Shown: positions 1-49,155 of the stretch, piece after piece
Position numbering within the stretch: position 1 is the first letter of the stretch
Layout of the letters: the number at the start of each line of letters is the position of its first letter
NCBI GenBank assembly: GCA_029865385.1
Contig: JAOUGX010000018.1
Coordinates: 1 to 49,155, forward strand
DNA length: 49,155 nucleotides
DNA from: Gammaproteobacteria bacterium
GTDB taxonomy: Bacteria > Pseudomonadota > Gammaproteobacteria > Steroidobacterales > Woeseiaceae
Direction of reading: 5' to 3'
Notes under the pieces: generated by a model
The model's input: only the letters and a program-made list of their open reading frames with translations
Databases searched by the model: none
Told to the model about the DNA's origin: nothing
Translations under genes and position numbers: made by a program

Positions 1-102
1 GACCGCGAGAAACATGCCGACGACGGCCGTAAATACTATGAGCATGACGACCCTGGGCTTGGTCAGCTCATAGTAATCACGCCATTCGGCGGTGCTGCTC
101 AT
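1..102 (-). CDS. ctaB: Protoheme IX farnesyltransferase (heme O synthase), N-terminal fragment
   Basis: This is the start of a gene that runs off the left edge; 34 codons are visible. They read MSSTAEWRDYYELTKPRVV followed by a hydrophobic stretch. The YYELTKPRV segment just before the first membrane helix is typical of the CtaB/CyoE family of UbiA-fold prenyltransferases, which add a farnesyl group to heme B to make heme O. It begins 29 bp after the stop of the preceding minus-strand gene and fits as the last visible member of the SURF1-thioredoxin-like-ctaB operon. The heme A synthase gene (ctaA) that usually lies just before ctaB is not there. The family call rests on a short segment but is supported by context. 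Confidence 0.82.
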   Translation of the reverse strand, partial: MSSTAEWRDYYELTKPRVVMLIVFTAVVGMFLAV

Positions 103-131
103 CTGTGCCGTATCCAGTGTCAAAGCCTCTG

Positions 132-707
132 CTAGCCGATCCGCGATAGATCGAACAAGTGCTTGATGTCATCGACCATCTCGCGCGGATCCAGGTCCGA
201 CTTGAAGTACATGACAAGATTTCCGAGTGGGTCAATAAGAAAAAAACCGCCCCGAGGCAAGTTGTCCGGCAATGTGGACTCCAGCTGCTTCGCGAGACTC
301 CTGTTGTGAACGGGCTTCAGGCCGGCCTGTTGTTCATCCGCTAGCACTTTATCGAGCGCCCATTCACCGTGCAAGAAAACCCGCGTGAGGCGGCTCATGT
401 CATTGCCTAGCATCAGCCTGGACTGTCGTTGCGCATAAAGAGCGTCCTGGCACCGGGCAGTACAATCACCGTCGTACACATAGACGAGTAACCATTGCCC
501 GGGCCCAATTCGCAGAATTTCGGGGTACTCATCCGCCAGGTGCCTAATCGGCTCGAGCAACTCTCCGTGATTGCTGCGGGCCGCAGGTGCCAGGCCCTTG
601 CCGCTGTTGTACATCCATGCCGCGAACAGCAACGGCCCGAGGAACAGCGCTGCTATCAACAGCAACTGAAGTCGTGCAGGACCTTTTTTTCGCTCAGCTT
701 GTGTCAT
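132..707 (-). CDS. Membrane-anchored SCO/thioredoxin-like protein of the cytochrome oxidase cluster
   Basis: A 191-residue protein with a basic N-terminus, one membrane segment at about residues 12-32 and a soluble domain presumably outside the membrane. The domain contains C82-TAR-C86, a CxxxC pair like the copper-binding cysteines of SCO proteins, placed after a hydrophobic beta-strand (WLLVYVYDGDC) as in thioredoxin-fold proteins. A late FFLIDPLGNLVM strand resembles the LVDPDG strand of SCO proteins. Proteins of this size between SURF1 and ctaA/ctaB are common in gammaproteobacterial oxidase clusters and are usually left uncharacterised. A role in copper delivery or thiol chemistry during oxidase assembly is inference. 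It overlaps the SURF1 gene by 14 bp, so the two are probably co-translated. Confidence 0.72.
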   Translation of the reverse strand: MTQAERKKGPARLQLLLIAALFLGPLLFAAWMYNSGKGLAPAARSNHGELLEPIRHLADEYPEILRIGPGQWLLVYVYDGDCTARCQDALYAQRQSRLMLGNDMSRLTRVFLHGEWALDKVLADEQQAGLKPVHNRSLAKQLESTLPDNLPRGGFFLIDPLGNLVMYFKSDLDPREMVDDIKHLFDLSRIG

Positions 708-1434
708 GTTTGCGCTTCTTCTTCAATTGCCAGACGAGAATACTCAATACGGCCACCGCCATCGCGAACCATTGAAAAGCATAGCCGTAGTGCATCATCG
801 GCCCCTGCTCGCGCGGCTGCCACTGTCGTAAAAGCGGCTGCGACTCATCCGGGTCGAGCAGCAACACGAAGGGCAACAATTCACGCCCCAATGCCAGCGA
901 CAGCTCCGGCACTTGCGGATAGTTCGCGAGCCTGGGCCAGGCTTCATCATCCGAAAAAGCTTCGCCGGACCGAATGCCGACACGTGGCAGTCGGCCAGCA
1001 CGGCCACGAATCTCAATTCTCGATTCTGCCACTGAGATATCCGGCTGGGCAGTACGATCGGTGCTCGATGCAATCCAGCCCCGATTAACGAGCAACAAAG
1101 GTTGGTCAGCTGCGATTTCAAATGCTGTGATGACGTAGTAGCCGAGCCGGCCGTTGGCGATGATGTTCTCCAGCAGGAATTGCCGGTCGGCGATGAAGCG
1201 TCCCTCTGCGCTGATGCGCTGCGAATCCGCGACCTCGATGCTCTCGACGAGCGGAAGGTAGCCGCCACCCTCCTCGAAGGACTTACGGACAGCGATTTTC
1301 CCGCTCGCCCGGTCCAGCTGCCAGAAACCCAGCGATACGAACAGTGCAACCAGCAACACACCGGCAATCGGTGGTGCGTATCGCCAAAATAGTCCGTCGA
1401 TTTCGTTTCGGCCGTCCACGTTATACTCGGTCAT
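694..1434 (-). CDS. SURF1 family cytochrome oxidase assembly protein
   Basis: 246 residues with the SURF1 architecture: an N-terminal transmembrane helix (about 19-39), a periplasmic domain, and a C-terminal helix (about 216-238). Family signatures are GFWQLDRASGK after the first helix, then a GYYVITAFE / LLVNRGWI block in the middle and a HYGYAFQWFAMA segment at the final helix. SURF1 aids heme A insertion into subunit I of aa3-type oxidases. The gene lies 30 bp from the divergent DUF2909 gene at 1465, so their promoters must share or overlap that short space. It is probably the first gene of the SURF1-thioredoxin-like-ctaB unit. Confidence 0.92.
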   Translation of the reverse strand: MTEYNVDGRNEIDGLFWRYAPPIAGVLLVALFVSLGFWQLDRASGKIAVRKSFEEGGGYLPLVESIEVADSQRISAEGRFIADRQFLLENIIANGRLGYYVITAFEIAADQPLLLVNRGWIASSTDRTAQPDISVAESRIEIRGRAGRLPRVGIRSGEAFSDDEAWPRLANYPQVPELSLALGRELLPFVLLLDPDESQPLLRQWQPREQGPMMHYGYAFQWFAMAVAVLSILVWQLKKKRKHDTS

Positions 1435-1464
1435 CCCGAACGACCTCGCATCAGGAAAGCCAGC

Positions 1465-1659
1465 ATGAAGCTCATTCTACTTCTGATCCTTGCCGCAGTT
1501 ATCGTCAGCCTCGGTTCCGGCCTGATCTTCCTGGTGCGCGACGGCCAGGGTTCTTCGCGTATGTTGACGGCATTAAAAATTCGCGTGGCGTTGTCCGCGT
1601 TGTTGATCGGCCTGTTGGTCCTGTCATGGTTAATGGGTTGGTTAACGCCGCAAGCCTGA
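1465..1659 (+). CDS. DUF2909 twin-transmembrane small protein
   Basis: A 64-residue protein made almost wholly of two membrane helices (about 3-22 and 38-60) joined by a short loop containing RDGQGSSRM. This matches the DUF2909 family of small proteins found in oxidase clusters of gammaproteobacteria; no biochemical function is established to my knowledge. A good Shine-Dalgarno (AGGAAAG) lies 6 bases before the ATG. It reads against the rest of the cluster, divergent from SURF1 and convergent with coxC, and is separated from coxC by a palindromic repeat that probably stops transcription from both sides. Confidence 0.85.
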   Translation: MKLILLLILAAVIVSLGSGLIFLVRDGQGSSRMLTALKIRVALSALLIGLLVLSWLMGWLTPQA

Positions 1660-1686
1660 TGCACGGTCGCCTACAATGGCAGAGCG

Positions 1687-1764
1687 AAAAAGGGGCCGGA
1701 TACCTTTTTCCGTCGGAAAAAGGTATCCGGCCCCTTTTTGAAAAAGGTATCCGGCCCCTTTTCC
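1687..1764. repeat. REP-like palindrome, family A, three units
   Basis: Positions 1687-1712 and 1714-1739 are perfect 26-nt inverted copies around a single base. A third unit in the same orientation as the right arm follows at 1740-1764. The unit core is GGTATCCGGCCCC flanked by A and T runs, so either strand would give a GC-rich stem followed by U residues, the form of a bidirectional intrinsic terminator. It fills the space between the convergent DUF2909 gene (ends 1659) and coxC (stop at 1768). The same core occurs at 34741-34833. Elements of this kind are typical of REP sequences mobilised by RAYT transposases; no such transposase is in the window. Confidence 0.9.
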
Positions 1765-1767
1765 TGT

Positions 1768-2634
1768 TTATAACCAGTAGACAAACACGTACAGGCCGAG
1801 CCACACGACGTCGACGAAGTGCCAGTACCAGGCCGTTGCCTCGAAAGCAAAATGGCTGTTCGGCGTGAAATGCCCCTTCATGACCCGCAGCCATACGATC
1901 AGCAACATGATCGCGCCTATGGTCACGTGCATGCCGTGAAAACCGGTCAGCATGAAAAACGTCGAACCATAGATTCCCGTGGTCAGCTTCAGGTTCATGT
2001 GCTGGTAGGCTTCGACGTACTCCTCCGCCTGTAGGAAGACGAAGATAAAGCCGAGGATAAAAGTCGCAGCCAGGAAGAACTTGAGCAGGCCGCGGCGATT
2101 TTCGATAAGCGCGTGATGGGCGATAGTGACGGTAACGCTGCTGCTTAACAGCAAAGCGGTATTGACCAGCGGCAGTCCAAAGGGCCCCATCTTAATGAAT
2201 TCGCCGCCGACGTTGCCCGGACCATTGGTCGGCCACACGTTCTCGAATCCACTCCACAGCAGCAGGTTCGTGAAGAAATTGTTGCTGCTGCCGCCGAGCC
2301 ACGGCACGGACATGTTACGTGCGTAGTACAAGGCACCAAAAAAAGCCGAGAAGAACATGACTTCCGAGAAAATGAACCAGAACATGCCCATGCGGAAAGA
2401 CATATCGACCTGGCCGTTGTACAGGCCACCGACGCTCTCGGAAATGACGTTGCTGAACCAGCCGAAGAGCATGAACACTACAACGGCAACGCCGCTCATC
2501 ATGATCCAGAACCCGGGGGCAGACCCGTTCAGCCAGGAGGAAAAACCCACCATCAATAGCAGAAGGCCTATCGAGCCGACAATCGGCCAGTGGCTTTCGT
2601 GGGGTACGTAATAGTGGTCTGCAGTTTGTGACAT
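1768..2634 (-). CDS. coxC: Cytochrome c oxidase subunit III
   Basis: 288 residues, polytopic, seven predicted membrane helices. Family features include HYYVPHESHWPIVGS at the N-terminus, the SEVMFFSAFF segment, the GFHGMHVTIG helix with paired histidines, and the terminal HFVDVVWLGLYVFVYWL. Subunit III stabilises subunit I and the proton-uptake path in aa3 oxidases. It lies 18 bp downstream of cox11 in the same orientation, giving the common order coxB-coxA-(small)-cox11-coxC. A REP-like palindrome starts three bases beyond its stop codon. The length is slightly above the bacterial minimum because of a loop near residues 105-135. Confidence 0.96.
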   Translation of the reverse strand: MSQTADHYYVPHESHWPIVGSIGLLLLMVGFSSWLNGSAPGFWIMMSGVAVVVFMLFGWFSNVISESVGGLYNGQVDMSFRMGMFWFIFSEVMFFSAFFGALYYARNMSVPWLGGSSNNFFTNLLLWSGFENVWPTNGPGNVGGEFIKMGPFGLPLVNTALLLSSSVTVTIAHHALIENRRGLLKFFLAATFILGFIFVFLQAEEYVEAYQHMNLKLTTGIYGSTFFMLTGFHGMHVTIGAIMLLIVWLRVMKGHFTPNSHFAFEATAWYWHFVDVVWLGLYVFVYWL

Positions 2635-2652
2635 GGCGAGTCCGGAAACGGG

Positions 2653-3240
2653 TTATTGAGTGGAGTGCGTGTTGTGAGACAACTCCGAAGAATTATCCGA
2701 GAGTCTTTCGGTGTCGAAAAAAGTGTAGGACAGCGTGATCGTATCGATGTAATCCGGAAGATCAGAATCGACTATGAATCTGACCGGCATCTGCTTCTCC
2801 TCACCAGGAGCGAACTCCTGTGTTGTGAAACAAAAGCATTCGAGTTTTTTGAAATACCTGGCGGCCTGTTGCGGCGCTACACTTGGTACAGCCTGTGCTA
2901 TCTTACTTTTCGCTGCCAGGTTCTTCGCAACAAAGGTCGCGTCGTAAAGGACTCCCGGATTAACGGTGATGCCATCGGTCTTGGCGCGAAATTCCCAGGG
3001 CGCGTATTCGTTCACGGTCGTTACAAACTCCAGCCGTATCTGCCGGCTTTCATCCGCCTCAATTTCAACCTCGGCAGCACTGCTGTTTGTCTTGCCGCCA
3101 AGTCCTGTGACTTCGCAGAAAACATCGTACAACGGCGGCAACACCAGAAAACCGAAAGCGAACATGCCGACAGCCATGATCGCGAGTTTCCAGCTCAGCG
3201 ATCGGCCTGACGAATTCTTGCCCTGTATTTCGGTCTTCAT
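2653..3240 (-). CDS. ctaG: Cytochrome c oxidase assembly protein Cox11/CtaG (copper chaperone for CuB)
   Basis: 195 residues: a cytoplasmic tail, one membrane helix (about 16-37, followed by [17 protein letters not shown]) and an immunoglobulin-like periplasmic domain. The copper motif C135-F-C137-F lies in [11 protein letters not shown], with a further conserved cysteine at residue 42. Cox11 delivers copper to the CuB centre of subunit I. It is preceded by a 37-codon gene ending six bases upstream and followed closely by coxC, consistent with one transcript from coxB onward. Confidence 0.95.
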
Positions 3241-3246
3241 GAGGCG

Positions 3247-3360
3247 CTACGCGCGGAGCACGCCAAGCAGGATGAAGCCGAGATAAAAGAACACGGCAAC
3301 GCCGGCAAGTATCAGCGCCGTCTTGCGGATACCCCGCTTGTTGCCGGCATCGTCGTTCAC
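3247..3360 (-). CDS. Small single-helix cytochrome oxidase assembly-type protein
   Basis: A 37-codon gene starting with GTG. It begins VNDDAGNKRGIRKT and continues into one hydrophobic helix of about 20 residues (ALILAGVAVFFYLGFILL) ending VLRA. Its start overlaps the coxA stop in the sequence GTGA, a 4-nt overlap implying translational coupling, and it ends 6 bp before the cox11 start. Very short single-helix proteins with a basic N-terminus are known at this position (between coxA and cox11) in many proteobacteria under the name cytochrome oxidase small assembly protein. Placement, coupling and sequence style all fit, but the function is by analogy only. Confidence 0.72.
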   Translation of the reverse strand: MNDDAGNKRGIRKTALILAGVAVFFYLGFILLGVLRA

Positions 3361-4964
3361 GAAAAGGCGACCTCCGCGGCGACTTTCGGCGGATCATTGA
3401 ACGTGTGGTACGGGGCTGGCGACGGCACGGTCCATTCGAGGCCTTTCGGATGCTCCCAGACTTCGCTGCTGGCCTTCGCGCCCTGCTTTCGCACGCACTG
3501 GATGACAACGTACACGAACAATAGCTGTGAGAGACCAAAACCTATTGCGCCGATGCTGGCGATGGAATTGAAGTCGGTAAACTGGGTTGAATAGTCCGGA
3601 ATCCGTCGCGGCATGCCGGCCAGCCCGAGGAAGTGCATTGGGAAAAAAGTGACGTTGACAAAAATTGTCGACAACCAGAAATGCACCTGACCGAGTTTCT
3701 CGTTGTACATGTGCCCTGTCCATTTCGGCAGCCAGTAGTAGACTGCTGCCATAATCGCAAAAATCGATCCCGGCACCAGTACGTAGTGGAAGTGAGCTAC
3801 GACGAAATACGAATCGTGGTACTGAATGTCGGAAGATACGACGGCCAGCATCAGTCCGGAAAAGCCACCGATCGTGAACAGGAACAGGAAGGCCAGCGAG
3901 AACAACATAGGCGTCTCGAAAGTCATCGCCCCCTTCCACATCGTCGCCGTCCAGTTGAACACTTTTACGCCTGTCGGCACGGCGATGAGCATCGTGGCAA
4001 ACATGAAGAACAGTTGGCCTGTAAGCGGCATGCCAACGGTGAACATATGGTGTGCCCAGACGATGAACGACAGGAAGGCGATACTCGATGCGGCGTAAAC
4101 CATCGAGTCGTGGCCGAACAGCGGTTTGCGCGCAAAAGTCGGGATGATCTCGGACACGACGCCGAAAGCCGGCAGGATCATGATGTAGACCTCGGGATGA
4201 CCGAAGAACCAGAAGATGTGCTGGAACATCACCGGGTCACCGCCGCCTGCGGCCAGGAAGAAACTGGTGCCGAAGAACTGGTCGGTCAGCAACATCGTGA
4301 CTGCGCCTGCGAGAACCGGCATCACGGCGATCAGCAGGTAAGCGGTAATCAGCCAGGTCCAGACGAACATCGGCATTTTCAGCAAGGTCATGTCCGGCGT
4401 GCGCATGTTGATGATGGTAACGATCACGTTGATTGCGCCCATGATCGATGACAGGCCCATCAGGTGAACCGAGAAAATCAGGAACGGAAACGCGTCGCCG
4501 GTCTGCAGCACGAGTGGCGGATACATGGTCCAGCCACCCGCCGGTGCGCCGCCCGGCATGAACAGCGTCGCCAGCAGCATGCTGAAGGCAACCGGCAGGA
4601 TCCAGAACGACCAGTTGTTCATTCGCGGCAGCGCCATGTCCGGCGCGCCGATCATCATCGGGATCATCCAGTTGGCAAGGCCGACGAAAGCCGGCATCAC
4701 GGCACCGAAAACCATGATGAGCGCGTGCATCGTCGTCATCTGGTTGAAAAAGTTCGGTGCAACGAACTGCAGGCCCGGGGTAAACAGCTCGGACCGGATG
4801 ATCAGCGCCATGAACCCGCCGGTAAAGAACATGAGGCCGCTGAACACCAGGTACATCGTGCCGATGTCCTTGTGGTTGGTGGCGTACAGCCAGCGCTTCA
4901 GGCCCTTGGCCGGGCCGTGGTGATCGTGATCATGCTCGTTGGCAGCGGTAACCGCACTACTCAT
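3357..4964 (-). CDS. coxA: Cytochrome c oxidase subunit I (aa3 type)
   Basis: 535 residues, twelve predicted helices. Visible ligands and motifs: H80 (low-spin heme ligand, in TTMHALIM); GHPEVY at 255-260, giving CuB ligand H256, the D-channel glutamate E258 of A1-type enzymes and the cross-linked tyrosine Y260; CuB ligands H305-H306 in WAHHMF; the K-channel lysine K334 in PTGVKVF; and H391/H393 in VAHFHYVL for the high-spin and low-spin hemes. This is the catalytic oxygen-reducing subunit, proton-pumping A1 class. A histidine-rich N-terminus (HDHDHH at 11-16) is unusual but harmless. It lies 57 bp downstream of coxB, and its stop overlaps the next small gene. Confidence 0.98.
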   Translation of the reverse strand: MSSAVTAANEHDHDHHGPAKGLKRWLYATNHKDIGTMYLVFSGLMFFTGGFMALIIRSELFTPGLQFVAPNFFNQMTTMHALIMVFGAVMPAFVGLANWMIPMMIGAPDMALPRMNNWSFWILPVAFSMLLATLFMPGGAPAGGWTMYPPLVLQTGDAFPFLIFSVHLMGLSSIMGAINVIVTIINMRTPDMTLLKMPMFVWTWLITAYLLIAVMPVLAGAVTMLLTDQFFGTSFFLAAGGGDPVMFQHIFWFFGHPEVYIMILPAFGVVSEIIPTFARKPLFGHDSMVYAASSIAFLSFIVWAHHMFTVGMPLTGQLFFMFATMLIAVPTGVKVFNWTATMWKGAMTFETPMLFSLAFLFLFTIGGFSGLMLAVVSSDIQYHDSYFVVAHFHYVLVPGSIFAIMAAVYYWLPKWTGHMYNEKLGQVHFWLSTIFVNVTFFPMHFLGLAGMPRRIPDYSTQFTDFNSIASIGAIGFGLSQLLFVYVVIQCVRKQGAKASSEVWEHPKGLEWTVPSPAPYHTFNDPPKVAAEVAFS

Positions 4965-5021
4965 TATCTATTTCTCCGTATGCAAACGACGTAATTGTGG
5001 CGTGTTCGCAAAAAATCAAAT

Positions 5022-5828
5022 CTATTTCGCTGTCGCGACCTTCGCTTCGGCGCTTTTCTGGCCGTCCAGCCAGGCCTGGTATTCGTCCTGCTCCAGGACC
5101 TCGACGACGATAGGCATGTAACCGTGGTCCATGCCGCAAAGTTCGGCACACTGGCCTCGATAAACACCACTCTGTTCAGCACGAAAAAACGTTTCGTTGA
5201 TGAAACCCGGTATGGCGTCCTTCTTGACGGCGAGATCGGGCACCCACCACGCGTGCAGCACATCGTTCGAAGTGAGCAGGATTCTTACTTTTGCGCCCTT
5301 GGGCACGACCAGCCGCCGGTCGACATCCAGCAGGTAGTTTTCGACGGTGAACGGATCGATGCCGGAGTTCTTGCGCCTTGCGTCAGCACTGGTGCGGGCG
5401 AGGCTGCTGTAGAACGCAACGTCCTCTCCCTGGTATGCGTAATGCCACCGCCACTGATAACCGGTCACGACCACGGTCATGTCCGGCTTGCGGCCGTCTT
5501 CCAATTTGACCAGCGTCTCGGCTGCGGGAATCGCCATCAATAACAGGATGATGATCGGAATAGTCGTCCAGATGACTTCCGCGGCCATGCTGTGCGAAAA
5601 CTTCGCAGGCTCGGCGCCGAGCGATTTTCTGTGCCGGATGAGCGACCAGATCATCGCGCCGAACACGACAGCACCAATCGCCACGCACCAGTAAAACACC
5701 TGCATATGCAGGTCGTAGGTCTGGACACTTAACTCAGTCACGCCGCGCGGCATGTTGAGCGCCCAATCGGCCTTCGCGCTGCCGGCCACGATCAACCCGG
5801 CCACGCTAAGACAGGTTCTTCGAATCAT
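5022..5828 (-). CDS. coxB: Cytochrome c oxidase subunit II
   Basis: 268 residues: a signal-like N-terminus, two membrane helices (about 43-64 and 86-105) and a periplasmic cupredoxin domain. The CuA centre is complete: H192 in LHAWWVP, then C227, C231, H235 and M238 in CAELCGMDHGYMP. The aromatic electron-entry patch is visible as YQWRWHY at 124-130. There is no C-terminal cytochrome c fusion, so electrons come from a separate cytochrome c. It is the first gene of the oxidase operon, with 324 bp of non-coding DNA upstream. Confidence 0.97.
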   Translation of the reverse strand: MIRRTCLSVAGLIVAGSAKADWALNMPRGVTELSVQTYDLHMQVFYWCVAIGAVVFGAMIWSLIRHRKSLGAEPAKFSHSMAAEVIWTTIPIIILLLMAIPAAETLVKLEDGRKPDMTVVVTGYQWRWHYAYQGEDVAFYSSLARTSADARRKNSGIDPFTVENYLLDVDRRLVVPKGAKVRILLTSNDVLHAWWVPDLAVKKDAIPGFINETFFRAEQSGVYRGQCAELCGMDHGYMPIVVEVLEQDEYQAWLDGQKSAEAKVATAK

Positions 5829-6152
5829 TGATTAATCACCCTGCGGTCAAATGAGCCGCATTCCAGTATTGTCCCAACTGTCTGTTTCGAAAGGCAATCT
5901 GTGCCAGGCGCAGGATTCACGACGATGGTCGCAGCAGTCAATGCCGGCGATCATGTCCGAAACGACGGGATACCGGGGTTGGCTTCAGGCCTTGCTATGC
6001 TGTTTCTTGGGATTGCCGGTCAAAAAAGCCTGCGAAGTGTACTGAAAGCGCTCCGGCCATGCAAACAATCCGATCCGAGGCGACAATAAAAAAGGTCATG
6101 AAAACAAAGGCCTACAGGTATCGTGCTGGCGAAACCCGATGCCAGGCACGGT
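5829..6152 (-). other. Non-coding spacer upstream of coxB
   Basis: 324 bp between the bioC-like stop and the coxB start, both genes reading left. I find no convincing gene here. It is the only place for a promoter of the coxB-coxA-cox11-coxC unit; one candidate is listed at 6036-6064. No repeat, tRNA or obvious operator dyad was seen. Confidence 0.5.
6036..6064 (-). promoter_or_regulatory. Candidate sigma-70 promoter for coxB
   Basis: On the minus strand, TTGCAT (6064-6059) and TACACT (6041-6036) are separated by 17 bases. Both hexamers are imperfect. The predicted start would leave a leader of about 200 nt before coxB. It is offered because it is the best spaced pair I saw in the spacer. 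Confidence 0.3.
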
Positions 6153-7013
6153 TCAGCGCCGGCGACGCCCGATTCCGCCGGCAGCTACACGGTATTCGCC
6201 AGCGACCGGCGCCGGTCCATCGCCCCAGGCGTGCCCGTAAACGAGTTCAAGTGTGACCTTGAAAGGCAGCACCGCCCCGTTACCCGTCAGCCGGTCTCGC
6301 AGTGCCCGGACCCTGCCCTTACCGCTAAGGGTACGCCTGCGCGACCGCAGGCTGTTGCCGGCTGCTGCGTTTCTCAGGTCGCGGAATAGCCGATCCGGAT
6401 CGCGGTACTCCAGGGAAAGCGTGTCGACATCCAGCACCGGGTCGCGAAGGCGGCTTTTCACCAGCTCGTCGCCGACGATGTGCATGTCGGGGAACACGCG
6501 GACACTGTTCTCCGACGATTGATCGCACAATTCGCGGAAGCTGTCCGGGCCGAGCGTCGAAAAGACGAACAGACCACCCTTACGCAGTGCTCTTGCGATT
6601 TCCGCAAAACACGCCGGCAGGTCATCGATCCACGGCAGCAGCAGGTTCGCATAGACGAGATCAACGCTGCCATCGGCAACCGGCAGCCTCATCGCATCTG
6701 CCTGTATATCGTCAACTCTTGAAAACCAGGAACGATTGCGCCTGGCCTGAAGCAGCATCGATCTGGACTGATCGAGCCCGAAAACCAGCGCAGCACGGAA
6801 ACGTTTCTTCAAGAGCGGATGATCCCGGCCGGTCGCTGAGCCGAGATTGAGGACGCAAGCGGCATCGATCTGCATTGGCAACAGGCGATCGAACAGACCT
6901 GCGGCTGTATGCCGGTGTACGAAATCTGCCGAGTTGAAGTTTGACGCGGCCCGCTCGAAGCGGCGCTGTACATCTTGGCGTTTCAGTGCGCCGGGCAGGT
7001 CATTCATGAGCAA
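6153..7013 (-). CDS. bioC: BioC-like SAM-dependent methyltransferase (malonyl-ACP O-methyltransferase family)
   Basis: 286 residues with a Rossmann methyltransferase domain. The N-terminus (DVQRRFERAASNFNSADFVHR) is the usual entry to BioC/NDUFAF5-type enzymes. Motif I is LNLGSATG at about residues 55-62, where most relatives have DxGCGTG. The second-strand acidic residue is in FGLDQSRSML, and a post-motif VYANLLLPWIDDLPACFAEIARALRKGG block follows. The C-terminal LELVYGHAWG is typical of the family. BioC methylates malonyl-ACP to start pimelate synthesis for biotin. No other biotin gene is nearby, so a different methyl acceptor is possible. It is divergent from comF across 54 bp. Confidence 0.62.
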   Translation of the reverse strand: MLMNDLPGALKRQDVQRRFERAASNFNSADFVHRHTAAGLFDRLLPMQIDAACVLNLGSATGRDHPLLKKRFRAALVFGLDQSRSMLLQARRNRSWFSRVDDIQADAMRLPVADGSVDLVYANLLLPWIDDLPACFAEIARALRKGGLFVFSTLGPDSFRELCDQSSENSVRVFPDMHIVGDELVKSRLRDPVLDVDTLSLEYRDPDRLFRDLRNAAAGNSLRSRRRTLSGKGRVRALRDRLTGNGAVLPFKVTLELVYGHAWGDGPAPVAGEYRVAAGGIGRRRR

Positions 7014-7067
7014 AGGATATGATGAATCCGGCGTTGCGGCGAGATAAACACAGCAAGTTGTGCAGAT

Positions 7068-7829
7068 ATGTCAGGCGAAGCGCGTCGTGCGGGCGGGCAA
7101 GGTCAGTGCATGTTGCTTCTGTCAGGAAAGGAACGGCTGCGATGGTGTTTTTCCAAACTGCGTAGCAGCCTGATACCCGATCGTTGTGCTCTGTGCGGTT
7201 CAGGTGAGCCTTACGGAACGATTTGCAATAGATGCCTAGCCGCGTTGCCGGTCGCCGACGCCGCATGCCGGCGATGCGCGGTTCCGCTGGCAGCAGCACA
7301 AGCGGCGGCAACAGACTGCGGGCCTTGCCAGGCAAAGCCACCCGTGTTCACGCGGGCCTTTTCTGCCGTCAACTATGCTTTCCCGATCGACGCCGCACTC
7401 AAGGCTTTCAAGTTCCACGGCCGGCTTTACTATGCGCCGGCTTTCGCGTCACTGCTGTTGCCACTATTGAACAGCGGCTTTATCGATGCCGATGCACTTG
7501 TCCCGGTTCCGTTGCATCGCTGGCGACACGCACGTCGCGGATTCAATCAGGCAACGGAAATCTGTCGGATTCTGGCGGGCCAAAGTGGAATCCCGATGTA
7601 CCGGCCGGTCAGCAGGATTCGTCCCACGCGATCGCAATCCGGGCTCACTGCTGCCGCAAGGCACAGTAATCTGAAAAATGCTTTCATGGTTTGCGAAACG
7701 CTTCGTTGCCGCCACCCGGTGATCATCGACGATGTCATGACGACTGGCGAAACCTGCAACCAGATTGCGCGCGTGCTGATCGGGGCGGGTGCGGAGTCGG
7801 TCGGCGTGCTTGTCATCGCGCGGGCATAG
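7068..7829 (+). CDS. comF: ComF family phosphoribosyltransferase-like protein
   Basis: 253 residues. The N-terminal part has a four-cysteine zinc-finger-like double CxxC unit (CALCGSGEPYGTICNRC, then CRRC and CGPC). The C-terminal part is a type I phosphoribosyltransferase domain with the PRPP loop VIIDDVMTTGET near residue 220 and the RGFNQATEI segment. ComF proteins act in uptake of transforming DNA, though many homologues have no tested role. Competence is plausible because the strain also has a type IV pilus assembly operon at 24.9-29.9 kb. A start at the internal ATG at 7110 (MLLLSGKERL) is also possible. It converges on ubiA, with a REP-like repeat between. Confidence 0.85.
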   Translation: MSGEARRAGGQGQCMLLLSGKERLRWCFSKLRSSLIPDRCALCGSGEPYGTICNRCLAALPVADAACRRCAVPLAAAQAAATDCGPCQAKPPVFTRAFSAVNYAFPIDAALKAFKFHGRLYYAPAFASLLLPLLNSGFIDADALVPVPLHRWRHARRGFNQATEICRILAGQSGIPMYRPVSRIRPTRSQSGLTAAARHSNLKNAFMVCETLRCRHPVIIDDVMTTGETCNQIARVLIGAGAESVGVLVIARA

Positions 7830-7839
7830 CACGATAGAG

Positions 7840-7862
7840 GTCGCCTGCAGTGCAGGCTCCTG
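7840..7862. repeat. REP-like palindrome, family B, single copy
   Basis: A 23-bp element with the palindrome GCCTGCAGTGCAGGC inside the longer form GTCGCCTGC...GCAGGCTCCTG. It lies in the 36-bp gap between the convergent comF and ubiA genes. Near-identical units occur at 21035-21100 and 21174-21192. The stem could stop transcription from both sides, but no long T run follows. Confidence 0.8.
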
Positions 7863-7865
7863 AAT

Positions 7866-8783
7866 TCAGCTGGCACTGAACGTGTAATGCAGCACGATAC
7901 CGATGAAGATCACCATGCCAATGTAATGATTCAGCAGGAATACACGAAAGCACGCAGCCGGCTGTCGTTGGCGCGCCAGCCACTGGTGCCATGCCATGAG
8001 AATCGCCGCCAGCAGCACCGAAGCGAAAAACCAGCCACCGAGTTCCGCCATGTTGCCAATGAACAGCAACGCGACGAGCATTAGAAACTGCAGGGCGCCG
8101 ATGATAAACAGGTCCGCGTCACCAAACAGGATGGCGGTCGATTTGACGCCGACCTTGATATCGTCTTTGCGATCCACCATCGCGTAAAACGTGTCGTAGA
8201 TGACGGCCCAGATAACAGCGGTGGCAAAGACCAGCCAGGCCAGTTGCGAGGTTGCACCCGTTTGCGCGGCGAATGCCATGGGCACCGCCCAGCCGAAGGC
8301 AGCACCAAGGAAAAACTGCGGCACGGAAACGAAGCGCTTTATGAACGGATAAATAATGGTAAGCCCGGCGGCAATGATTGCGAGCATCTGAGCCGGCCGG
8401 TTGAGCATCGCCGCCAGTCCGATTGCGACCAGCGCAAGCGCGATAAAAAGCGTCAGTGCCTCCATCGGTGCGACGGCACCTGAGGCGATCGGTCTTGTTC
8501 TCGTTCGCTCGACATAGGGATCGATATTGCGATCCGCAAAATCATTCAGAACGCAGCCGCCCGAGCGCATGACGATGACACCAAGCACGAAAACGATAAA
8601 CAACCCGCCGTCCGGATGTCCCTCACCGGCAAGCCACAACGCCCACAGCGTGGGCCACAACAGCAGCAGGATGCCGACCGGTTTATCGAGGCGCATCAAC
8701 AGCAGGTAATTCCTGAGTTGGGCAGCGAACCCCGGCGACAGGCGAGTAAGCGCGCTCCTGATGTCAGATCCTGGTTTGCTCAT
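7866..8783 (-). CDS. ubiA: 4-hydroxybenzoate polyprenyltransferase
   Basis: 305 residues, eight to nine membrane helices. The first prenyl-diphosphate/Mg motif is NDFADRNID (NDxxDxxxD) after GGCVLNDF, and the second Asp-rich motif is YDTFYAMVDRKDD. The N-terminal MRLDKPVGILLLLWPTLWALW is characteristic of UbiA. The enzyme attaches the isoprenoid tail to 4-hydroxybenzoate in ubiquinone synthesis, at the inner membrane. It fits an organism with an aa3 oxidase and Q-linked respiration. It lies 33 bp downstream of recG in the same direction. Confidence 0.96.
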   Translation of the reverse strand: MSKPGSDIRSALTRLSPGFAAQLRNYLLLMRLDKPVGILLLLWPTLWALWLAGEGHPDGGLFIVFVLGVIVMRSGGCVLNDFADRNIDPYVERTRTRPIASGAVAPMEALTLFIALALVAIGLAAMLNRPAQMLAIIAAGLTIIYPFIKRFVSVPQFFLGAAFGWAVPMAFAAQTGATSQLAWLVFATAVIWAVIYDTFYAMVDRKDDIKVGVKSTAILFGDADLFIIGALQFLMLVALLFIGNMAELGGWFFASVLLAAILMAWHQWLARQRQPAACFRVFLLNHYIGMVIFIGIVLHYTFSAS

Positions 8784-8816
8784 GCGGACACCTTCTACCG
8801 ATGCTTGACGTCCGAA

Positions 8817-10898
8817 TCAAACTTTGCCGAATCGGCCGGCGTCGCCGGTCCAGCGGCGAACGATGGCTTCTGCCTGCTGCGGAGAGGAGCGTGTGATTGT
8901 TTCCGCAGCCTGCTGCACGAGCGGCATGAGCTGCGCATCGCGGATCAGGTCGGCGACCCGATACTGCGGCAGGCCTGTTTGCCGGGTTCCCAGTAACTCA
9001 CCCGGGCCACGCAGTTCCAGATCGCGCTGGGCAACGACGAAGCCATCGTTGGTATCCCGCAGGACAGCGAGACGGCTTTTTGCAATCTGGCCAAGGGGCT
9101 GCCGATACAGCAGGACACAGTGACTTTGTGCGGCACCACGACCCACACGACCGCGAAGCTGGTGCAACTGCGACAGGCCCATGCGCTCCGCGTTCTCTAT
9201 GATCATCAGGCCGGCATTCGGCACATCGACGCCGACTTCAATGACGGTTGTCGCAACCAGCAGTTGTATCTCACCGTTTTTGAAAGCGCGCATGACCTTG
9301 TCCTTGGCACCGGCTTTCATTCGGCCATGAATGAGGCCGATGGCAAGCGACGGCAGAGCCTCCTTCAGCATTTCGTAGCTGGCCTCGGCAGCCTGATAGT
9401 CGAGCAGTTCTGACTCTTCTATGAGCGGGCAAACCCAGTACGCCTGCAGGCCGTCTTCGCAGGCGCGTTGAACCCGCGCGACTACCTCGCCACGACGTAC
9501 ATCCGGCAACGCGATGGTCTGCACCGCCTGCCTGCCCGGCGGCAATTCGTCGATGACCGAAGTGTCGAGGTCGGCATAGGCGGCCATCGCAAGCGTTCGC
9601 GGAATAGGCGTTGCCGTCATGACCAGCTGGTGTGGCTGGCTTTGGCCGGAGACACCCTTGTTACGTAACGCCAGCCGCTGATGTACGCCGAAGCGATGCT
9701 GTTCGTCGATTACAACCAGGGCGAGATTGCTGAATTCGACGCCTTCCTGGAACAGCGCATGGGTGCCGACGATCAGTTGCGCGCTGCCGTCGGCAATTGC
9801 GGCAAGGGACATCTTGCGTTCCGATCGCTTCTGGCTGCCGCTGAGCCAGGCGAGCCGGATGCCGAGCCGGGCAAACCATCCGTTGAAGTTTTGCCAGTGC
9901 TGTTCGGCAAGCAGCTCCGTGGGCGCCATGATCGCGGCTTGCACGCCGCTGGAAATCGCATACAGGCAGGCAATTGCGGCTACCACCGTTTTTCCCGATC
10001 CAACATCGCCCTGCACCAGCCGCATCATCGGGTGCGGCACGCTGAGGTCGCCGGAAATTTCCTTCGCGACCCTTTTCTGCGCGTTTGTCAGGCGAAACGG
10101 CAGGCTGCCGAGAAATCGCTCGACCAGTTTGTCCCGATCGCCGAGTGCCGGCGCCGGTTCGCGCCGGGCCATCAGGCGAAGATCCCGCAGGCTGATGTAA
10201 TGCGCCAGCAGCTCTTCGAATGCCAGCCTTTGCTGGCAGGGATGGCGACCGGAGGCCATACTTTCCAGATCCGCGTCCGGGGGCGGGCGGTGCAGATACA
10301 GCAACGCCTCTTCGAGGGATGGCATCCCCTGCTTTTGCAGAAGCTCGCGCGGCAACAACTCGGCCGGAGGCGAAGCCTTCATCAACGCAAGCGCCTGCGA
10401 GACCAGGTTGCGCAGCCTGCCTTGCTGTACGCCTTCGGTAATCGAGTAAACAGGCGTCAACGAGTCGCTGCTTACCGGTGCCTGGCCTGGCCGGAGAAGC
10501 CGGTATTCGGGATGCACCATTTCGAGACCGAGCGGACCCGGCCGTACTTCACCGTAGCAACTGACGTTCACACCGGCTCGAAGTTGTGCTTGCTGCTGAC
10601 GCGAGAAATAGAAAAATCGCAGGGTAATTTGTCCGCTGCCGTCGCTTATGCGTACAAGCAGTACGCGTCGACCGCGAAAAACCGTTTCAGCCAGCAATAC
10701 CTCGCCGCTGACCATGGCACGCATTCCGGGACGCAGTGCGCCAAGCCGGACAAGTTGTGTGCGATCTTCGTAACGCAGTGGCAACAGGAACAACAGATCG
10801 TCGACGCGAAACAGTCCGAGCTTCTGCAGTTTGCCTGCGAGTGCCGGCCCAACGCCGTTGAGGATCGTCAGGGATTCAGTCAGTTTGCTGGACTGCAC
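8817..10898 (-). CDS. recG: ATP-dependent DNA helicase RecG
   Basis: 693 residues, normal length. Order: the wedge/OB domain (about 60-160; MVSGEVLLAETVFRGRRVLLVRISDGSG), helicase lobe 1 with Walker A GDVGSGKT at 297-304 and DEQH at 398-401, lobe 2 with TTVIEVGVDVPNA and QLRGRVGR, and the C-terminal hook region. RecG remodels stalled replication forks and branch-migrates Holliday junctions. In E. coli it follows spoT-trmH; here ridA sits between spoT and recG, as in Pseudomonas. The gap to ridA is 15 bp. Confidence 0.97.
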   Translation of the reverse strand: MQSSKLTESLTILNGVGPALAGKLQKLGLFRVDDLLFLLPLRYEDRTQLVRLGALRPGMRAMVSGEVLLAETVFRGRRVLLVRISDGSGQITLRFFYFSRQQQAQLRAGVNVSCYGEVRPGPLGLEMVHPEYRLLRPGQAPVSSDSLTPVYSITEGVQQGRLRNLVSQALALMKASPPAELLPRELLQKQGMPSLEEALLYLHRPPPDADLESMASGRHPCQQRLAFEELLAHYISLRDLRLMARREPAPALGDRDKLVERFLGSLPFRLTNAQKRVAKEISGDLSVPHPMMRLVQGDVGSGKTVVAAIACLYAISSGVQAAIMAPTELLAEQHWQNFNGWFARLGIRLAWLSGSQKRSERKMSLAAIADGSAQLIVGTHALFQEGVEFSNLALVVIDEQHRFGVHQRLALRNKGVSGQSQPHQLVMTATPIPRTLAMAAYADLDTSVIDELPPGRQAVQTIALPDVRRGEVVARVQRACEDGLQAYWVCPLIEESELLDYQAAEASYEMLKEALPSLAIGLIHGRMKAGAKDKVMRAFKNGEIQLLVATTVIEVGVDVPNAGLMIIENAERMGLSQLHQLRGRVGRGAAQSHCVLLYRQPLGQIAKSRLAVLRDTNDGFVVAQRDLELRGPGELLGTRQTGLPQYRVADLIRDAQLMPLVQQAAETITRSSPQQAEAIVRRWTGDAGRFGKV

Positions 10899-10913
10899 CG
10901 TGGCCGCGTCGCG

Positions 10914-11294
10914 TCAGAGAACGAGTATGGCCTCTGCTTCGACGTCCGCGGCCTTCGGCAGCGATGCAACGCCCAAAGCCGCCCGTGCCGGATAGGGCTC
11001 GGTGAAGAACTCGCCCATTACCTTGTTCACGGTCGCGAAATTCCCCATGTCCGTCAGGTAAACGGTCAGTTTGACAATATTGTCGACGCTTCCACCGGCG
11101 GCTTTTGCGACGGCCTGCAGATTACGGAAAACCTGCCGGGCGCGCGTTTCGAAATCCCCACTCACGATCTCCATGGTTACCGGATCGAGCGGAATCTGTC
11201 CGGAAAGAAACACGAGGTTGCCGCTACGAATTGCCTGCGAGTAGGTGCCTATGGCTTTCGGTGCGTGATCGCTTTGTATCGGCTTTTTGTCCAA
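10914..11294 (-). CDS. ridA: RidA/YjgF family reactive-imine deaminase
   Basis: 126 residues. Family signatures: IGTYSQAI near the N-terminus, [28 protein letters not shown], and the active-site arginine in [14 protein letters not shown] followed by the glutamate of VEAEAI. RidA hydrolyses enamine/imine intermediates released by PLP enzymes such as threonine dehydratase. It is cytosolic and trimeric in known members. It lies 38 bp downstream of spoT and 15 bp upstream of recG, so it is probably in the same transcript. Confidence 0.94.
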
Positions 11295-11332
11295 TTCTAT
11301 CTCCGTGAATTATAAGTTAGATCTTCGTGGCG

Positions 11333-13501
11333 TCAGGCGCACACGCGGGACACACGCATCACGTTCGGCATCTTTCGAATATTGCGGAGTATTTCCGCGA
11401 GATGCTTCCGGTTCTTCACCTGCAGAACGAAATTTAGCACGGTGCAGTCTTCGTGGCGGTCGAGAACGGAGACCTGCTCTATGTTCGAATCCGAATCGGC
11501 AATGGTTGCGGCGACCTCGGCAAGCACGCCGGTCTTGCTCTCGGTATCGACATGAATCTGGCTGGAGAAATCACGATTGATCTCTCCCTCCCACGTGACG
11601 GTTAGCCATTTTTCGGGCTGCTTGCGAAAATTTATCAGGTTGCCGCAGGAATTCCGGTGAATGACCACACCGCGGCCGGAACTCAGGTAGCCCATGATTT
11701 CGTCGCCGGGAATCGGATAGCAGCATTTCGCGTAGCTGACTACCATGCCTTCGGTTCCGGCAATGACGAGGCTTGCTGCAGAAACCTTCGTTTCGCTTTC
11801 GTCCTTGACGCCGAGAAGGAAGCGCGCAGTCAGCGGCGCAAGGCGCATCCCAAGCCCGAGTTGCTCGAAAAGCTCCGAGTCAGAATTGAGGCCCAGCTCC
11901 TTGAGCGCTTCTTTCATGCGCACTTTGCCAACCTTGCGTAACGACGAATCGAGATCCTTGAGCGAGCGATCCAGCAAGCGTTTGCCCAAATCGACGGACT
12001 CACTGCTGCGCATGTTCTTCATGTACTGGCGAATCGCCGATCGTGCTTTCGCCGTCGTTACGAACGTGACCCAGTGAGGATTCGGTTTCGCGCCGCGGGC
12101 CGTGATGATCTCCACTGTCTGGCTGTTCTGCAGCGGCGTTCGCAGTGGCACCAGGTTGCGGTCGATCTTGGCCGCAACGCAGCGATTACCAACGTCCGTA
12201 TGCACGGCGTAGGCGAAGTCGACTGTCGTTGCACCTTTCGGCAACGGCATGATGTCGCCTTTTGGCGTGAATACGTAAATCTTGTCAGGAAACAGGTCGA
12301 CTTTGACGCTTTCGAGAAACTCTTCCGAACTGCCGGACTCCTGTATCTCGACCAGGTGCGCCAGCCATTCGCGAGCCCGGCGCTGCGGCGTTGCGCTGGT
12401 CTTGTCTTCGGCCTTGTATTGCCAATGGGCTGCAACACCGGATTCCGCAACCCGGTCCATGTCCCGCGTGCGTATCTGCACTTCGAGGGGCATGCCGTTC
12501 GGGCCAAACAGCGTCGTGTGCAGTGACTGGTAGCCGTTGATGCGCGGTATTGCGACGTAGTCCTTGAAGCGACCGGGCATCGGCTTGTAGAGGCTGTGCA
12601 CAACGCCGAGCATGCGGTAGCAGTTGATCGCGTCGGTTACGATGATGCGGCATCCGAAAACGTCGACGATGTCGGCCAGCGGGCGCTTTTTCTCGTTCAT
12701 CTTTTTGTAGATGCTGTAGAGGTGCTTCTCTCTGCCGAAAACCTCGCCGTCTATTCCCTCGGCTTCCATCGCCTTGCGGATCTTGTCGGAGATCTTCTTT
12801 ATATACTGGCGCTGCGAGCCCTTGCTTCGTTTGAGCGCGCGCTCCAGCACCGCATAGCGGTTCGGATAGAGGTAACGGAAACCCAGGTCTTCGAGACCGA
12901 CCTTTAGGTGATTGATACCGAGCCGGTTGGCTATCGGTGCATAGATTTCCAGCGTCTCCCGGGCAATGCGGACGCGTTTGTCACGCGGCATCGCGCCGAG
13001 CGTTTCCATGTTGTGCAGGCGATCTGCCAGCTTGACGAGAATGACGCGAATGTCCTCGATCATCGCCAGCATCATTTTGCGGAAGCTCTCCGCCTGTGCC
13101 TCGGCACGACTGTGGAACTGCATCTGGTCCAGTTTGCTGACGCCATCCACCAAAGCCGCGATTTCGCTATCGAATACTTCTTCGAGCCGGGCTACAGGGG
13201 TACCTGTGTCTTCCACGACATCGTGCAGGATCGCGGCGGCAATCGCCTGTGCGTCCATGTGCATGTCGGCGAGCGTCTGCGCGACTGCCACGGGATGCGA
13301 AATATAAGGCTCGCCGGTGCGCCGCATCTGGCCCTGATGGGCTGCCGCACTGAATTCATAAGCCTTGATGACGAGTTCGATTTGCTCGCCGGGAAGGTAG
13401 GACTCGAGCGTGTCGATCAGGCGCCGCAGTCCCCAGTCACGCCACGAAGACGCTCCGGGGATTTTCGAAAGCAGTGTGGCGGCGTAATCCATTTCGATCA
13501 T
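11333..13501 (-). CDS. spoT: Bifunctional (p)ppGpp synthetase/hydrolase
   Basis: 722 residues. The hydrolase domain is intact, with the HD motif ILHDVVEDTGT (H93-D94, E97-D98). The synthetase domain carries R311-F-K-D314 (RxKD, the form found in bifunctional Rel/SpoT enzymes rather than RelA's ExDD) followed by INGYQSLHT. A TGS domain (FTPKGDIMPLPKGATTVDFAYAVHT) and a C-terminal ACT domain follow. The enzyme sets (p)ppGpp levels. The neighbours rpoZ (omega, part of a ppGpp site on RNA polymerase) and gmk (a ppGpp target in some bacteria) make this a compact stringent-response locus. A second start at 13492 (MDYAAT) is possible. Confidence 0.97.
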   Translation of the reverse strand: MIEMDYAATLLSKIPGASSWRDWGLRRLIDTLESYLPGEQIELVIKAYEFSAAAHQGQMRRTGEPYISHPVAVAQTLADMHMDAQAIAAAILHDVVEDTGTPVARLEEVFDSEIAALVDGVSKLDQMQFHSRAEAQAESFRKMMLAMIEDIRVILVKLADRLHNMETLGAMPRDKRVRIARETLEIYAPIANRLGINHLKVGLEDLGFRYLYPNRYAVLERALKRSKGSQRQYIKKISDKIRKAMEAEGIDGEVFGREKHLYSIYKKMNEKKRPLADIVDVFGCRIIVTDAINCYRMLGVVHSLYKPMPGRFKDYVAIPRINGYQSLHTTLFGPNGMPLEVQIRTRDMDRVAESGVAAHWQYKAEDKTSATPQRRAREWLAHLVEIQESGSSEEFLESVKVDLFPDKIYVFTPKGDIMPLPKGATTVDFAYAVHTDVGNRCVAAKIDRNLVPLRTPLQNSQTVEIITARGAKPNPHWVTFVTTAKARSAIRQYMKNMRSSESVDLGKRLLDRSLKDLDSSLRKVGKVRMKEALKELGLNSDSELFEQLGLGMRLAPLTARFLLGVKDESETKVSAASLVIAGTEGMVVSYAKCCYPIPGDEIMGYLSSGRGVVIHRNSCGNLINFRKQPEKWLTVTWEGEINRDFSSQIHVDTESKTGVLAEVAATIADSDSNIEQVSVLDRHEDCTVLNFVLQVKNRKHLAEILRNIRKMPNVMRVSRVCA

Positions 13502-13549
13502 TCGATCATATGCGTTCCGCCGGCGCCAGAAGCCGCTTGTCGGGGACGA

Positions 13550-13831
13550 TTAGTCGCCGATCGATATGCCCCGAAGCGGGATCAGGTCGTCCACAATCTC
13601 GGGTTGCATGAACTCGTCTGCGGGCGGCTGCTCGATCTCATCAAGGATGGCAGGGGTGACATGACCGGCCGCAATCTCGCGCAGCGCGACAACTGTCGGC
13701 TTGTCATTCTCGCGTTCGACAAGTACCTCTGCTCCATGAGCTATCCGGCGCGCGCGCTTGGCGGCGACCAGCACCATTTCGAAAATATTGTCGATGTTGT
13801 CGAGACAGTCCTCGACGGTAATCCTAGCCAT
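13550..13831 (-). CDS. rpoZ: RNA polymerase omega subunit
   Basis: 93 residues beginning [30 protein letters not shown], the standard omega N-terminal half that clamps the beta-prime C-terminus. The acidic C-terminal tail ([13 protein letters not shown]...) is variable in the family. It lies between gmk and spoT with 48 bp to spoT, the usual gammaproteobacterial arrangement. The upstream spacer of 106 bp to gmk may contain its own promoter; I saw no clear one. Confidence 0.95.
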
Positions 13832-13937
13832 TTACCCCTAACTCCAATCGTGGCCCGCCATTGGCCGGCATTCAAACAGACCGACCAGTGTAAGTCAGAT
13901 CGGTGGGCAGATGGAAGCTGCGGGTGAATTCCGGCCG

Positions 13938-14558
13938 TCAGCAGACGATATCGGCAACCCTGGACCGCAGCCCGGGGTTCGAGTTCCGGTTGGCGGCGTT
14001 GTCGCCTGCGAGGATAGCCTCCAGCTGGGCTATGGCGGTATTCAGGTCGTCATTGATGATTGTGTAGTCGAACTCGTCCCAATGCGACATATCGCCGAGC
14101 GCATCCCGCAGGCGCCTGGCGATGACCTCGTCGCTGTCGGTGCGCCGGCCGCGAAGGCGTCGCTCCAGCTCTGCTCGCGACGGTGGCAGGATGAAAATGC
14201 TGATGCATTCGGGCATCGACTCCCGTACCTGTCGCGCGCCCTGCCAGTCGATTTCCAGGATGACATGGTGGCCTTCAGCGAGCATTCGCTCGACCTGCGA
14301 GCGGCTGGTTGCGTAGCGGTTATCAAATACAACGGCAGACTCCAGCAGTTCGCCCTGATCCTGCAGCCGCAGGAACTCGACTTCGTTGACGAACAGGTAA
14401 TCGCGGCCATCCACTTCTGTCTCGCGTCGTTTGCGCGTGGTGTAGGAAACCGAAAAGCGCAATTCGGGATTGCGTTCGACCAGCGCTTTGACAAGGGTCG
14501 TCTTGCCGGCGCCGGAGGGCGCAGCGATAACGAACAATCTTGCAGAATTCTTTTTCAC
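13938..14558 (-). CDS. gmk: Guanylate kinase
   Basis: 206 residues. P-loop APSGAGKT at about 13-20, the GMP-binding SVSYTTRKRRETEVDGRDYLFV segment, VILEIDWQGARQVRE (Walker B/lid) and a C-terminal DLNTAIAQLEAIL helix. It converts GMP to GDP. Translation starts at a GTG (14558), giving MKKNSARLF. It is 16 bp downstream of yicC and 106 bp upstream of rpoZ. Confidence 0.96.
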   Translation of the reverse strand: MKKNSARLFVIAAPSGAGKTTLVKALVERNPELRFSVSYTTRKRRETEVDGRDYLFVNEVEFLRLQDQGELLESAVVFDNRYATSRSQVERMLAEGHHVILEIDWQGARQVRESMPECISIFILPPSRAELERRLRGRRTDSDEVIARRLRDALGDMSHWDEFDYTIINDDLNTAIAQLEAILAGDNAANRNSNPGLRSRVADIVC

Positions 14559-14574
14559 GACAGCTCGATCAGCG

Positions 14575-15444
14575 TTATTCGATGTTCTGTATCTGTTCGC
14601 GCATTTGCTCTATCAGAACCTTTAGCTCTACTGCGGCTCGGGTCGTTTCGGCGTCGGCTGATTTCGAGCCCAGCGTATTGGCTTCGCGATTCAGTTCCTG
14701 CATCAGGAAATCCAGTCGGCGGCCTACCGGCTGGTCGCTTGCCAGTGTCTGGCGAATCTCGCTGACATGACTTTCGAGCCGATCCAGCTCCTCATCGACA
14801 TCCAGTTTCTGAGCGATAAGTGCCAGCTCCGTTTCCAGCCGCGCCGGGTCGGCCTCGATATCGAGTTTTTCTATGCGCTCTCTCTGTTTTCGGTGCGCCG
14901 CTTCCAGCACTTCCGGCAGGCGCGCTTTCACCGTTTTGGCGATCGACAGGACTTCACTGCAGCGCGATTCGAGCAGGACCGCGATGCGATCCCCTTCGCT
15001 TCTTCGCATCTCGTTCAATGACGCAACCGTTTCAGCCAGCAAGGCCGTGGCAGCCTCGAACAGCGGGTCCGTATCGACTTCCTGTTCCTCGATGACGCCG
15101 GGCCAGCGCAGCAGGTCCAGGGGACTTACCGGCGCGGCGGAGTTTCGCAACACCAGCGAAATCTGTGCCGCGCTATCGCAAAGCCGTTGTACCAGGGGCT
15201 CGTTGAGGCGGATTTCCTTGCCCGAGCCGTCGCGTCGTTTCAGATGCAGGCTGCAATCCACCTTGCCCCTGGAAAGCGTCGTGCCCAGTTGCTGACGCAG
15301 TTCGGTTTCCTTGGGCCTCAGCTCATCCGGGAGTCGAAACTGCAGGTCCAGGTAACGGTGGTTGACGGCACGAAGTTCGCAGGTCAGAGTCCCCATCCCG
15401 GACTCCACGGCGTGCCTCGCAAAGCCTGTCATACTGTGTAACAT
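14575..15444 (-). CDS. yicC: YicC family RNA-associated protein
   Basis: 289 residues. The start is placed at 15444 because it gives MLHSMTGFAR, the family's usual N-terminus, and has a strong Shine-Dalgarno (AGGGGACC) just upstream; the open frame extends 27 codons further without family similarity. Signatures include ELRAVNHRYLDLQFRLPDELR, the DVDEELDRLESHV segment, and GRRLDFLMQELNREANTLGSKSAD near the C-terminus. YicC proteins are endoribonucleases or adaptors affecting small-RNA stability in E. coli. It is conserved next to gmk, and in many relatives next to rph, which here lies 1 kb away across the strand switch. Confidence 0.95.
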   Translation of the reverse strand: MLHSMTGFARHAVESGMGTLTCELRAVNHRYLDLQFRLPDELRPKETELRQQLGTTLSRGKVDCSLHLKRRDGSGKEIRLNEPLVQRLCDSAAQISLVLRNSAAPVSPLDLLRWPGVIEEQEVDTDPLFEAATALLAETVASLNEMRRSEGDRIAVLLESRCSEVLSIAKTVKARLPEVLEAAHRKQRERIEKLDIEADPARLETELALIAQKLDVDEELDRLESHVSEIRQTLASDQPVGRRLDFLMQELNREANTLGSKSADAETTRAAVELKVLIEQMREQIQNIE

Positions 15445-15642
15445 GTGGTCCCCTGGGTTTGCCGCAGACAGAAAAAAGATAATTGCACTGTACGCATCAC
15501 AGAAGCCCGCGCGATGTATCGGCATACTGCAGCGGGTCCGCGGCTCCGGGCAATTCTGAGCAATTTTGCCGGCAATGTATATCGCAACGCCGTTTGACGG
15601 GCTCAGCCAAACTTAAAGTACCTATCGCTACAGAATTGAATT

Positions 15643-16389
15643 ATGCGCATTGAATACGCCAAGGTGTCGGCACTCGGTGACCGGCAGGACAACCAGGATC
15701 GCGCTGCCGTGATCGTTGCGGAAGATGCAGCACTGATGCTGGTGTTCGACGGCATGGGCGGTCACTCCGATGGCGCGAAGGCTGCGGAGACCGGGCTCAA
15801 GGTAGTGCAGGACATGTTCATGGCAACGCCGCTCCCCGTGTTCGATCCGCAGGGATTCCTTTACACGGCTTTGGCGCGGGCGCACGACGAAGTCGTCAAG
15901 CTGGGCGCCGACCTTGCTGTCGACTTTCGCCCGCGGGCAACCTGTGCGGTTTGCCTGGTGCAGGAAAACGGATCGTTCTGGGGGCACATAGGCGACAGCC
16001 GGATCTACCAGATGCGTGACGGCCAGCTGGTATCACGATCCAGGGATCACAGTCACGTCGAGGTACTGGTCCAGGAAGGCGCTATTTCCGAAGTAGAAGC
16101 GCTGGACCATCCGATGCGGAACTTCGTCGAGTGTTGCATCGGCGGCGATGCGCCGGTGCCCGATATGAGCATTACACGAAAAAAGCCTCTGCTGCCGGGT
16201 GATGTCCTGCTGGCATGCAGTGACGGTCTGTGGTCCGGAATCAGCGATGAAGAAATGGCCGAGATGGCAACCAAGAGCCCGTCGACGCTGACCGAGAACC
16301 TGAAAGCACTGAGCCTGAAGGCTCTGGCCAGCAATTCGCCACACAGTGACAACACTACCGGTACCGCATTGCTCTGGATCGGCGAGTAA
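15643..16389 (+). CDS. PP2C-type serine/threonine protein phosphatase
   Basis: 248 residues forming a single PP2C domain. Metal and catalytic motifs: DRQDNQDR at 13-20, [13 protein letters not shown] (D36 and following), [14 protein letters not shown], the central [13 protein letters not shown] and the final DNTTGTALL. It belongs with bacterial Stp1-like phosphatases, cytosolic and Mn/Mg dependent. No Hanks-type kinase or FHA gene is in the window, so its substrates are unknown. It is the first gene of the plus-strand run, divergent from yicC across about 198 bp, and is followed after 80 bp by rph. Confidence 0.93.
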
Positions 16390-16469
16390 ACTCGGGCAGG
16401 ACTATCCTTAAGAACGCCTGCCGCCGATCTGCGGCGGCCGGAACTTCAAGCAAAGAGCGAGGAATGCCT

Positions 16470-17198
16470 ATGCGCCCGAGCGGCCGCGAACCGGATCAGC
16501 TGAGGCCGGTACAGTTCATTACTGAATTCACGAAGTACGCGGAGGGCAGCGTGCTCGCGGTGTTCGGAGAAACGCGAGTATTGTGCACGGCCAGCGTCGA
16601 GGATCGCGTGCCACCGTGGTTGCGAGGTGCCGGACAGGGCTGGGTGACCGGCGAATACGGCATGTTGCCGCGGTCGACACATTCGCGATCGGGGCGTGAG
16701 GCCGCGCGAGGCAAGCAAAGCGGTCGTACCCAGGAGATCCAGCGATTGATAGGCCGCTCGCTGCGTGCCGCCACGGACCTGAAGGCGCTCGGTGAGAAAA
16801 CCGTGACACTGGATTGCGATGTGCTGCAGGCCGATGGCGGCACGCGAACGGCAGCAGTCAGCGGCGCCTATGTCGCGTTGCAGCTTGCGATGCGACGTTT
16901 GTGCGCAGAAAAAAAACTGAAGAGCAATCCGCTCTATGGTCAGATTGCCGCCGTATCCGTCGGTATCTATGCTGGCATTCCCGTCCTTGATCTGGATTAT
17001 GCCGAGGACTCGCAAGCTGAGACGGACATGAATATCGTCATGAATGAGGCCGGGCGATTCATAGAAATTCAGGGGACCGCGGAGGGGCACGCTTTCACGC
17101 AGGATGAATTCGATTCGCTGATCGCCCTCGCAACATCCGGCATCCGGCAGATCATCGACGCACAGAACAGGGCTCTTGCCGGTGAAGGTGTCGCCTGA
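16470..17198 (+). CDS. rph: Ribonuclease PH
   Basis: 242 residues from the ATG at 16470. This start gives MRPSGRE, like E. coli MRPAGR, and has GAGGA six bases upstream; the ATG six bases earlier is too close to that ribosome site. Motifs: [43 protein letters not shown] and [22 protein letters not shown]. RNase PH is a phosphorolytic 3'-exoribonuclease that trims tRNA precursors. Its stop lies inside the first codons of rdgB, so translation is probably coupled. Confidence 0.97.
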
Positions 17199-17802
17199 TT
17201 TCTCCCGCTGCGTACTGGCCAGCAGCAACCTCGGCAAGCTGCGCGAGGTGGCGGGGATTCTCGGCGCACTCGGAATCGAGATCATTGCGCAGTCGGAGCT
17301 GGCAATCGAGGGCGCGGACGAAACCGGCTCAACGTTCATCGAGAACGCGCTGCTAAAAGCACGTCACGCCGCCAGCCTCGCCGGATTGCCTGCCATTGCC
17401 GATGATTCCGGACTCGTGGTGGACGCACTCGACGGCCGACCGGGTGTCCGCTCCGCACGCTATGCCGGAGCAGGCGCAAGCGACTCTCAGAATATCGAGA
17501 AGCTGCTCGAGGAGCTGCACGATGTGCCGTCTGACCAACGGCAGGCGAGCTTTCACTGCGCGGCGGTTCTGGTTTGGCCGGACGACGCTTTCGAGCCGAT
17601 CATTGTGCAAGAAAAATGGTGCGGCGTTATCCTGCGCGAGCCCAGGGGTAAGCAGGGATTCGGATACGATCCCGTATTCTTCGATCCGGGCATCGGCAAA
17701 AGCGCCGCGGAAATGACCTCTGCAGAGAAAAATGCTGCAAGCCACCGAGGCAAGGCGCTGCGCCGGCTTGTCCGCAACCTGCAGCATATGACTGCGGCCT
17801 GA
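17176..17802 (+). CDS. rdgB: dITP/XTP pyrophosphatase (RdgB/HAM1)
   Basis: Up to 208 residues. Motifs: [12 protein letters not shown], the catalytic-site [26 protein letters not shown], and GFGYDPVFF near the end with the SHRGKALR tail. The enzyme removes non-canonical purine triphosphates (ITP, dITP, XTP). No ATG is available at the 5' end: TTG at 17176 or GTG at 17182 or 17188 are the options, and all overlap the end of rph. I list the longest. The order rph-rdgB-hemW is widely conserved. Confidence 0.94.
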
Positions 17803-17806
17803 GACC

Positions 17807-18973
17807 ATGCCTAACCGCGAGTTGCCACCGCTATCCTTGTATTTGCACATGCCATGGTGCGTTCGCAAATGCCCGTATTGCGACTTCAATTCGCACACGG
17901 CCGGACCGGCCGCCCCCAAGGACCGTTACGTCGACGCATTGCTGCTGGACCTCGAGGCCGAGGCGGCATCGGGACGGGCGGCAGGACGAGCCGTCGACAG
18001 CATTTTCATCGGCGGGGGCACGCCAAGCCTCTTCAGTGCCACGCAGATCGGCCGCGTCCTGGATGCGGCACGCGCGGTTTTCGCGATCGGCGCCGGAGCG
18101 GAAATCACCATGGAGGCCAATCCGGGCACCGTCGAATGCGGCGATCTGCCGGGATACCGGCAGGCGGGGGTCAACCGCCTGTCGATCGGCGCGCAGAGCT
18201 TTGACGCCGGTACCTTGTTGGCATTGGGGCGTATCCACGGTCCGGCAGAGATCGTCCGAACCTACAACGCAGCGCGGGCGGCCGGCTTCGATGCAATCAA
18301 TCTCGACCTGATGTTCGCGCTGCCCGGGCAGGGAGCGGACCTGGCGCGTGCCGACATCGAGCAGGCTATTCAGCTCGGTGCCCCGCACATTTCCTACTAT
18401 CAACTGACGCTGGAACCCAACACGGTTTTTCACAGCCGGCCACCGCCGGGTTTGCCGGACGACGAGACCAGCTGGGAGATACAGCAGCTCGGGCATGGCT
18501 TGTTGCAAGCCGCGGGATACGAGCAGTATGAGATCTCGGCATTCGCGAAGCCGGGTCAGCGTTGCCGGCACAACCTGAACTACTGGAAATTCGGCGATTA
18601 CCTGGGGGTGGGTGCGGGCGCGCACGGCAAATTCACATCGGCCGACGGCCGTATATGGCGTTACGCCAAGCCGGCAAATCCGCAGGGCTATATGCAGCAG
18701 GCCGAAAGACGGCAGTTCGCAGCGGCGGCGCAAGCCGTCAGCGAGAGCGAGCTTTGCTTCGAATTCATGTTGAACGTATTGCGCCTTCCGGAGGGATTCA
18801 GCACAGACGAATTCCGCCGGCAAACCGGCTTGCCGCTGAGTGCTGTCGAGGCCGGGCTCGGCAGGGCGATTAGCAAGGGTCTGATAGTTTCCGCAGACGG
18901 CAGAGACTGGAAGCCGACACCGCTGGGCTGGCGATTTCTCAACGATCTGCAAGCCGAATTCCTGCCGGACTGA
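17807..18973 (+). CDS. hemW: HemW-like radical SAM heme chaperone
   Basis: 388 residues. The radical SAM cluster is C18-VRK-C22-PY-C25 followed by DF rather than a fourth cysteine, which separates HemW from true coproporphyrinogen dehydrogenase HemN. Other motifs: IFIGGGTPSLF, ITMEANPGT, RLSIGAQSF and the HemN C-terminal domain (CFEFMLNVLRLPEGF). HemW binds and transfers heme. It starts 4 bp after rdgB. The downstream 383 bp are non-coding and contain DnaA boxes. Confidence 0.95.
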   Translation: MPNRELPPLSLYLHMPWCVRKCPYCDFNSHTAGPAAPKDRYVDALLLDLEAEAASGRAAGRAVDSIFIGGGTPSLFSATQIGRVLDAARAVFAIGAGAEITMEANPGTVECGDLPGYRQAGVNRLSIGAQSFDAGTLLALGRIHGPAEIVRTYNAARAAGFDAINLDLMFALPGQGADLARADIEQAIQLGAPHISYYQLTLEPNTVFHSRPPPGLPDDETSWEIQQLGHGLLQAAGYEQYEISAFAKPGQRCRHNLNYWKFGDYLGVGAGAHGKFTSADGRIWRYAKPANPQGYMQQAERRQFAAAAQAVSESELCFEFMLNVLRLPEGFSTDEFRRQTGLPLSAVEAGLGRAISKGLIVSADGRDWKPTPLGWRFLNDLQAEFLPD

Positions 18974-19023
18974 CTGAATTCCGGGCTTCCCGCGGGCGCT
19001 TGCCAATGCTGCCGGGCCGGTGT

Positions 19024-19236
19024 TTATGCACAACGAGAAGCGATGCCCTATGATTTCCGGGTAATTAGCTCTGGTATTCAGCCCGGCCGTTCAAAAAGGC
19101 CAATAACTCATTGATAAATAAAGAGTTTCCAATTTGCACATAAAATAGACATTCTGATAAGCGGGCTTTAAAAATCCTCACTTAGCCCACTCACTCAATT
19201 TCCTTCCACAACCTTATCCACAGCTTTTGTGGATAA
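19024..19236. other. DnaA-box cluster with IHF consensus in the hemW-rpmE spacer (origin-like)
   Basis: The 383-bp spacer 18974-19356 has no gene. It contains three exact matches to TTATNCACA: TTATGCACA at 19024-19032 (plus), TTATCCACA at 19214-19222 (plus) and the inverted copy TGTGGATAA at 19228-19236. The last two form a head-to-head pair separated by five bases, able to fold as a 9-bp hairpin. A degenerate box, ATTTGCACA, is at 19132-19140. An exact IHF consensus (TAACTCATTGATA, YAANNNNTTGATW) lies at 19104-19116, and the interval 19095-19200 is clearly AT-rich in a GC-rich genome. No GATC was seen. This could be a replication origin, a DnaA-titrating site or a DnaA-controlled promoter for rpmE. 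dnaA, dnaN, gidA and parAB are not in the window. Confidence 0.6.
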
Positions 19237-19268
19237 TTCGGCAGCCAGGAACCGGGCCGCCGGCAGAC

Positions 19269-19297
19269 TTGCGGCTGTTTAGCCTTCGCTATATGCT
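19269..19297 (+). promoter_or_regulatory. Candidate sigma-70 promoter for rpmE
   Basis: TTGCGG (19269-19274) and TATGCT (19292-19297) are 17 bases apart, placing a transcript start near 19304, about 50 nt before the rpmE ATG. It lies just downstream of the paired DnaA boxes, so bound DnaA could influence it. Confidence 0.4.
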
Positions 19298-19356
19298 ACG
19301 CGGCCTTTTCGAACCATCGCGGCACAAACCCTGCGAACTTCAAGGACATCAGCAAC

Positions 19357-19560
19357 ATGAAACCCGAGATTCATCCCGACTACAAAGAAATCAAAGTCAC
19401 CTGTAGTTGTGGCAACGAATTCATGACCCGCTCTACGCTGGGCGAGGACCTCGGTATAGAAGTCTGCTCTTCGTGCCATCCCTTTTACACCGGCAAGCAG
19501 AAGATCCTGGATACCGGCGGCAGGGTCGATAAATTCCGCAAGAAGTACGGCATCAGCTGA
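19357..19560 (+). CDS. rpmE: 50S ribosomal protein L31 (zinc-binding form)
   Basis: 67 residues. [12 protein letters not shown] is the standard start. Four cysteines, C16, C18 (CSCG), C37 and C40 (CSSC), make the zinc-binding C+ form, and the protein ends FRKKYGIS. The zinc-free paralogue that often replaces it under zinc starvation is not in the window. The gene stands alone, 175 bp before gltA, with an origin-like spacer upstream. Confidence 0.97.
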
Positions 19561-19735
19561 TTATTGGCGGTATCCGCTGCCACTTTCATTTGCTCAGGTT
19601 TCGCGCTTCCGGCACCATGACGGGCTGCAGGCGACTTGTTCGCTGCGCCCGATTTTCTGTTAATCGCATTCGGCTACCCGCTGGCCGGACGCGCCATCGC
19701 CCCGCCAGCGGGGAGAACCCGGATCAAGGATAAAC

Positions 19736-21028
19736 ATGAGTAAAGATGCATTTACGCTGACCAGGCCGGACGGCAAGTCGATGTCACTGCCGGTCCTCAA
19801 GGGGACGATCGGGCCCGATGTGATCGATATCGGGCAGCTCTATAAGGATCAGGGCGTATTTACCTTTGATCCCGGTTTCGTCGCAACCGGAAGTTGCAAG
19901 AGCGACATCACATTTATCGACGGCGACGAGGGTGTCCTGCTGTATCGGGGCTATCCGGTAGAACAGCTGGCCAAGCACTCGAGTTTCATCGAGGTCGCCT
20001 ATCTGTTGCTGTATGGCGATCTGCCGGACAAGGATCAGCTGGCGGCGTTCGACACGTCGATTCGCAGACACACGATGCTGAACGAAGGGATGCTGAGGTT
20101 CTTCAACGGCTTTCGTTACGACGCGCACCCGATGGCGATGCTCTCGGCTGTCGTCGGTTCGATGTCTGCCTATTATCACGACACGATGAACGTAAATGAC
20201 ACGGCTCAACACGACATCTTCACGCACCGTATTCTTGCCAAACTACCGACGATTGCTGCCGCAGCGTACAAGCTCACTGCAGGCCAGCCGTTCATTTATC
20301 CGCGCAACGATCTCAATTACACCGAGAACATGCTGCACATGTTCTTCGCCGTTCCCGCCGAACCGTACGAGATCAACTCGATCGCTGCGCAGGCTCTCGA
20401 CCTTTTGTTTATCCTGCACGCCGATCACGAGCAGAATTGCTCCACGTCGACGGTCAGGATGGCCGGCAGCTCCGGAGCCAACCCGTACTCTGCGATTGCG
20501 GCAGGCATCGCCGCATTGTGGGGTCCGGCACATGGCGGAGCGAACGAAGCCGTGCTTCGTATGCTCGAGCAAATCGGCGACGCGAAAAACATCCCGAAGT
20601 TCGTTGCGCGAGCTAAAGACAAGAGCGATCCGTTCCGCCTGATGGGCTTCGGCCATCGCGTTTACAAGAACTTCGATCCGCGTGCGACCATAATCCGTGA
20701 AATGTGCCACAAGGTACTCGCACAAATGGGCCGAACGGATACGCCGCTGCTGGATCTCGCCATCAAGCTCGAGGAGTTTGCGCTGAAGGACGAGTATTTC
20801 ATCGAGAAGGACCTCTATCCGAATGTGGATTTCTATTCCGGCATTATTTACAAGGCACTGGGGATCCCGACCTCGATGTTTACGGTGATGTTTGCGATAG
20901 GTCGAACGGTGGGCTGGGTTGCGCACTGGCGCGAAATGATTACGGATCCTGCAGCGCGTATCAGCCGGCCGCGTCAGCTCTACACTGGCCCGAAGAACCG
21001 GGATTACGTGGCGTTGGAAAAACGCTAG
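19736..21028 (+). CDS. gltA: Citrate synthase (type II, hexameric)
   Basis: 430 residues. The catalytic residues are in context: His in [11 protein letters not shown], His in [14 protein letters not shown] and Asp in [17 protein letters not shown]. The N-terminal domain with [38 protein letters not shown] is that of the NADH-sensitive gram-negative type. A clear Shine-Dalgarno (AAGGA) lies five bases before the ATG. The gene stands alone, converging on the minus-strand gene at 21209 with family B repeats between. It is the entry enzyme of the TCA cycle. Confidence 0.98.
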
Positions 21029-21034
21029 TTAGGA

Positions 21035-21100
21035 GTAGCCTGCGATGCAGGCTCCTGCAATGCTGCGAACGCTCCTGTAGGAGCCTGCATCGCAGGCGAC
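21035..21100. repeat. REP-like palindromes, family B, inverted pair
   Basis: Two 22-bp units in opposite orientation, 21035-21056 and 21079-21100, share the core GCCTGCGATGCAGGC and the CTCCT side arm. Each unit is itself a small hairpin, and the pair can also fold into one long stem over a 22-nt loop, the classic BIME layout. It starts seven bases after the gltA stop. Confidence 0.85.
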
Positions 21101-21173
21101 TGCTTGTCGCTGCGACTTACACCGCGCTTAAGATCAATTTGCGCCGACCTGCATGCGTTTCGATCGGTAAATT

Positions 21174-21192
21174 GGCCTGCATTGCAGGCGAC
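21174..21192. repeat. REP-like palindrome, family B, third unit
   Basis: A GCCTGCATTGCAGGC palindrome followed by GAC, in the same orientation as the second unit at 21079. It lies 17 bp before the end of the convergent gene at 21209, so the gltA junction is bracketed by repeats at both sides. Confidence 0.75.
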
Positions 21193-21208
21193 TTCATCGG
21201 GCCTCTGC

Positions 21209-21814
21209 CTATCTAAGCAATTCCTCGACCGCACGTGCGTCCGCGCGCTGCATGGGCTTGCCGTCGATAGGGCTGATCGGCGCCTGCCGAACACCGTCAA
21301 CCGGAAATACCGTTGCCTCGATTTCGGCGTCGTCGCGCAGGAAGCGGTAGCCGGCGAAAGTTTCGGCGCGGTCGCGCCTGCTTTTCAGGCGCCTCTCATA
21401 CGGACGAAAAGTCACCTTCTCTTGTTGCAGCTTTTCCGCCACCAGCTCGGCGTGATCGGCGAATACGTGCAGGTTGACTGCGGAGTTCGCCGCCGCCGTA
21501 CCGTGCAATACCGAACCGACGAGACGCGGCGTAAACGGTGCAAGCAGTGCCATCGCGGAAAGCGCGGCCCGACGCAGCATAGCCAACAGGTCGAGGTGAG
21601 ACTCCCGGCCGAACAACATCAGGTGCTCGGAAAGCGCGCGGTCGATTTCGGCATTGCCAGGCAGCGATCCGTGATCGCGCAGGCCGAGGCGCTCGGCCGC
21701 CTTGGTCTTGGCTACGCGGAAATCCTCGATGCCCTGTTCCGCAATGATTCGCGCGGCTTCCTGCGCGAGGACGAGTCGCGCCCTGTCGTTACCGAAATCT
21801 CTTTTCCTTCCCAT
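21209..21814 (-). CDS. Uncharacterised protein with nucleotidyltransferase-like GS motif
   Basis: 201 residues from the ATG at 21814, chosen for its GGGGAAG ribosome site; an ATG nine codons earlier is less well supported. Residues 10-45 resemble the first helices of a small helix-turn-helix domain (ARLVLAQEAARIIAEQGIEDFRVAKTKAAERLG). Residues 100-120 (GSVLHGTAAANSAVNLHVFAD) look like the GS...DxD strand-loop of a nucleotidyltransferase fold, but where active enzymes have SDIDL this has SAVNLH, so the metal-binding aspartates appear lost. The C-terminus reads VDGVRQAPISPIDGKPM. I believe relatives exist in Xanthomonas-type genomes, but I know of no function. It starts 31 bp upstream of the mrcA stop side, on the same strand. 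Confidence 0.7.
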   Translation of the reverse strand: MGRKRDFGNDRARLVLAQEAARIIAEQGIEDFRVAKTKAAERLGLRDHGSLPGNAEIDRALSEHLMLFGRESHLDLLAMLRRAALSAMALLAPFTPRLVGSVLHGTAAANSAVNLHVFADHAELVAEKLQQEKVTFRPYERRLKSRRDRAETFAGYRFLRDDAEIEATVFPVDGVRQAPISPIDGKPMQRADARAVEELLR

Positions 21815-21844
21815 CTCGCTTCCCCAACGATCGGAACACAAGGG

Positions 21845-24484
21845 TCAGAACAGCGAATCGTCCTCGGCTTCTTCCTCTTCCGGTTCTTCGGCGAAGCCGG
21901 AGCTATTGAACGGATCAGTCTGCTGTTCGATGATTTCACACGTTGGCACATTGTCGATCATGAAGATTTCGAACATCCCGTTTTCGACCGGGTCAGACGC
22001 GCGCGCAGGGCAGCCGGTCGATTTGGAGATGCGTACCGTGACGATGCCCGCTGGCATCGGCAGCATATGTTCGGGCGCACCGCGTAGCGCGATCCTCAGG
22101 AACTCTATCCAGATCGGCAGGGCGGTGCGCGAACCCTCTTCTCCCGGTCCAAGGGGTTCGAAATTGTCGTAGCCGACATAGACGACTGCCGACAGGTCCG
22201 CATTGAAGCCACCGAACCAGGCATCGCGTCGGTCATTGGACGTGCCGGTCTTGCCGGACAGATCCTTTCGGCCCAGTGTGAGTGCGCGCCGCCCGGTGCC
22301 GCGCCGGATGACGTCGCGCATCATGTCTGAAATAAGGTAGGCATTCTGTTCACTGATGACGCGCTTGGCGCGGTTAACGCCGTCGAACAGCGCAGGAGCG
22401 GCCGACGCATCCGGGCGATAGCTCATCGCAACGTCCGCCATCTGCTCGAGTGACATCTGCGCCACGGGAGCAAGCTGCGGCTGTAACGAGGGATCGATGA
22501 GTTCGTCATTATCTTCGGCAACGGGCCGCAAAAACTCGTCGCCGGGCTCGCATTCCCGGCAAACCACTTGCGGCTCGGCGCGGTACAGGATCTCGTCGTC
22601 CGGTCCTATGATGGCGTCGATGACATAGGGCTTGATGGCGTAGCCACCGTTGGCGAAAACTGCATAGGCTTGTGCCATATCGAGCGGTGACGCATTGCCG
22701 CCGCCCAGCGCCAGCGAACCGTTGCGAGGCAGCGCGGCAGGTCCGAAACCAAACGGCGCAAGATGTCGTACGGCATTGCCGATGCCGGTGTTGTAGAGCA
22801 GCAGCCGTACCGAAGCGAGATTCATCGAACGGACCAGGGCTTCGCGCAAGCGCACCTCGCCGTAAGTCCTGCCGCTGTAGTTGATCGGCCGCCAGTCCTG
22901 CTCCAACTCGGAAGAGCGAATGACGACGTGCGAGTCGAGCAGGATGGTTGCCGGCGTGTTTCCCTGTTCGAGCGCTGCAGAGTAAATAAAGGGTTTGAAC
23001 GAGGATCCGGGCTGGCGCGCCGCCTGAGTTACCCGGTTGAACTTGCTGATGGAAAAATCAAAGCCGCCGGCGAGGCTCGTTATGGCCCCGTCGTTGGGAT
23101 CGAGCGACACGACCGCTGCCTGGGCCTGCGGCACCTGGGCTAGCGCCCAGCCGCCGCCCTTCACCGGCATGACGTAAACAATATCGGCAACGGAAAGTAC
23201 CTCGGCTGCCGTTTCCGGCGCGGGGCCAAAGGTCTCGGTGTCAATGAACGGATTCGCCCAGGAAATGCCACGCCATGGCAGCACCGTCGAAACACCATCC
23301 TGCAACACGATGCTGGCGCTGTTGTCCTCGTTGACCGCAGTTACGATAGCGACTTTCAGCTCTCCCGGATTGCCGTAATCCTGCAAGCTGACCCTCAGTT
23401 CCTCGGGCCACTCCGCATAAGGGCTTTGCAACAGACCGGGATCCACTGGCGCCGAGGCGATCGGGCCGCGATAACCGCGGCGGCGCGAAAACTCGAGAAG
23501 CCCGTTACGCAGCGCGTAGTTGGCGCCCTGCTGGATCCGCGAATCGATAGTTGTCAGCACACGGTACCCGGCAGCATAGGTTGCCTCGCCGTAGCGATTG
23601 ATCATTTCGCGGCGAACCATTTCAGCAACGTATGGTGCCGACAGTTCGTTCGCGGTGCCATGAAGCTGCGACACCAGCGGATAGGCCATAGCCTCTTCGT
23701 AGGCGCCGTCATCGATAAAATCGAGTTCGTTCATCCGGCCAAGGACGTAAGCGCGGCGCATTGACGCATTTGCCGGGCTTCGAACCGGGTTGTAATGCGA
23801 TGGCGCCGGCAGCACGCCCGCGAGCGTTGCCGCTTCGGCGACGTTGACGTCTGCAAGCGCTTTGCCGAAGTACACTTGTGCAGCCGCGGCGACGCCGTAT
23901 GCGCGTTGACCGAAGAACATCTTGTTGACGAACAGGGCCATGATTTCCTGCTTCGTGAATTCCTGCTCGATCTTGTACGCGAGGAAAGCTTCGCGAAGCT
24001 TGCGCGTATATAACTGCTCGCGTGTCAGGAAGTAATCACGAGCGAGCTGCTGGGTGATGGTGCTGCCACCCTGGCTTACCGATCCGGTGCGAACCAGGCT
24101 TACGCCGGCACGCAGGATGCCCTGGTAGTCGACGCCCGGGTGCTCGAAGAAGCGCCGGTCTTCCGCGGCGACGAAAGCGTCGACAACGAATGGCGGTAAC
24201 TCGTCATAGGTCACGAGGATACGGCGGCGTTCGCCGACCTCTTCTATGAGGCGGCCGTCGCGACTGAAGATACGCAACGGAATCTGCAGCGGGATCTGCC
24301 GAATGGTCTCCGCCGCCGGCAAGCCGGGCGCCACGTAATAGTAGGCACCGATTACAGCTGAAACTACGGCCATGGCCAGAATGCTGCCGAGTCCGGCCAT
24401 CAGTATCAGCCAGGCGCGCCAGCGGCCGTTGCGCGACCGGCGGCGCGCCGGATCAGAAGAGGGTTGTTTCATAGCTTTTTGCAT
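21845..24484 (-). CDS. mrcA: Penicillin-binding protein 1A (bifunctional peptidoglycan synthase)
   Basis: 879 residues. An N-terminal anchor helix (about 24-50) precedes a GT51 glycosyltransferase domain with catalytic E108 in AAEDRRFFEHPGVD and the SQGGSTITQQLARD block. An inserted OB-like region (about 330-455) follows, then the transpeptidase with S494-SF-K497, S553-M-N555 and K745-TG. The tail is very acidic (EEPEEEEAEDDSLF). It polymerises and cross-links peptidoglycan in the periplasm. It is divergent from pilM, as in Pseudomonas, where ponA and pilM-Q are also adjacent. The start could be M1 or M5 (MKQPSSD); no strong ribosome site separates them. Confidence 0.96.
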   Translation of the reverse strand: MQKAMKQPSSDPARRRSRNGRWRAWLILMAGLGSILAMAVVSAVIGAYYYVAPGLPAAETIRQIPLQIPLRIFSRDGRLIEEVGERRRILVTYDELPPFVVDAFVAAEDRRFFEHPGVDYQGILRAGVSLVRTGSVSQGGSTITQQLARDYFLTREQLYTRKLREAFLAYKIEQEFTKQEIMALFVNKMFFGQRAYGVAAAAQVYFGKALADVNVAEAATLAGVLPAPSHYNPVRSPANASMRRAYVLGRMNELDFIDDGAYEEAMAYPLVSQLHGTANELSAPYVAEMVRREMINRYGEATYAAGYRVLTTIDSRIQQGANYALRNGLLEFSRRRGYRGPIASAPVDPGLLQSPYAEWPEELRVSLQDYGNPGELKVAIVTAVNEDNSASIVLQDGVSTVLPWRGISWANPFIDTETFGPAPETAAEVLSVADIVYVMPVKGGGWALAQVPQAQAAVVSLDPNDGAITSLAGGFDFSISKFNRVTQAARQPGSSFKPFIYSAALEQGNTPATILLDSHVVIRSSELEQDWRPINYSGRTYGEVRLREALVRSMNLASVRLLLYNTGIGNAVRHLAPFGFGPAALPRNGSLALGGGNASPLDMAQAYAVFANGGYAIKPYVIDAIIGPDDEILYRAEPQVVCRECEPGDEFLRPVAEDNDELIDPSLQPQLAPVAQMSLEQMADVAMSYRPDASAAPALFDGVNRAKRVISEQNAYLISDMMRDVIRRGTGRRALTLGRKDLSGKTGTSNDRRDAWFGGFNADLSAVVYVGYDNFEPLGPGEEGSRTALPIWIEFLRIALRGAPEHMLPMPAGIVTVRISKSTGCPARASDPVENGMFEIFMIDNVPTCEIIEQQTDPFNSSGFAEEPEEEEAEDDSLF

Positions 24485-24573
24485 GGTCGCGGTCTTTTCA
24501 GGCCAAAACCGCCATATCAGGGGGCTGCACGGTTACGGGCCCAAGCGTAACGTTCGTGGTAGGTTTCGCGAAA

Positions 24574-24601
24574 ACTATGCGTTTACGGCTGCCGGCGTCA
24601 A
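24574..24601 (-). promoter_or_regulatory. Candidate sigma-70 promoter for mrcA
   Basis: Minus strand: TTGACG (24601-24596), 16-bp spacer, CATAGT (24579-24574). This places the start about 80 nt before the mrcA ATG. The -35 box matches five of six positions and the -10 four of six. Confidence 0.4.
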
Positions 24602-24778
24602 TAGTAGCGCGCCGGGGGCTATAATCAGCCACCGGATGAAGCCATCACAGATGGCAGCGGAAAAACCAATAACAACGGACCAGGCCGGATTAAACAAAAG
24701 TCCTCCGAGCCGCCAACCAGTTCACGGAATGCGCCCTTTTGTATCAGTAACATACGGATCACCGGATCGTGAACAAAG

Positions 24779-24822
24779 TCACGTTTTATTTAACATTTTA
24801 TTGATATATAGTTAAATCGATT
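24779..24822 (+). promoter_or_regulatory. AT-rich putative promoter block for pilMNOPQ
   Basis: An AT-rich run in a GC-rich context with TTAACA and, downstream, TGATATATAGTTAAAT, which contains an extended -10-like TGATATATA. Spacing between boxes is not ideal, so the exact promoter is uncertain. It lies about 60-100 bp before the pilM GTG. Confidence 0.33.
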
Positions 24823-24878
24823 TGCTCAGGCCAGACTCAGATATGGCCCGCAACTTACCGACTTAGAAGGAAAAACAC

Positions 24879-25940
24879 GTGCTTTTCCGCAATAAATCTC
24901 AGCCATTATTGGGGCTCGACATAACGACATCGTCGGTGAAGCTGATAGAGCTTTCACAAAGCGGCAAACGCTACCGAGTTGAGTCTTATGCGGCGGAGCC
25001 AACCCCCCCGAGTTCGGTCAATGAAAAGGCGATCGTCGATGCCAAAGCGGTCGGCGAAGCTATTCGCAGAGCGGTAAAACGCTCGGGCGCCAAAGCCACC
25101 GATGTCGCCATCGCCATCAGTGGTGACGCGGCCATCACCAAGGTCATACAGATGCCGTCGAGCCTTTCCGAGCGGGACCTCGAAGGCCAGGTCGAAATCC
25201 AGGCCGACCAGTACATACCGTTTCCTATGGAAGAGGTCAGCTTCGATTTCGAAGTCGTGGGCCAGAACAGCAACGATCCCGAGCTCATGGACGTGCTGCT
25301 GGTTGCAACCCGCACGGAAAATGTCGAGCAGCGCCAGGCAGCCGTAGCAGCGGCCGGATTGCATGCGCACGTGGTCGACGTCGAGGCATTTGCCCTTGAA
25401 AACGCCTGCCAGTTGCTGAGCCACCAGATTCCGAATGGCGGCATGGGTCAGTCTGTCGCCATCGTCGACATCGGCGCGAGCAGTACCACGTTCAGTGTAT
25501 TGCATGACCTCAAAGTCATTTACACGCGCGACTTCGCCTTCGGCGGACAGCAGCTGACCGAGGAAATCATGCGCACCTATGGCCTCTCGATGGAAGACGC
25601 CGGCCGGGCCAAGAAACAGGGCGGCCTGCCGAGTAATTACCAGCCGGAGGTTCTCGAGCCGTTCGTCGATGACATGACACAACAGGTCAGTCGCTCGTTG
25701 CAGTTCTATCTCGCATCGGGCGGTGGCCGCGAGCAGCCGGACATGATCCTTGTGTGCGGAGGCTGCGCCAACATTCCTGGCATCTCCGATGTCATCTCCA
25801 GTCGCGTGGGAATACCGACTGAAATCGGTGATCCGCTAGGACAAATGAAAATTTCTTCCAAGGCCAAATCGCAGGGCGTGCACAAGGATTCGACGGCACT
25901 GCTCACTGCATGCGGCCTGGCACTGAGGAGCTTCGACTGA
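24879..25940 (+). CDS. pilM: Type IV pilus inner-membrane assembly ATPase-like protein PilM
   Basis: 353 residues with an actin/FtsA-like fold. Phosphate-binding and adenosine-binding segments are visible as LLGLDITTSSVKLIEL at the N-terminus, VAIVDIGASSTTFSVL in the middle and ILVCGGCANIPGI near the end. It starts with GTG preceded by AGAAGGA at good spacing. PilM is cytoplasmic and binds the N-terminal tail of PilN to link the motor to the alignment subcomplex. It is first in the pilMNOPQ operon. Confidence 0.96.
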   Translation: MLFRNKSQPLLGLDITTSSVKLIELSQSGKRYRVESYAAEPTPPSSVNEKAIVDAKAVGEAIRRAVKRSGAKATDVAIAISGDAAITKVIQMPSSLSERDLEGQVEIQADQYIPFPMEEVSFDFEVVGQNSNDPELMDVLLVATRTENVEQRQAAVAAAGLHAHVVDVEAFALENACQLLSHQIPNGGMGQSVAIVDIGASSTTFSVLHDLKVIYTRDFAFGGQQLTEEIMRTYGLSMEDAGRAKKQGGLPSNYQPEVLEPFVDDMTQQVSRSLQFYLASGGGREQPDMILVCGGCANIPGISDVISSRVGIPTEIGDPLGQMKISSKAKSQGVHKDSTALLTACGLALRSFD

Positions 25941-25941
25941 T

Positions 25942-26514
25942 ATGCCACGTATTAACCTCCTCCCATGGCGCGAAGAAGACAGAAAGCGGCGTCAACGAGA
26001 ATTCCTTATTGCCATGGGCGGCGCTTTCGTTGCCGGCATCGTCGTGCTCGGACTGGTGATGTTTGCCTTCAGCCAGATGATCGACGAGCAGCGTGGTCGC
26101 AACAGTCGTTTGACCGCCGAGATCGCGATTCTCGACAAGAGCATTACGGAGATCGATGGCCTGGAGCGGCAGAAGGAGCGCCTCCTTGCACGAATGGAGA
26201 TCATCGAGCAGTTGCAAAGCAGCCGCCCCGAAGTGGTGCACCTCTTCGATGAGATGACAAGGCAACTTCCCGAAGGCGTTTACCTGACCGGCATGAAGCA
26301 GACCGGAGCGCAGGTCGAACTAAAAGGCATCGCGCAATCGAGCACCCGGGTATCGGCGCTGATGCGACAGATCGATTCATCAGAGTGGTTTACCGATCCC
26401 GATGTGCAGAAAGTCGAGACGACAGAGACAGGACCTGCTCGCCAGGCAGAGTTCGTGCTGGCTCTGAAGCAAGTCCGCCAGGAAGGCGAAGATGACATGG
26501 AGGTCGGGCCATGA
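25942..26514 (+). CDS. pilN: Type IV pilus assembly protein PilN
   Basis: 190 residues. The N-terminus MPRINLLPWREEDRKRRQREF contains the INLLPWR motif that binds PilM. A membrane helix (about 26-46), a coiled-coil region (about 50-95) and a ferredoxin-like periplasmic domain follow. It is separated from pilM by one base and overlaps pilO by 4 nt (ATGA). PilN pairs with PilO in the inner-membrane alignment complex. Confidence 0.95.
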   Translation: MPRINLLPWREEDRKRRQREFLIAMGGAFVAGIVVLGLVMFAFSQMIDEQRGRNSRLTAEIAILDKSITEIDGLERQKERLLARMEIIEQLQSSRPEVVHLFDEMTRQLPEGVYLTGMKQTGAQVELKGIAQSSTRVSALMRQIDSSEWFTDPDVQKVETTETGPARQAEFVLALKQVRQEGEDDMEVGP

Positions 26515-27107
26515 ATCTGGTTGACGAACTCAAGGCGCTTGATGTCAATGACGTCGGCCGCTGGCCGCTGATATTTCGTGTCGCGGTAATAGTTATCGTT
26601 TTCGTTGCGGTGCTCAGCACCGGAACTTACTTTTTCATTATTGAGGACAAGTTGCCGCAGTTACAAAGGGAAAAGCAGACCGAGCTGGATCTGCGCACGA
26701 CTTTTGAGAACAAGCAGAGAAAAGCGGCGAACTATGATGCATACAAGGCGCAGCTGGCACAAATGGAACAGTCATTTGGCACCATGTTGCGCCAGCTGCC
26801 AGGAGAGACCGAAATTCCGAGCTTGATCGTCGATATTTCGCAAGCCGGTCTCGCGGCAGGACTGAAAGAGAAACTTTTCCAGCCGCAGCCCGAGGTTCCG
26901 AAAGATTTTTATGCCGAGAAGCCGATCAAGATCATTCTTTCGGGCGGGTATCATGAAATCGCCAACTTCGTCAGCGGAGTGGCTGCGTTGCCGCGAATCG
27001 TTACCCTGCACAACATCAATATAACGCCTGATGATGCAACACGATTCGACCGGCTGACGCTGGAGACAACGGCTAAGACATACCGCTACATAGAGGAGGC
27101 AGAATAA
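26511..27107 (+). CDS. pilO: Type IV pilus assembly protein PilO
   Basis: 198 residues: a short cytoplasmic segment, one membrane helix (about 20-46), a coiled coil (about 48-90; LPQLQREKQTELDLRTTFENKQRKA) and a C-terminal periplasmic domain (QPQPEVPKDFYAEKPIKIILSGGYHEIANFVSGVAALPRIV). It is the partner of PilN. Its stop overlaps the pilP start by one base (TAATG), in keeping with equimolar production. Confidence 0.95.
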   Translation: MNLVDELKALDVNDVGRWPLIFRVAVIVIVFVAVLSTGTYFFIIEDKLPQLQREKQTELDLRTTFENKQRKAANYDAYKAQLAQMEQSFGTMLRQLPGETEIPSLIVDISQAGLAAGLKEKLFQPQPEVPKDFYAEKPIKIILSGGYHEIANFVSGVAALPRIVTLHNINITPDDATRFDRLTLETTAKTYRYIEEAE

Positions 27108-27640
27108 TGTTGGACGCTTTCCTCAGGAGGTTTTCTTTGGTTCTGATGCTGGTCGCGGCGTTCACGCTTTCGGCTTGCTCAGGCGATATGGACGACCTCG
27201 ATCAGTACATCAACCAGATCAAGGCACGACCCGGCGGCCGCATTGAGCCGTTACCGGAAATCACGCCCTACGAGGTCTTCACTTACGTCGCCGACGCGGA
27301 AGGGTTTCGCTCGCCCTTCGTGCCGGATGCGCCGCAGGCCGCCTCTGGCGCCGCTGCCGGTTCGACCCGGCCGGATCCGGAACGAAGCCGCGAGTTTCTA
27401 GAGCAGTTTTCGCTGGACACGCTGCGCATGGTCGGAACGCTCGAGTTGGGTGGCACGAACTTTGGACTGGTACAGACTTCGGACGGACTGGTTCATCGCG
27501 TCGTGCCCGGCAACTATATGGGGCAGAACGACGGACGAATCGTGGCAGTAAATGAATCGGAAATTGAACTGATTGAAATTATATCGGATGGGATCGGCGG
27601 GTACCTGGAACGTGAAGCCGCTGTCGGTCTTGATAACTGA
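27107..27640 (+). CDS. pilP: Type IV pilus biogenesis lipoprotein PilP
   Basis: 177 residues with a lipoprotein signal peptide ending in the lipobox LSAC (Cys about residue 24), then a flexible region rich in D, P and A and a C-terminal beta domain (LEQFSLDTLRMVGTLELGGTNFGLVQTSDGLVHRVVPGNYMGQNDGRI). PilP connects the PilNO complex to the secretin PilQ. It is followed by pilQ after 28 bp. Confidence 0.95.
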   Translation: MLDAFLRRFSLVLMLVAAFTLSACSGDMDDLDQYINQIKARPGGRIEPLPEITPYEVFTYVADAEGFRSPFVPDAPQAASGAAAGSTRPDPERSREFLEQFSLDTLRMVGTLELGGTNFGLVQTSDGLVHRVVPGNYMGQNDGRIVAVNESEIELIEIISDGIGGYLEREAAVGLDN

Positions 27641-27668
27641 TGCCTGAATGGAACTGGGAGTAATTCGA

Positions 27669-29867
27669 ATGGCGCTCAATATTAAGCCGATGATCGGCAC
27701 ACAATACCGACGTTCGGTGACGCAACTGGCAGTAATAGCGCAGGGCGTAATCCTCATGCTCTGTGGCCTTACAGCCAATGCGCAGGAAGGCAATCGGTTG
27801 CAGGACATTCAGGTGCAGAGCCTGCCGGGCCAGCGAGTCGAACTGAAGCTCATTCTCAGTGGAACCGCGCCGGAACCACTGGCATTTACTATCGACAACC
27901 CTGCGCGAATTGCTATCGACCTGCCGGAAACCGCTCTCGGCCTGTCGTCGCGGCGCCGTGACGTCAACCTGGGCCCGCTGGATACGGTGCTCGCAGCCGA
28001 AGCAAATGGCCGCACACGTGTTGTGCTGAACCTGGATTCCATGGTTGCCTACGACACGCGCCGAAGCGGTAATACGATTATCGTTACGCTAGGTGCAGAT
28101 GCCGGTGACACCGACGTTGCATCGACGCGGTTTGAAGGCAGTGCGCCGGCGGCAACCCGTTCATCTTCTTATGCGTCGAGTGGCGGCGGTCGATCGATCA
28201 ATAGCGTCGATTTCCGGCGCACCCGCGATGGCGGCGGACGAATCATGGTTAATCTCAGCGAGCCGTCGACTGCTGTAGACATTCGCCAGGAAGGTGGCCG
28301 CGTCGTCGCCGTATTCAAGGATACGGACCTGCCGGCCGAACTGATGCGGCGGCTGGACGTAACCGATTTTGCCACGCCCGTTACAACGGTCGATACGCTG
28401 AAGACGAATATGGATACGCGTATCGTTATTTCAGCCGATGGCAAATACGAGCAGCTGGCGTATCAGTCTGATAATGAATTCGCTATCGAGATCAACCCCG
28501 TTGCAGATGAAGCGGCTACGTCATCCAATCTTTTCTCGGAAACCAAGGAATACGAAGGCCAGCGTCTGACCCTGAACTTCCAGGACATCGAGACACGCGC
28601 CGTACTGCAATTACTGGCCGAGACCTCGGGTCGCAATATCGTCGTATCCGATACGGTACAGGGCAATGTAACGCTGCGACTGCGAAACGTTCCTTGGGAC
28701 CAGGCTCTGGACATCGTCATGACCACCAAGGGTCTCGATATGCGCCAGAACGGCAACGTCATCATCGTTGCACCGGCCGAAGAAATTGCTGCGCGGGAAA
28801 CGGCAGACCTTGAAGCCAAGCAGGCCATCACCGAACTGGAGCCCCTCTATTCGGAGTTCCTGCAGGTGAATTACGCGAAGGCCTCGGATCTGGCCAAGCT
28901 GATGGGTGGCGGTGACGGCAAGAACTCCCTGCTGTCCGAGCGCGGCAGCGTCGCGATCGACGATCGTACCAACACGCTGCTGGTAAATGACACCGCAGAG
29001 CGCCTGCAGAATATTCGCCGGCTGGTTGCTACTCTCGATATACCGATTCGACAGGTACTTATCGAGTCGCGAATCGTCGTAGTCAATGACGACTTCAGCC
29101 GCGAACTCGGCGTGCGCTTTGGTGCAACGGCCTACAACGAAAACAGCTCGGATGGCGCGACGGTGATCTCGGGAACCGGCGGCGGTACGGACACGATGAT
29201 CAATTCGATAGTCGATAACCTGGGCACCAACGGTACGATATTCCCGATCGAGCTGCCGCAACTGACAGATCGATATAACGTGAATGTGCCCATTGGCAGT
29301 CCGGCCGGACGCTTCTCCCTTGCGGTGCTCGAGACGGAGTACCTTGTTGATCTGGAGCTGACTGCTTTGCAGGCCGAGGGCCGCGGCGAGATAGTTTCGA
29401 CACCGCGCGTCATCACCGCAAACCAGAAAGAAGCGCGAATCGAGCAGGGTGTGGAAATTCCTTACCAGGAATCCGCATCGTCCGGTGCGACGACCACGCA
29501 GTTCAAGAAGGCGGTACTGAGCCTGACGGTTACGCCGCAGATCACGCCGGACAACAACATCATCATGGACTTGCTGGTCAGCAAGGATAACGTCGGCGAA
29601 TTGACTCCGAGTGCAACCGGCGGATTCGTGCCGAGTATTGACACCCGGTCCGTCGAAACTCAGGTGCTGGTTCGTGACGGCCAGACGGTCGTACTTGGCG
29701 GCATCTACGAGACTGAACGTCGCGAAACGGTTAACAAAGTGCCCTACCTCGGGGATATTCCGGGTATCGGCGTATTGTTCCGTTCCAAGAGCAACATCTC
29801 GAACAAGGCCGAGCTGCTGATATTCGTAACGCCGCGCATTCTTACCGAAGGTTCCAGCGTTTACTAA
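27669..29867 (+). CDS. pilQ: Type IV pilus secretin PilQ
   Basis: 732 residues from the ATG at 27669, chosen because GGGAG lies eight bases before it; an ATG seven codons upstream lacks this. A signal peptide ends near LTANAQ. Two AMIN domains (about 45-270) bind peptidoglycan. They are followed by an STN/N0 domain (LNFQDIETRAVLQLLAETSGRNIVVSD), an N1 secretin domain (VNYAKASDLAKLMGG...) and the secretin gate/barrel with VEIPYQESASSGATTTQFK and VPYLGDIPGIGVLFRSK. It is the outer-membrane pore for the pilus and for DNA uptake. It is last of pilMNOPQ, and a hairpin follows 25 bp after the stop. Confidence 0.97.
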   Translation: MALNIKPMIGTQYRRSVTQLAVIAQGVILMLCGLTANAQEGNRLQDIQVQSLPGQRVELKLILSGTAPEPLAFTIDNPARIAIDLPETALGLSSRRRDVNLGPLDTVLAAEANGRTRVVLNLDSMVAYDTRRSGNTIIVTLGADAGDTDVASTRFEGSAPAATRSSSYASSGGGRSINSVDFRRTRDGGGRIMVNLSEPSTAVDIRQEGGRVVAVFKDTDLPAELMRRLDVTDFATPVTTVDTLKTNMDTRIVISADGKYEQLAYQSDNEFAIEINPVADEAATSSNLFSETKEYEGQRLTLNFQDIETRAVLQLLAETSGRNIVVSDTVQGNVTLRLRNVPWDQALDIVMTTKGLDMRQNGNVIIVAPAEEIAARETADLEAKQAITELEPLYSEFLQVNYAKASDLAKLMGGGDGKNSLLSERGSVAIDDRTNTLLVNDTAERLQNIRRLVATLDIPIRQVLIESRIVVVNDDFSRELGVRFGATAYNENSSDGATVISGTGGGTDTMINSIVDNLGTNGTIFPIELPQLTDRYNVNVPIGSPAGRFSLAVLETEYLVDLELTALQAEGRGEIVSTPRVITANQKEARIEQGVEIPYQESASSGATTTQFKKAVLSLTVTPQITPDNNIIMDLLVSKDNVGELTPSATGGFVPSIDTRSVETQVLVRDGQTVVLGGIYETERRETVNKVPYLGDIPGIGVLFRSKSNISNKAELLIFVTPRILTEGSSVY

Positions 29868-29892
29868 CTCAGCCGACAGTCAAAGAAAGCCG

Positions 29893-29918
29893 GAAAGCCA
29901 ACCGCAAGGTTGGCTTTC
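29893..29918 (+). terminator. Hairpin between pilQ and aroK
   Basis: An 11-bp perfect stem (29893-29903 with 29908-29918) closed by a GCAA tetraloop of the GNRA type. The 3' arm ends in CTTTC rather than a run of T, so it may act as a weak terminator or as an RNA-stabilising element that lets pilQ and aroK messages differ. It also covers an alternative TTG start for aroK at 29910, favouring the ATG at 29940. Confidence 0.5.
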
Positions 29919-29939
29919 TGCCTTGGACTGGCAGAAAAA

Positions 29940-30446
29940 ATGAAACCTAAGAACCTTTTCCTGGTTGGTCCGATGGGCGCAGGCAAATCTGCCGTCGGTC
30001 GCCAGCTCGCCAAGCTGATTCACTTCGAGTTCGTCGACAGTGACGACGAACTCGAAGCGCGAACCGGTGTGGACATTCCATTTATCTTCGAGAAGGAGGG
30101 TGAGGCAGGCTTTCGGGCACGCGAGGCCGCCGTCATAGACGAGTTGACCGGCCGCGACGGAATCGTCCTGGCAACCGGCGGTGGCGCCATTCTGGACGGA
30201 GACAGTCGCAGCAGGCTGGGTGCCAGGGGCTTCGTCGTGTACCTGCAAACCAGCGTCGACCAGCAACTGCAGCGCACTGAAAAGGGCCGCGAGCGTCCGC
30301 TGCTGGTGAGCGGCGATCCGCGCGCCATCCTCGACAAGCTGATGGAAGTTCGTGACCCGCTGTACAGGGAAATTGCCGACCTGGTGGTGGCAACGGACGG
30401 CCGTCGTGTGCAGGCCGTCGCCCGGGAGATTTTCGACGCCCTGTAA
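29940..30446 (+). CDS. aroK: Shikimate kinase
   Basis: 168 residues from the ATG at 29940. Motifs: P-loop GPMGAGKS at 10-17, the shikimate-binding DSDDELEARTG segment, FRAREAAVI, LATGGGAIL and the lid RERPLL. The enzyme phosphorylates shikimate in chorismate synthesis. It is followed after 83 bp by aroB. The pilQ-aroK-aroB order is conserved in gammaproteobacteria. Confidence 0.96.
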   Translation: MKPKNLFLVGPMGAGKSAVGRQLAKLIHFEFVDSDDELEARTGVDIPFIFEKEGEAGFRAREAAVIDELTGRDGIVLATGGGAILDGDSRSRLGARGFVVYLQTSVDQQLQRTEKGRERPLLVSGDPRAILDKLMEVRDPLYREIADLVVATDGRRVQAVAREIFDAL

Positions 30447-30529
30447 GCGATCCGTTTGCGCGCTTTGCGGCAAGACGTGGGCAGGTCAATTCAGGTAATC
30501 TTTGTCGCTTCCACCAGGCGGACAGAGCA

Positions 30530-31603
30530 TTGCACAAACCCCGCGAACTGACGGTTGCGCTTGGCGATCGCAGCTACCCAATAATCATCGGCAACAAGTT
30601 GCTCAACGGCGGATTCGAGCTATCGAAGTATGTCGTCGGGCCCGATTGCCTGGTGGTTAGTAACGACACTGTCGCCCCAATTTACCTCGACGCATTGCTG
30701 CGCCTGCTTGTCGGACGAAATGCGAGATCGGTAGTCCTGCAGGATGGCGAGCGCTACAAGACTCTCGCGAGTGTGGCGGAGGTCATCGACGGCCTCGTTG
30801 CTGCCGGGGCGAGCCGCGATGTCACCGTCATTGCACTGGGCGGCGGAGTGGTCGGTGACATTGCCGGTTTCGCGGCCGCCTGCTACATGCGGGGTGTGCC
30901 TTTCATTCAGATACCAACCACGCTCCTGGCACAGGTCGATTCGTCCGTTGGCGGAAAGACCGGAGTCAATCATGAGGGTGGCAAGAATCTCATCGGCGCG
31001 TTCCATCAGCCACAACTGGTACTGATCGACACGGACACGCTGATGACCCTGCCGGCGCGGGAGTTCAGCGCCGGCCTTGCAGAGGTTATCAAGCACGCGG
31101 CGATCTTCGATGCCGGATTCTTTGCCTGGCTGGAGAGCAACATCGGCGCACTGTTGCGGCGCGACAGCGACCTGCTGGCCGAGGCGATCTGTCGATCCTG
31201 CGAAATCAAGGCCGCGGTGGTTGCGGAGGACGAGAAGGAGCACGGTCGCCGCGCACTGCTCAACTTCGGGCATACCTTCGGCCACGCGATAGAAAACTGC
31301 CTGGGTTACGGCGAGTGGCTGCATGGCGAAGCCGTTGCCGCCGGCATGATCATGGCGGCCGAACTCAGCGGACTGGCGAGCGAGGATCGCGACAGAATTC
31401 GCAAACTCATCGCGGCGAGTGGCCTGCCAGTCGAGCCACCGCCGATCGGCGCAAAGCGCCTCGGCGCCGCGATGCAGCTCGACAAAAAAGTGCAGCAAAA
31501 GAAATTGCGATTCGTGTTGCTGAAATCGCTGGGCGAAGCGTTTGTCACAAGCGACTACGACGAAAGCAAGTTACAAGCCGTACTGAAAAGAGCCGGCGGC
31601 TGA
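30530..31603 (+). CDS. aroB: 3-dehydroquinate synthase
   Basis: 357 residues. No ATG is available near the family start; the TTG at 30530 gives MHKPRELTVALGDRSYPI, aligning with E. coli MERIVVTLGERSYPI. Motifs: ALGGGVVGDIAGFAA (NAD binding), QIPTTLLAQVDSSVGGKTGVNHEGGKNLIGAF and LNFGHTFGHAIE with zinc ligands. It makes dehydroquinate from DAHP. It ends 3 bp before dgt. Confidence 0.96.
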   Translation: MHKPRELTVALGDRSYPIIIGNKLLNGGFELSKYVVGPDCLVVSNDTVAPIYLDALLRLLVGRNARSVVLQDGERYKTLASVAEVIDGLVAAGASRDVTVIALGGGVVGDIAGFAAACYMRGVPFIQIPTTLLAQVDSSVGGKTGVNHEGGKNLIGAFHQPQLVLIDTDTLMTLPAREFSAGLAEVIKHAAIFDAGFFAWLESNIGALLRRDSDLLAEAICRSCEIKAAVVAEDEKEHGRRALLNFGHTFGHAIENCLGYGEWLHGEAVAAGMIMAAELSGLASEDRDRIRKLIAASGLPVEPPPIGAKRLGAAMQLDKKVQQKKLRFVLLKSLGEAFVTSDYDESKLQAVLKRAGG

Positions 31604-31606
31604 GCA

Positions 31607-32743
31607 ATGCATTCCGGCATCGAAATCGGTCTCGCGAGCTACGCGGCCATCGAATCAGGCAGTCTCGGCCGGCGCTACGCTGAACCTGCTTCGCGCTATC
31701 GCGGTGAATACCAGAGAGACCGTGACCGCATCGTGCACTCCACGGCGTTTCGCCGCCTTGTGTACAAGACCCAGGTGTTCGTCAATCACGAAGGCGATCT
31801 TTATCGTACCCGCCTGACGCATTCGCTCGAGGTGGCGCAAATCGGCCGCACCGTAGCGCGCGCACTCAGGCTGAATGAGTCGCTGACGGAAGCAATTTGC
31901 CTCGCCCATGATCTCGGGCACACTCCGTTCGGCCACGCCGGCCAGGACTCGCTCAACAGCTGCATGCGCGACTACGGCGGATTCGAACACAACCTGCAGT
32001 CGCTGCGCGTCGTCGACAAGCTCGAAGCCAAATATGCGGATTTTCCCGGCCTGAACCTCACATTCGAGACACGCGAAGGAATCCTCAAACACTGTTCCGC
32101 ACGAAATGCGCGAGCGCTCGGTGACATAGGCAAGCGATTTCTCGAACGTCGCCAGCCGGGTCTCGAAGCACAGATTGCCGATCTCGCCGACGCGATCGCC
32201 TACAACAACCACGATGTCGACGACGGGCTTCGTGCCAAACTGCTTACGCTCGAGCAACTGAGGGAACAATCCATCGTCGCTCGCGAATTCGAGGCGGTTC
32301 ACGCACGCTATCCGCAGCTGGAGGACCGGCGGCTGATTTACGAAATCATTCGGCGGATGATCAATCGCATAGTGACCGACCTGATAGAAAATGCACGTTC
32401 TGCCATCGAAGAGGCGGGCCCTGAAACCATCGAAGACGTTCGCGCCCGGCCGGCGCCTCTCGTTGCGCTTACCGACGTTGTCGCCGCAGAGCACCTTGCG
32501 CTGAAACAGTTCCTCGGCGAAAACCTGTACCGGCACCCGACCGTCAAGAAGATGACCGACAATGCGCGCGACATGGTGCAGTCGCTGTTCGGCCGATACA
32601 TGACGGACCCGCAAGAAATGCCGGAAGAGTTTTCGAGCCGGGCGGCTCGCGGTGACGAATCGGCGAAAGCGCGGGTCGTGGCCGACTACATCGCGGGCAT
32701 GACCGATCGTTTCGCGATCGCCGAATTCGAGCGTCTCACCTAA
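31607..32743 (+). CDS. dgt: Deoxyguanosinetriphosphate triphosphohydrolase-like protein
   Basis: 378 residues, an HD-superfamily dNTP triphosphohydrolase. Metal ligands are visible in LTHSLEVAQ (H), AHDLGHTPFGHAG (HD) and the later YNNHDVDDGL (D). The N-terminal SRYRGEYQRDRDRIVHSTAFRRLVYKTQVF is diagnostic. It is shorter than E. coli Dgt (about 505) and corresponds to the dGTPase-like subgroup whose exact substrate range is unsettled. It is three bases after aroB, so likely co-transcribed. Confidence 0.93.
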   Translation: MHSGIEIGLASYAAIESGSLGRRYAEPASRYRGEYQRDRDRIVHSTAFRRLVYKTQVFVNHEGDLYRTRLTHSLEVAQIGRTVARALRLNESLTEAICLAHDLGHTPFGHAGQDSLNSCMRDYGGFEHNLQSLRVVDKLEAKYADFPGLNLTFETREGILKHCSARNARALGDIGKRFLERRQPGLEAQIADLADAIAYNNHDVDDGLRAKLLTLEQLREQSIVAREFEAVHARYPQLEDRRLIYEIIRRMINRIVTDLIENARSAIEEAGPETIEDVRARPAPLVALTDVVAAEHLALKQFLGENLYRHPTVKKMTDNARDMVQSLFGRYMTDPQEMPEEFSSRAARGDESAKARVVADYIAGMTDRFAIAEFERLT

Positions 32744-32773
32744 ACCGTGGCTGGCCATTCAGGGCATTGCGAC

Positions 32774-32836
32774 GAAGGGGCGGCACCACGCCGCGTGCCC
32801 TTCTCACTCGGAAACCCAGACTCGCTCGAAGGGCAC
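32774..32836 (+). other. Competing hairpins in the dgt-pyrF spacer
   Basis: The segment GTGCCCTTC at 32795-32803 can pair two ways: its CCCTTC end pairs upstream with GAAGGG at 32774-32779, extending a GCGGC/GCCGC stem, or the whole 9-mer pairs downstream with GAAGGGCAC at 32828-32836. A third GC-rich palindrome (GCCGCCGGGCGGC) follows at about 32847. These structures look like a terminator/antiterminator set or the remains of a dispersed repeat. Function is unknown. Confidence 0.45.
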
Positions 32837-32915
32837 CCGACATGTTGCCGCCGGGCGGCCTTCGCTTGCGACGTAACTCTCGCGGACAAGCTGATGCAAT
32901 CATCGCTTGTCGTGG

Positions 32916-32924
32916 TGTTAGAAT
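32916..32924 (+). promoter_or_regulatory. Candidate extended -10 promoter for pyrF
   Basis: TGTTAGAAT matches the extended -10 form TGnTATAAT with one mismatch. It would start transcription about 30 nt before the likely pyrF GTG. There is no good -35 at 17 bp, as is common for extended -10 promoters. Confidence 0.42.
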
Positions 32925-32959
32925 GCGCCGCCCCCGTTGCCCGATTGGAGCACATCCTG

Positions 32960-33676
32960 GTGTCGAGAAATGCTGTGCCGGTCAAAGAGCGACTCATATT
33001 CGCCATGGACGTCGCGGACTGCGACGAAGCCAGGCGCCTGACGGCAGAGCTTGGCGATGCCGTCCACTTCTACAAGATCGGTCTCGAGCTGATGATGAGT
33101 GGCGGCTACTTCGAGCTGATGGACTGGATGCTGGATCGCGGCAAGAAGGTTTTTGCCGACTTGAAGTTTTTCGATATCCCGGCAACGGTCGGGTCCGCCG
33201 TGCGCCAGTTGAAGGACCGCGGCGCCAGTTTTGTGACCGTTCACGGTAATCAGTCAATCATGGAAGCGGCCGCCGACAACAAGGGTGACCAGCTCAAGGT
33301 GCTGGCGGTTACGCTGCTGACCAGCCTCGATCGCGGTGATCTCGATGATCTCGGTTTTGCCTGTGACGTGGAATCGCTGGTGCTGTCACGTGCGCGCCGG
33401 GCGCTAGAGGCGGGTTGTGACGGTGTGATCTCCTCCGGGCTGGAGGCAGCGAAGCTGCGCGAATTCATCGATCATCGGCTGCTGGTCATCACGCCCGGCA
33501 TCCGGCCGGTCGATAACCGGGAGGAAGGAGATCAAAAGCGAATTGTCAGCGTTGAGCAGGCGTTCGCGAATGGCGCCGACCATATTGTCGTAGGCCGTCC
33601 GATACGTGACGCGAAGAGTCCGAAGGCGGCGGCCGAAGCGATTCAGAAAACCATTGCCGCGCAGTTTGCGAAGTGA
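32960..33676 (+). CDS. pyrF: Orotidine 5'-phosphate decarboxylase
   Basis: 238 residues from the GTG at 32960 ([24 protein letters not shown]). The open frame continues 71 codons further upstream, but that part is outside the family and overlaps hairpins. The D-K-D catalytic array is in [16 protein letters not shown]. The phosphate-binding ends are VITPGIRP and HIVVGRPI. The enzyme makes UMP from OMP. The stop overlaps the hemE GTG start (GTGA), so the two are translationally coupled. Confidence 0.94.
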
Positions 33677-34740
33677 CCACTAAACTGAAAAATGATCTCC
33701 TGCTGCGGGCTTTGTTGCGACAACCTGTGCCGCGTACGCCCGTCTGGATCATGCGCCAGGCCGGGCGCTACCTGCCGGAGTACCGCAAGATCAGGGAGAA
33801 AGCGGGCGACTTCATGAGTCTCTGCTCTAATCCGGAACTGGCCTGTGAAGTGACGCTGCAGCCATTGCGTCGCTTCAAGCTCGATGCAGCAATTCTGTTC
33901 TCCGATATTCTGACCATTCCTGATGCCATGGGCCTCGGGCTGTATTTCGAGCCTGGCGAGGGACCGAAATTCATGCACCCGCTGGTTACGGCGGGGCATA
34001 TCAAGCGGCTGGCCGTCCCGGACGTCAGCGAGAAGCTGCAATACGTGTTCGATGCGGTAAAACTGATCCGTCGCGAGCTCGATGGCAGTGTGCCCCTGAT
34101 CGGTTTTGCGGGCAGCCCGTGGACCGTGGCGACCTACATGGTGGAGGGGGGCTCCAGTAGAGAGTTCAATAAAATCAAAGGCTTGGCTCGCAGTGAGCCG
34201 GCGCTCCTCGAGCAACTCCTGCAACTGGTGGCGCATACGACCATGGCCTACCTGAACGCGCAGATCGAGGCCGGTGCGCAGGCCATCATGATATTCGATA
34301 CCTGGGGCGCGGCACTGGAAGCCGATGAATATCGGCGATTTTCGCTGGCCAGTATGCAGACCATTGTCGACGGTTTGCAGCGCGAAAAAGACGAGCAGAC
34401 GATTCCCGTGATCCTTTTCACCAAGGGTGCCGGTCCATTGCTCGCTGACATGGTGGGCACCGGTTGCGATGCGCTCGGAGTCGATTGGACGACCTCGCTT
34501 GCGGACGCGCGGCGTTACACGAAAGATGCGGTTGCGCTGCAGGGCAATCTGAATCCCGCAACGTTGCGGGAGTCGCCACAGGTCATCGAAGAGTCAGTTG
34601 CCGAGGTGCTGGCGAGTTACGGGAGCGGGCCCGGTCACGTGTTCAATCTCGGCCACGGCATCACACCGGATATCGATCCTGCACATCTCGGTGCCCTGGT
34701 CGACGCCGTGCATCGTTTTAGCCCGGCTTATCATCAGTAA
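33673..34740 (+). CDS. hemE: Uroporphyrinogen decarboxylase
   Basis: 355 residues, GTG start overlapping the pyrF stop by 4 nt. Signatures: [18 protein letters not shown] at the N-terminus with the substrate-binding arginines, [32 protein letters not shown], and [12 protein letters not shown] at the C-terminal side. The enzyme converts uroporphyrinogen III to coproporphyrinogen III in heme synthesis, relevant to the heme-rich oxidase at the left end. The family A repeat begins immediately after its stop. Confidence 0.97.
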
Positions 34741-34833
34741 TAAAGGGGCCGGATACATTTTTCAGAATGAAAAATGTATCCGGCCCCTTTATTGAATGAA
34801 AAATGTATCCGGCCCCTTTATTTGGCCCCTTTA
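34741..34833. repeat. REP-like palindrome, family A, three full units plus one truncated
   Basis: Perfect 24-bp arms at 34741-34764 and 34768-34791 around a GAA loop, a third full unit at 34797-34820 in the right-arm orientation, and a 10-bp truncated unit GGCCCCTTTA at 34824-34833. The core is TGTATCCGGCCCC, differing from the 1687-1764 copy at one base in every unit. The array abuts the hemE stop on one side and the fadD stop on the other, and both genes end TAA followed by TAAAGGGGCC. It would serve as a bidirectional terminator. Confidence 0.9.
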
Positions 34834-36498
34834 TTACTGGTCGCGCAATGCGCGGCGCAGGATCTTGCCGACATTCGTCTTCGGCAACTCATCGCGAAAC
34901 ACGATTTCCTTCGGTACTTTGTAGCCGGTCAGATTTTTGCGGCAATACGCCATCACATCCGCTTCGGTCACTGCAGGGTCGCTGCGCACGACGAACAGCT
35001 TGACGACCTCGCCGGACCTTTCGTCGGGCTTGCCCACAGCAGCCGCCTCGAGCACTCCGTCCATTTCCACAGCAACACTCTCGATCTCGTTCGGATAAAC
35101 GTTGAATCCTGAAACCAGGATCATGTCCTTTTTACGGTCTTCGATGAAAACGTAGCCACGCTCGTCCATGCGGCCGATATCGCCGGTGCGGAACCAGCCG
35201 CCGGGCAACATGACCTTTGCAGTCTCTTCCGGCTGACGCCAGTAGCCTTCCATGACCTGCGGGCCCTTGATGCAGATCTCGCCGATGCCGCCCGGCTCGA
35301 CATCTTTGCCGTCGTCGTCACAAATTCGAACTTCGGTCGACGAAATCGGCAGGCCGGTCGAACCATCGAATTCCTCGGTGTCGATCGGTACGACGATGGC
35401 CGACGGCGATGTCTCGGTAAGGCCGTAACCCTGAATGATGTGCCGCCCGGTTACCTGCTTCCAGCGCCTGGATACCGCTTCCTGCACCGCCATGCCGCCG
35501 CCGATCGTCAGACGCAGGGAGCTGAAATCGAGCTCGGCAAATCCCGGCGTATTGAGGAGGCCGGCAAATAGCGTATTGACGCCGGTGAAGTAGTTGAAAC
35601 GGTGTTTCGAGAGTTCCTTGATGAAGCCGGGCATATCGCGAGGATTGGTGATCAGAATGTTGTGGCCGCCCTGCAGCATGATCGAAAGGCAGTTACTTTG
35701 CAGTGAAAAGATGTGGTAGAGCGGCAGCGCAGTAATCGCGACGATGCTCCCGAGGTCGCTGAATGCGGCGCCTTGCCAGGCTTTTCCCTGGTGCACATTG
35801 AAGACCATGTTGCGATGGCTCAGCATCGCGCCTTTCGACAGGCCGGTCGTACCACCCGTGTACTGCAGAAACGCGATGTCGCCGAAGCCGAGTTCGATCG
35901 GGTCGAGTTTGAGGCTGCTGCCGGACTTCAGCGCATCACGCATCGTGACGCTGCCCGGAAGAGAATAAGGCGGAATCGCTTTTTTGATGTGCCTGAGCGC
36001 GAAGTTGACGATCGTGCCTTTCGGCCATTTCAGCAAATCGCCGACGCCGGTCGTTACTACATGCTTCACATCGGTATCGGCAATGACCTCTGCGAGGATG
36101 TGCGCGAAATTTTCCAGAATGATGATGCATCTCGCCCCGGAATCTCTGAGCTGGTGTTTGAGCTCTCGCGCCGTGTAAAGCGGGTTGACATTGACGACGA
36201 CCAGGCCCGCACGAAAAATGCCGCAAAGCGCGACCGGATACTGCAGGACGTTTGGCAGCATGACGGCGACACGTTCGCCCTTCATCAGCCGAAGCTTCTT
36301 TTGCAGGTAACAGGCGAACTGCTGCGATAACCGGTCGAGCTCGCCGAAGGTCAGCGTTGTGCCCATGTTGGTATAAGCCGGCTGGTCGCTGTACTCGCCG
36401 ACACTGTATTCGATCATGTCGAGTACGGACTTGTAGGCGGGGCGTTCGATTTCCGCGGGCACTCCCTCCGGATACGACTTGAGCCAGATCTTTTCCAC
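34834..36498 (-). CDS. fadD: Long-chain fatty acyl-CoA ligase
   Basis: 554 residues, ANL superfamily. The P-loop is QYTGGTTGLSKGAMLSHRN (about 213-231), with GYGLTETSP, the GWFRTGDIGRMDERGYVFIEDRKKDMI hinge block, and the C-terminal PKTNVGKILRRALRD with catalytic lysine. The N-terminus MEKIWLKSYPEGVPAEI is that of FadD. It activates fatty acids to acyl-CoA for beta-oxidation at the inner membrane. It sits 2 bp downstream of tesA on the same strand, pairing acyl release with acyl activation. Confidence 0.95.
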   Translation of the reverse strand: MEKIWLKSYPEGVPAEIERPAYKSVLDMIEYSVGEYSDQPAYTNMGTTLTFGELDRLSQQFACYLQKKLRLMKGERVAVMLPNVLQYPVALCGIFRAGLVVVNVNPLYTARELKHQLRDSGARCIIILENFAHILAEVIADTDVKHVVTTGVGDLLKWPKGTIVNFALRHIKKAIPPYSLPGSVTMRDALKSGSSLKLDPIELGFGDIAFLQYTGGTTGLSKGAMLSHRNMVFNVHQGKAWQGAAFSDLGSIVAITALPLYHIFSLQSNCLSIMLQGGHNILITNPRDMPGFIKELSKHRFNYFTGVNTLFAGLLNTPGFAELDFSSLRLTIGGGMAVQEAVSRRWKQVTGRHIIQGYGLTETSPSAIVVPIDTEEFDGSTGLPISSTEVRICDDDGKDVEPGGIGEICIKGPQVMEGYWRQPEETAKVMLPGGWFRTGDIGRMDERGYVFIEDRKKDMILVSGFNVYPNEIESVAVEMDGVLEAAAVGKPDERSGEVVKLFVVRSDPAVTEADVMAYCRKNLTGYKVPKEIVFRDELPKTNVGKILRRALRDQ

Positions 36499-36500
36499 TG

Positions 36501-37154
36501 TTATGGATCCCTCGCTGGCAGTAGCTGCCGCACTTTGTCATCGTTTCTGTCGGTCAGCGCTTGGCTGACTATCGGCCACGCATTATCCAGCAGCACAGGC
36601 TGTGCCTCGGTATTCGGATGAATGCCGTCATCCTGCATCAGCTCAGCATTCAGAGCGATGCCTTCCATGAAAAACTCGATCCATGGAACGTTGTATTGCG
36701 ATGCCAGGTCCCGGTAAACATTTTCGAATGCCTGGGTATATCGTTGGCCGTAGTTGCTCGGGATGCGAATGCCGAGAAGCACAACCGATGCTCCGCTGGC
36801 CCGGCTCGTTTCGATGATCTCGGAGAGATTCTCCTTCATGCGGCTGGTTGGAAAGCCACGCAGCCCATCGTTGCCGCCGAGCTCCAGGATGACCAGCTCG
36901 GGTGAGAAGTTTTTCAGGGCGCTGGCTATCCGGCTGACTCCGCCCTCGGTAGTTTCGCCGCTGATGCTGGCGTTAATCACTCGATGTTCGTACCCTTGTG
37001 CGGCCAGCCGGGATTGCAACAAAGCGGTCCAGGACCGGTCAACATCCACACCATAGCCGGCGCTGAGGCTGTCACCGAAGACCATAATCGTCGGCGGGCT
37101 GGCGGCGCTGGCCGCGGCGCAGAAAATCAGAATCAGGGTAAATAATTTTCGCAT
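36501..37154 (-). CDS. tesA: TesA-like periplasmic acyl-CoA thioesterase / arylesterase (SGNH hydrolase)
   Basis: 217 residues from the ATG at 37154 (MRKLFTLILIFCAAASAA, a signal peptide); an ATG six codons upstream is possible. SGNH blocks: GDSLSAGYG (27-35, nucleophile S29), the block II glycine, GGNDGLRG and DGIHPN with the catalytic Asp and His. TesA hydrolyses thioesters and lysophospholipids in the periplasm. The start codon overlaps that of the divergent ABC ATPase gene. The longer upstream open frame crosses that gene on the other strand and is not credible. Confidence 0.92.
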   Translation of the reverse strand: MRKLFTLILIFCAAASAASPPTIMVFGDSLSAGYGVDVDRSWTALLQSRLAAQGYEHRVINASISGETTEGGVSRIASALKNFSPELVILELGGNDGLRGFPTSRMKENLSEIIETSRASGASVVLLGIRIPSNYGQRYTQAFENVYRDLASQYNVPWIEFFMEGIALNAELMQDDGIHPNTEAQPVLLDNAWPIVSQALTDRNDDKVRQLLPARDP

Positions 37155-37860
37155 GTCGAATAATTCAATCATTAGCAATGCGGTGCTGTCCGCGGAAAAC
37201 GTCACAAAGCAGGTTATCAGCCCGGAAGGTCCTCTGACCATTCTTTCGGATGTCAGTTTCAGCATCGGCAAGGGCGAGTCAGTCGCCATCGTCGGCGCGT
37301 CCGGGGCCGGCAAGTCGACCCTGCTGGCACTGCTCGCCGGGCTGGACCTGCCCAGCTCAGGCACAATCCGGCTGAACGGCATCGACCTCACGGCGCTCGA
37401 CGAAGACGGCCGGGCGGCGCTCCGTGCCGCCAATGTCGGGTTCGTTTTCCAGTCGTTTCATCTCGTGCCTTCACTCAATGCGATGGAGAATGTCATGTTG
37501 CCGCTGGAGCTGGCGGGCAACGAGACGCCGAAACGCAGCGCACTGAGAATTCTCGAACAGGTGGGGCTGAAGGAGCGGGTAAGCCATTACCCGTCGCAAT
37601 TGTCCGGCGGCGAAATGCAACGTGTTGCGATTGCGCGTGCTTTCGCTACCGAGCCCGCGGTGCTGTTCGCCGATGAGCCGACCGGCAACCTCGACAGCCG
37701 CACAGGTGAACACATCATGGACCTGATGTTCGAGCTGAACCGCAATTCATCGACAACGTTGTTGCTCGTTACGCACGATAAAGTGCTTGCCGGCCGATGC
37801 GATAGAGAGATCAGCCTCGACGCAGGCAGGCTGATCGGCGACAGGAGAGCTGCCGCATGA
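37153..37860 (+). CDS. ybbA: ABC transporter ATP-binding protein, YbbA/LolD-like
   Basis: 235 residues. Walker A GASGAGKST (48-56), Q-loop in FVFQSFHLVP, signature LSGGEMQRVAIARA, Walker B VLFADEPTGNLD and the H-loop VTHD. It is the ATPase of a MacB/LolD-type mechanotransmission exporter. It overlaps the permease gene by 4 nt (ATGA) and is divergent from tesA, an arrangement also known in E. coli (tesA-ybbA-ybbP) and Pseudomonas. No good Shine-Dalgarno precedes the listed ATG (AGGG is 14 bases away). Confidence 0.93.
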   Translation: MSNNSIISNAVLSAENVTKQVISPEGPLTILSDVSFSIGKGESVAIVGASGAGKSTLLALLAGLDLPSSGTIRLNGIDLTALDEDGRAALRAANVGFVFQSFHLVPSLNAMENVMLPLELAGNETPKRSALRILEQVGLKERVSHYPSQLSGGEMQRVAIARAFATEPAVLFADEPTGNLDSRTGEHIMDLMFELNRNSSTTLLLVTHDKVLAGRCDREISLDAGRLIGDRRAAA

Positions 37861-40346
37861 AAGCCGTTCTGTTCGCTCTGCGCAGCTTCGGTCGCGAGAT
37901 CCGCTCGGGCGAGGTAGTGGTGCTGCTGTCGGCCGTGGCGCTGGCCGTTGCGGCGCTGACCGCCGTGGGGTTCCTGACAGACAGGATCGGGCGTGCCGTT
38001 GCCCGCCAGGCCAACGAGGTGCTTGCGGCCGACCTGCGCCTGCGCTCGCCGGACCCGGTGCCTCAGCAGTGGCGAGATGCTGCTGTGGATTACGGATTGC
38101 AGACCGCGGAGACGCAATCGTTTCCCAGCGTCGTCTTTGCCGGCGATGTCAGTGCGCTTGCGACGGTCATCGGAATCAGCGACGGTTACCCGTTGCGCGG
38201 TGCCGTGCGAATTGCGGACGATCTGTTCGGCGAAGAACGAATTGCCGCTGGAATTCCGCCGCCTGGAATGGTGTGGGCGGACAGCTCGCTGCTGGCAAAA
38301 CTGGATATCGGTGTTGGCGATACGCTGGCCGTCGGTGAGGCCGACCTGCGTGTCGCATCCGTGCTCACCTATCGACCGGACCAGTCCATCGGTTTTGCGT
38401 CGCTTGCACCAACGCTGCTGCTGAATCTCCGCGACATGCCGAAAACGGCGCTGATCAATCAGGGCAGCCGGGTCGGTTACGCGCTGCTGGTTGCGGGCGA
38501 CCAGGCGAATGTCGACGAGTTCTATTCCTCGGTCGAAGACGACTTGCCGGATTCCGTGCGCGTACGTAACCAGGAGGACAGCAGCGAACGTGCGAACAAT
38601 GCGGCGGCGAGTGCCAAACGTTTCCTGTCGCTGACGGCCGTCATCAGCCTGCTGCTGAGCGCAGTCGCCATTGCTATGTCGGCGCGCCGCTATGCGCACC
38701 GGCGCATGGATACGGTAGCGCTGATGAAGAGCCTCGGTGCCAGTCAGAGATTCGTGCTGGCGTCGTCGTCAATGCAGTTGCTCGTCCTCGGCGCACTGGG
38801 TGTAATGCTTGGCAGCGTCATCGGCTATCTCGTGGAAGCCGGGGTCACCGGCATGCTGGCCGACCTGTTCGCCGGCGACCTGCCCGATCCCGGGCTCGGA
38901 CCGGTTGTCCTCGGCACCGGCAGTGCACTTATTCTGCTGGCGGGTTTTGCCTTGCCCTCGTTGCTGCAATTGCGCAATACGCCACCATTGCGCGTGTTGC
39001 GTCACGATGCGATGCCGCCACCTCCGTCACGGCTCATCGTCGCCGGTACATCACTGCTTGCGGTTGCGGCGCTGCTCTACCAGGCGATAGGCGATGCAAT
39101 GATGTTGCTGATCGTGCTCGGCGGCATGCTGGCGGTTTCCGCGTTGCTGTACGTTGCCGGCCGGGGGCTCGTTGCGCTGCTCGGCCGCTCACGCGGCGGC
39201 GTCGGTATCGCCTGGCGCTACGGGCTTGCCAATGTCGCGCGGCGGGGTCGCGACAGCGCCGTGCAAGTGGTCGCTTTCGGTCTCGGGCTCACGGTGCTGC
39301 TGTTGCTCACATTTGTCAGGACGGACCTTCTCGAAGGCTGGCAAAGAACCCTGGACGAGGACGCACCGAATCATTTCCTGATCAACATCCAGCCGCAGGA
39401 ACGGGAGTCGATTGCGCAGATCATCAGCAATGATGGTATCGATGTGCCGCAATTCGTGCCATTGATCCGCGGCCGCATGACGACGATCAACGACGAGGAT
39501 GTGAAGACCCGCAAATACCCGGTCGAGGACGGCGAATGGATGGCCAATCGTGAAGCCAACCTGACCTGGCTGGCCCGGTTAAGCAGCAGTAACGAAATCG
39601 TCGCGGGAGAGTGGTGGCCGGAGGACTACGATGGTCCGCCGCTGGTGTCCATCGAAGAGGAGGCCGCAGCGGAACTCGGCGTCGGACTTGGCGATCGCGT
39701 CAGTTTCCTGATAGCAGGCCAGGAAATCGAGCTGACCATCTCCAGCATGCGCAAGGTCAACTGGGACTCGTTTCAACCAAACTTCTTCATGGTGATATCG
39801 CCGGGCGCGCTGAACGATTTTCCATCAACGTTCGTCGCCAGCATGAAATTCGACAAGTCTCAAAGCGACTTGCTGATCCGGCTCGTGCGCGCCCATCCGA
39901 CGGTGTCGGTTATCGACCTGGACGCCATTCTGCGGCAGGTAAAAGGAATCATCGACAAGGCGAGTCTTGCCGTTCAGGCAGTGTTCGTCTTTACGCTGGC
40001 CGCAGGCATTGCCGTACTGTTCGCAGCGGTACAGTCGACGATAGACGAACGGCGTTTCGAGAGTGCCATGCTGCGCGCGCTCGGTGTGCGCAGGCGGACC
40101 GTGTTGTCCGGTGTATTGACGGAGTTTGCGGCGCTGGGCTTTGCTTCGGGATTGCTGGCCTCGGCAGGCGCATCGATACTGGCGTCCGTTATCGCGGTGC
40201 AGCTTTTCGAGCTGGACTACGTGTTCAATCCCATGCTGTGGATCGCAGGACTTGCGGGCGGCGTATTGCTGGTGTGCCTCAGTGGTTTCATCGCGGCCCG
40301 CGGTGCCATCAACGCAGCGCCGAGCGAAGTGCTTCGTGCCGCCTGA
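37857..40346 (+). CDS. ybbP: ABC transporter permease, YbbP-like
   Basis: 829 residues with ten predicted helices in FtsX-type arrangement: one N-terminal helix, a large periplasmic domain (about 45-250), a cluster of helices with ARRYAHRRMDTVALMKSLGAS (about 277-297), a second periplasmic domain (about 485-690), and a final FtsX cluster with DERRFESAMLRALGVRRRTVL. The family substrate is not established; lipid or lipoprotein export has been suggested from the tesA linkage. That part is inference. Confidence 0.93.
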   Translation: MKAVLFALRSFGREIRSGEVVVLLSAVALAVAALTAVGFLTDRIGRAVARQANEVLAADLRLRSPDPVPQQWRDAAVDYGLQTAETQSFPSVVFAGDVSALATVIGISDGYPLRGAVRIADDLFGEERIAAGIPPPGMVWADSSLLAKLDIGVGDTLAVGEADLRVASVLTYRPDQSIGFASLAPTLLLNLRDMPKTALINQGSRVGYALLVAGDQANVDEFYSSVEDDLPDSVRVRNQEDSSERANNAAASAKRFLSLTAVISLLLSAVAIAMSARRYAHRRMDTVALMKSLGASQRFVLASSSMQLLVLGALGVMLGSVIGYLVEAGVTGMLADLFAGDLPDPGLGPVVLGTGSALILLAGFALPSLLQLRNTPPLRVLRHDAMPPPPSRLIVAGTSLLAVAALLYQAIGDAMMLLIVLGGMLAVSALLYVAGRGLVALLGRSRGGVGIAWRYGLANVARRGRDSAVQVVAFGLGLTVLLLLTFVRTDLLEGWQRTLDEDAPNHFLINIQPQERESIAQIISNDGIDVPQFVPLIRGRMTTINDEDVKTRKYPVEDGEWMANREANLTWLARLSSSNEIVAGEWWPEDYDGPPLVSIEEEAAAELGVGLGDRVSFLIAGQEIELTISSMRKVNWDSFQPNFFMVISPGALNDFPSTFVASMKFDKSQSDLLIRLVRAHPTVSVIDLDAILRQVKGIIDKASLAVQAVFVFTLAAGIAVLFAAVQSTIDERRFESAMLRALGVRRRTVLSGVLTEFAALGFASGLLASAGASILASVIAVQLFELDYVFNPMLWIAGLAGGVLLVCLSGFIAARGAINAAPSEVLRAA

Positions 40347-40378
40347 ACCGTGAAACACCCGGCTTTTTTCCATGAAGA

Positions 40379-40398
40379 TGGCGACCGGATTGTCGCCA
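40379..40398. terminator. Hairpin in the ybbP / dehydrogenase convergent junction
   Basis: A 7-bp stem TGGCGAC/GTCGCCA with a six-base loop, without a T run. It lies in a 135-bp spacer between convergent genes that lacks the REP elements seen at other convergent junctions. A weak terminator is possible. Confidence 0.25.
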
Positions 40399-40481
40399 AC
40401 GAATCGGCGCGCGGGGTGCATTGGGCATGGCGCTGCAGACGCTGATCGTGCGGCCGGACTGAGCTTTAACCTGCAACGACT

Positions 40482-41438
40482 TCAGACAAGCCGGTTGCGA
40501 TTCTCGCCCCGCTGAAATGCCAGCACGTTTTTCGCCAGTTCATTGATGGCATTCTGCCGTGCTTCGGCCGTCGCCCAGGCTATGTGCGGTGTCACGATCA
40601 GGTTGGCGCCGCTGTACGCCAGCAGCGGGTCACCATCGCTCGGGGGTTCTTTCGGCAAGACATCGATTGCCGCTGCGGCAATATCGCCATTGCTCAATGC
40701 AGCGACCAGCGCCGCCGAATCGACCAGCCCGCCGCGGGCCGTGTTGATAAGAATTGCGCTCTTCTTCATGCGCCGGAACTGTTCGGCACCGAACAAGCCG
40801 AGCGTGGAGTCGTTCAACGGACAGTGCAGGGAAATGACGTCGGCCTCGCCGAGCACTGTATCGAAGTCCGTTCGTCCGTCGTCTGCCGCCGGCTGGCCAC
40901 GGCGGCGCGAGACCATTACGCGCATGCCGAAATTCCTCGCCATGTCGCCAACGCCACGTCCGAGGACGCCGTGCCCGACGATGCCGATCGTCATTGCGGA
41001 CAACTCACGAATCGGGTGACTCAACATGCAGAAGTCCGCGGAACGCTGCCATTCGCCATTGCGTACGGCGGTATCGAACTGCCCGATGCTGTGAGTGAAA
41101 TTGAGCAATACGGCGAAAACGTGTTCGACGACAGACTGTGTGCAATAGGCGCGAATGTTGCAAACAGCGACGTTATGCTCGGCTGCGGCCGAGAGATCGA
41201 TATTGTCCGAACCGGTTGCGGTAAGGCCGATGAACCTGAGCGCTTTTGCGGCTGAGATCAAACCGCTGTCCAGGCGCACCTTGTTGGTGAGCACGAACTC
41301 CGCATCGCGTATTCGATCGAGGCGCTGCGCATCCGATGTACCGTCGAAGAACTCTATGCCGGGAAGCGCATCGCTCAGTGGCGAACGGCTGAGGCCGACG
41401 GCGCCCATGGTTGCAAAGTCGAGAAACACGGCTTTCAT
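40482..41438 (-). CDS. D-2-hydroxyacid dehydrogenase (hydroxypyruvate/glycerate type)
   Basis: 318 residues. NAD-binding [17 protein letters not shown] (about 154-170) with the catalytic triad in context: Arg of NTARGGLVD, Glu of [12 protein letters not shown] and His of [13 protein letters not shown]-terminal [36 protein letters not shown] is typical of glycerate dehydrogenase/hydroxypyruvate reductase (HprA-like). The exact substrate cannot be fixed from sequence. It stands alone, divergent from the ycgN-like gene. Confidence 0.9.
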
Positions 41439-41478
41439 ATCGCCAAGCAGCTATCCTATTGAGCGGAGAGTGCGAACG

Positions 41479-41928
41479 ATGACCGATGAATTCTGGAAAC
41501 GCAAATCGCTGGCGGCGATGAGCCCGGCTGAATGGGAATCCCTTTGCGACGGTTGCGCGTTGTGCTGCCTGCAGAAAGTCGAGGATGCCGATAGCGGCGA
41601 TGTCTATTTCACCGACATCGCTTGCAGGCTTCTGGACCTCGGAACCTGCCGCTGCACGGACTACAGCAATCGAGCCAGGAAAGTCGCAGAGTGCCTGGTA
41701 CTGAAAGCGGACCAGCCGGAAACGTTCCGCTGGCTGCCGGACAGTTGTGCATACCGGCTACTGGCCTTCGGCGAGGACCTGCCGGAGTGGCATCCATTGG
41801 TCAGCGGCGACAGGGAAAGTGTCCACAAGGCCGACATTTCCGTTCGCGGCAAGGTGCGCTCGGAATCAGAAACCACGGAATGGACCGTCATGCGTCAACT
41901 CAGCAGTCGAAAAGCGGTGCCCGAATGA
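41479..41928 (+). CDS. ycgN: YcgN family (UPF0260) cysteine-cluster protein
   Basis: 149 residues from the ATG at 41479, which has GGAGAG about eight bases upstream. The N-terminal CDGCALCC cluster (C23, C26, C29, C30) and further cysteines C49, C57, C59 and C72 fit the YkgJ/UPF0260 family, thought to bind iron or zinc. Similarity to E. coli YcgN runs the whole length ([46 protein letters not shown]). The function is unknown. It overlaps the next gene by 4 nt (ATGA), so the flavoprotein below is its probable partner. Confidence 0.92.
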
Positions 41929-42602
41929 AGAAAACATTCCCGTTCATTCCATTGGATAATTATCGTGAATACCCGCTGGAGGAAATGCGCGAACGATTGG
42001 CCGATTTCTACGCAGACGTCAGCCGCCGGCGGACCGTGCGTGAGTTTTCTCCACGACCGGTTCCGATAGACATCATCGAAACCGCGCTGCGCATAGCTGG
42101 AACCGCACCCAGCGGTGCGAATCTTCAGCCATGGCACTTCGTCGTGGTCAGCGGGGCAAAGACCAAGCGGCGGATCCGCGAAGCGGCGGAAGCCGAAGAG
42201 CGGGAGTTTTACCAACACCGGGCTTCAGCGGAATGGCTGGCCGCACTGGAACCGCTGGGCACGGACTCGGAAAAGCCGTTCCTGGAAACTGCCCCGTACC
42301 TGATCGCCGTGTTCCTGCAGAAGTACTCGAAACTGCCGGACGGCCAGAAGGTAAAGCACTATTACCCATCCGAATCGACCGGCCTGGCGACCGGCATGCT
42401 GATTACAGCCCTGCATCGCGCCGGTCTGGCCTGCCTGACTCACACGCCGAGCCCGATGAAATTCCTGAACGAGATCCTCGATCGGCCGCTGACCGAAAGA
42501 CCCTTCCTGCTGCTGGTAACGGGGTACCCGGCCGACGGTGCAACCGTGCCGGACATTCACAGGAAGTCGCTGCGGGACTACGTGAGCTTCGTGACGGATT
42601 GA
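41925..42602 (+). CDS. Nitroreductase-fold flavoprotein, iodotyrosine deiodinase-like
   Basis: 225 residues. FMN-binding segments are [14 protein letters not shown] (35-48), [16 protein letters not shown] (60-75) and [16 protein letters not shown] (153-168). The substrate lid carries E92, Y96 and K117. In human iodotyrosine deiodinase the zwitterion-binding residues are E157, Y161 and K182: the same 4 and 21 residue spacings, within similar context (K..FLETAP here, K..YLDTAP there). The C-terminal [15 protein letters not shown] also parallels that enzyme. The prediction is a flavin-dependent halotyrosine dehalogenase; the native bacterial substrate is unknown. It is co-translated with ycgN. 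Confidence 0.85.
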
Positions 42603-42622
42603 CCGGGTAGATACCGGGTAGA

Positions 42623-45352
42623 TCAGCCGGTATTCTGCAGTCCCTGGGCAATGCCATTGACGCTCGCCAGCAGCGCCTCGAAAAGTTCGGCATCCTCGCA
42701 AGCAGATTCTCGCCAGCGTGCCAGCAGGTCGATCTGCATGAGGCTCATCGGGTCCACGTACGGGTTGCGCAGCATGATCGCCCGCTGCAGTGTTACATCC
42801 GTTTCCAGCAAGGACTCGTGATCAGAGTATTCGAGAACGAGTTCGCATGTGAGTTCGAACTCCTGCGCGATGATCGGCCAGAATTGCTCGTGCAACGGGC
42901 CTGCAAGTTGTGAGTACAGCCTTGCGATCTCGAGATCGGCTTTGGCGAGAACTGCTTCGGAATCGGCCGTAATCGAGCGCATGAAATACCACTCGCGCGA
43001 CATCTCCCGCAGACCATCCTCGTCGAATTGCTGCAATGCGGCCTTCAGCCCCGAGCCCAGCCCGAACCATCCGGGAAACATCGAGCGGCACTGCGTCCAC
43101 GAGAAAACCCAGGGTATGGCCCTTAAATCCTCGACGCCCGCGCCGCTGCGCCGCGCCGACGGCCGCGAACCGATGCGCATGCGCTCGATCAGGTCTATCG
43201 GCGTTGCCTTGCGGAAATATTCGTAAAAGCCCGGAGTCTTGTAAACGAGATCGCGGTATTTGCGGCGGCTGACATCGGCAATGACCTGCATCGTGTCGTG
43301 CCATGCGGGCTCGTCGGAACCGCGATGCTGCGGCATGGCGGTCGCCAGCGCCACCGACGCGGTCGCCTGCTCCAGCGTTCGCAAGGCAATGCCGCGCAAA
43401 CCGTACTTCTCATTGATGATTTCGCCCTGTTCGGTAACACGCAGCCTGCCGTTCACCGTCCCCGGCGGTGAGCCCATGACTGCAGCATGCGTCGAGCCGC
43501 CGCCACGACTGATGGTGCCGCCACGACCATGAAAGAGATTCAACTCGACATTGTGCTGTGCAACCGTCTCGACCAGTTCGATCTGCGCGTTCTGCAGCGC
43601 CCAGCGCGCGGACACCAGCCCCGAATCCTTGTTGCTGTCGGAGTAACCGATCATTACGGTCTGCTTGTCACCACGCAATGCGAGGTGTTCGCGATAAAGT
43701 TCGTTTGCCAGAAGTTCCTCGAGGATCGCAGGTCCATTCTTTAGATCGTCAACCGTCTCAAGCAGTGGCGCGATATCCAGTGGCACTTCGTCGCGGCGAT
43801 TGTGCAGCTCGCTCCATTGTGCAAGAAGCAATACCGACAGAACGTCGTCCGCGCCCTGTGTCATGCTGATGATGAACGGCCCGATAGCCGGCAGCCCGTA
43901 CTTGCGCCGACAGAACGCGATGGCCTGGAATACGGCCAGGGTTTTTCGCACACCGATGCTGTGCCGGCCGGTCGGCGAGAAGCGTGTCTTGATTGCCTCG
44001 ACGATGCGCTCGGCCCGGTCTTCCGCTGCCCATTCGAGCCAGTCCTCGATGCCAAGGCATTCGCCGATGACCTCTCTGTGCACCAGCGCATCCTGACGCA
44101 CATCCAGCGTTACGAGGTGAAATCCGAAAGTAGCAATCCGTCGCAGCAGACGCCGCACGGCGAACAGGCCAGCGTGCTTGCCCTTGTTATTCACCAGGCT
44201 CTTTTCGACCAGTGAAACGTCCGACTCGAACTGCGCCGCCGATTCGTATGGATACGCGTCGTCATCATAAGTGGCCTGCAGTCTCGCCTGTATCAGCCGC
44301 AGGAATACGCGGTAGGGCATATCCCTGTGCCGCGCCGGTACGGCGTGATACGCATTGCGGAACACGCCCCGGTATTCCTCGATCCGTTGCATGATTGAGT
44401 CGTCGACGACTACGCGCCCGGTCGATTGGCTCAACTTGGCGGACAGGCTGCCGCACTCCCGGAAGTAGCGATCGAGAATCAGCGATCGCTGGCGGGCCAT
44501 TGTCGAGCGAATCGTTTTTGCGTTGACGTTCGGATTGCCATCCATATCACCGCCGACCCAGGAGGCGAATTTCACCATCGGGGGAATCTTCAGGCCTCTT
44601 GCTTCTTCGCCGTAAATGCGCACGGCCGCATTTTCGAGATCCTCGTAAAACGGTGGCATCGCCCTGTACAGAACGTCGGTGACGAAGAACAGCACGTGTT
44701 CGAGTTCGTCTGCGACGGTCATCTGCTCCGACGGGTGCTCGTCCGTCTGCCAGCCGGTTGTGACTTCGAGTTTGATGTTTTCCAGGCAGGCGTTGCGCTC
44801 CTGTGCCGACATGGTCGGGTCGAGCATGTCGATGAGGCGGCGCACAATATTCTGTTCCTTGCGCAGAATCGTGCGCCGGGTCGGCTCGGTAGGGTGCGCT
44901 GTGAACACCGGCTCGATGCTTATGTCGTCCAGCAGGTCCTGCAACGCCGGCAGATCGACACCGGCTGCCTTGAGTCTGACGAGAGATTCCTCCAGGCCGC
45001 CGGGCTGGTAGTTACCCTCGCCCTGCAGGTATTCGAGTCGGCGGCGAATCCGATGAACTTTCTCTGCCGTATTCACCATCTGGAAATAGGTGGAGAACGC
45101 GCGGATAACCTCGATAGCCAGTTCGAGGTCCAGGTTCTTGATCAGTCCAGCGAGTTCCTCGCCGGTTTTTTCATTTCCTTCGCGGCGCCGGATCGCTCGT
45201 TGTCGCGCAGTCTCGACGAAGTCGAACAGCGCATCGCCACCTTGTTCGCGAATCAGCTCGCCGACCATCGTGCCCAGGGTGCGCACGTCCTGGCGCAGCG
45301 CCTGGTCCTTGTTCTCAAACGTGATGTCCTGCCTTCGCAGTTTCTTGTACAC
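42623..45352 (-). CDS. ppc: Phosphoenolpyruvate carboxylase
   Basis: 909 residues. Active-site blocks: VFTAHPTEPTRRTIL (catalytic His, about 153-167), GGDMDGNPNV, GYSDSNKDSGLVSARW, FHGRGGTISRGGG, and the universal C-terminal QNTG. The enzyme makes oxaloacetate from PEP and bicarbonate and feeds the citrate synthase encoded at 19.7 kb. It converges on the deiodinase-like gene with only 20 bp between stops, and lies 23 bp upstream of yajQ in the same direction. Confidence 0.98.
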   Translation of the reverse strand: MYKKLRRQDITFENKDQALRQDVRTLGTMVGELIREQGGDALFDFVETARQRAIRRREGNEKTGEELAGLIKNLDLELAIEVIRAFSTYFQMVNTAEKVHRIRRRLEYLQGEGNYQPGGLEESLVRLKAAGVDLPALQDLLDDISIEPVFTAHPTEPTRRTILRKEQNIVRRLIDMLDPTMSAQERNACLENIKLEVTTGWQTDEHPSEQMTVADELEHVLFFVTDVLYRAMPPFYEDLENAAVRIYGEEARGLKIPPMVKFASWVGGDMDGNPNVNAKTIRSTMARQRSLILDRYFRECGSLSAKLSQSTGRVVVDDSIMQRIEEYRGVFRNAYHAVPARHRDMPYRVFLRLIQARLQATYDDDAYPYESAAQFESDVSLVEKSLVNNKGKHAGLFAVRRLLRRIATFGFHLVTLDVRQDALVHREVIGECLGIEDWLEWAAEDRAERIVEAIKTRFSPTGRHSIGVRKTLAVFQAIAFCRRKYGLPAIGPFIISMTQGADDVLSVLLLAQWSELHNRRDEVPLDIAPLLETVDDLKNGPAILEELLANELYREHLALRGDKQTVMIGYSDSNKDSGLVSARWALQNAQIELVETVAQHNVELNLFHGRGGTISRGGGSTHAAVMGSPPGTVNGRLRVTEQGEIINEKYGLRGIALRTLEQATASVALATAMPQHRGSDEPAWHDTMQVIADVSRRKYRDLVYKTPGFYEYFRKATPIDLIERMRIGSRPSARRSGAGVEDLRAIPWVFSWTQCRSMFPGWFGLGSGLKAALQQFDEDGLREMSREWYFMRSITADSEAVLAKADLEIARLYSQLAGPLHEQFWPIIAQEFELTCELVLEYSDHESLLETDVTLQRAIMLRNPYVDPMSLMQIDLLARWRESACEDAELFEALLASVNGIAQGLQNTG

Positions 45353-45375
45353 GATCTCGCCCGCCGTTCGTCTGC

Positions 45376-45858
45376 TCAGTCGCGGAAGTTGTCGTATTGC
45401 AGAGGTAGTTCGACGTCCGCCTGCTTCAATAACTGGATCACGGCTTGCAAGTCGTCCCGCTTTTTTCCGCTGACACGCAGTTTCTCGCCTTGGATCGCCG
45501 CCTGCACCTTGATCTTGCTCGCTTTGATTTTCTTTACGAGTTCCCGGGCCAGTGGTGTGTCGATACCCTGCCGCAGCGTGATCTGCTGGCGCGCCTCGTT
45601 ACCGCTGACTTGCGGCGGATCCTCCTTCAGGCAAGCAATGTCGATGCCGCGCTTCGCCAGTTTCTGGCGCAAGATATCGCCCATCTGCTGCAGCTGGAAT
45701 TCGGTCTGCGATTTGAGGCTGATGATCTGGCCGTCGAGCGTGTATTCCGAGCCCGTCCCCTTGAAGTCGAACCGTGTACCGACTTCGCGGTTGGCCTGAT
45801 CCACGGCGTTGCTGGCTTCATGAGCATCGAATTCACTCACAACATCAAATGATGGCAT
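45376..45858 (-). CDS. yajQ: YajQ family nucleotide-binding protein
   Basis: 160 residues from the ATG at 45858, giving MPSFDVVSEFDAHEASNAVDQANREVGTRFDFKG, the family's exact N-terminal pattern; the longer open frame upstream has no family similarity. The C-terminal half includes VKKIKASKIKVQAAIQGEKLRVSGKKRDDLQAVI. YajQ proteins have two ferredoxin-like domains and bind RNA or, in Xanthomonas, cyclic di-GMP. Transcription probably continues into ppc. Confidence 0.95.
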   Translation of the reverse strand: MPSFDVVSEFDAHEASNAVDQANREVGTRFDFKGTGSEYTLDGQIISLKSQTEFQLQQMGDILRQKLAKRGIDIACLKEDPPQVSGNEARQQITLRQGIDTPLARELVKKIKASKIKVQAAIQGEKLRVSGKKRDDLQAVIQLLKQADVELPLQYDNFRD

Positions 45859-46064
45859 TGGTGCACCCTGGTTTGTTGAGGGCCTTGCCGGGCCCGTAAC
45901 GGACGATATGGACTCATCCTGATTCACTCCGGATATTGGCCTTTTCCAGCGCCGGCGGAGGGGGACGGGACAATAGCAAAAACTCCGCATGCTGCCCAGA
46001 AAATGCCTAGCTGCCGATCCCGGGGTGGCGGCAGAATAAGCTCTTGTCCACGGAAGGACCAGAG

Positions 46065-47399
46065 ATGCTGGAAAGTCTTGAAAGCAGATCAGGGCGCACG
46101 TTACACGGATCCCTGCCGGATGCTGACCCGGCACTGCGCGGCTTCATGGGCCGGCTGCGTCAGCACAAACTGCGGCCGCATCTGTTTGCCAGCGGACACG
46201 GGGCTCGGACAGCCGGACTGCCGCTGACCGTTTCTGTCAGCGACTACCTGCAATCAGGTCCCGCGGCTTCCACGCTGAACGACAGGCTGGGAAAGGCTCT
46301 GGCAGGCCGTGTGCCAACAACACTGGCACTGATCGGCCTGGACAGCGCTCACGACTCGAGCGGCACGCTTGCGTCGTTCTGCCTGGCCATCAAAGACGCA
46401 ATGTCCGATCAGTGGCTTGCGGGAAACCTGCTGGGGATCTGTGTTCGTTCACACGTCCTTCCATTGCAGGCTTTTCTTGTGATCACGTCATCCCTGGGCA
46501 AAGGGCCTCGCTATGTCTTTCTGGACAGCCTGCAAATGCAGCACCACACAGACAGCCGTGTCCAGGCTGCAACCGATGCCAACTGGATCGACCTGTGGCA
46601 CAGGCGTGTGCAACCTCGCGCCGTGCAAGCGGTTTACTCCGAATCGGTCCGCAGCCGGTGCTCGCTGCTCTGCGATCAGAAAACATCGTCGATTTTGCCG
46701 GCGCTATCGATGCCGGTTCCGGCGGAGAGTGCGTGGCTGCCAGTGGAAATCTTTCTGCCGGACTTTTCCGATGGCAAGGGCCGCCTGCACATACCGTCCT
46801 TGCGAACGGCCCTGCACGCCTGCCTTGAATTGAACGAAGAAATCGCCGGCTCGCTGCAATGTTCATCGCCGGCGCAGCGCAACGATTCGCAGATCAACAA
46901 TCGCATCGCACTGCTGTTGAATGGAATAGGCGATCTGCTGAACGAGCGTCGGCTCGAACCGTCCGAAATCCGAAGCCTTCGCTGGGTGGAAAGAGTCGTC
47001 GGGGCGATTCAAAACGAACTCTGGGACCACTCCAAGGCGCTCGCCCGCAACAGTGAAACCCTGCCATCGCTGCTGCAAACCGATCCGTCGAATACCTGGC
47101 AATGTGCCGAACACCGGGCAATCTGGAGAGGGCGCTGGCAGCATACTCTGCAAACGGAAGCTGTCAGGAACAGAAACCTGCTGGTCCTGTCGCCGTATTC
47201 GGTGCTGCCCCGCACAGGACGCGCATCGCCCGGTTTCACCGATCTTCTTCCTGTTCTCGCACACGCAGACGCAGTCAGTTTCAGGGGGGCACCGGCCTTT
47301 ACGGGCTGGAGCGCAACTGACTTCAGCAATTTCCACCGGCGCGCTTGGGCGGTGATCATGAGAGACAACAGGCGCTCACACGTTGCGGCGGGGGTGTAA
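46065..47399 (+). CDS. Uncharacterised 444-residue protein
   Basis: I do not recognise this protein. The ATG at 46065 has an excellent ribosome site (GGAAGGA, about six bases upstream); a TTG seven codons earlier is less likely. There is no signal peptide or transmembrane helix. Residues 80-200 alternate hydrophobic strands and helices (TTLALIGLDSAHDSSGTLASFCLAIKDA; LQAFLVITSSLGKGPRYVFLDSL). Residues 270-360 are helical (NNRIALLLNGIGDLLNERR). The end is VSFRGAPAFTGWSATDFSNFHRRAW. It stands alone between yajQ and the transporter, both on different transcription units. It is probably lineage-restricted. Confidence 0.78.
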   Translation: MLESLESRSGRTLHGSLPDADPALRGFMGRLRQHKLRPHLFASGHGARTAGLPLTVSVSDYLQSGPAASTLNDRLGKALAGRVPTTLALIGLDSAHDSSGTLASFCLAIKDAMSDQWLAGNLLGICVRSHVLPLQAFLVITSSLGKGPRYVFLDSLQMQHHTDSRVQAATDANWIDLWHRRVQPRAVQAVYSESVRSRCSLLCDQKTSSILPALSMPVPAESAWLPVEIFLPDFSDGKGRLHIPSLRTALHACLELNEEIAGSLQCSSPAQRNDSQINNRIALLLNGIGDLLNERRLEPSEIRSLRWVERVVGAIQNELWDHSKALARNSETLPSLLQTDPSNTWQCAEHRAIWRGRWQHTLQTEAVRNRNLLVLSPYSVLPRTGRASPGFTDLLPVLAHADAVSFRGAPAFTGWSATDFSNFHRRAWAVIMRDNRRSHVAAGV

Positions 47400-47492
47400 A
47401 CTGATATACCGTTTGCGATCCAGTGAATAACGGGTAAGCAGCGCAGCGGACGTTGCCCTGCCTTTTCCTGACTCGTTACAGAGGTTAATGGA

Positions 47493-49155
47493 TTGCCGGC
47501 GATTACACCCGACGCACATGGAATTGCGGTGCTGCTGCTTACCGCCGTCGCACTGTTTCTGTTCACCCGCGATAACCTGCCGCTCGAGACATCGAGTCTC
47601 GCAATACTGATTATTCTTGTCGCGGGCTTTCAATTTTTTCCTTACGAAGGCGGCAGCGTTTCGCTGCGGCCGGTCGATTTCTTTGCAGGTCTTGGCAACG
47701 AAGCGCTGGTAACTATCTGTGCTCTCATGATGGTTGGCAAAGCGCTGGAAACAACGGGCGCACTGCAGCCGCTTGCTGCAGTGGTCAGTCGCGCGTGGTC
47801 GACGCAGCCGGTGCTCGCGTCAGTCGTTACCCTGACGGCCGCTGCAATACTCAGCGCATTCATGAACAACACGCCTATTGTAGTATTGCTGATGCCGATA
47901 CTCGTCGGTGTCTCGATACGCGTTAAGTTCCCTGTATCCAGCGTCATGATGCCGATGGGACTCGCGACCATTATCGGTGGCATGTCGACGACCATAGGAA
48001 CGTCGACGAACCTGCTGGTGGTCGGCATCTCGCACGACATGGGACTGAAGACTTTCGGCATGTTCGACTTCGTCCTGCCGGCGGCCATCGTCGGCGGCGC
48101 CGGCATCCTGTTCCTTTGGCTGGTTGCGCCGCGCTTGTTGCCGGATCGCGTGCCGCCGATGGCCGATACGACGCCGCGCATCTTTAACGGACAGCTGTCA
48201 ATTCAGGAAGACGGCTTCGCACACGGCGAATCCTTGTCCAAGGTGCTCGCAAAAACCAATGGGCAAATGCGGGTCGACAAGATCCTGCGCGGCGATTCTT
48301 TGTTTCTTGCCAAGCTGCCTTCGCTGAAACTGCAACCCGGCGACCGGTTGTTCGTCAAGGACTCGCCGGAGAACCTGAAGTACTACGAGCAGTTGCTTGG
48401 CGCGACGCTTTACAACATGTCGGATGACGAACATCCGATCGATGAAAATACGCCGCTGACGGCCGAGGGCCAGCAACTGGCCGAGGTCGTCGTTACACGT
48501 GGGTCGCCGCTGCATTTGCGCAGTCTCGCCGCCGCCCGCTTCAGTGCCAATTACGGGCTCATGCCACTTGCAATACATCGCGCTCGGGCGCCGAGTTCGC
48601 AGGTCACCGGCGATCTGAACAGTACGCGGCTGCGCGCTGGTGACGTACTGCTGGTTCAGGGCACGAAAGACGGTATCGATTCATTGAAAGCCAGCGGCAC
48701 CATGCTGGTCCTCGACGGCACGACGGATTTGCCGCACACGCACAGGGCGAATCGTGCGTTGGCGGTCATGGGACTCGTGGTGCTGGTCGCCGCGCTCGGC
48801 TGGATGCCGATTTCGGTCAGTGCACTTATCGGTGTCGGCGCCATGCTGGCACTCGGCTGCCTCAACTGGCGCGATGCCGCGGATGCCCTGTCTGCCCAGG
48901 TCATCATGATCATCGTCACCAGCCTGGCGCTGGGCCGTGCGCTGATGGGCACAGGCATGGCGGATTTTCTTGCCACAGGATTCGTCGATATTGCGGCGCA
49001 ACTTCCAACGCCGGTCATTCTCAGCGCCTTCATGCTGATCATGACCGTGCTGACGAACATCGTGTCCAACAATGCGGCGGCAGTCATCGGCACGCCGATT
49101 GCCGTTTCCATCGCACAGCAATTGGGCGTCGGTCCGGAGCCTTTTGTTCTCGCGG
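47493..49155 (+). CDS. SLC13/DASS-family transporter with two RCK-C domains, 3' end missing
   Basis: The first 554 codons of a gene that leaves the window. It starts at TTG (47493), with AGAGG eight bases upstream; no ATG is in frame nearby. Layout: membrane half one (about 10-215) with the substrate/Na-type motif SAFMNNTPIV (121-130) and GTSTNLLV (169-176), two RCK-C (TrkA-C) domains (about 230-305 and 325-400), then membrane half two from about 420 with TNIVSNNAAAV (521-531). The family includes sulfate, citrate and dicarboxylate permeases. The RCK domains suggest nucleotide or ligand gating. The substrate is unknown. Confidence 0.9.
   Translation, partial: MPAITPDAHGIAVLLLTAVALFLFTRDNLPLETSSLAILIILVAGFQFFPYEGGSVSLRPVDFFAGLGNEALVTICALMMVGKALETTGALQPLAAVVSRAWSTQPVLASVVTLTAAAILSAFMNNTPIVVLLMPILVGVSIRVKFPVSSVMMPMGLATIIGGMSTTIGTSTNLLVVGISHDMGLKTFGMFDFVLPAAIVGGAGILFLWLVAPRLLPDRVPPMADTTPRIFNGQLSIQEDGFAHGESLSKVLAKTNGQMRVDKILRGDSLFLAKLPSLKLQPGDRLFVKDSPENLKYYEQLLGATLYNMSDDEHPIDENTPLTAEGQQLAEVVVTRGSPLHLRSLAAARFSANYGLMPLAIHRARAPSSQVTGDLNSTRLRAGDVLLVQGTKDGIDSLKASGTMLVLDGTTDLPHTHRANRALAVMGLVVLVAALGWMPISVSALIGVGAMLALGCLNWRDAADALSAQVIMIIVTSLALGRALMGTGMADFLATGFVDIAAQLPTPVILSAFMLIMTVLTNIVSNNAAAVIGTPIAVSIAQQLGVGPEPFVLA

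Follow-up and report, generated by a model that had tools for sequence, protein, structure and literature searches.

An iodotyrosine deiodinase-type flavoprotein encoded directly behind ycgN in a gammaproteobacterium, and its retention in relatives that have lost ycgN

The window, that is, the whole stretch of 49,155 nucleotides analysed here, is contig 67 of a gammaproteobacterial source genome (Woeseiaceae; 3.9 Mb in 198 contigs). Two genes on its forward strand are considered in this work: ycgN (41479..41928), encoding a cysteine-cluster protein of 149 amino acids, and the gene for a putative FMN enzyme of the iodotyrosine deiodinase (IYD) type with 225 amino acids (41925..42602). The stop of ycgN and the start of the IYD gene share an ATGA (41925..41928, forward strand), an overlap that had been noted and that the coordinates of the open reading frames confirm. 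To the left, a divergent D-2-hydroxyacid dehydrogenase gene on the reverse strand (40482..41438; Pfam PF02826 and PF00389) forms the edge of a conserved block, whose right edge is a large convergent open reading frame (42623..45352, reverse strand), named PEP carboxylase (PEPC) by inspection only. The starts of the dehydrogenase gene and ycgN are separated by a 40-bp gap (41439..41478), where the promoter of the operon would lie if transcription began immediately upstream of ycgN. The promoter scan found no sigma-70-like match in this gap, and the accompanying scan for terminator-like sites gave two against 1.4 expected. The gap is comparably short in many relatives and reaches about 120 bp in a few.

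Comparison of the 225-residue enzyme with the PDB by phmmer showed the IYD of Haliscomenobacter hydrossis as its best solved relative (5ko7, E = 7.6e-73). Mouse and human IYDs came next (E = 1.6e-47 to 4.8e-45; human 4ttb, 1.1e-45) and then the IYD 6pz0 (1e-24), while the first nitroreductase that is not an IYD was found only at 6e-11. With 117 of 213 positions (54.9%) identical to the crystallised H. hydrossis enzyme, 88 of 210 (41.9%) to the human one and 42.7% to that of mouse, the protein is not of the generic nitroreductase type that the original prediction had otherwise assigned to it. Its fold is nevertheless that of the nitroreductases according to Pfam (PF00881, 80.9 bits). The NCBIfam search gave no IYD model among its matches, the top one being BluB; this identity was rejected, as TIGR02476 reached 55.6 bits against a cut-off of 150. 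Moreover, in a phylogenetic tree of 72 sequences, five paralogues with very long branches were split off by one branch (support 89, not starred), and the known IYDs were placed among the rest.

Concerning the active site, the alignment showed that E92 (GAG, 42198-42200), Y96 (TAC, 42210-42212) and K117 (AAG, 42273-42275), which together form the lid triad (42198..42275, forward strand), fall on the E, Y and K of the human, mouse and H. hydrossis IYDs with equal spacings of 4 and 21. This bears out the proposed match to human E157/Y161/K182 in both identity and spacing. The human numbers were set by naming the aligned glutamate 157, as had been done before, and they agree with a cross-check in which residue 5 of the structural model corresponds to residue 71 of 4ttc, plus a one-residue alignment gap. 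Furthermore, T174 (codon 42444..42446, forward strand) is the equivalent of human T239; the roles of the lid triad and of T239, which lies near the flavin, are presumably those known from the human enzyme. A loss of the triad in close orthologues had been named as evidence against the prediction and was not found: E92, Y96, K117 and T174 are all present in 110/110 distinct relatives that reach these columns (111 rows, identical proteins counted once, with L021 set aside for an in-frame TGA that cuts it short; L121, at a contig end, and L130, a remnant, were also dropped). Among 18 further members of the nitroreductase family from the same order (20 loci taken, two of which, L173 and L178, yielded nothing usable), none has the full triad; E and Y occur together in three, K alone in one other, and a threonine at the T174 column in one.

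Apart from these counts, an in-frame TGA after 34 codons of the IYD gene was observed at L021 (genome G035) and L049, the remaining frame being well conserved. It may represent a pseudogene or a sequence error, and both loci may belong to one genome.

The AlphaFold2 monomer model of the enzyme (pLDDT 93.7, pTM 0.89) was used for the structural check that had been suggested, and IYD structures were the best fits to it. The top 25 rows of the Foldseek search are all IYD chains, led by 5ko8, the H. hydrossis IYD with iodotyrosine (E = 4.6e-28, TM 0.94), and nitroreductases other than IYDs begin at rank 26 (E = 1.4e-12). With VIA-align, human IYD with iodotyrosine (4ttc) gave Z 28.2 and 1.2 Å over 219 residues, compared with Z 19.3 for BluB; the rmsd to 5ko8 was 1.1 Å over 218 residues. 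Sequence, active-site residues and fold all support the IYD-like reading, and the membership of the flavoprotein in the IYD family is well supported. Bacterial IYDs were known beforehand, one having been publicly recorded in PDB titles since 2017, and the window enzyme adds one to this known family. No paper on a bacterial IYD could be recognised by its title among the literature matches listed, and one of the references given in PMC8076288 is a 2017 thesis on the H. hydrossis enzyme.

IYDs are homodimers that hold the flavin at the interface. From family likeness, we infer dimerisation, FMN binding, substrate and catalysis for the window enzyme as follows. The homodimer would bind FMN at the dimer interface, and a 3-halotyrosine would close the lid over the flavin through E92, Y96 and K117. 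The hydroxyl group of T174 could adjust the flavin to single-electron chemistry, and loss of the halogen as halide would yield tyrosine. Turnover of halotyrosine by this enzyme is likely.

The upstream product had been named a YcgN cysteine-cluster protein, and the identification was confirmed by NF003501 (208 bits, cut-off 167), together with NF003507 (186.7 bits, cut-off 170) and Pfam PF03692 (32.3 bits, cut-off 23); in the remaining nine NCBIfam YcgN models the protein stays below the cut-off. Eight of its cysteines (C23, C26, C29, C30, C49, C59, C72 and C90) are invariant in an alignment of 54 sequences, the first four making up a C-x2-C-x2-CC motif (41545..41568, forward strand). Sequence comparison of YcgN with the PDB gave no match up to E = 10, and its model (pLDDT 89.4) gave a single meaningless Foldseek match (E = 5.9). 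A similar motif in FliB, CX4CX3CC, is described in PMC8598068 as carrying a [4Fe-4S] cluster, and by analogy YcgN could carry an iron-sulfur cluster. Outside the window's family and within the same class, the 55 neighbours of ycgN at 28 loci contained 89 Pfam families, the commonest being YcgL (three), and no recurrent neighbour was found at those loci. The literature search found no paper naming YcgN together with a nitroreductase. Some literature uses the name YcgN for a different gene of B. subtilis.

The conservation of the gene pair was analysed in 99 relatives, many of them with incomplete genomes, which were searched with both proteins (ycgN at E <= 1e-15; all IYD matches at E <= 3e-84). 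A clear IYD was present in 43 and ycgN in 71; 37 had both, 34 ycgN alone, six IYD alone and 22 neither. In 33 of the 37 genomes of the order with both genes, distributed over five families, ycgN lies directly before the IYD gene on the same strand, the matched stretches being no more than 110 nt apart in 32 of them (611 in G017); in the other four the genes are on different contigs. Of these, G023 and G053 carry the IYD gene elsewhere in the genome and the block without it, G059 lacks ycgN over the 838 bases upstream of IYD, and in G093 contig ends appear to have split the pair. A larger set of 83 loci with both genes, with gene starts picked by script, gave gaps of -17 to +38 nt in 73 and of -17 to +126 nt in 79, the outliers including L004 and L055 (584 nt) and L057 (2041 nt); in this set L024 and L080 hold only a ycgN remnant, and loci overlapping in genomes were left unmerged, as they were in the fusion count. 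At L007 (1492-2598, reverse strand; genome G011), ycgN runs into IYD without a stop, giving a single frame of 368 codons, and none of four other loci checked (G380, G411, G402 and G386) is fused. The L007 fusion keeps an internal GTG behind a G-rich stretch, and therefore the IYD may still start there; a faulty assembly could also mimic such a fusion.

Since ycgN sits just upstream of the IYD gene and overlaps it, one message for both is probable, and the adjacency in 33/37 genomes, together with the tight gaps over the 83 loci, makes an operon likely in the window's order; the two genes are thus probably co-transcribed. Fusion and tight spacing also argue for more than chance neighbours. Adjacency across genomes, which had been suggested as a check, is found in the window's order but not outside it: in none of the seven class genomes with both genes are they adjacent. 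In six they lie on different contigs, and in G286 some 49 kb separate them.

The pair has also been separated by natural deletions. The nearest relative, G001, belongs to the same genus and has an 85% identical IYD; its dehydrogenase and IYD genes start about 50 bases apart and ycgN is gone; the deletion site is well inside the contig, and no ycgN was found elsewhere in this genome at E <= 1e-15 (67% complete). As read by eye, an internal deletion in G014 (L024; 82% complete) leaves only the two ends of ycgN, without the cysteine region, a C-terminal scrap remains in G068 (L133; 96% complete), and ycgN is gone at L044. G070 and G083, which are 99-100% complete and have the IYD, gave no ycgN match at E <= 1e-15, nor did G014 and G068, and in G057, the sixth genome with IYD alone, the IYD lies at a contig end. 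Among 17 genomes picked for the absence of ycgN beside IYD, 14 showed no ycgN at E <= 1e-8; in this group L105 has only 109 bases before IYD, and G417 is probably the same as G014 (identical IYD). The triad and T174 are intact at L002, L024, L044, L066, L133, L134 and L135. The comparison of L133, where ycgN was lost, with L128 gave dN 0.034 and dS 0.31 for IYD, and that of the window with L002 gave dN 0.10 and dS 1.8, the latter near saturation. Nonsynonymous change in IYD stays low where ycgN has been lost.

Regarding the surroundings, the order dehydrogenase - ycgN - (IYD) - PEPC - YajQ recurs in many genomes with and without IYD (the PEPC and YajQ-like genes being named by inspection), and IYD appears to be an optional gene within an old block. 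The reverse loss was seen in G050 (L130), where an IYD scrap of about residues 179-215 lies right behind ycgN. Insertions are common behind IYD, where the distance to the next gene ranges from about 0 to 3.9 kb, but in the space separating it from ycgN they are rare (2/47 loci with ycgN). The 24 IYD sequences labelled as block copies form no single clade in the free tree and in 0/200 bootstrap trees, and a single origin is not rejected (p-AU 0.293); L063 and L066, which branch within the clade of the window, carry this label in the test although none of the window's neighbours is beside them. In both trees most of the deep forks are poorly resolved, and some rows of the 72-sequence tree marked as having no adjacent ycgN are a contig end (L087) or ycgN deletions (L002, L024 and L044). 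The idea that IYD came to lie behind ycgN several times independently, which would have been a strong argument for function, was discarded, one origin being tenable at this p-AU value.

In the window's family, 69/107 genomes have a match to the IYD at E <= 1e-60, and in a sample of the class 13/274 do at E <= 1e-40, including two from that family. The nearest relatives come from records of Woeseiaceae, Gammaproteobacteria, Proteobacteria and Chromatiales; among the best 80 of at least 547 matches, relatives with 63-71% identity are in records of Acidobacteria, Alphaproteobacteria, Anaerolineales, Caldilineaceae and Ignavibacteriaceae, among others. Many bacteria of the window's group live in marine sediment, and the frequency of IYD in this family suggests that halotyrosine breakdown could be a wider bacterial trade. 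The IYDs of L054, L060 and L063 (G418-G420) are 72-76% identical to that of the window, with no block genes in the stretch, and ycgN in these genomes is only 55-56% identical and lies outside the IYD stretch; this looks like horizontal transfer of IYD.

No halotyrosine- or iodine-linked gene was found to recur beside IYD among 64 neighbours at 35 loci, nearly all outside the block (L087 and L101 have block-like contexts); 75 Pfam families were present, the 25 commonest of which were listed, and none exceeded 4/64. Of 77 neighbours, 13 were left out of this count, namely a single neighbour from each of L094, L096 and L101 and all ten from L131-L135. The commonest family, carbamoyltransferase (4/64), is probably, from its length, the 309-residue neighbour at four alphaproteobacterial or Rhodospirillales loci.

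Taken as a whole, we consider it highly probable that the flavoprotein is a bacterial IYD acting on halotyrosine, as predicted, with ycgN probably co-transcribed and YcgN not needed for IYD to be retained. The coupling to YcgN in the original prediction holds as an operon-like arrangement in one order and fails as a needed partnership, because several lineages have lost ycgN by deletion while their IYD stayed intact; G001, G014, G068, G070 and G083 keep IYD without it. YcgN as a needed partner was thus rejected: it is not required for IYD to be kept, and if it helps IYD, it does so dispensably. It could still be thought that YcgN serves this IYD specifically, as an iron-sulfur electron donor or in its maturation, and that the two work as a unit at least in genomes with both. 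To our knowledge, the physiological reductant of IYD is unsettled, and the same-strand adjacency in five families, the close spacing with the in-frame fusion, the eight invariant cysteines and the likeness to the FliB motif speak for such a partner. Against these stand the ycgN deletions, the 34/71 ycgN-bearing genomes with no clear IYD, the lack of adjacency outside the order and the GTG kept in the fusion, so that this partnership is very doubtful. Its mechanistic form, in which YcgN of the window's order would feed electrons to IYD as an iron-sulfur protein, with the frame of G011 as a natural fusion and another reductant used by the lineages without ycgN, is equally improbable. A better account of the adjacency, compatible with the preferred reading and somewhat favoured by us, is that the genes are neighbours by descent, IYD having landed behind ycgN in the ancestor of the order and stayed in the block. 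The recurrence of the block with and without IYD and the single origin not rejected by the AU test fit this history; the failure of block copies to form one clade in any bootstrap tree speaks against it, and so does the contrast between frequent insertions behind IYD and rare ones before it, which fits an operon under selection and argues against a purely passive block.

As for the substrate, fold and lid do not fix it, and hence the enzyme may natively act on a nitro compound or on some other halophenol. The nitroreductase superfamily is broad in substrate, and the enzyme could be a lid-bearing nitroreductase with a different physiological substrate (halophenol, nitroaromatic or tyrosine-like metabolite), halotyrosine turnover being a side activity. 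This would agree with the lack of a recurrent neighbour pointing to halotyrosine in other lineages and with the thesis on the H. hydrossis IYD, which by its title aims at iodophenols. It is nonetheless unlikely, given that the IYD-defining residues are invariant and that the best fold matches are IYDs, many of them with bound halotyrosine. The window enzyme places a structurally known family in a gammaproteobacterial group where it is common, and the natural deletions show that taking an ATGA overlap as a sign of partnership, tempting as it is, does not hold in general.

Among known systems, the H. hydrossis IYD (5ko7, 5ko8 and 5krd) is like the window enzyme in its E, Y, K and T residues, and both are bacterial, although we take H. 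hydrossis to belong to a phylum other than that of the window bacterium. Vertebrate IYD/DEHAL1 (4ttb, 4ttc, 3gb5 and 3gfd) shares the equivalents of the triad and of T239. Mammalian IYD is described in PMC3930498 as a transmembrane protein that recycles iodide, whereas the 225 residues of the window enzyme, as read, contain no membrane anchor. The shorter 6pz0, an IYD by its title, is 34% identical to the window enzyme (185 residues aligned, Z 24.0). BluB, the 5,6-dimethylbenzimidazole synthase, has the nitroreductase-like FMN fold in common with it, but the window enzyme is below the BluB cut-off and fits BluB with the lower Z. The neighbouring protein, in turn, has its closest known system in the YcgN family (NF003501, PRK05170), of whose models it passes two cut-offs.
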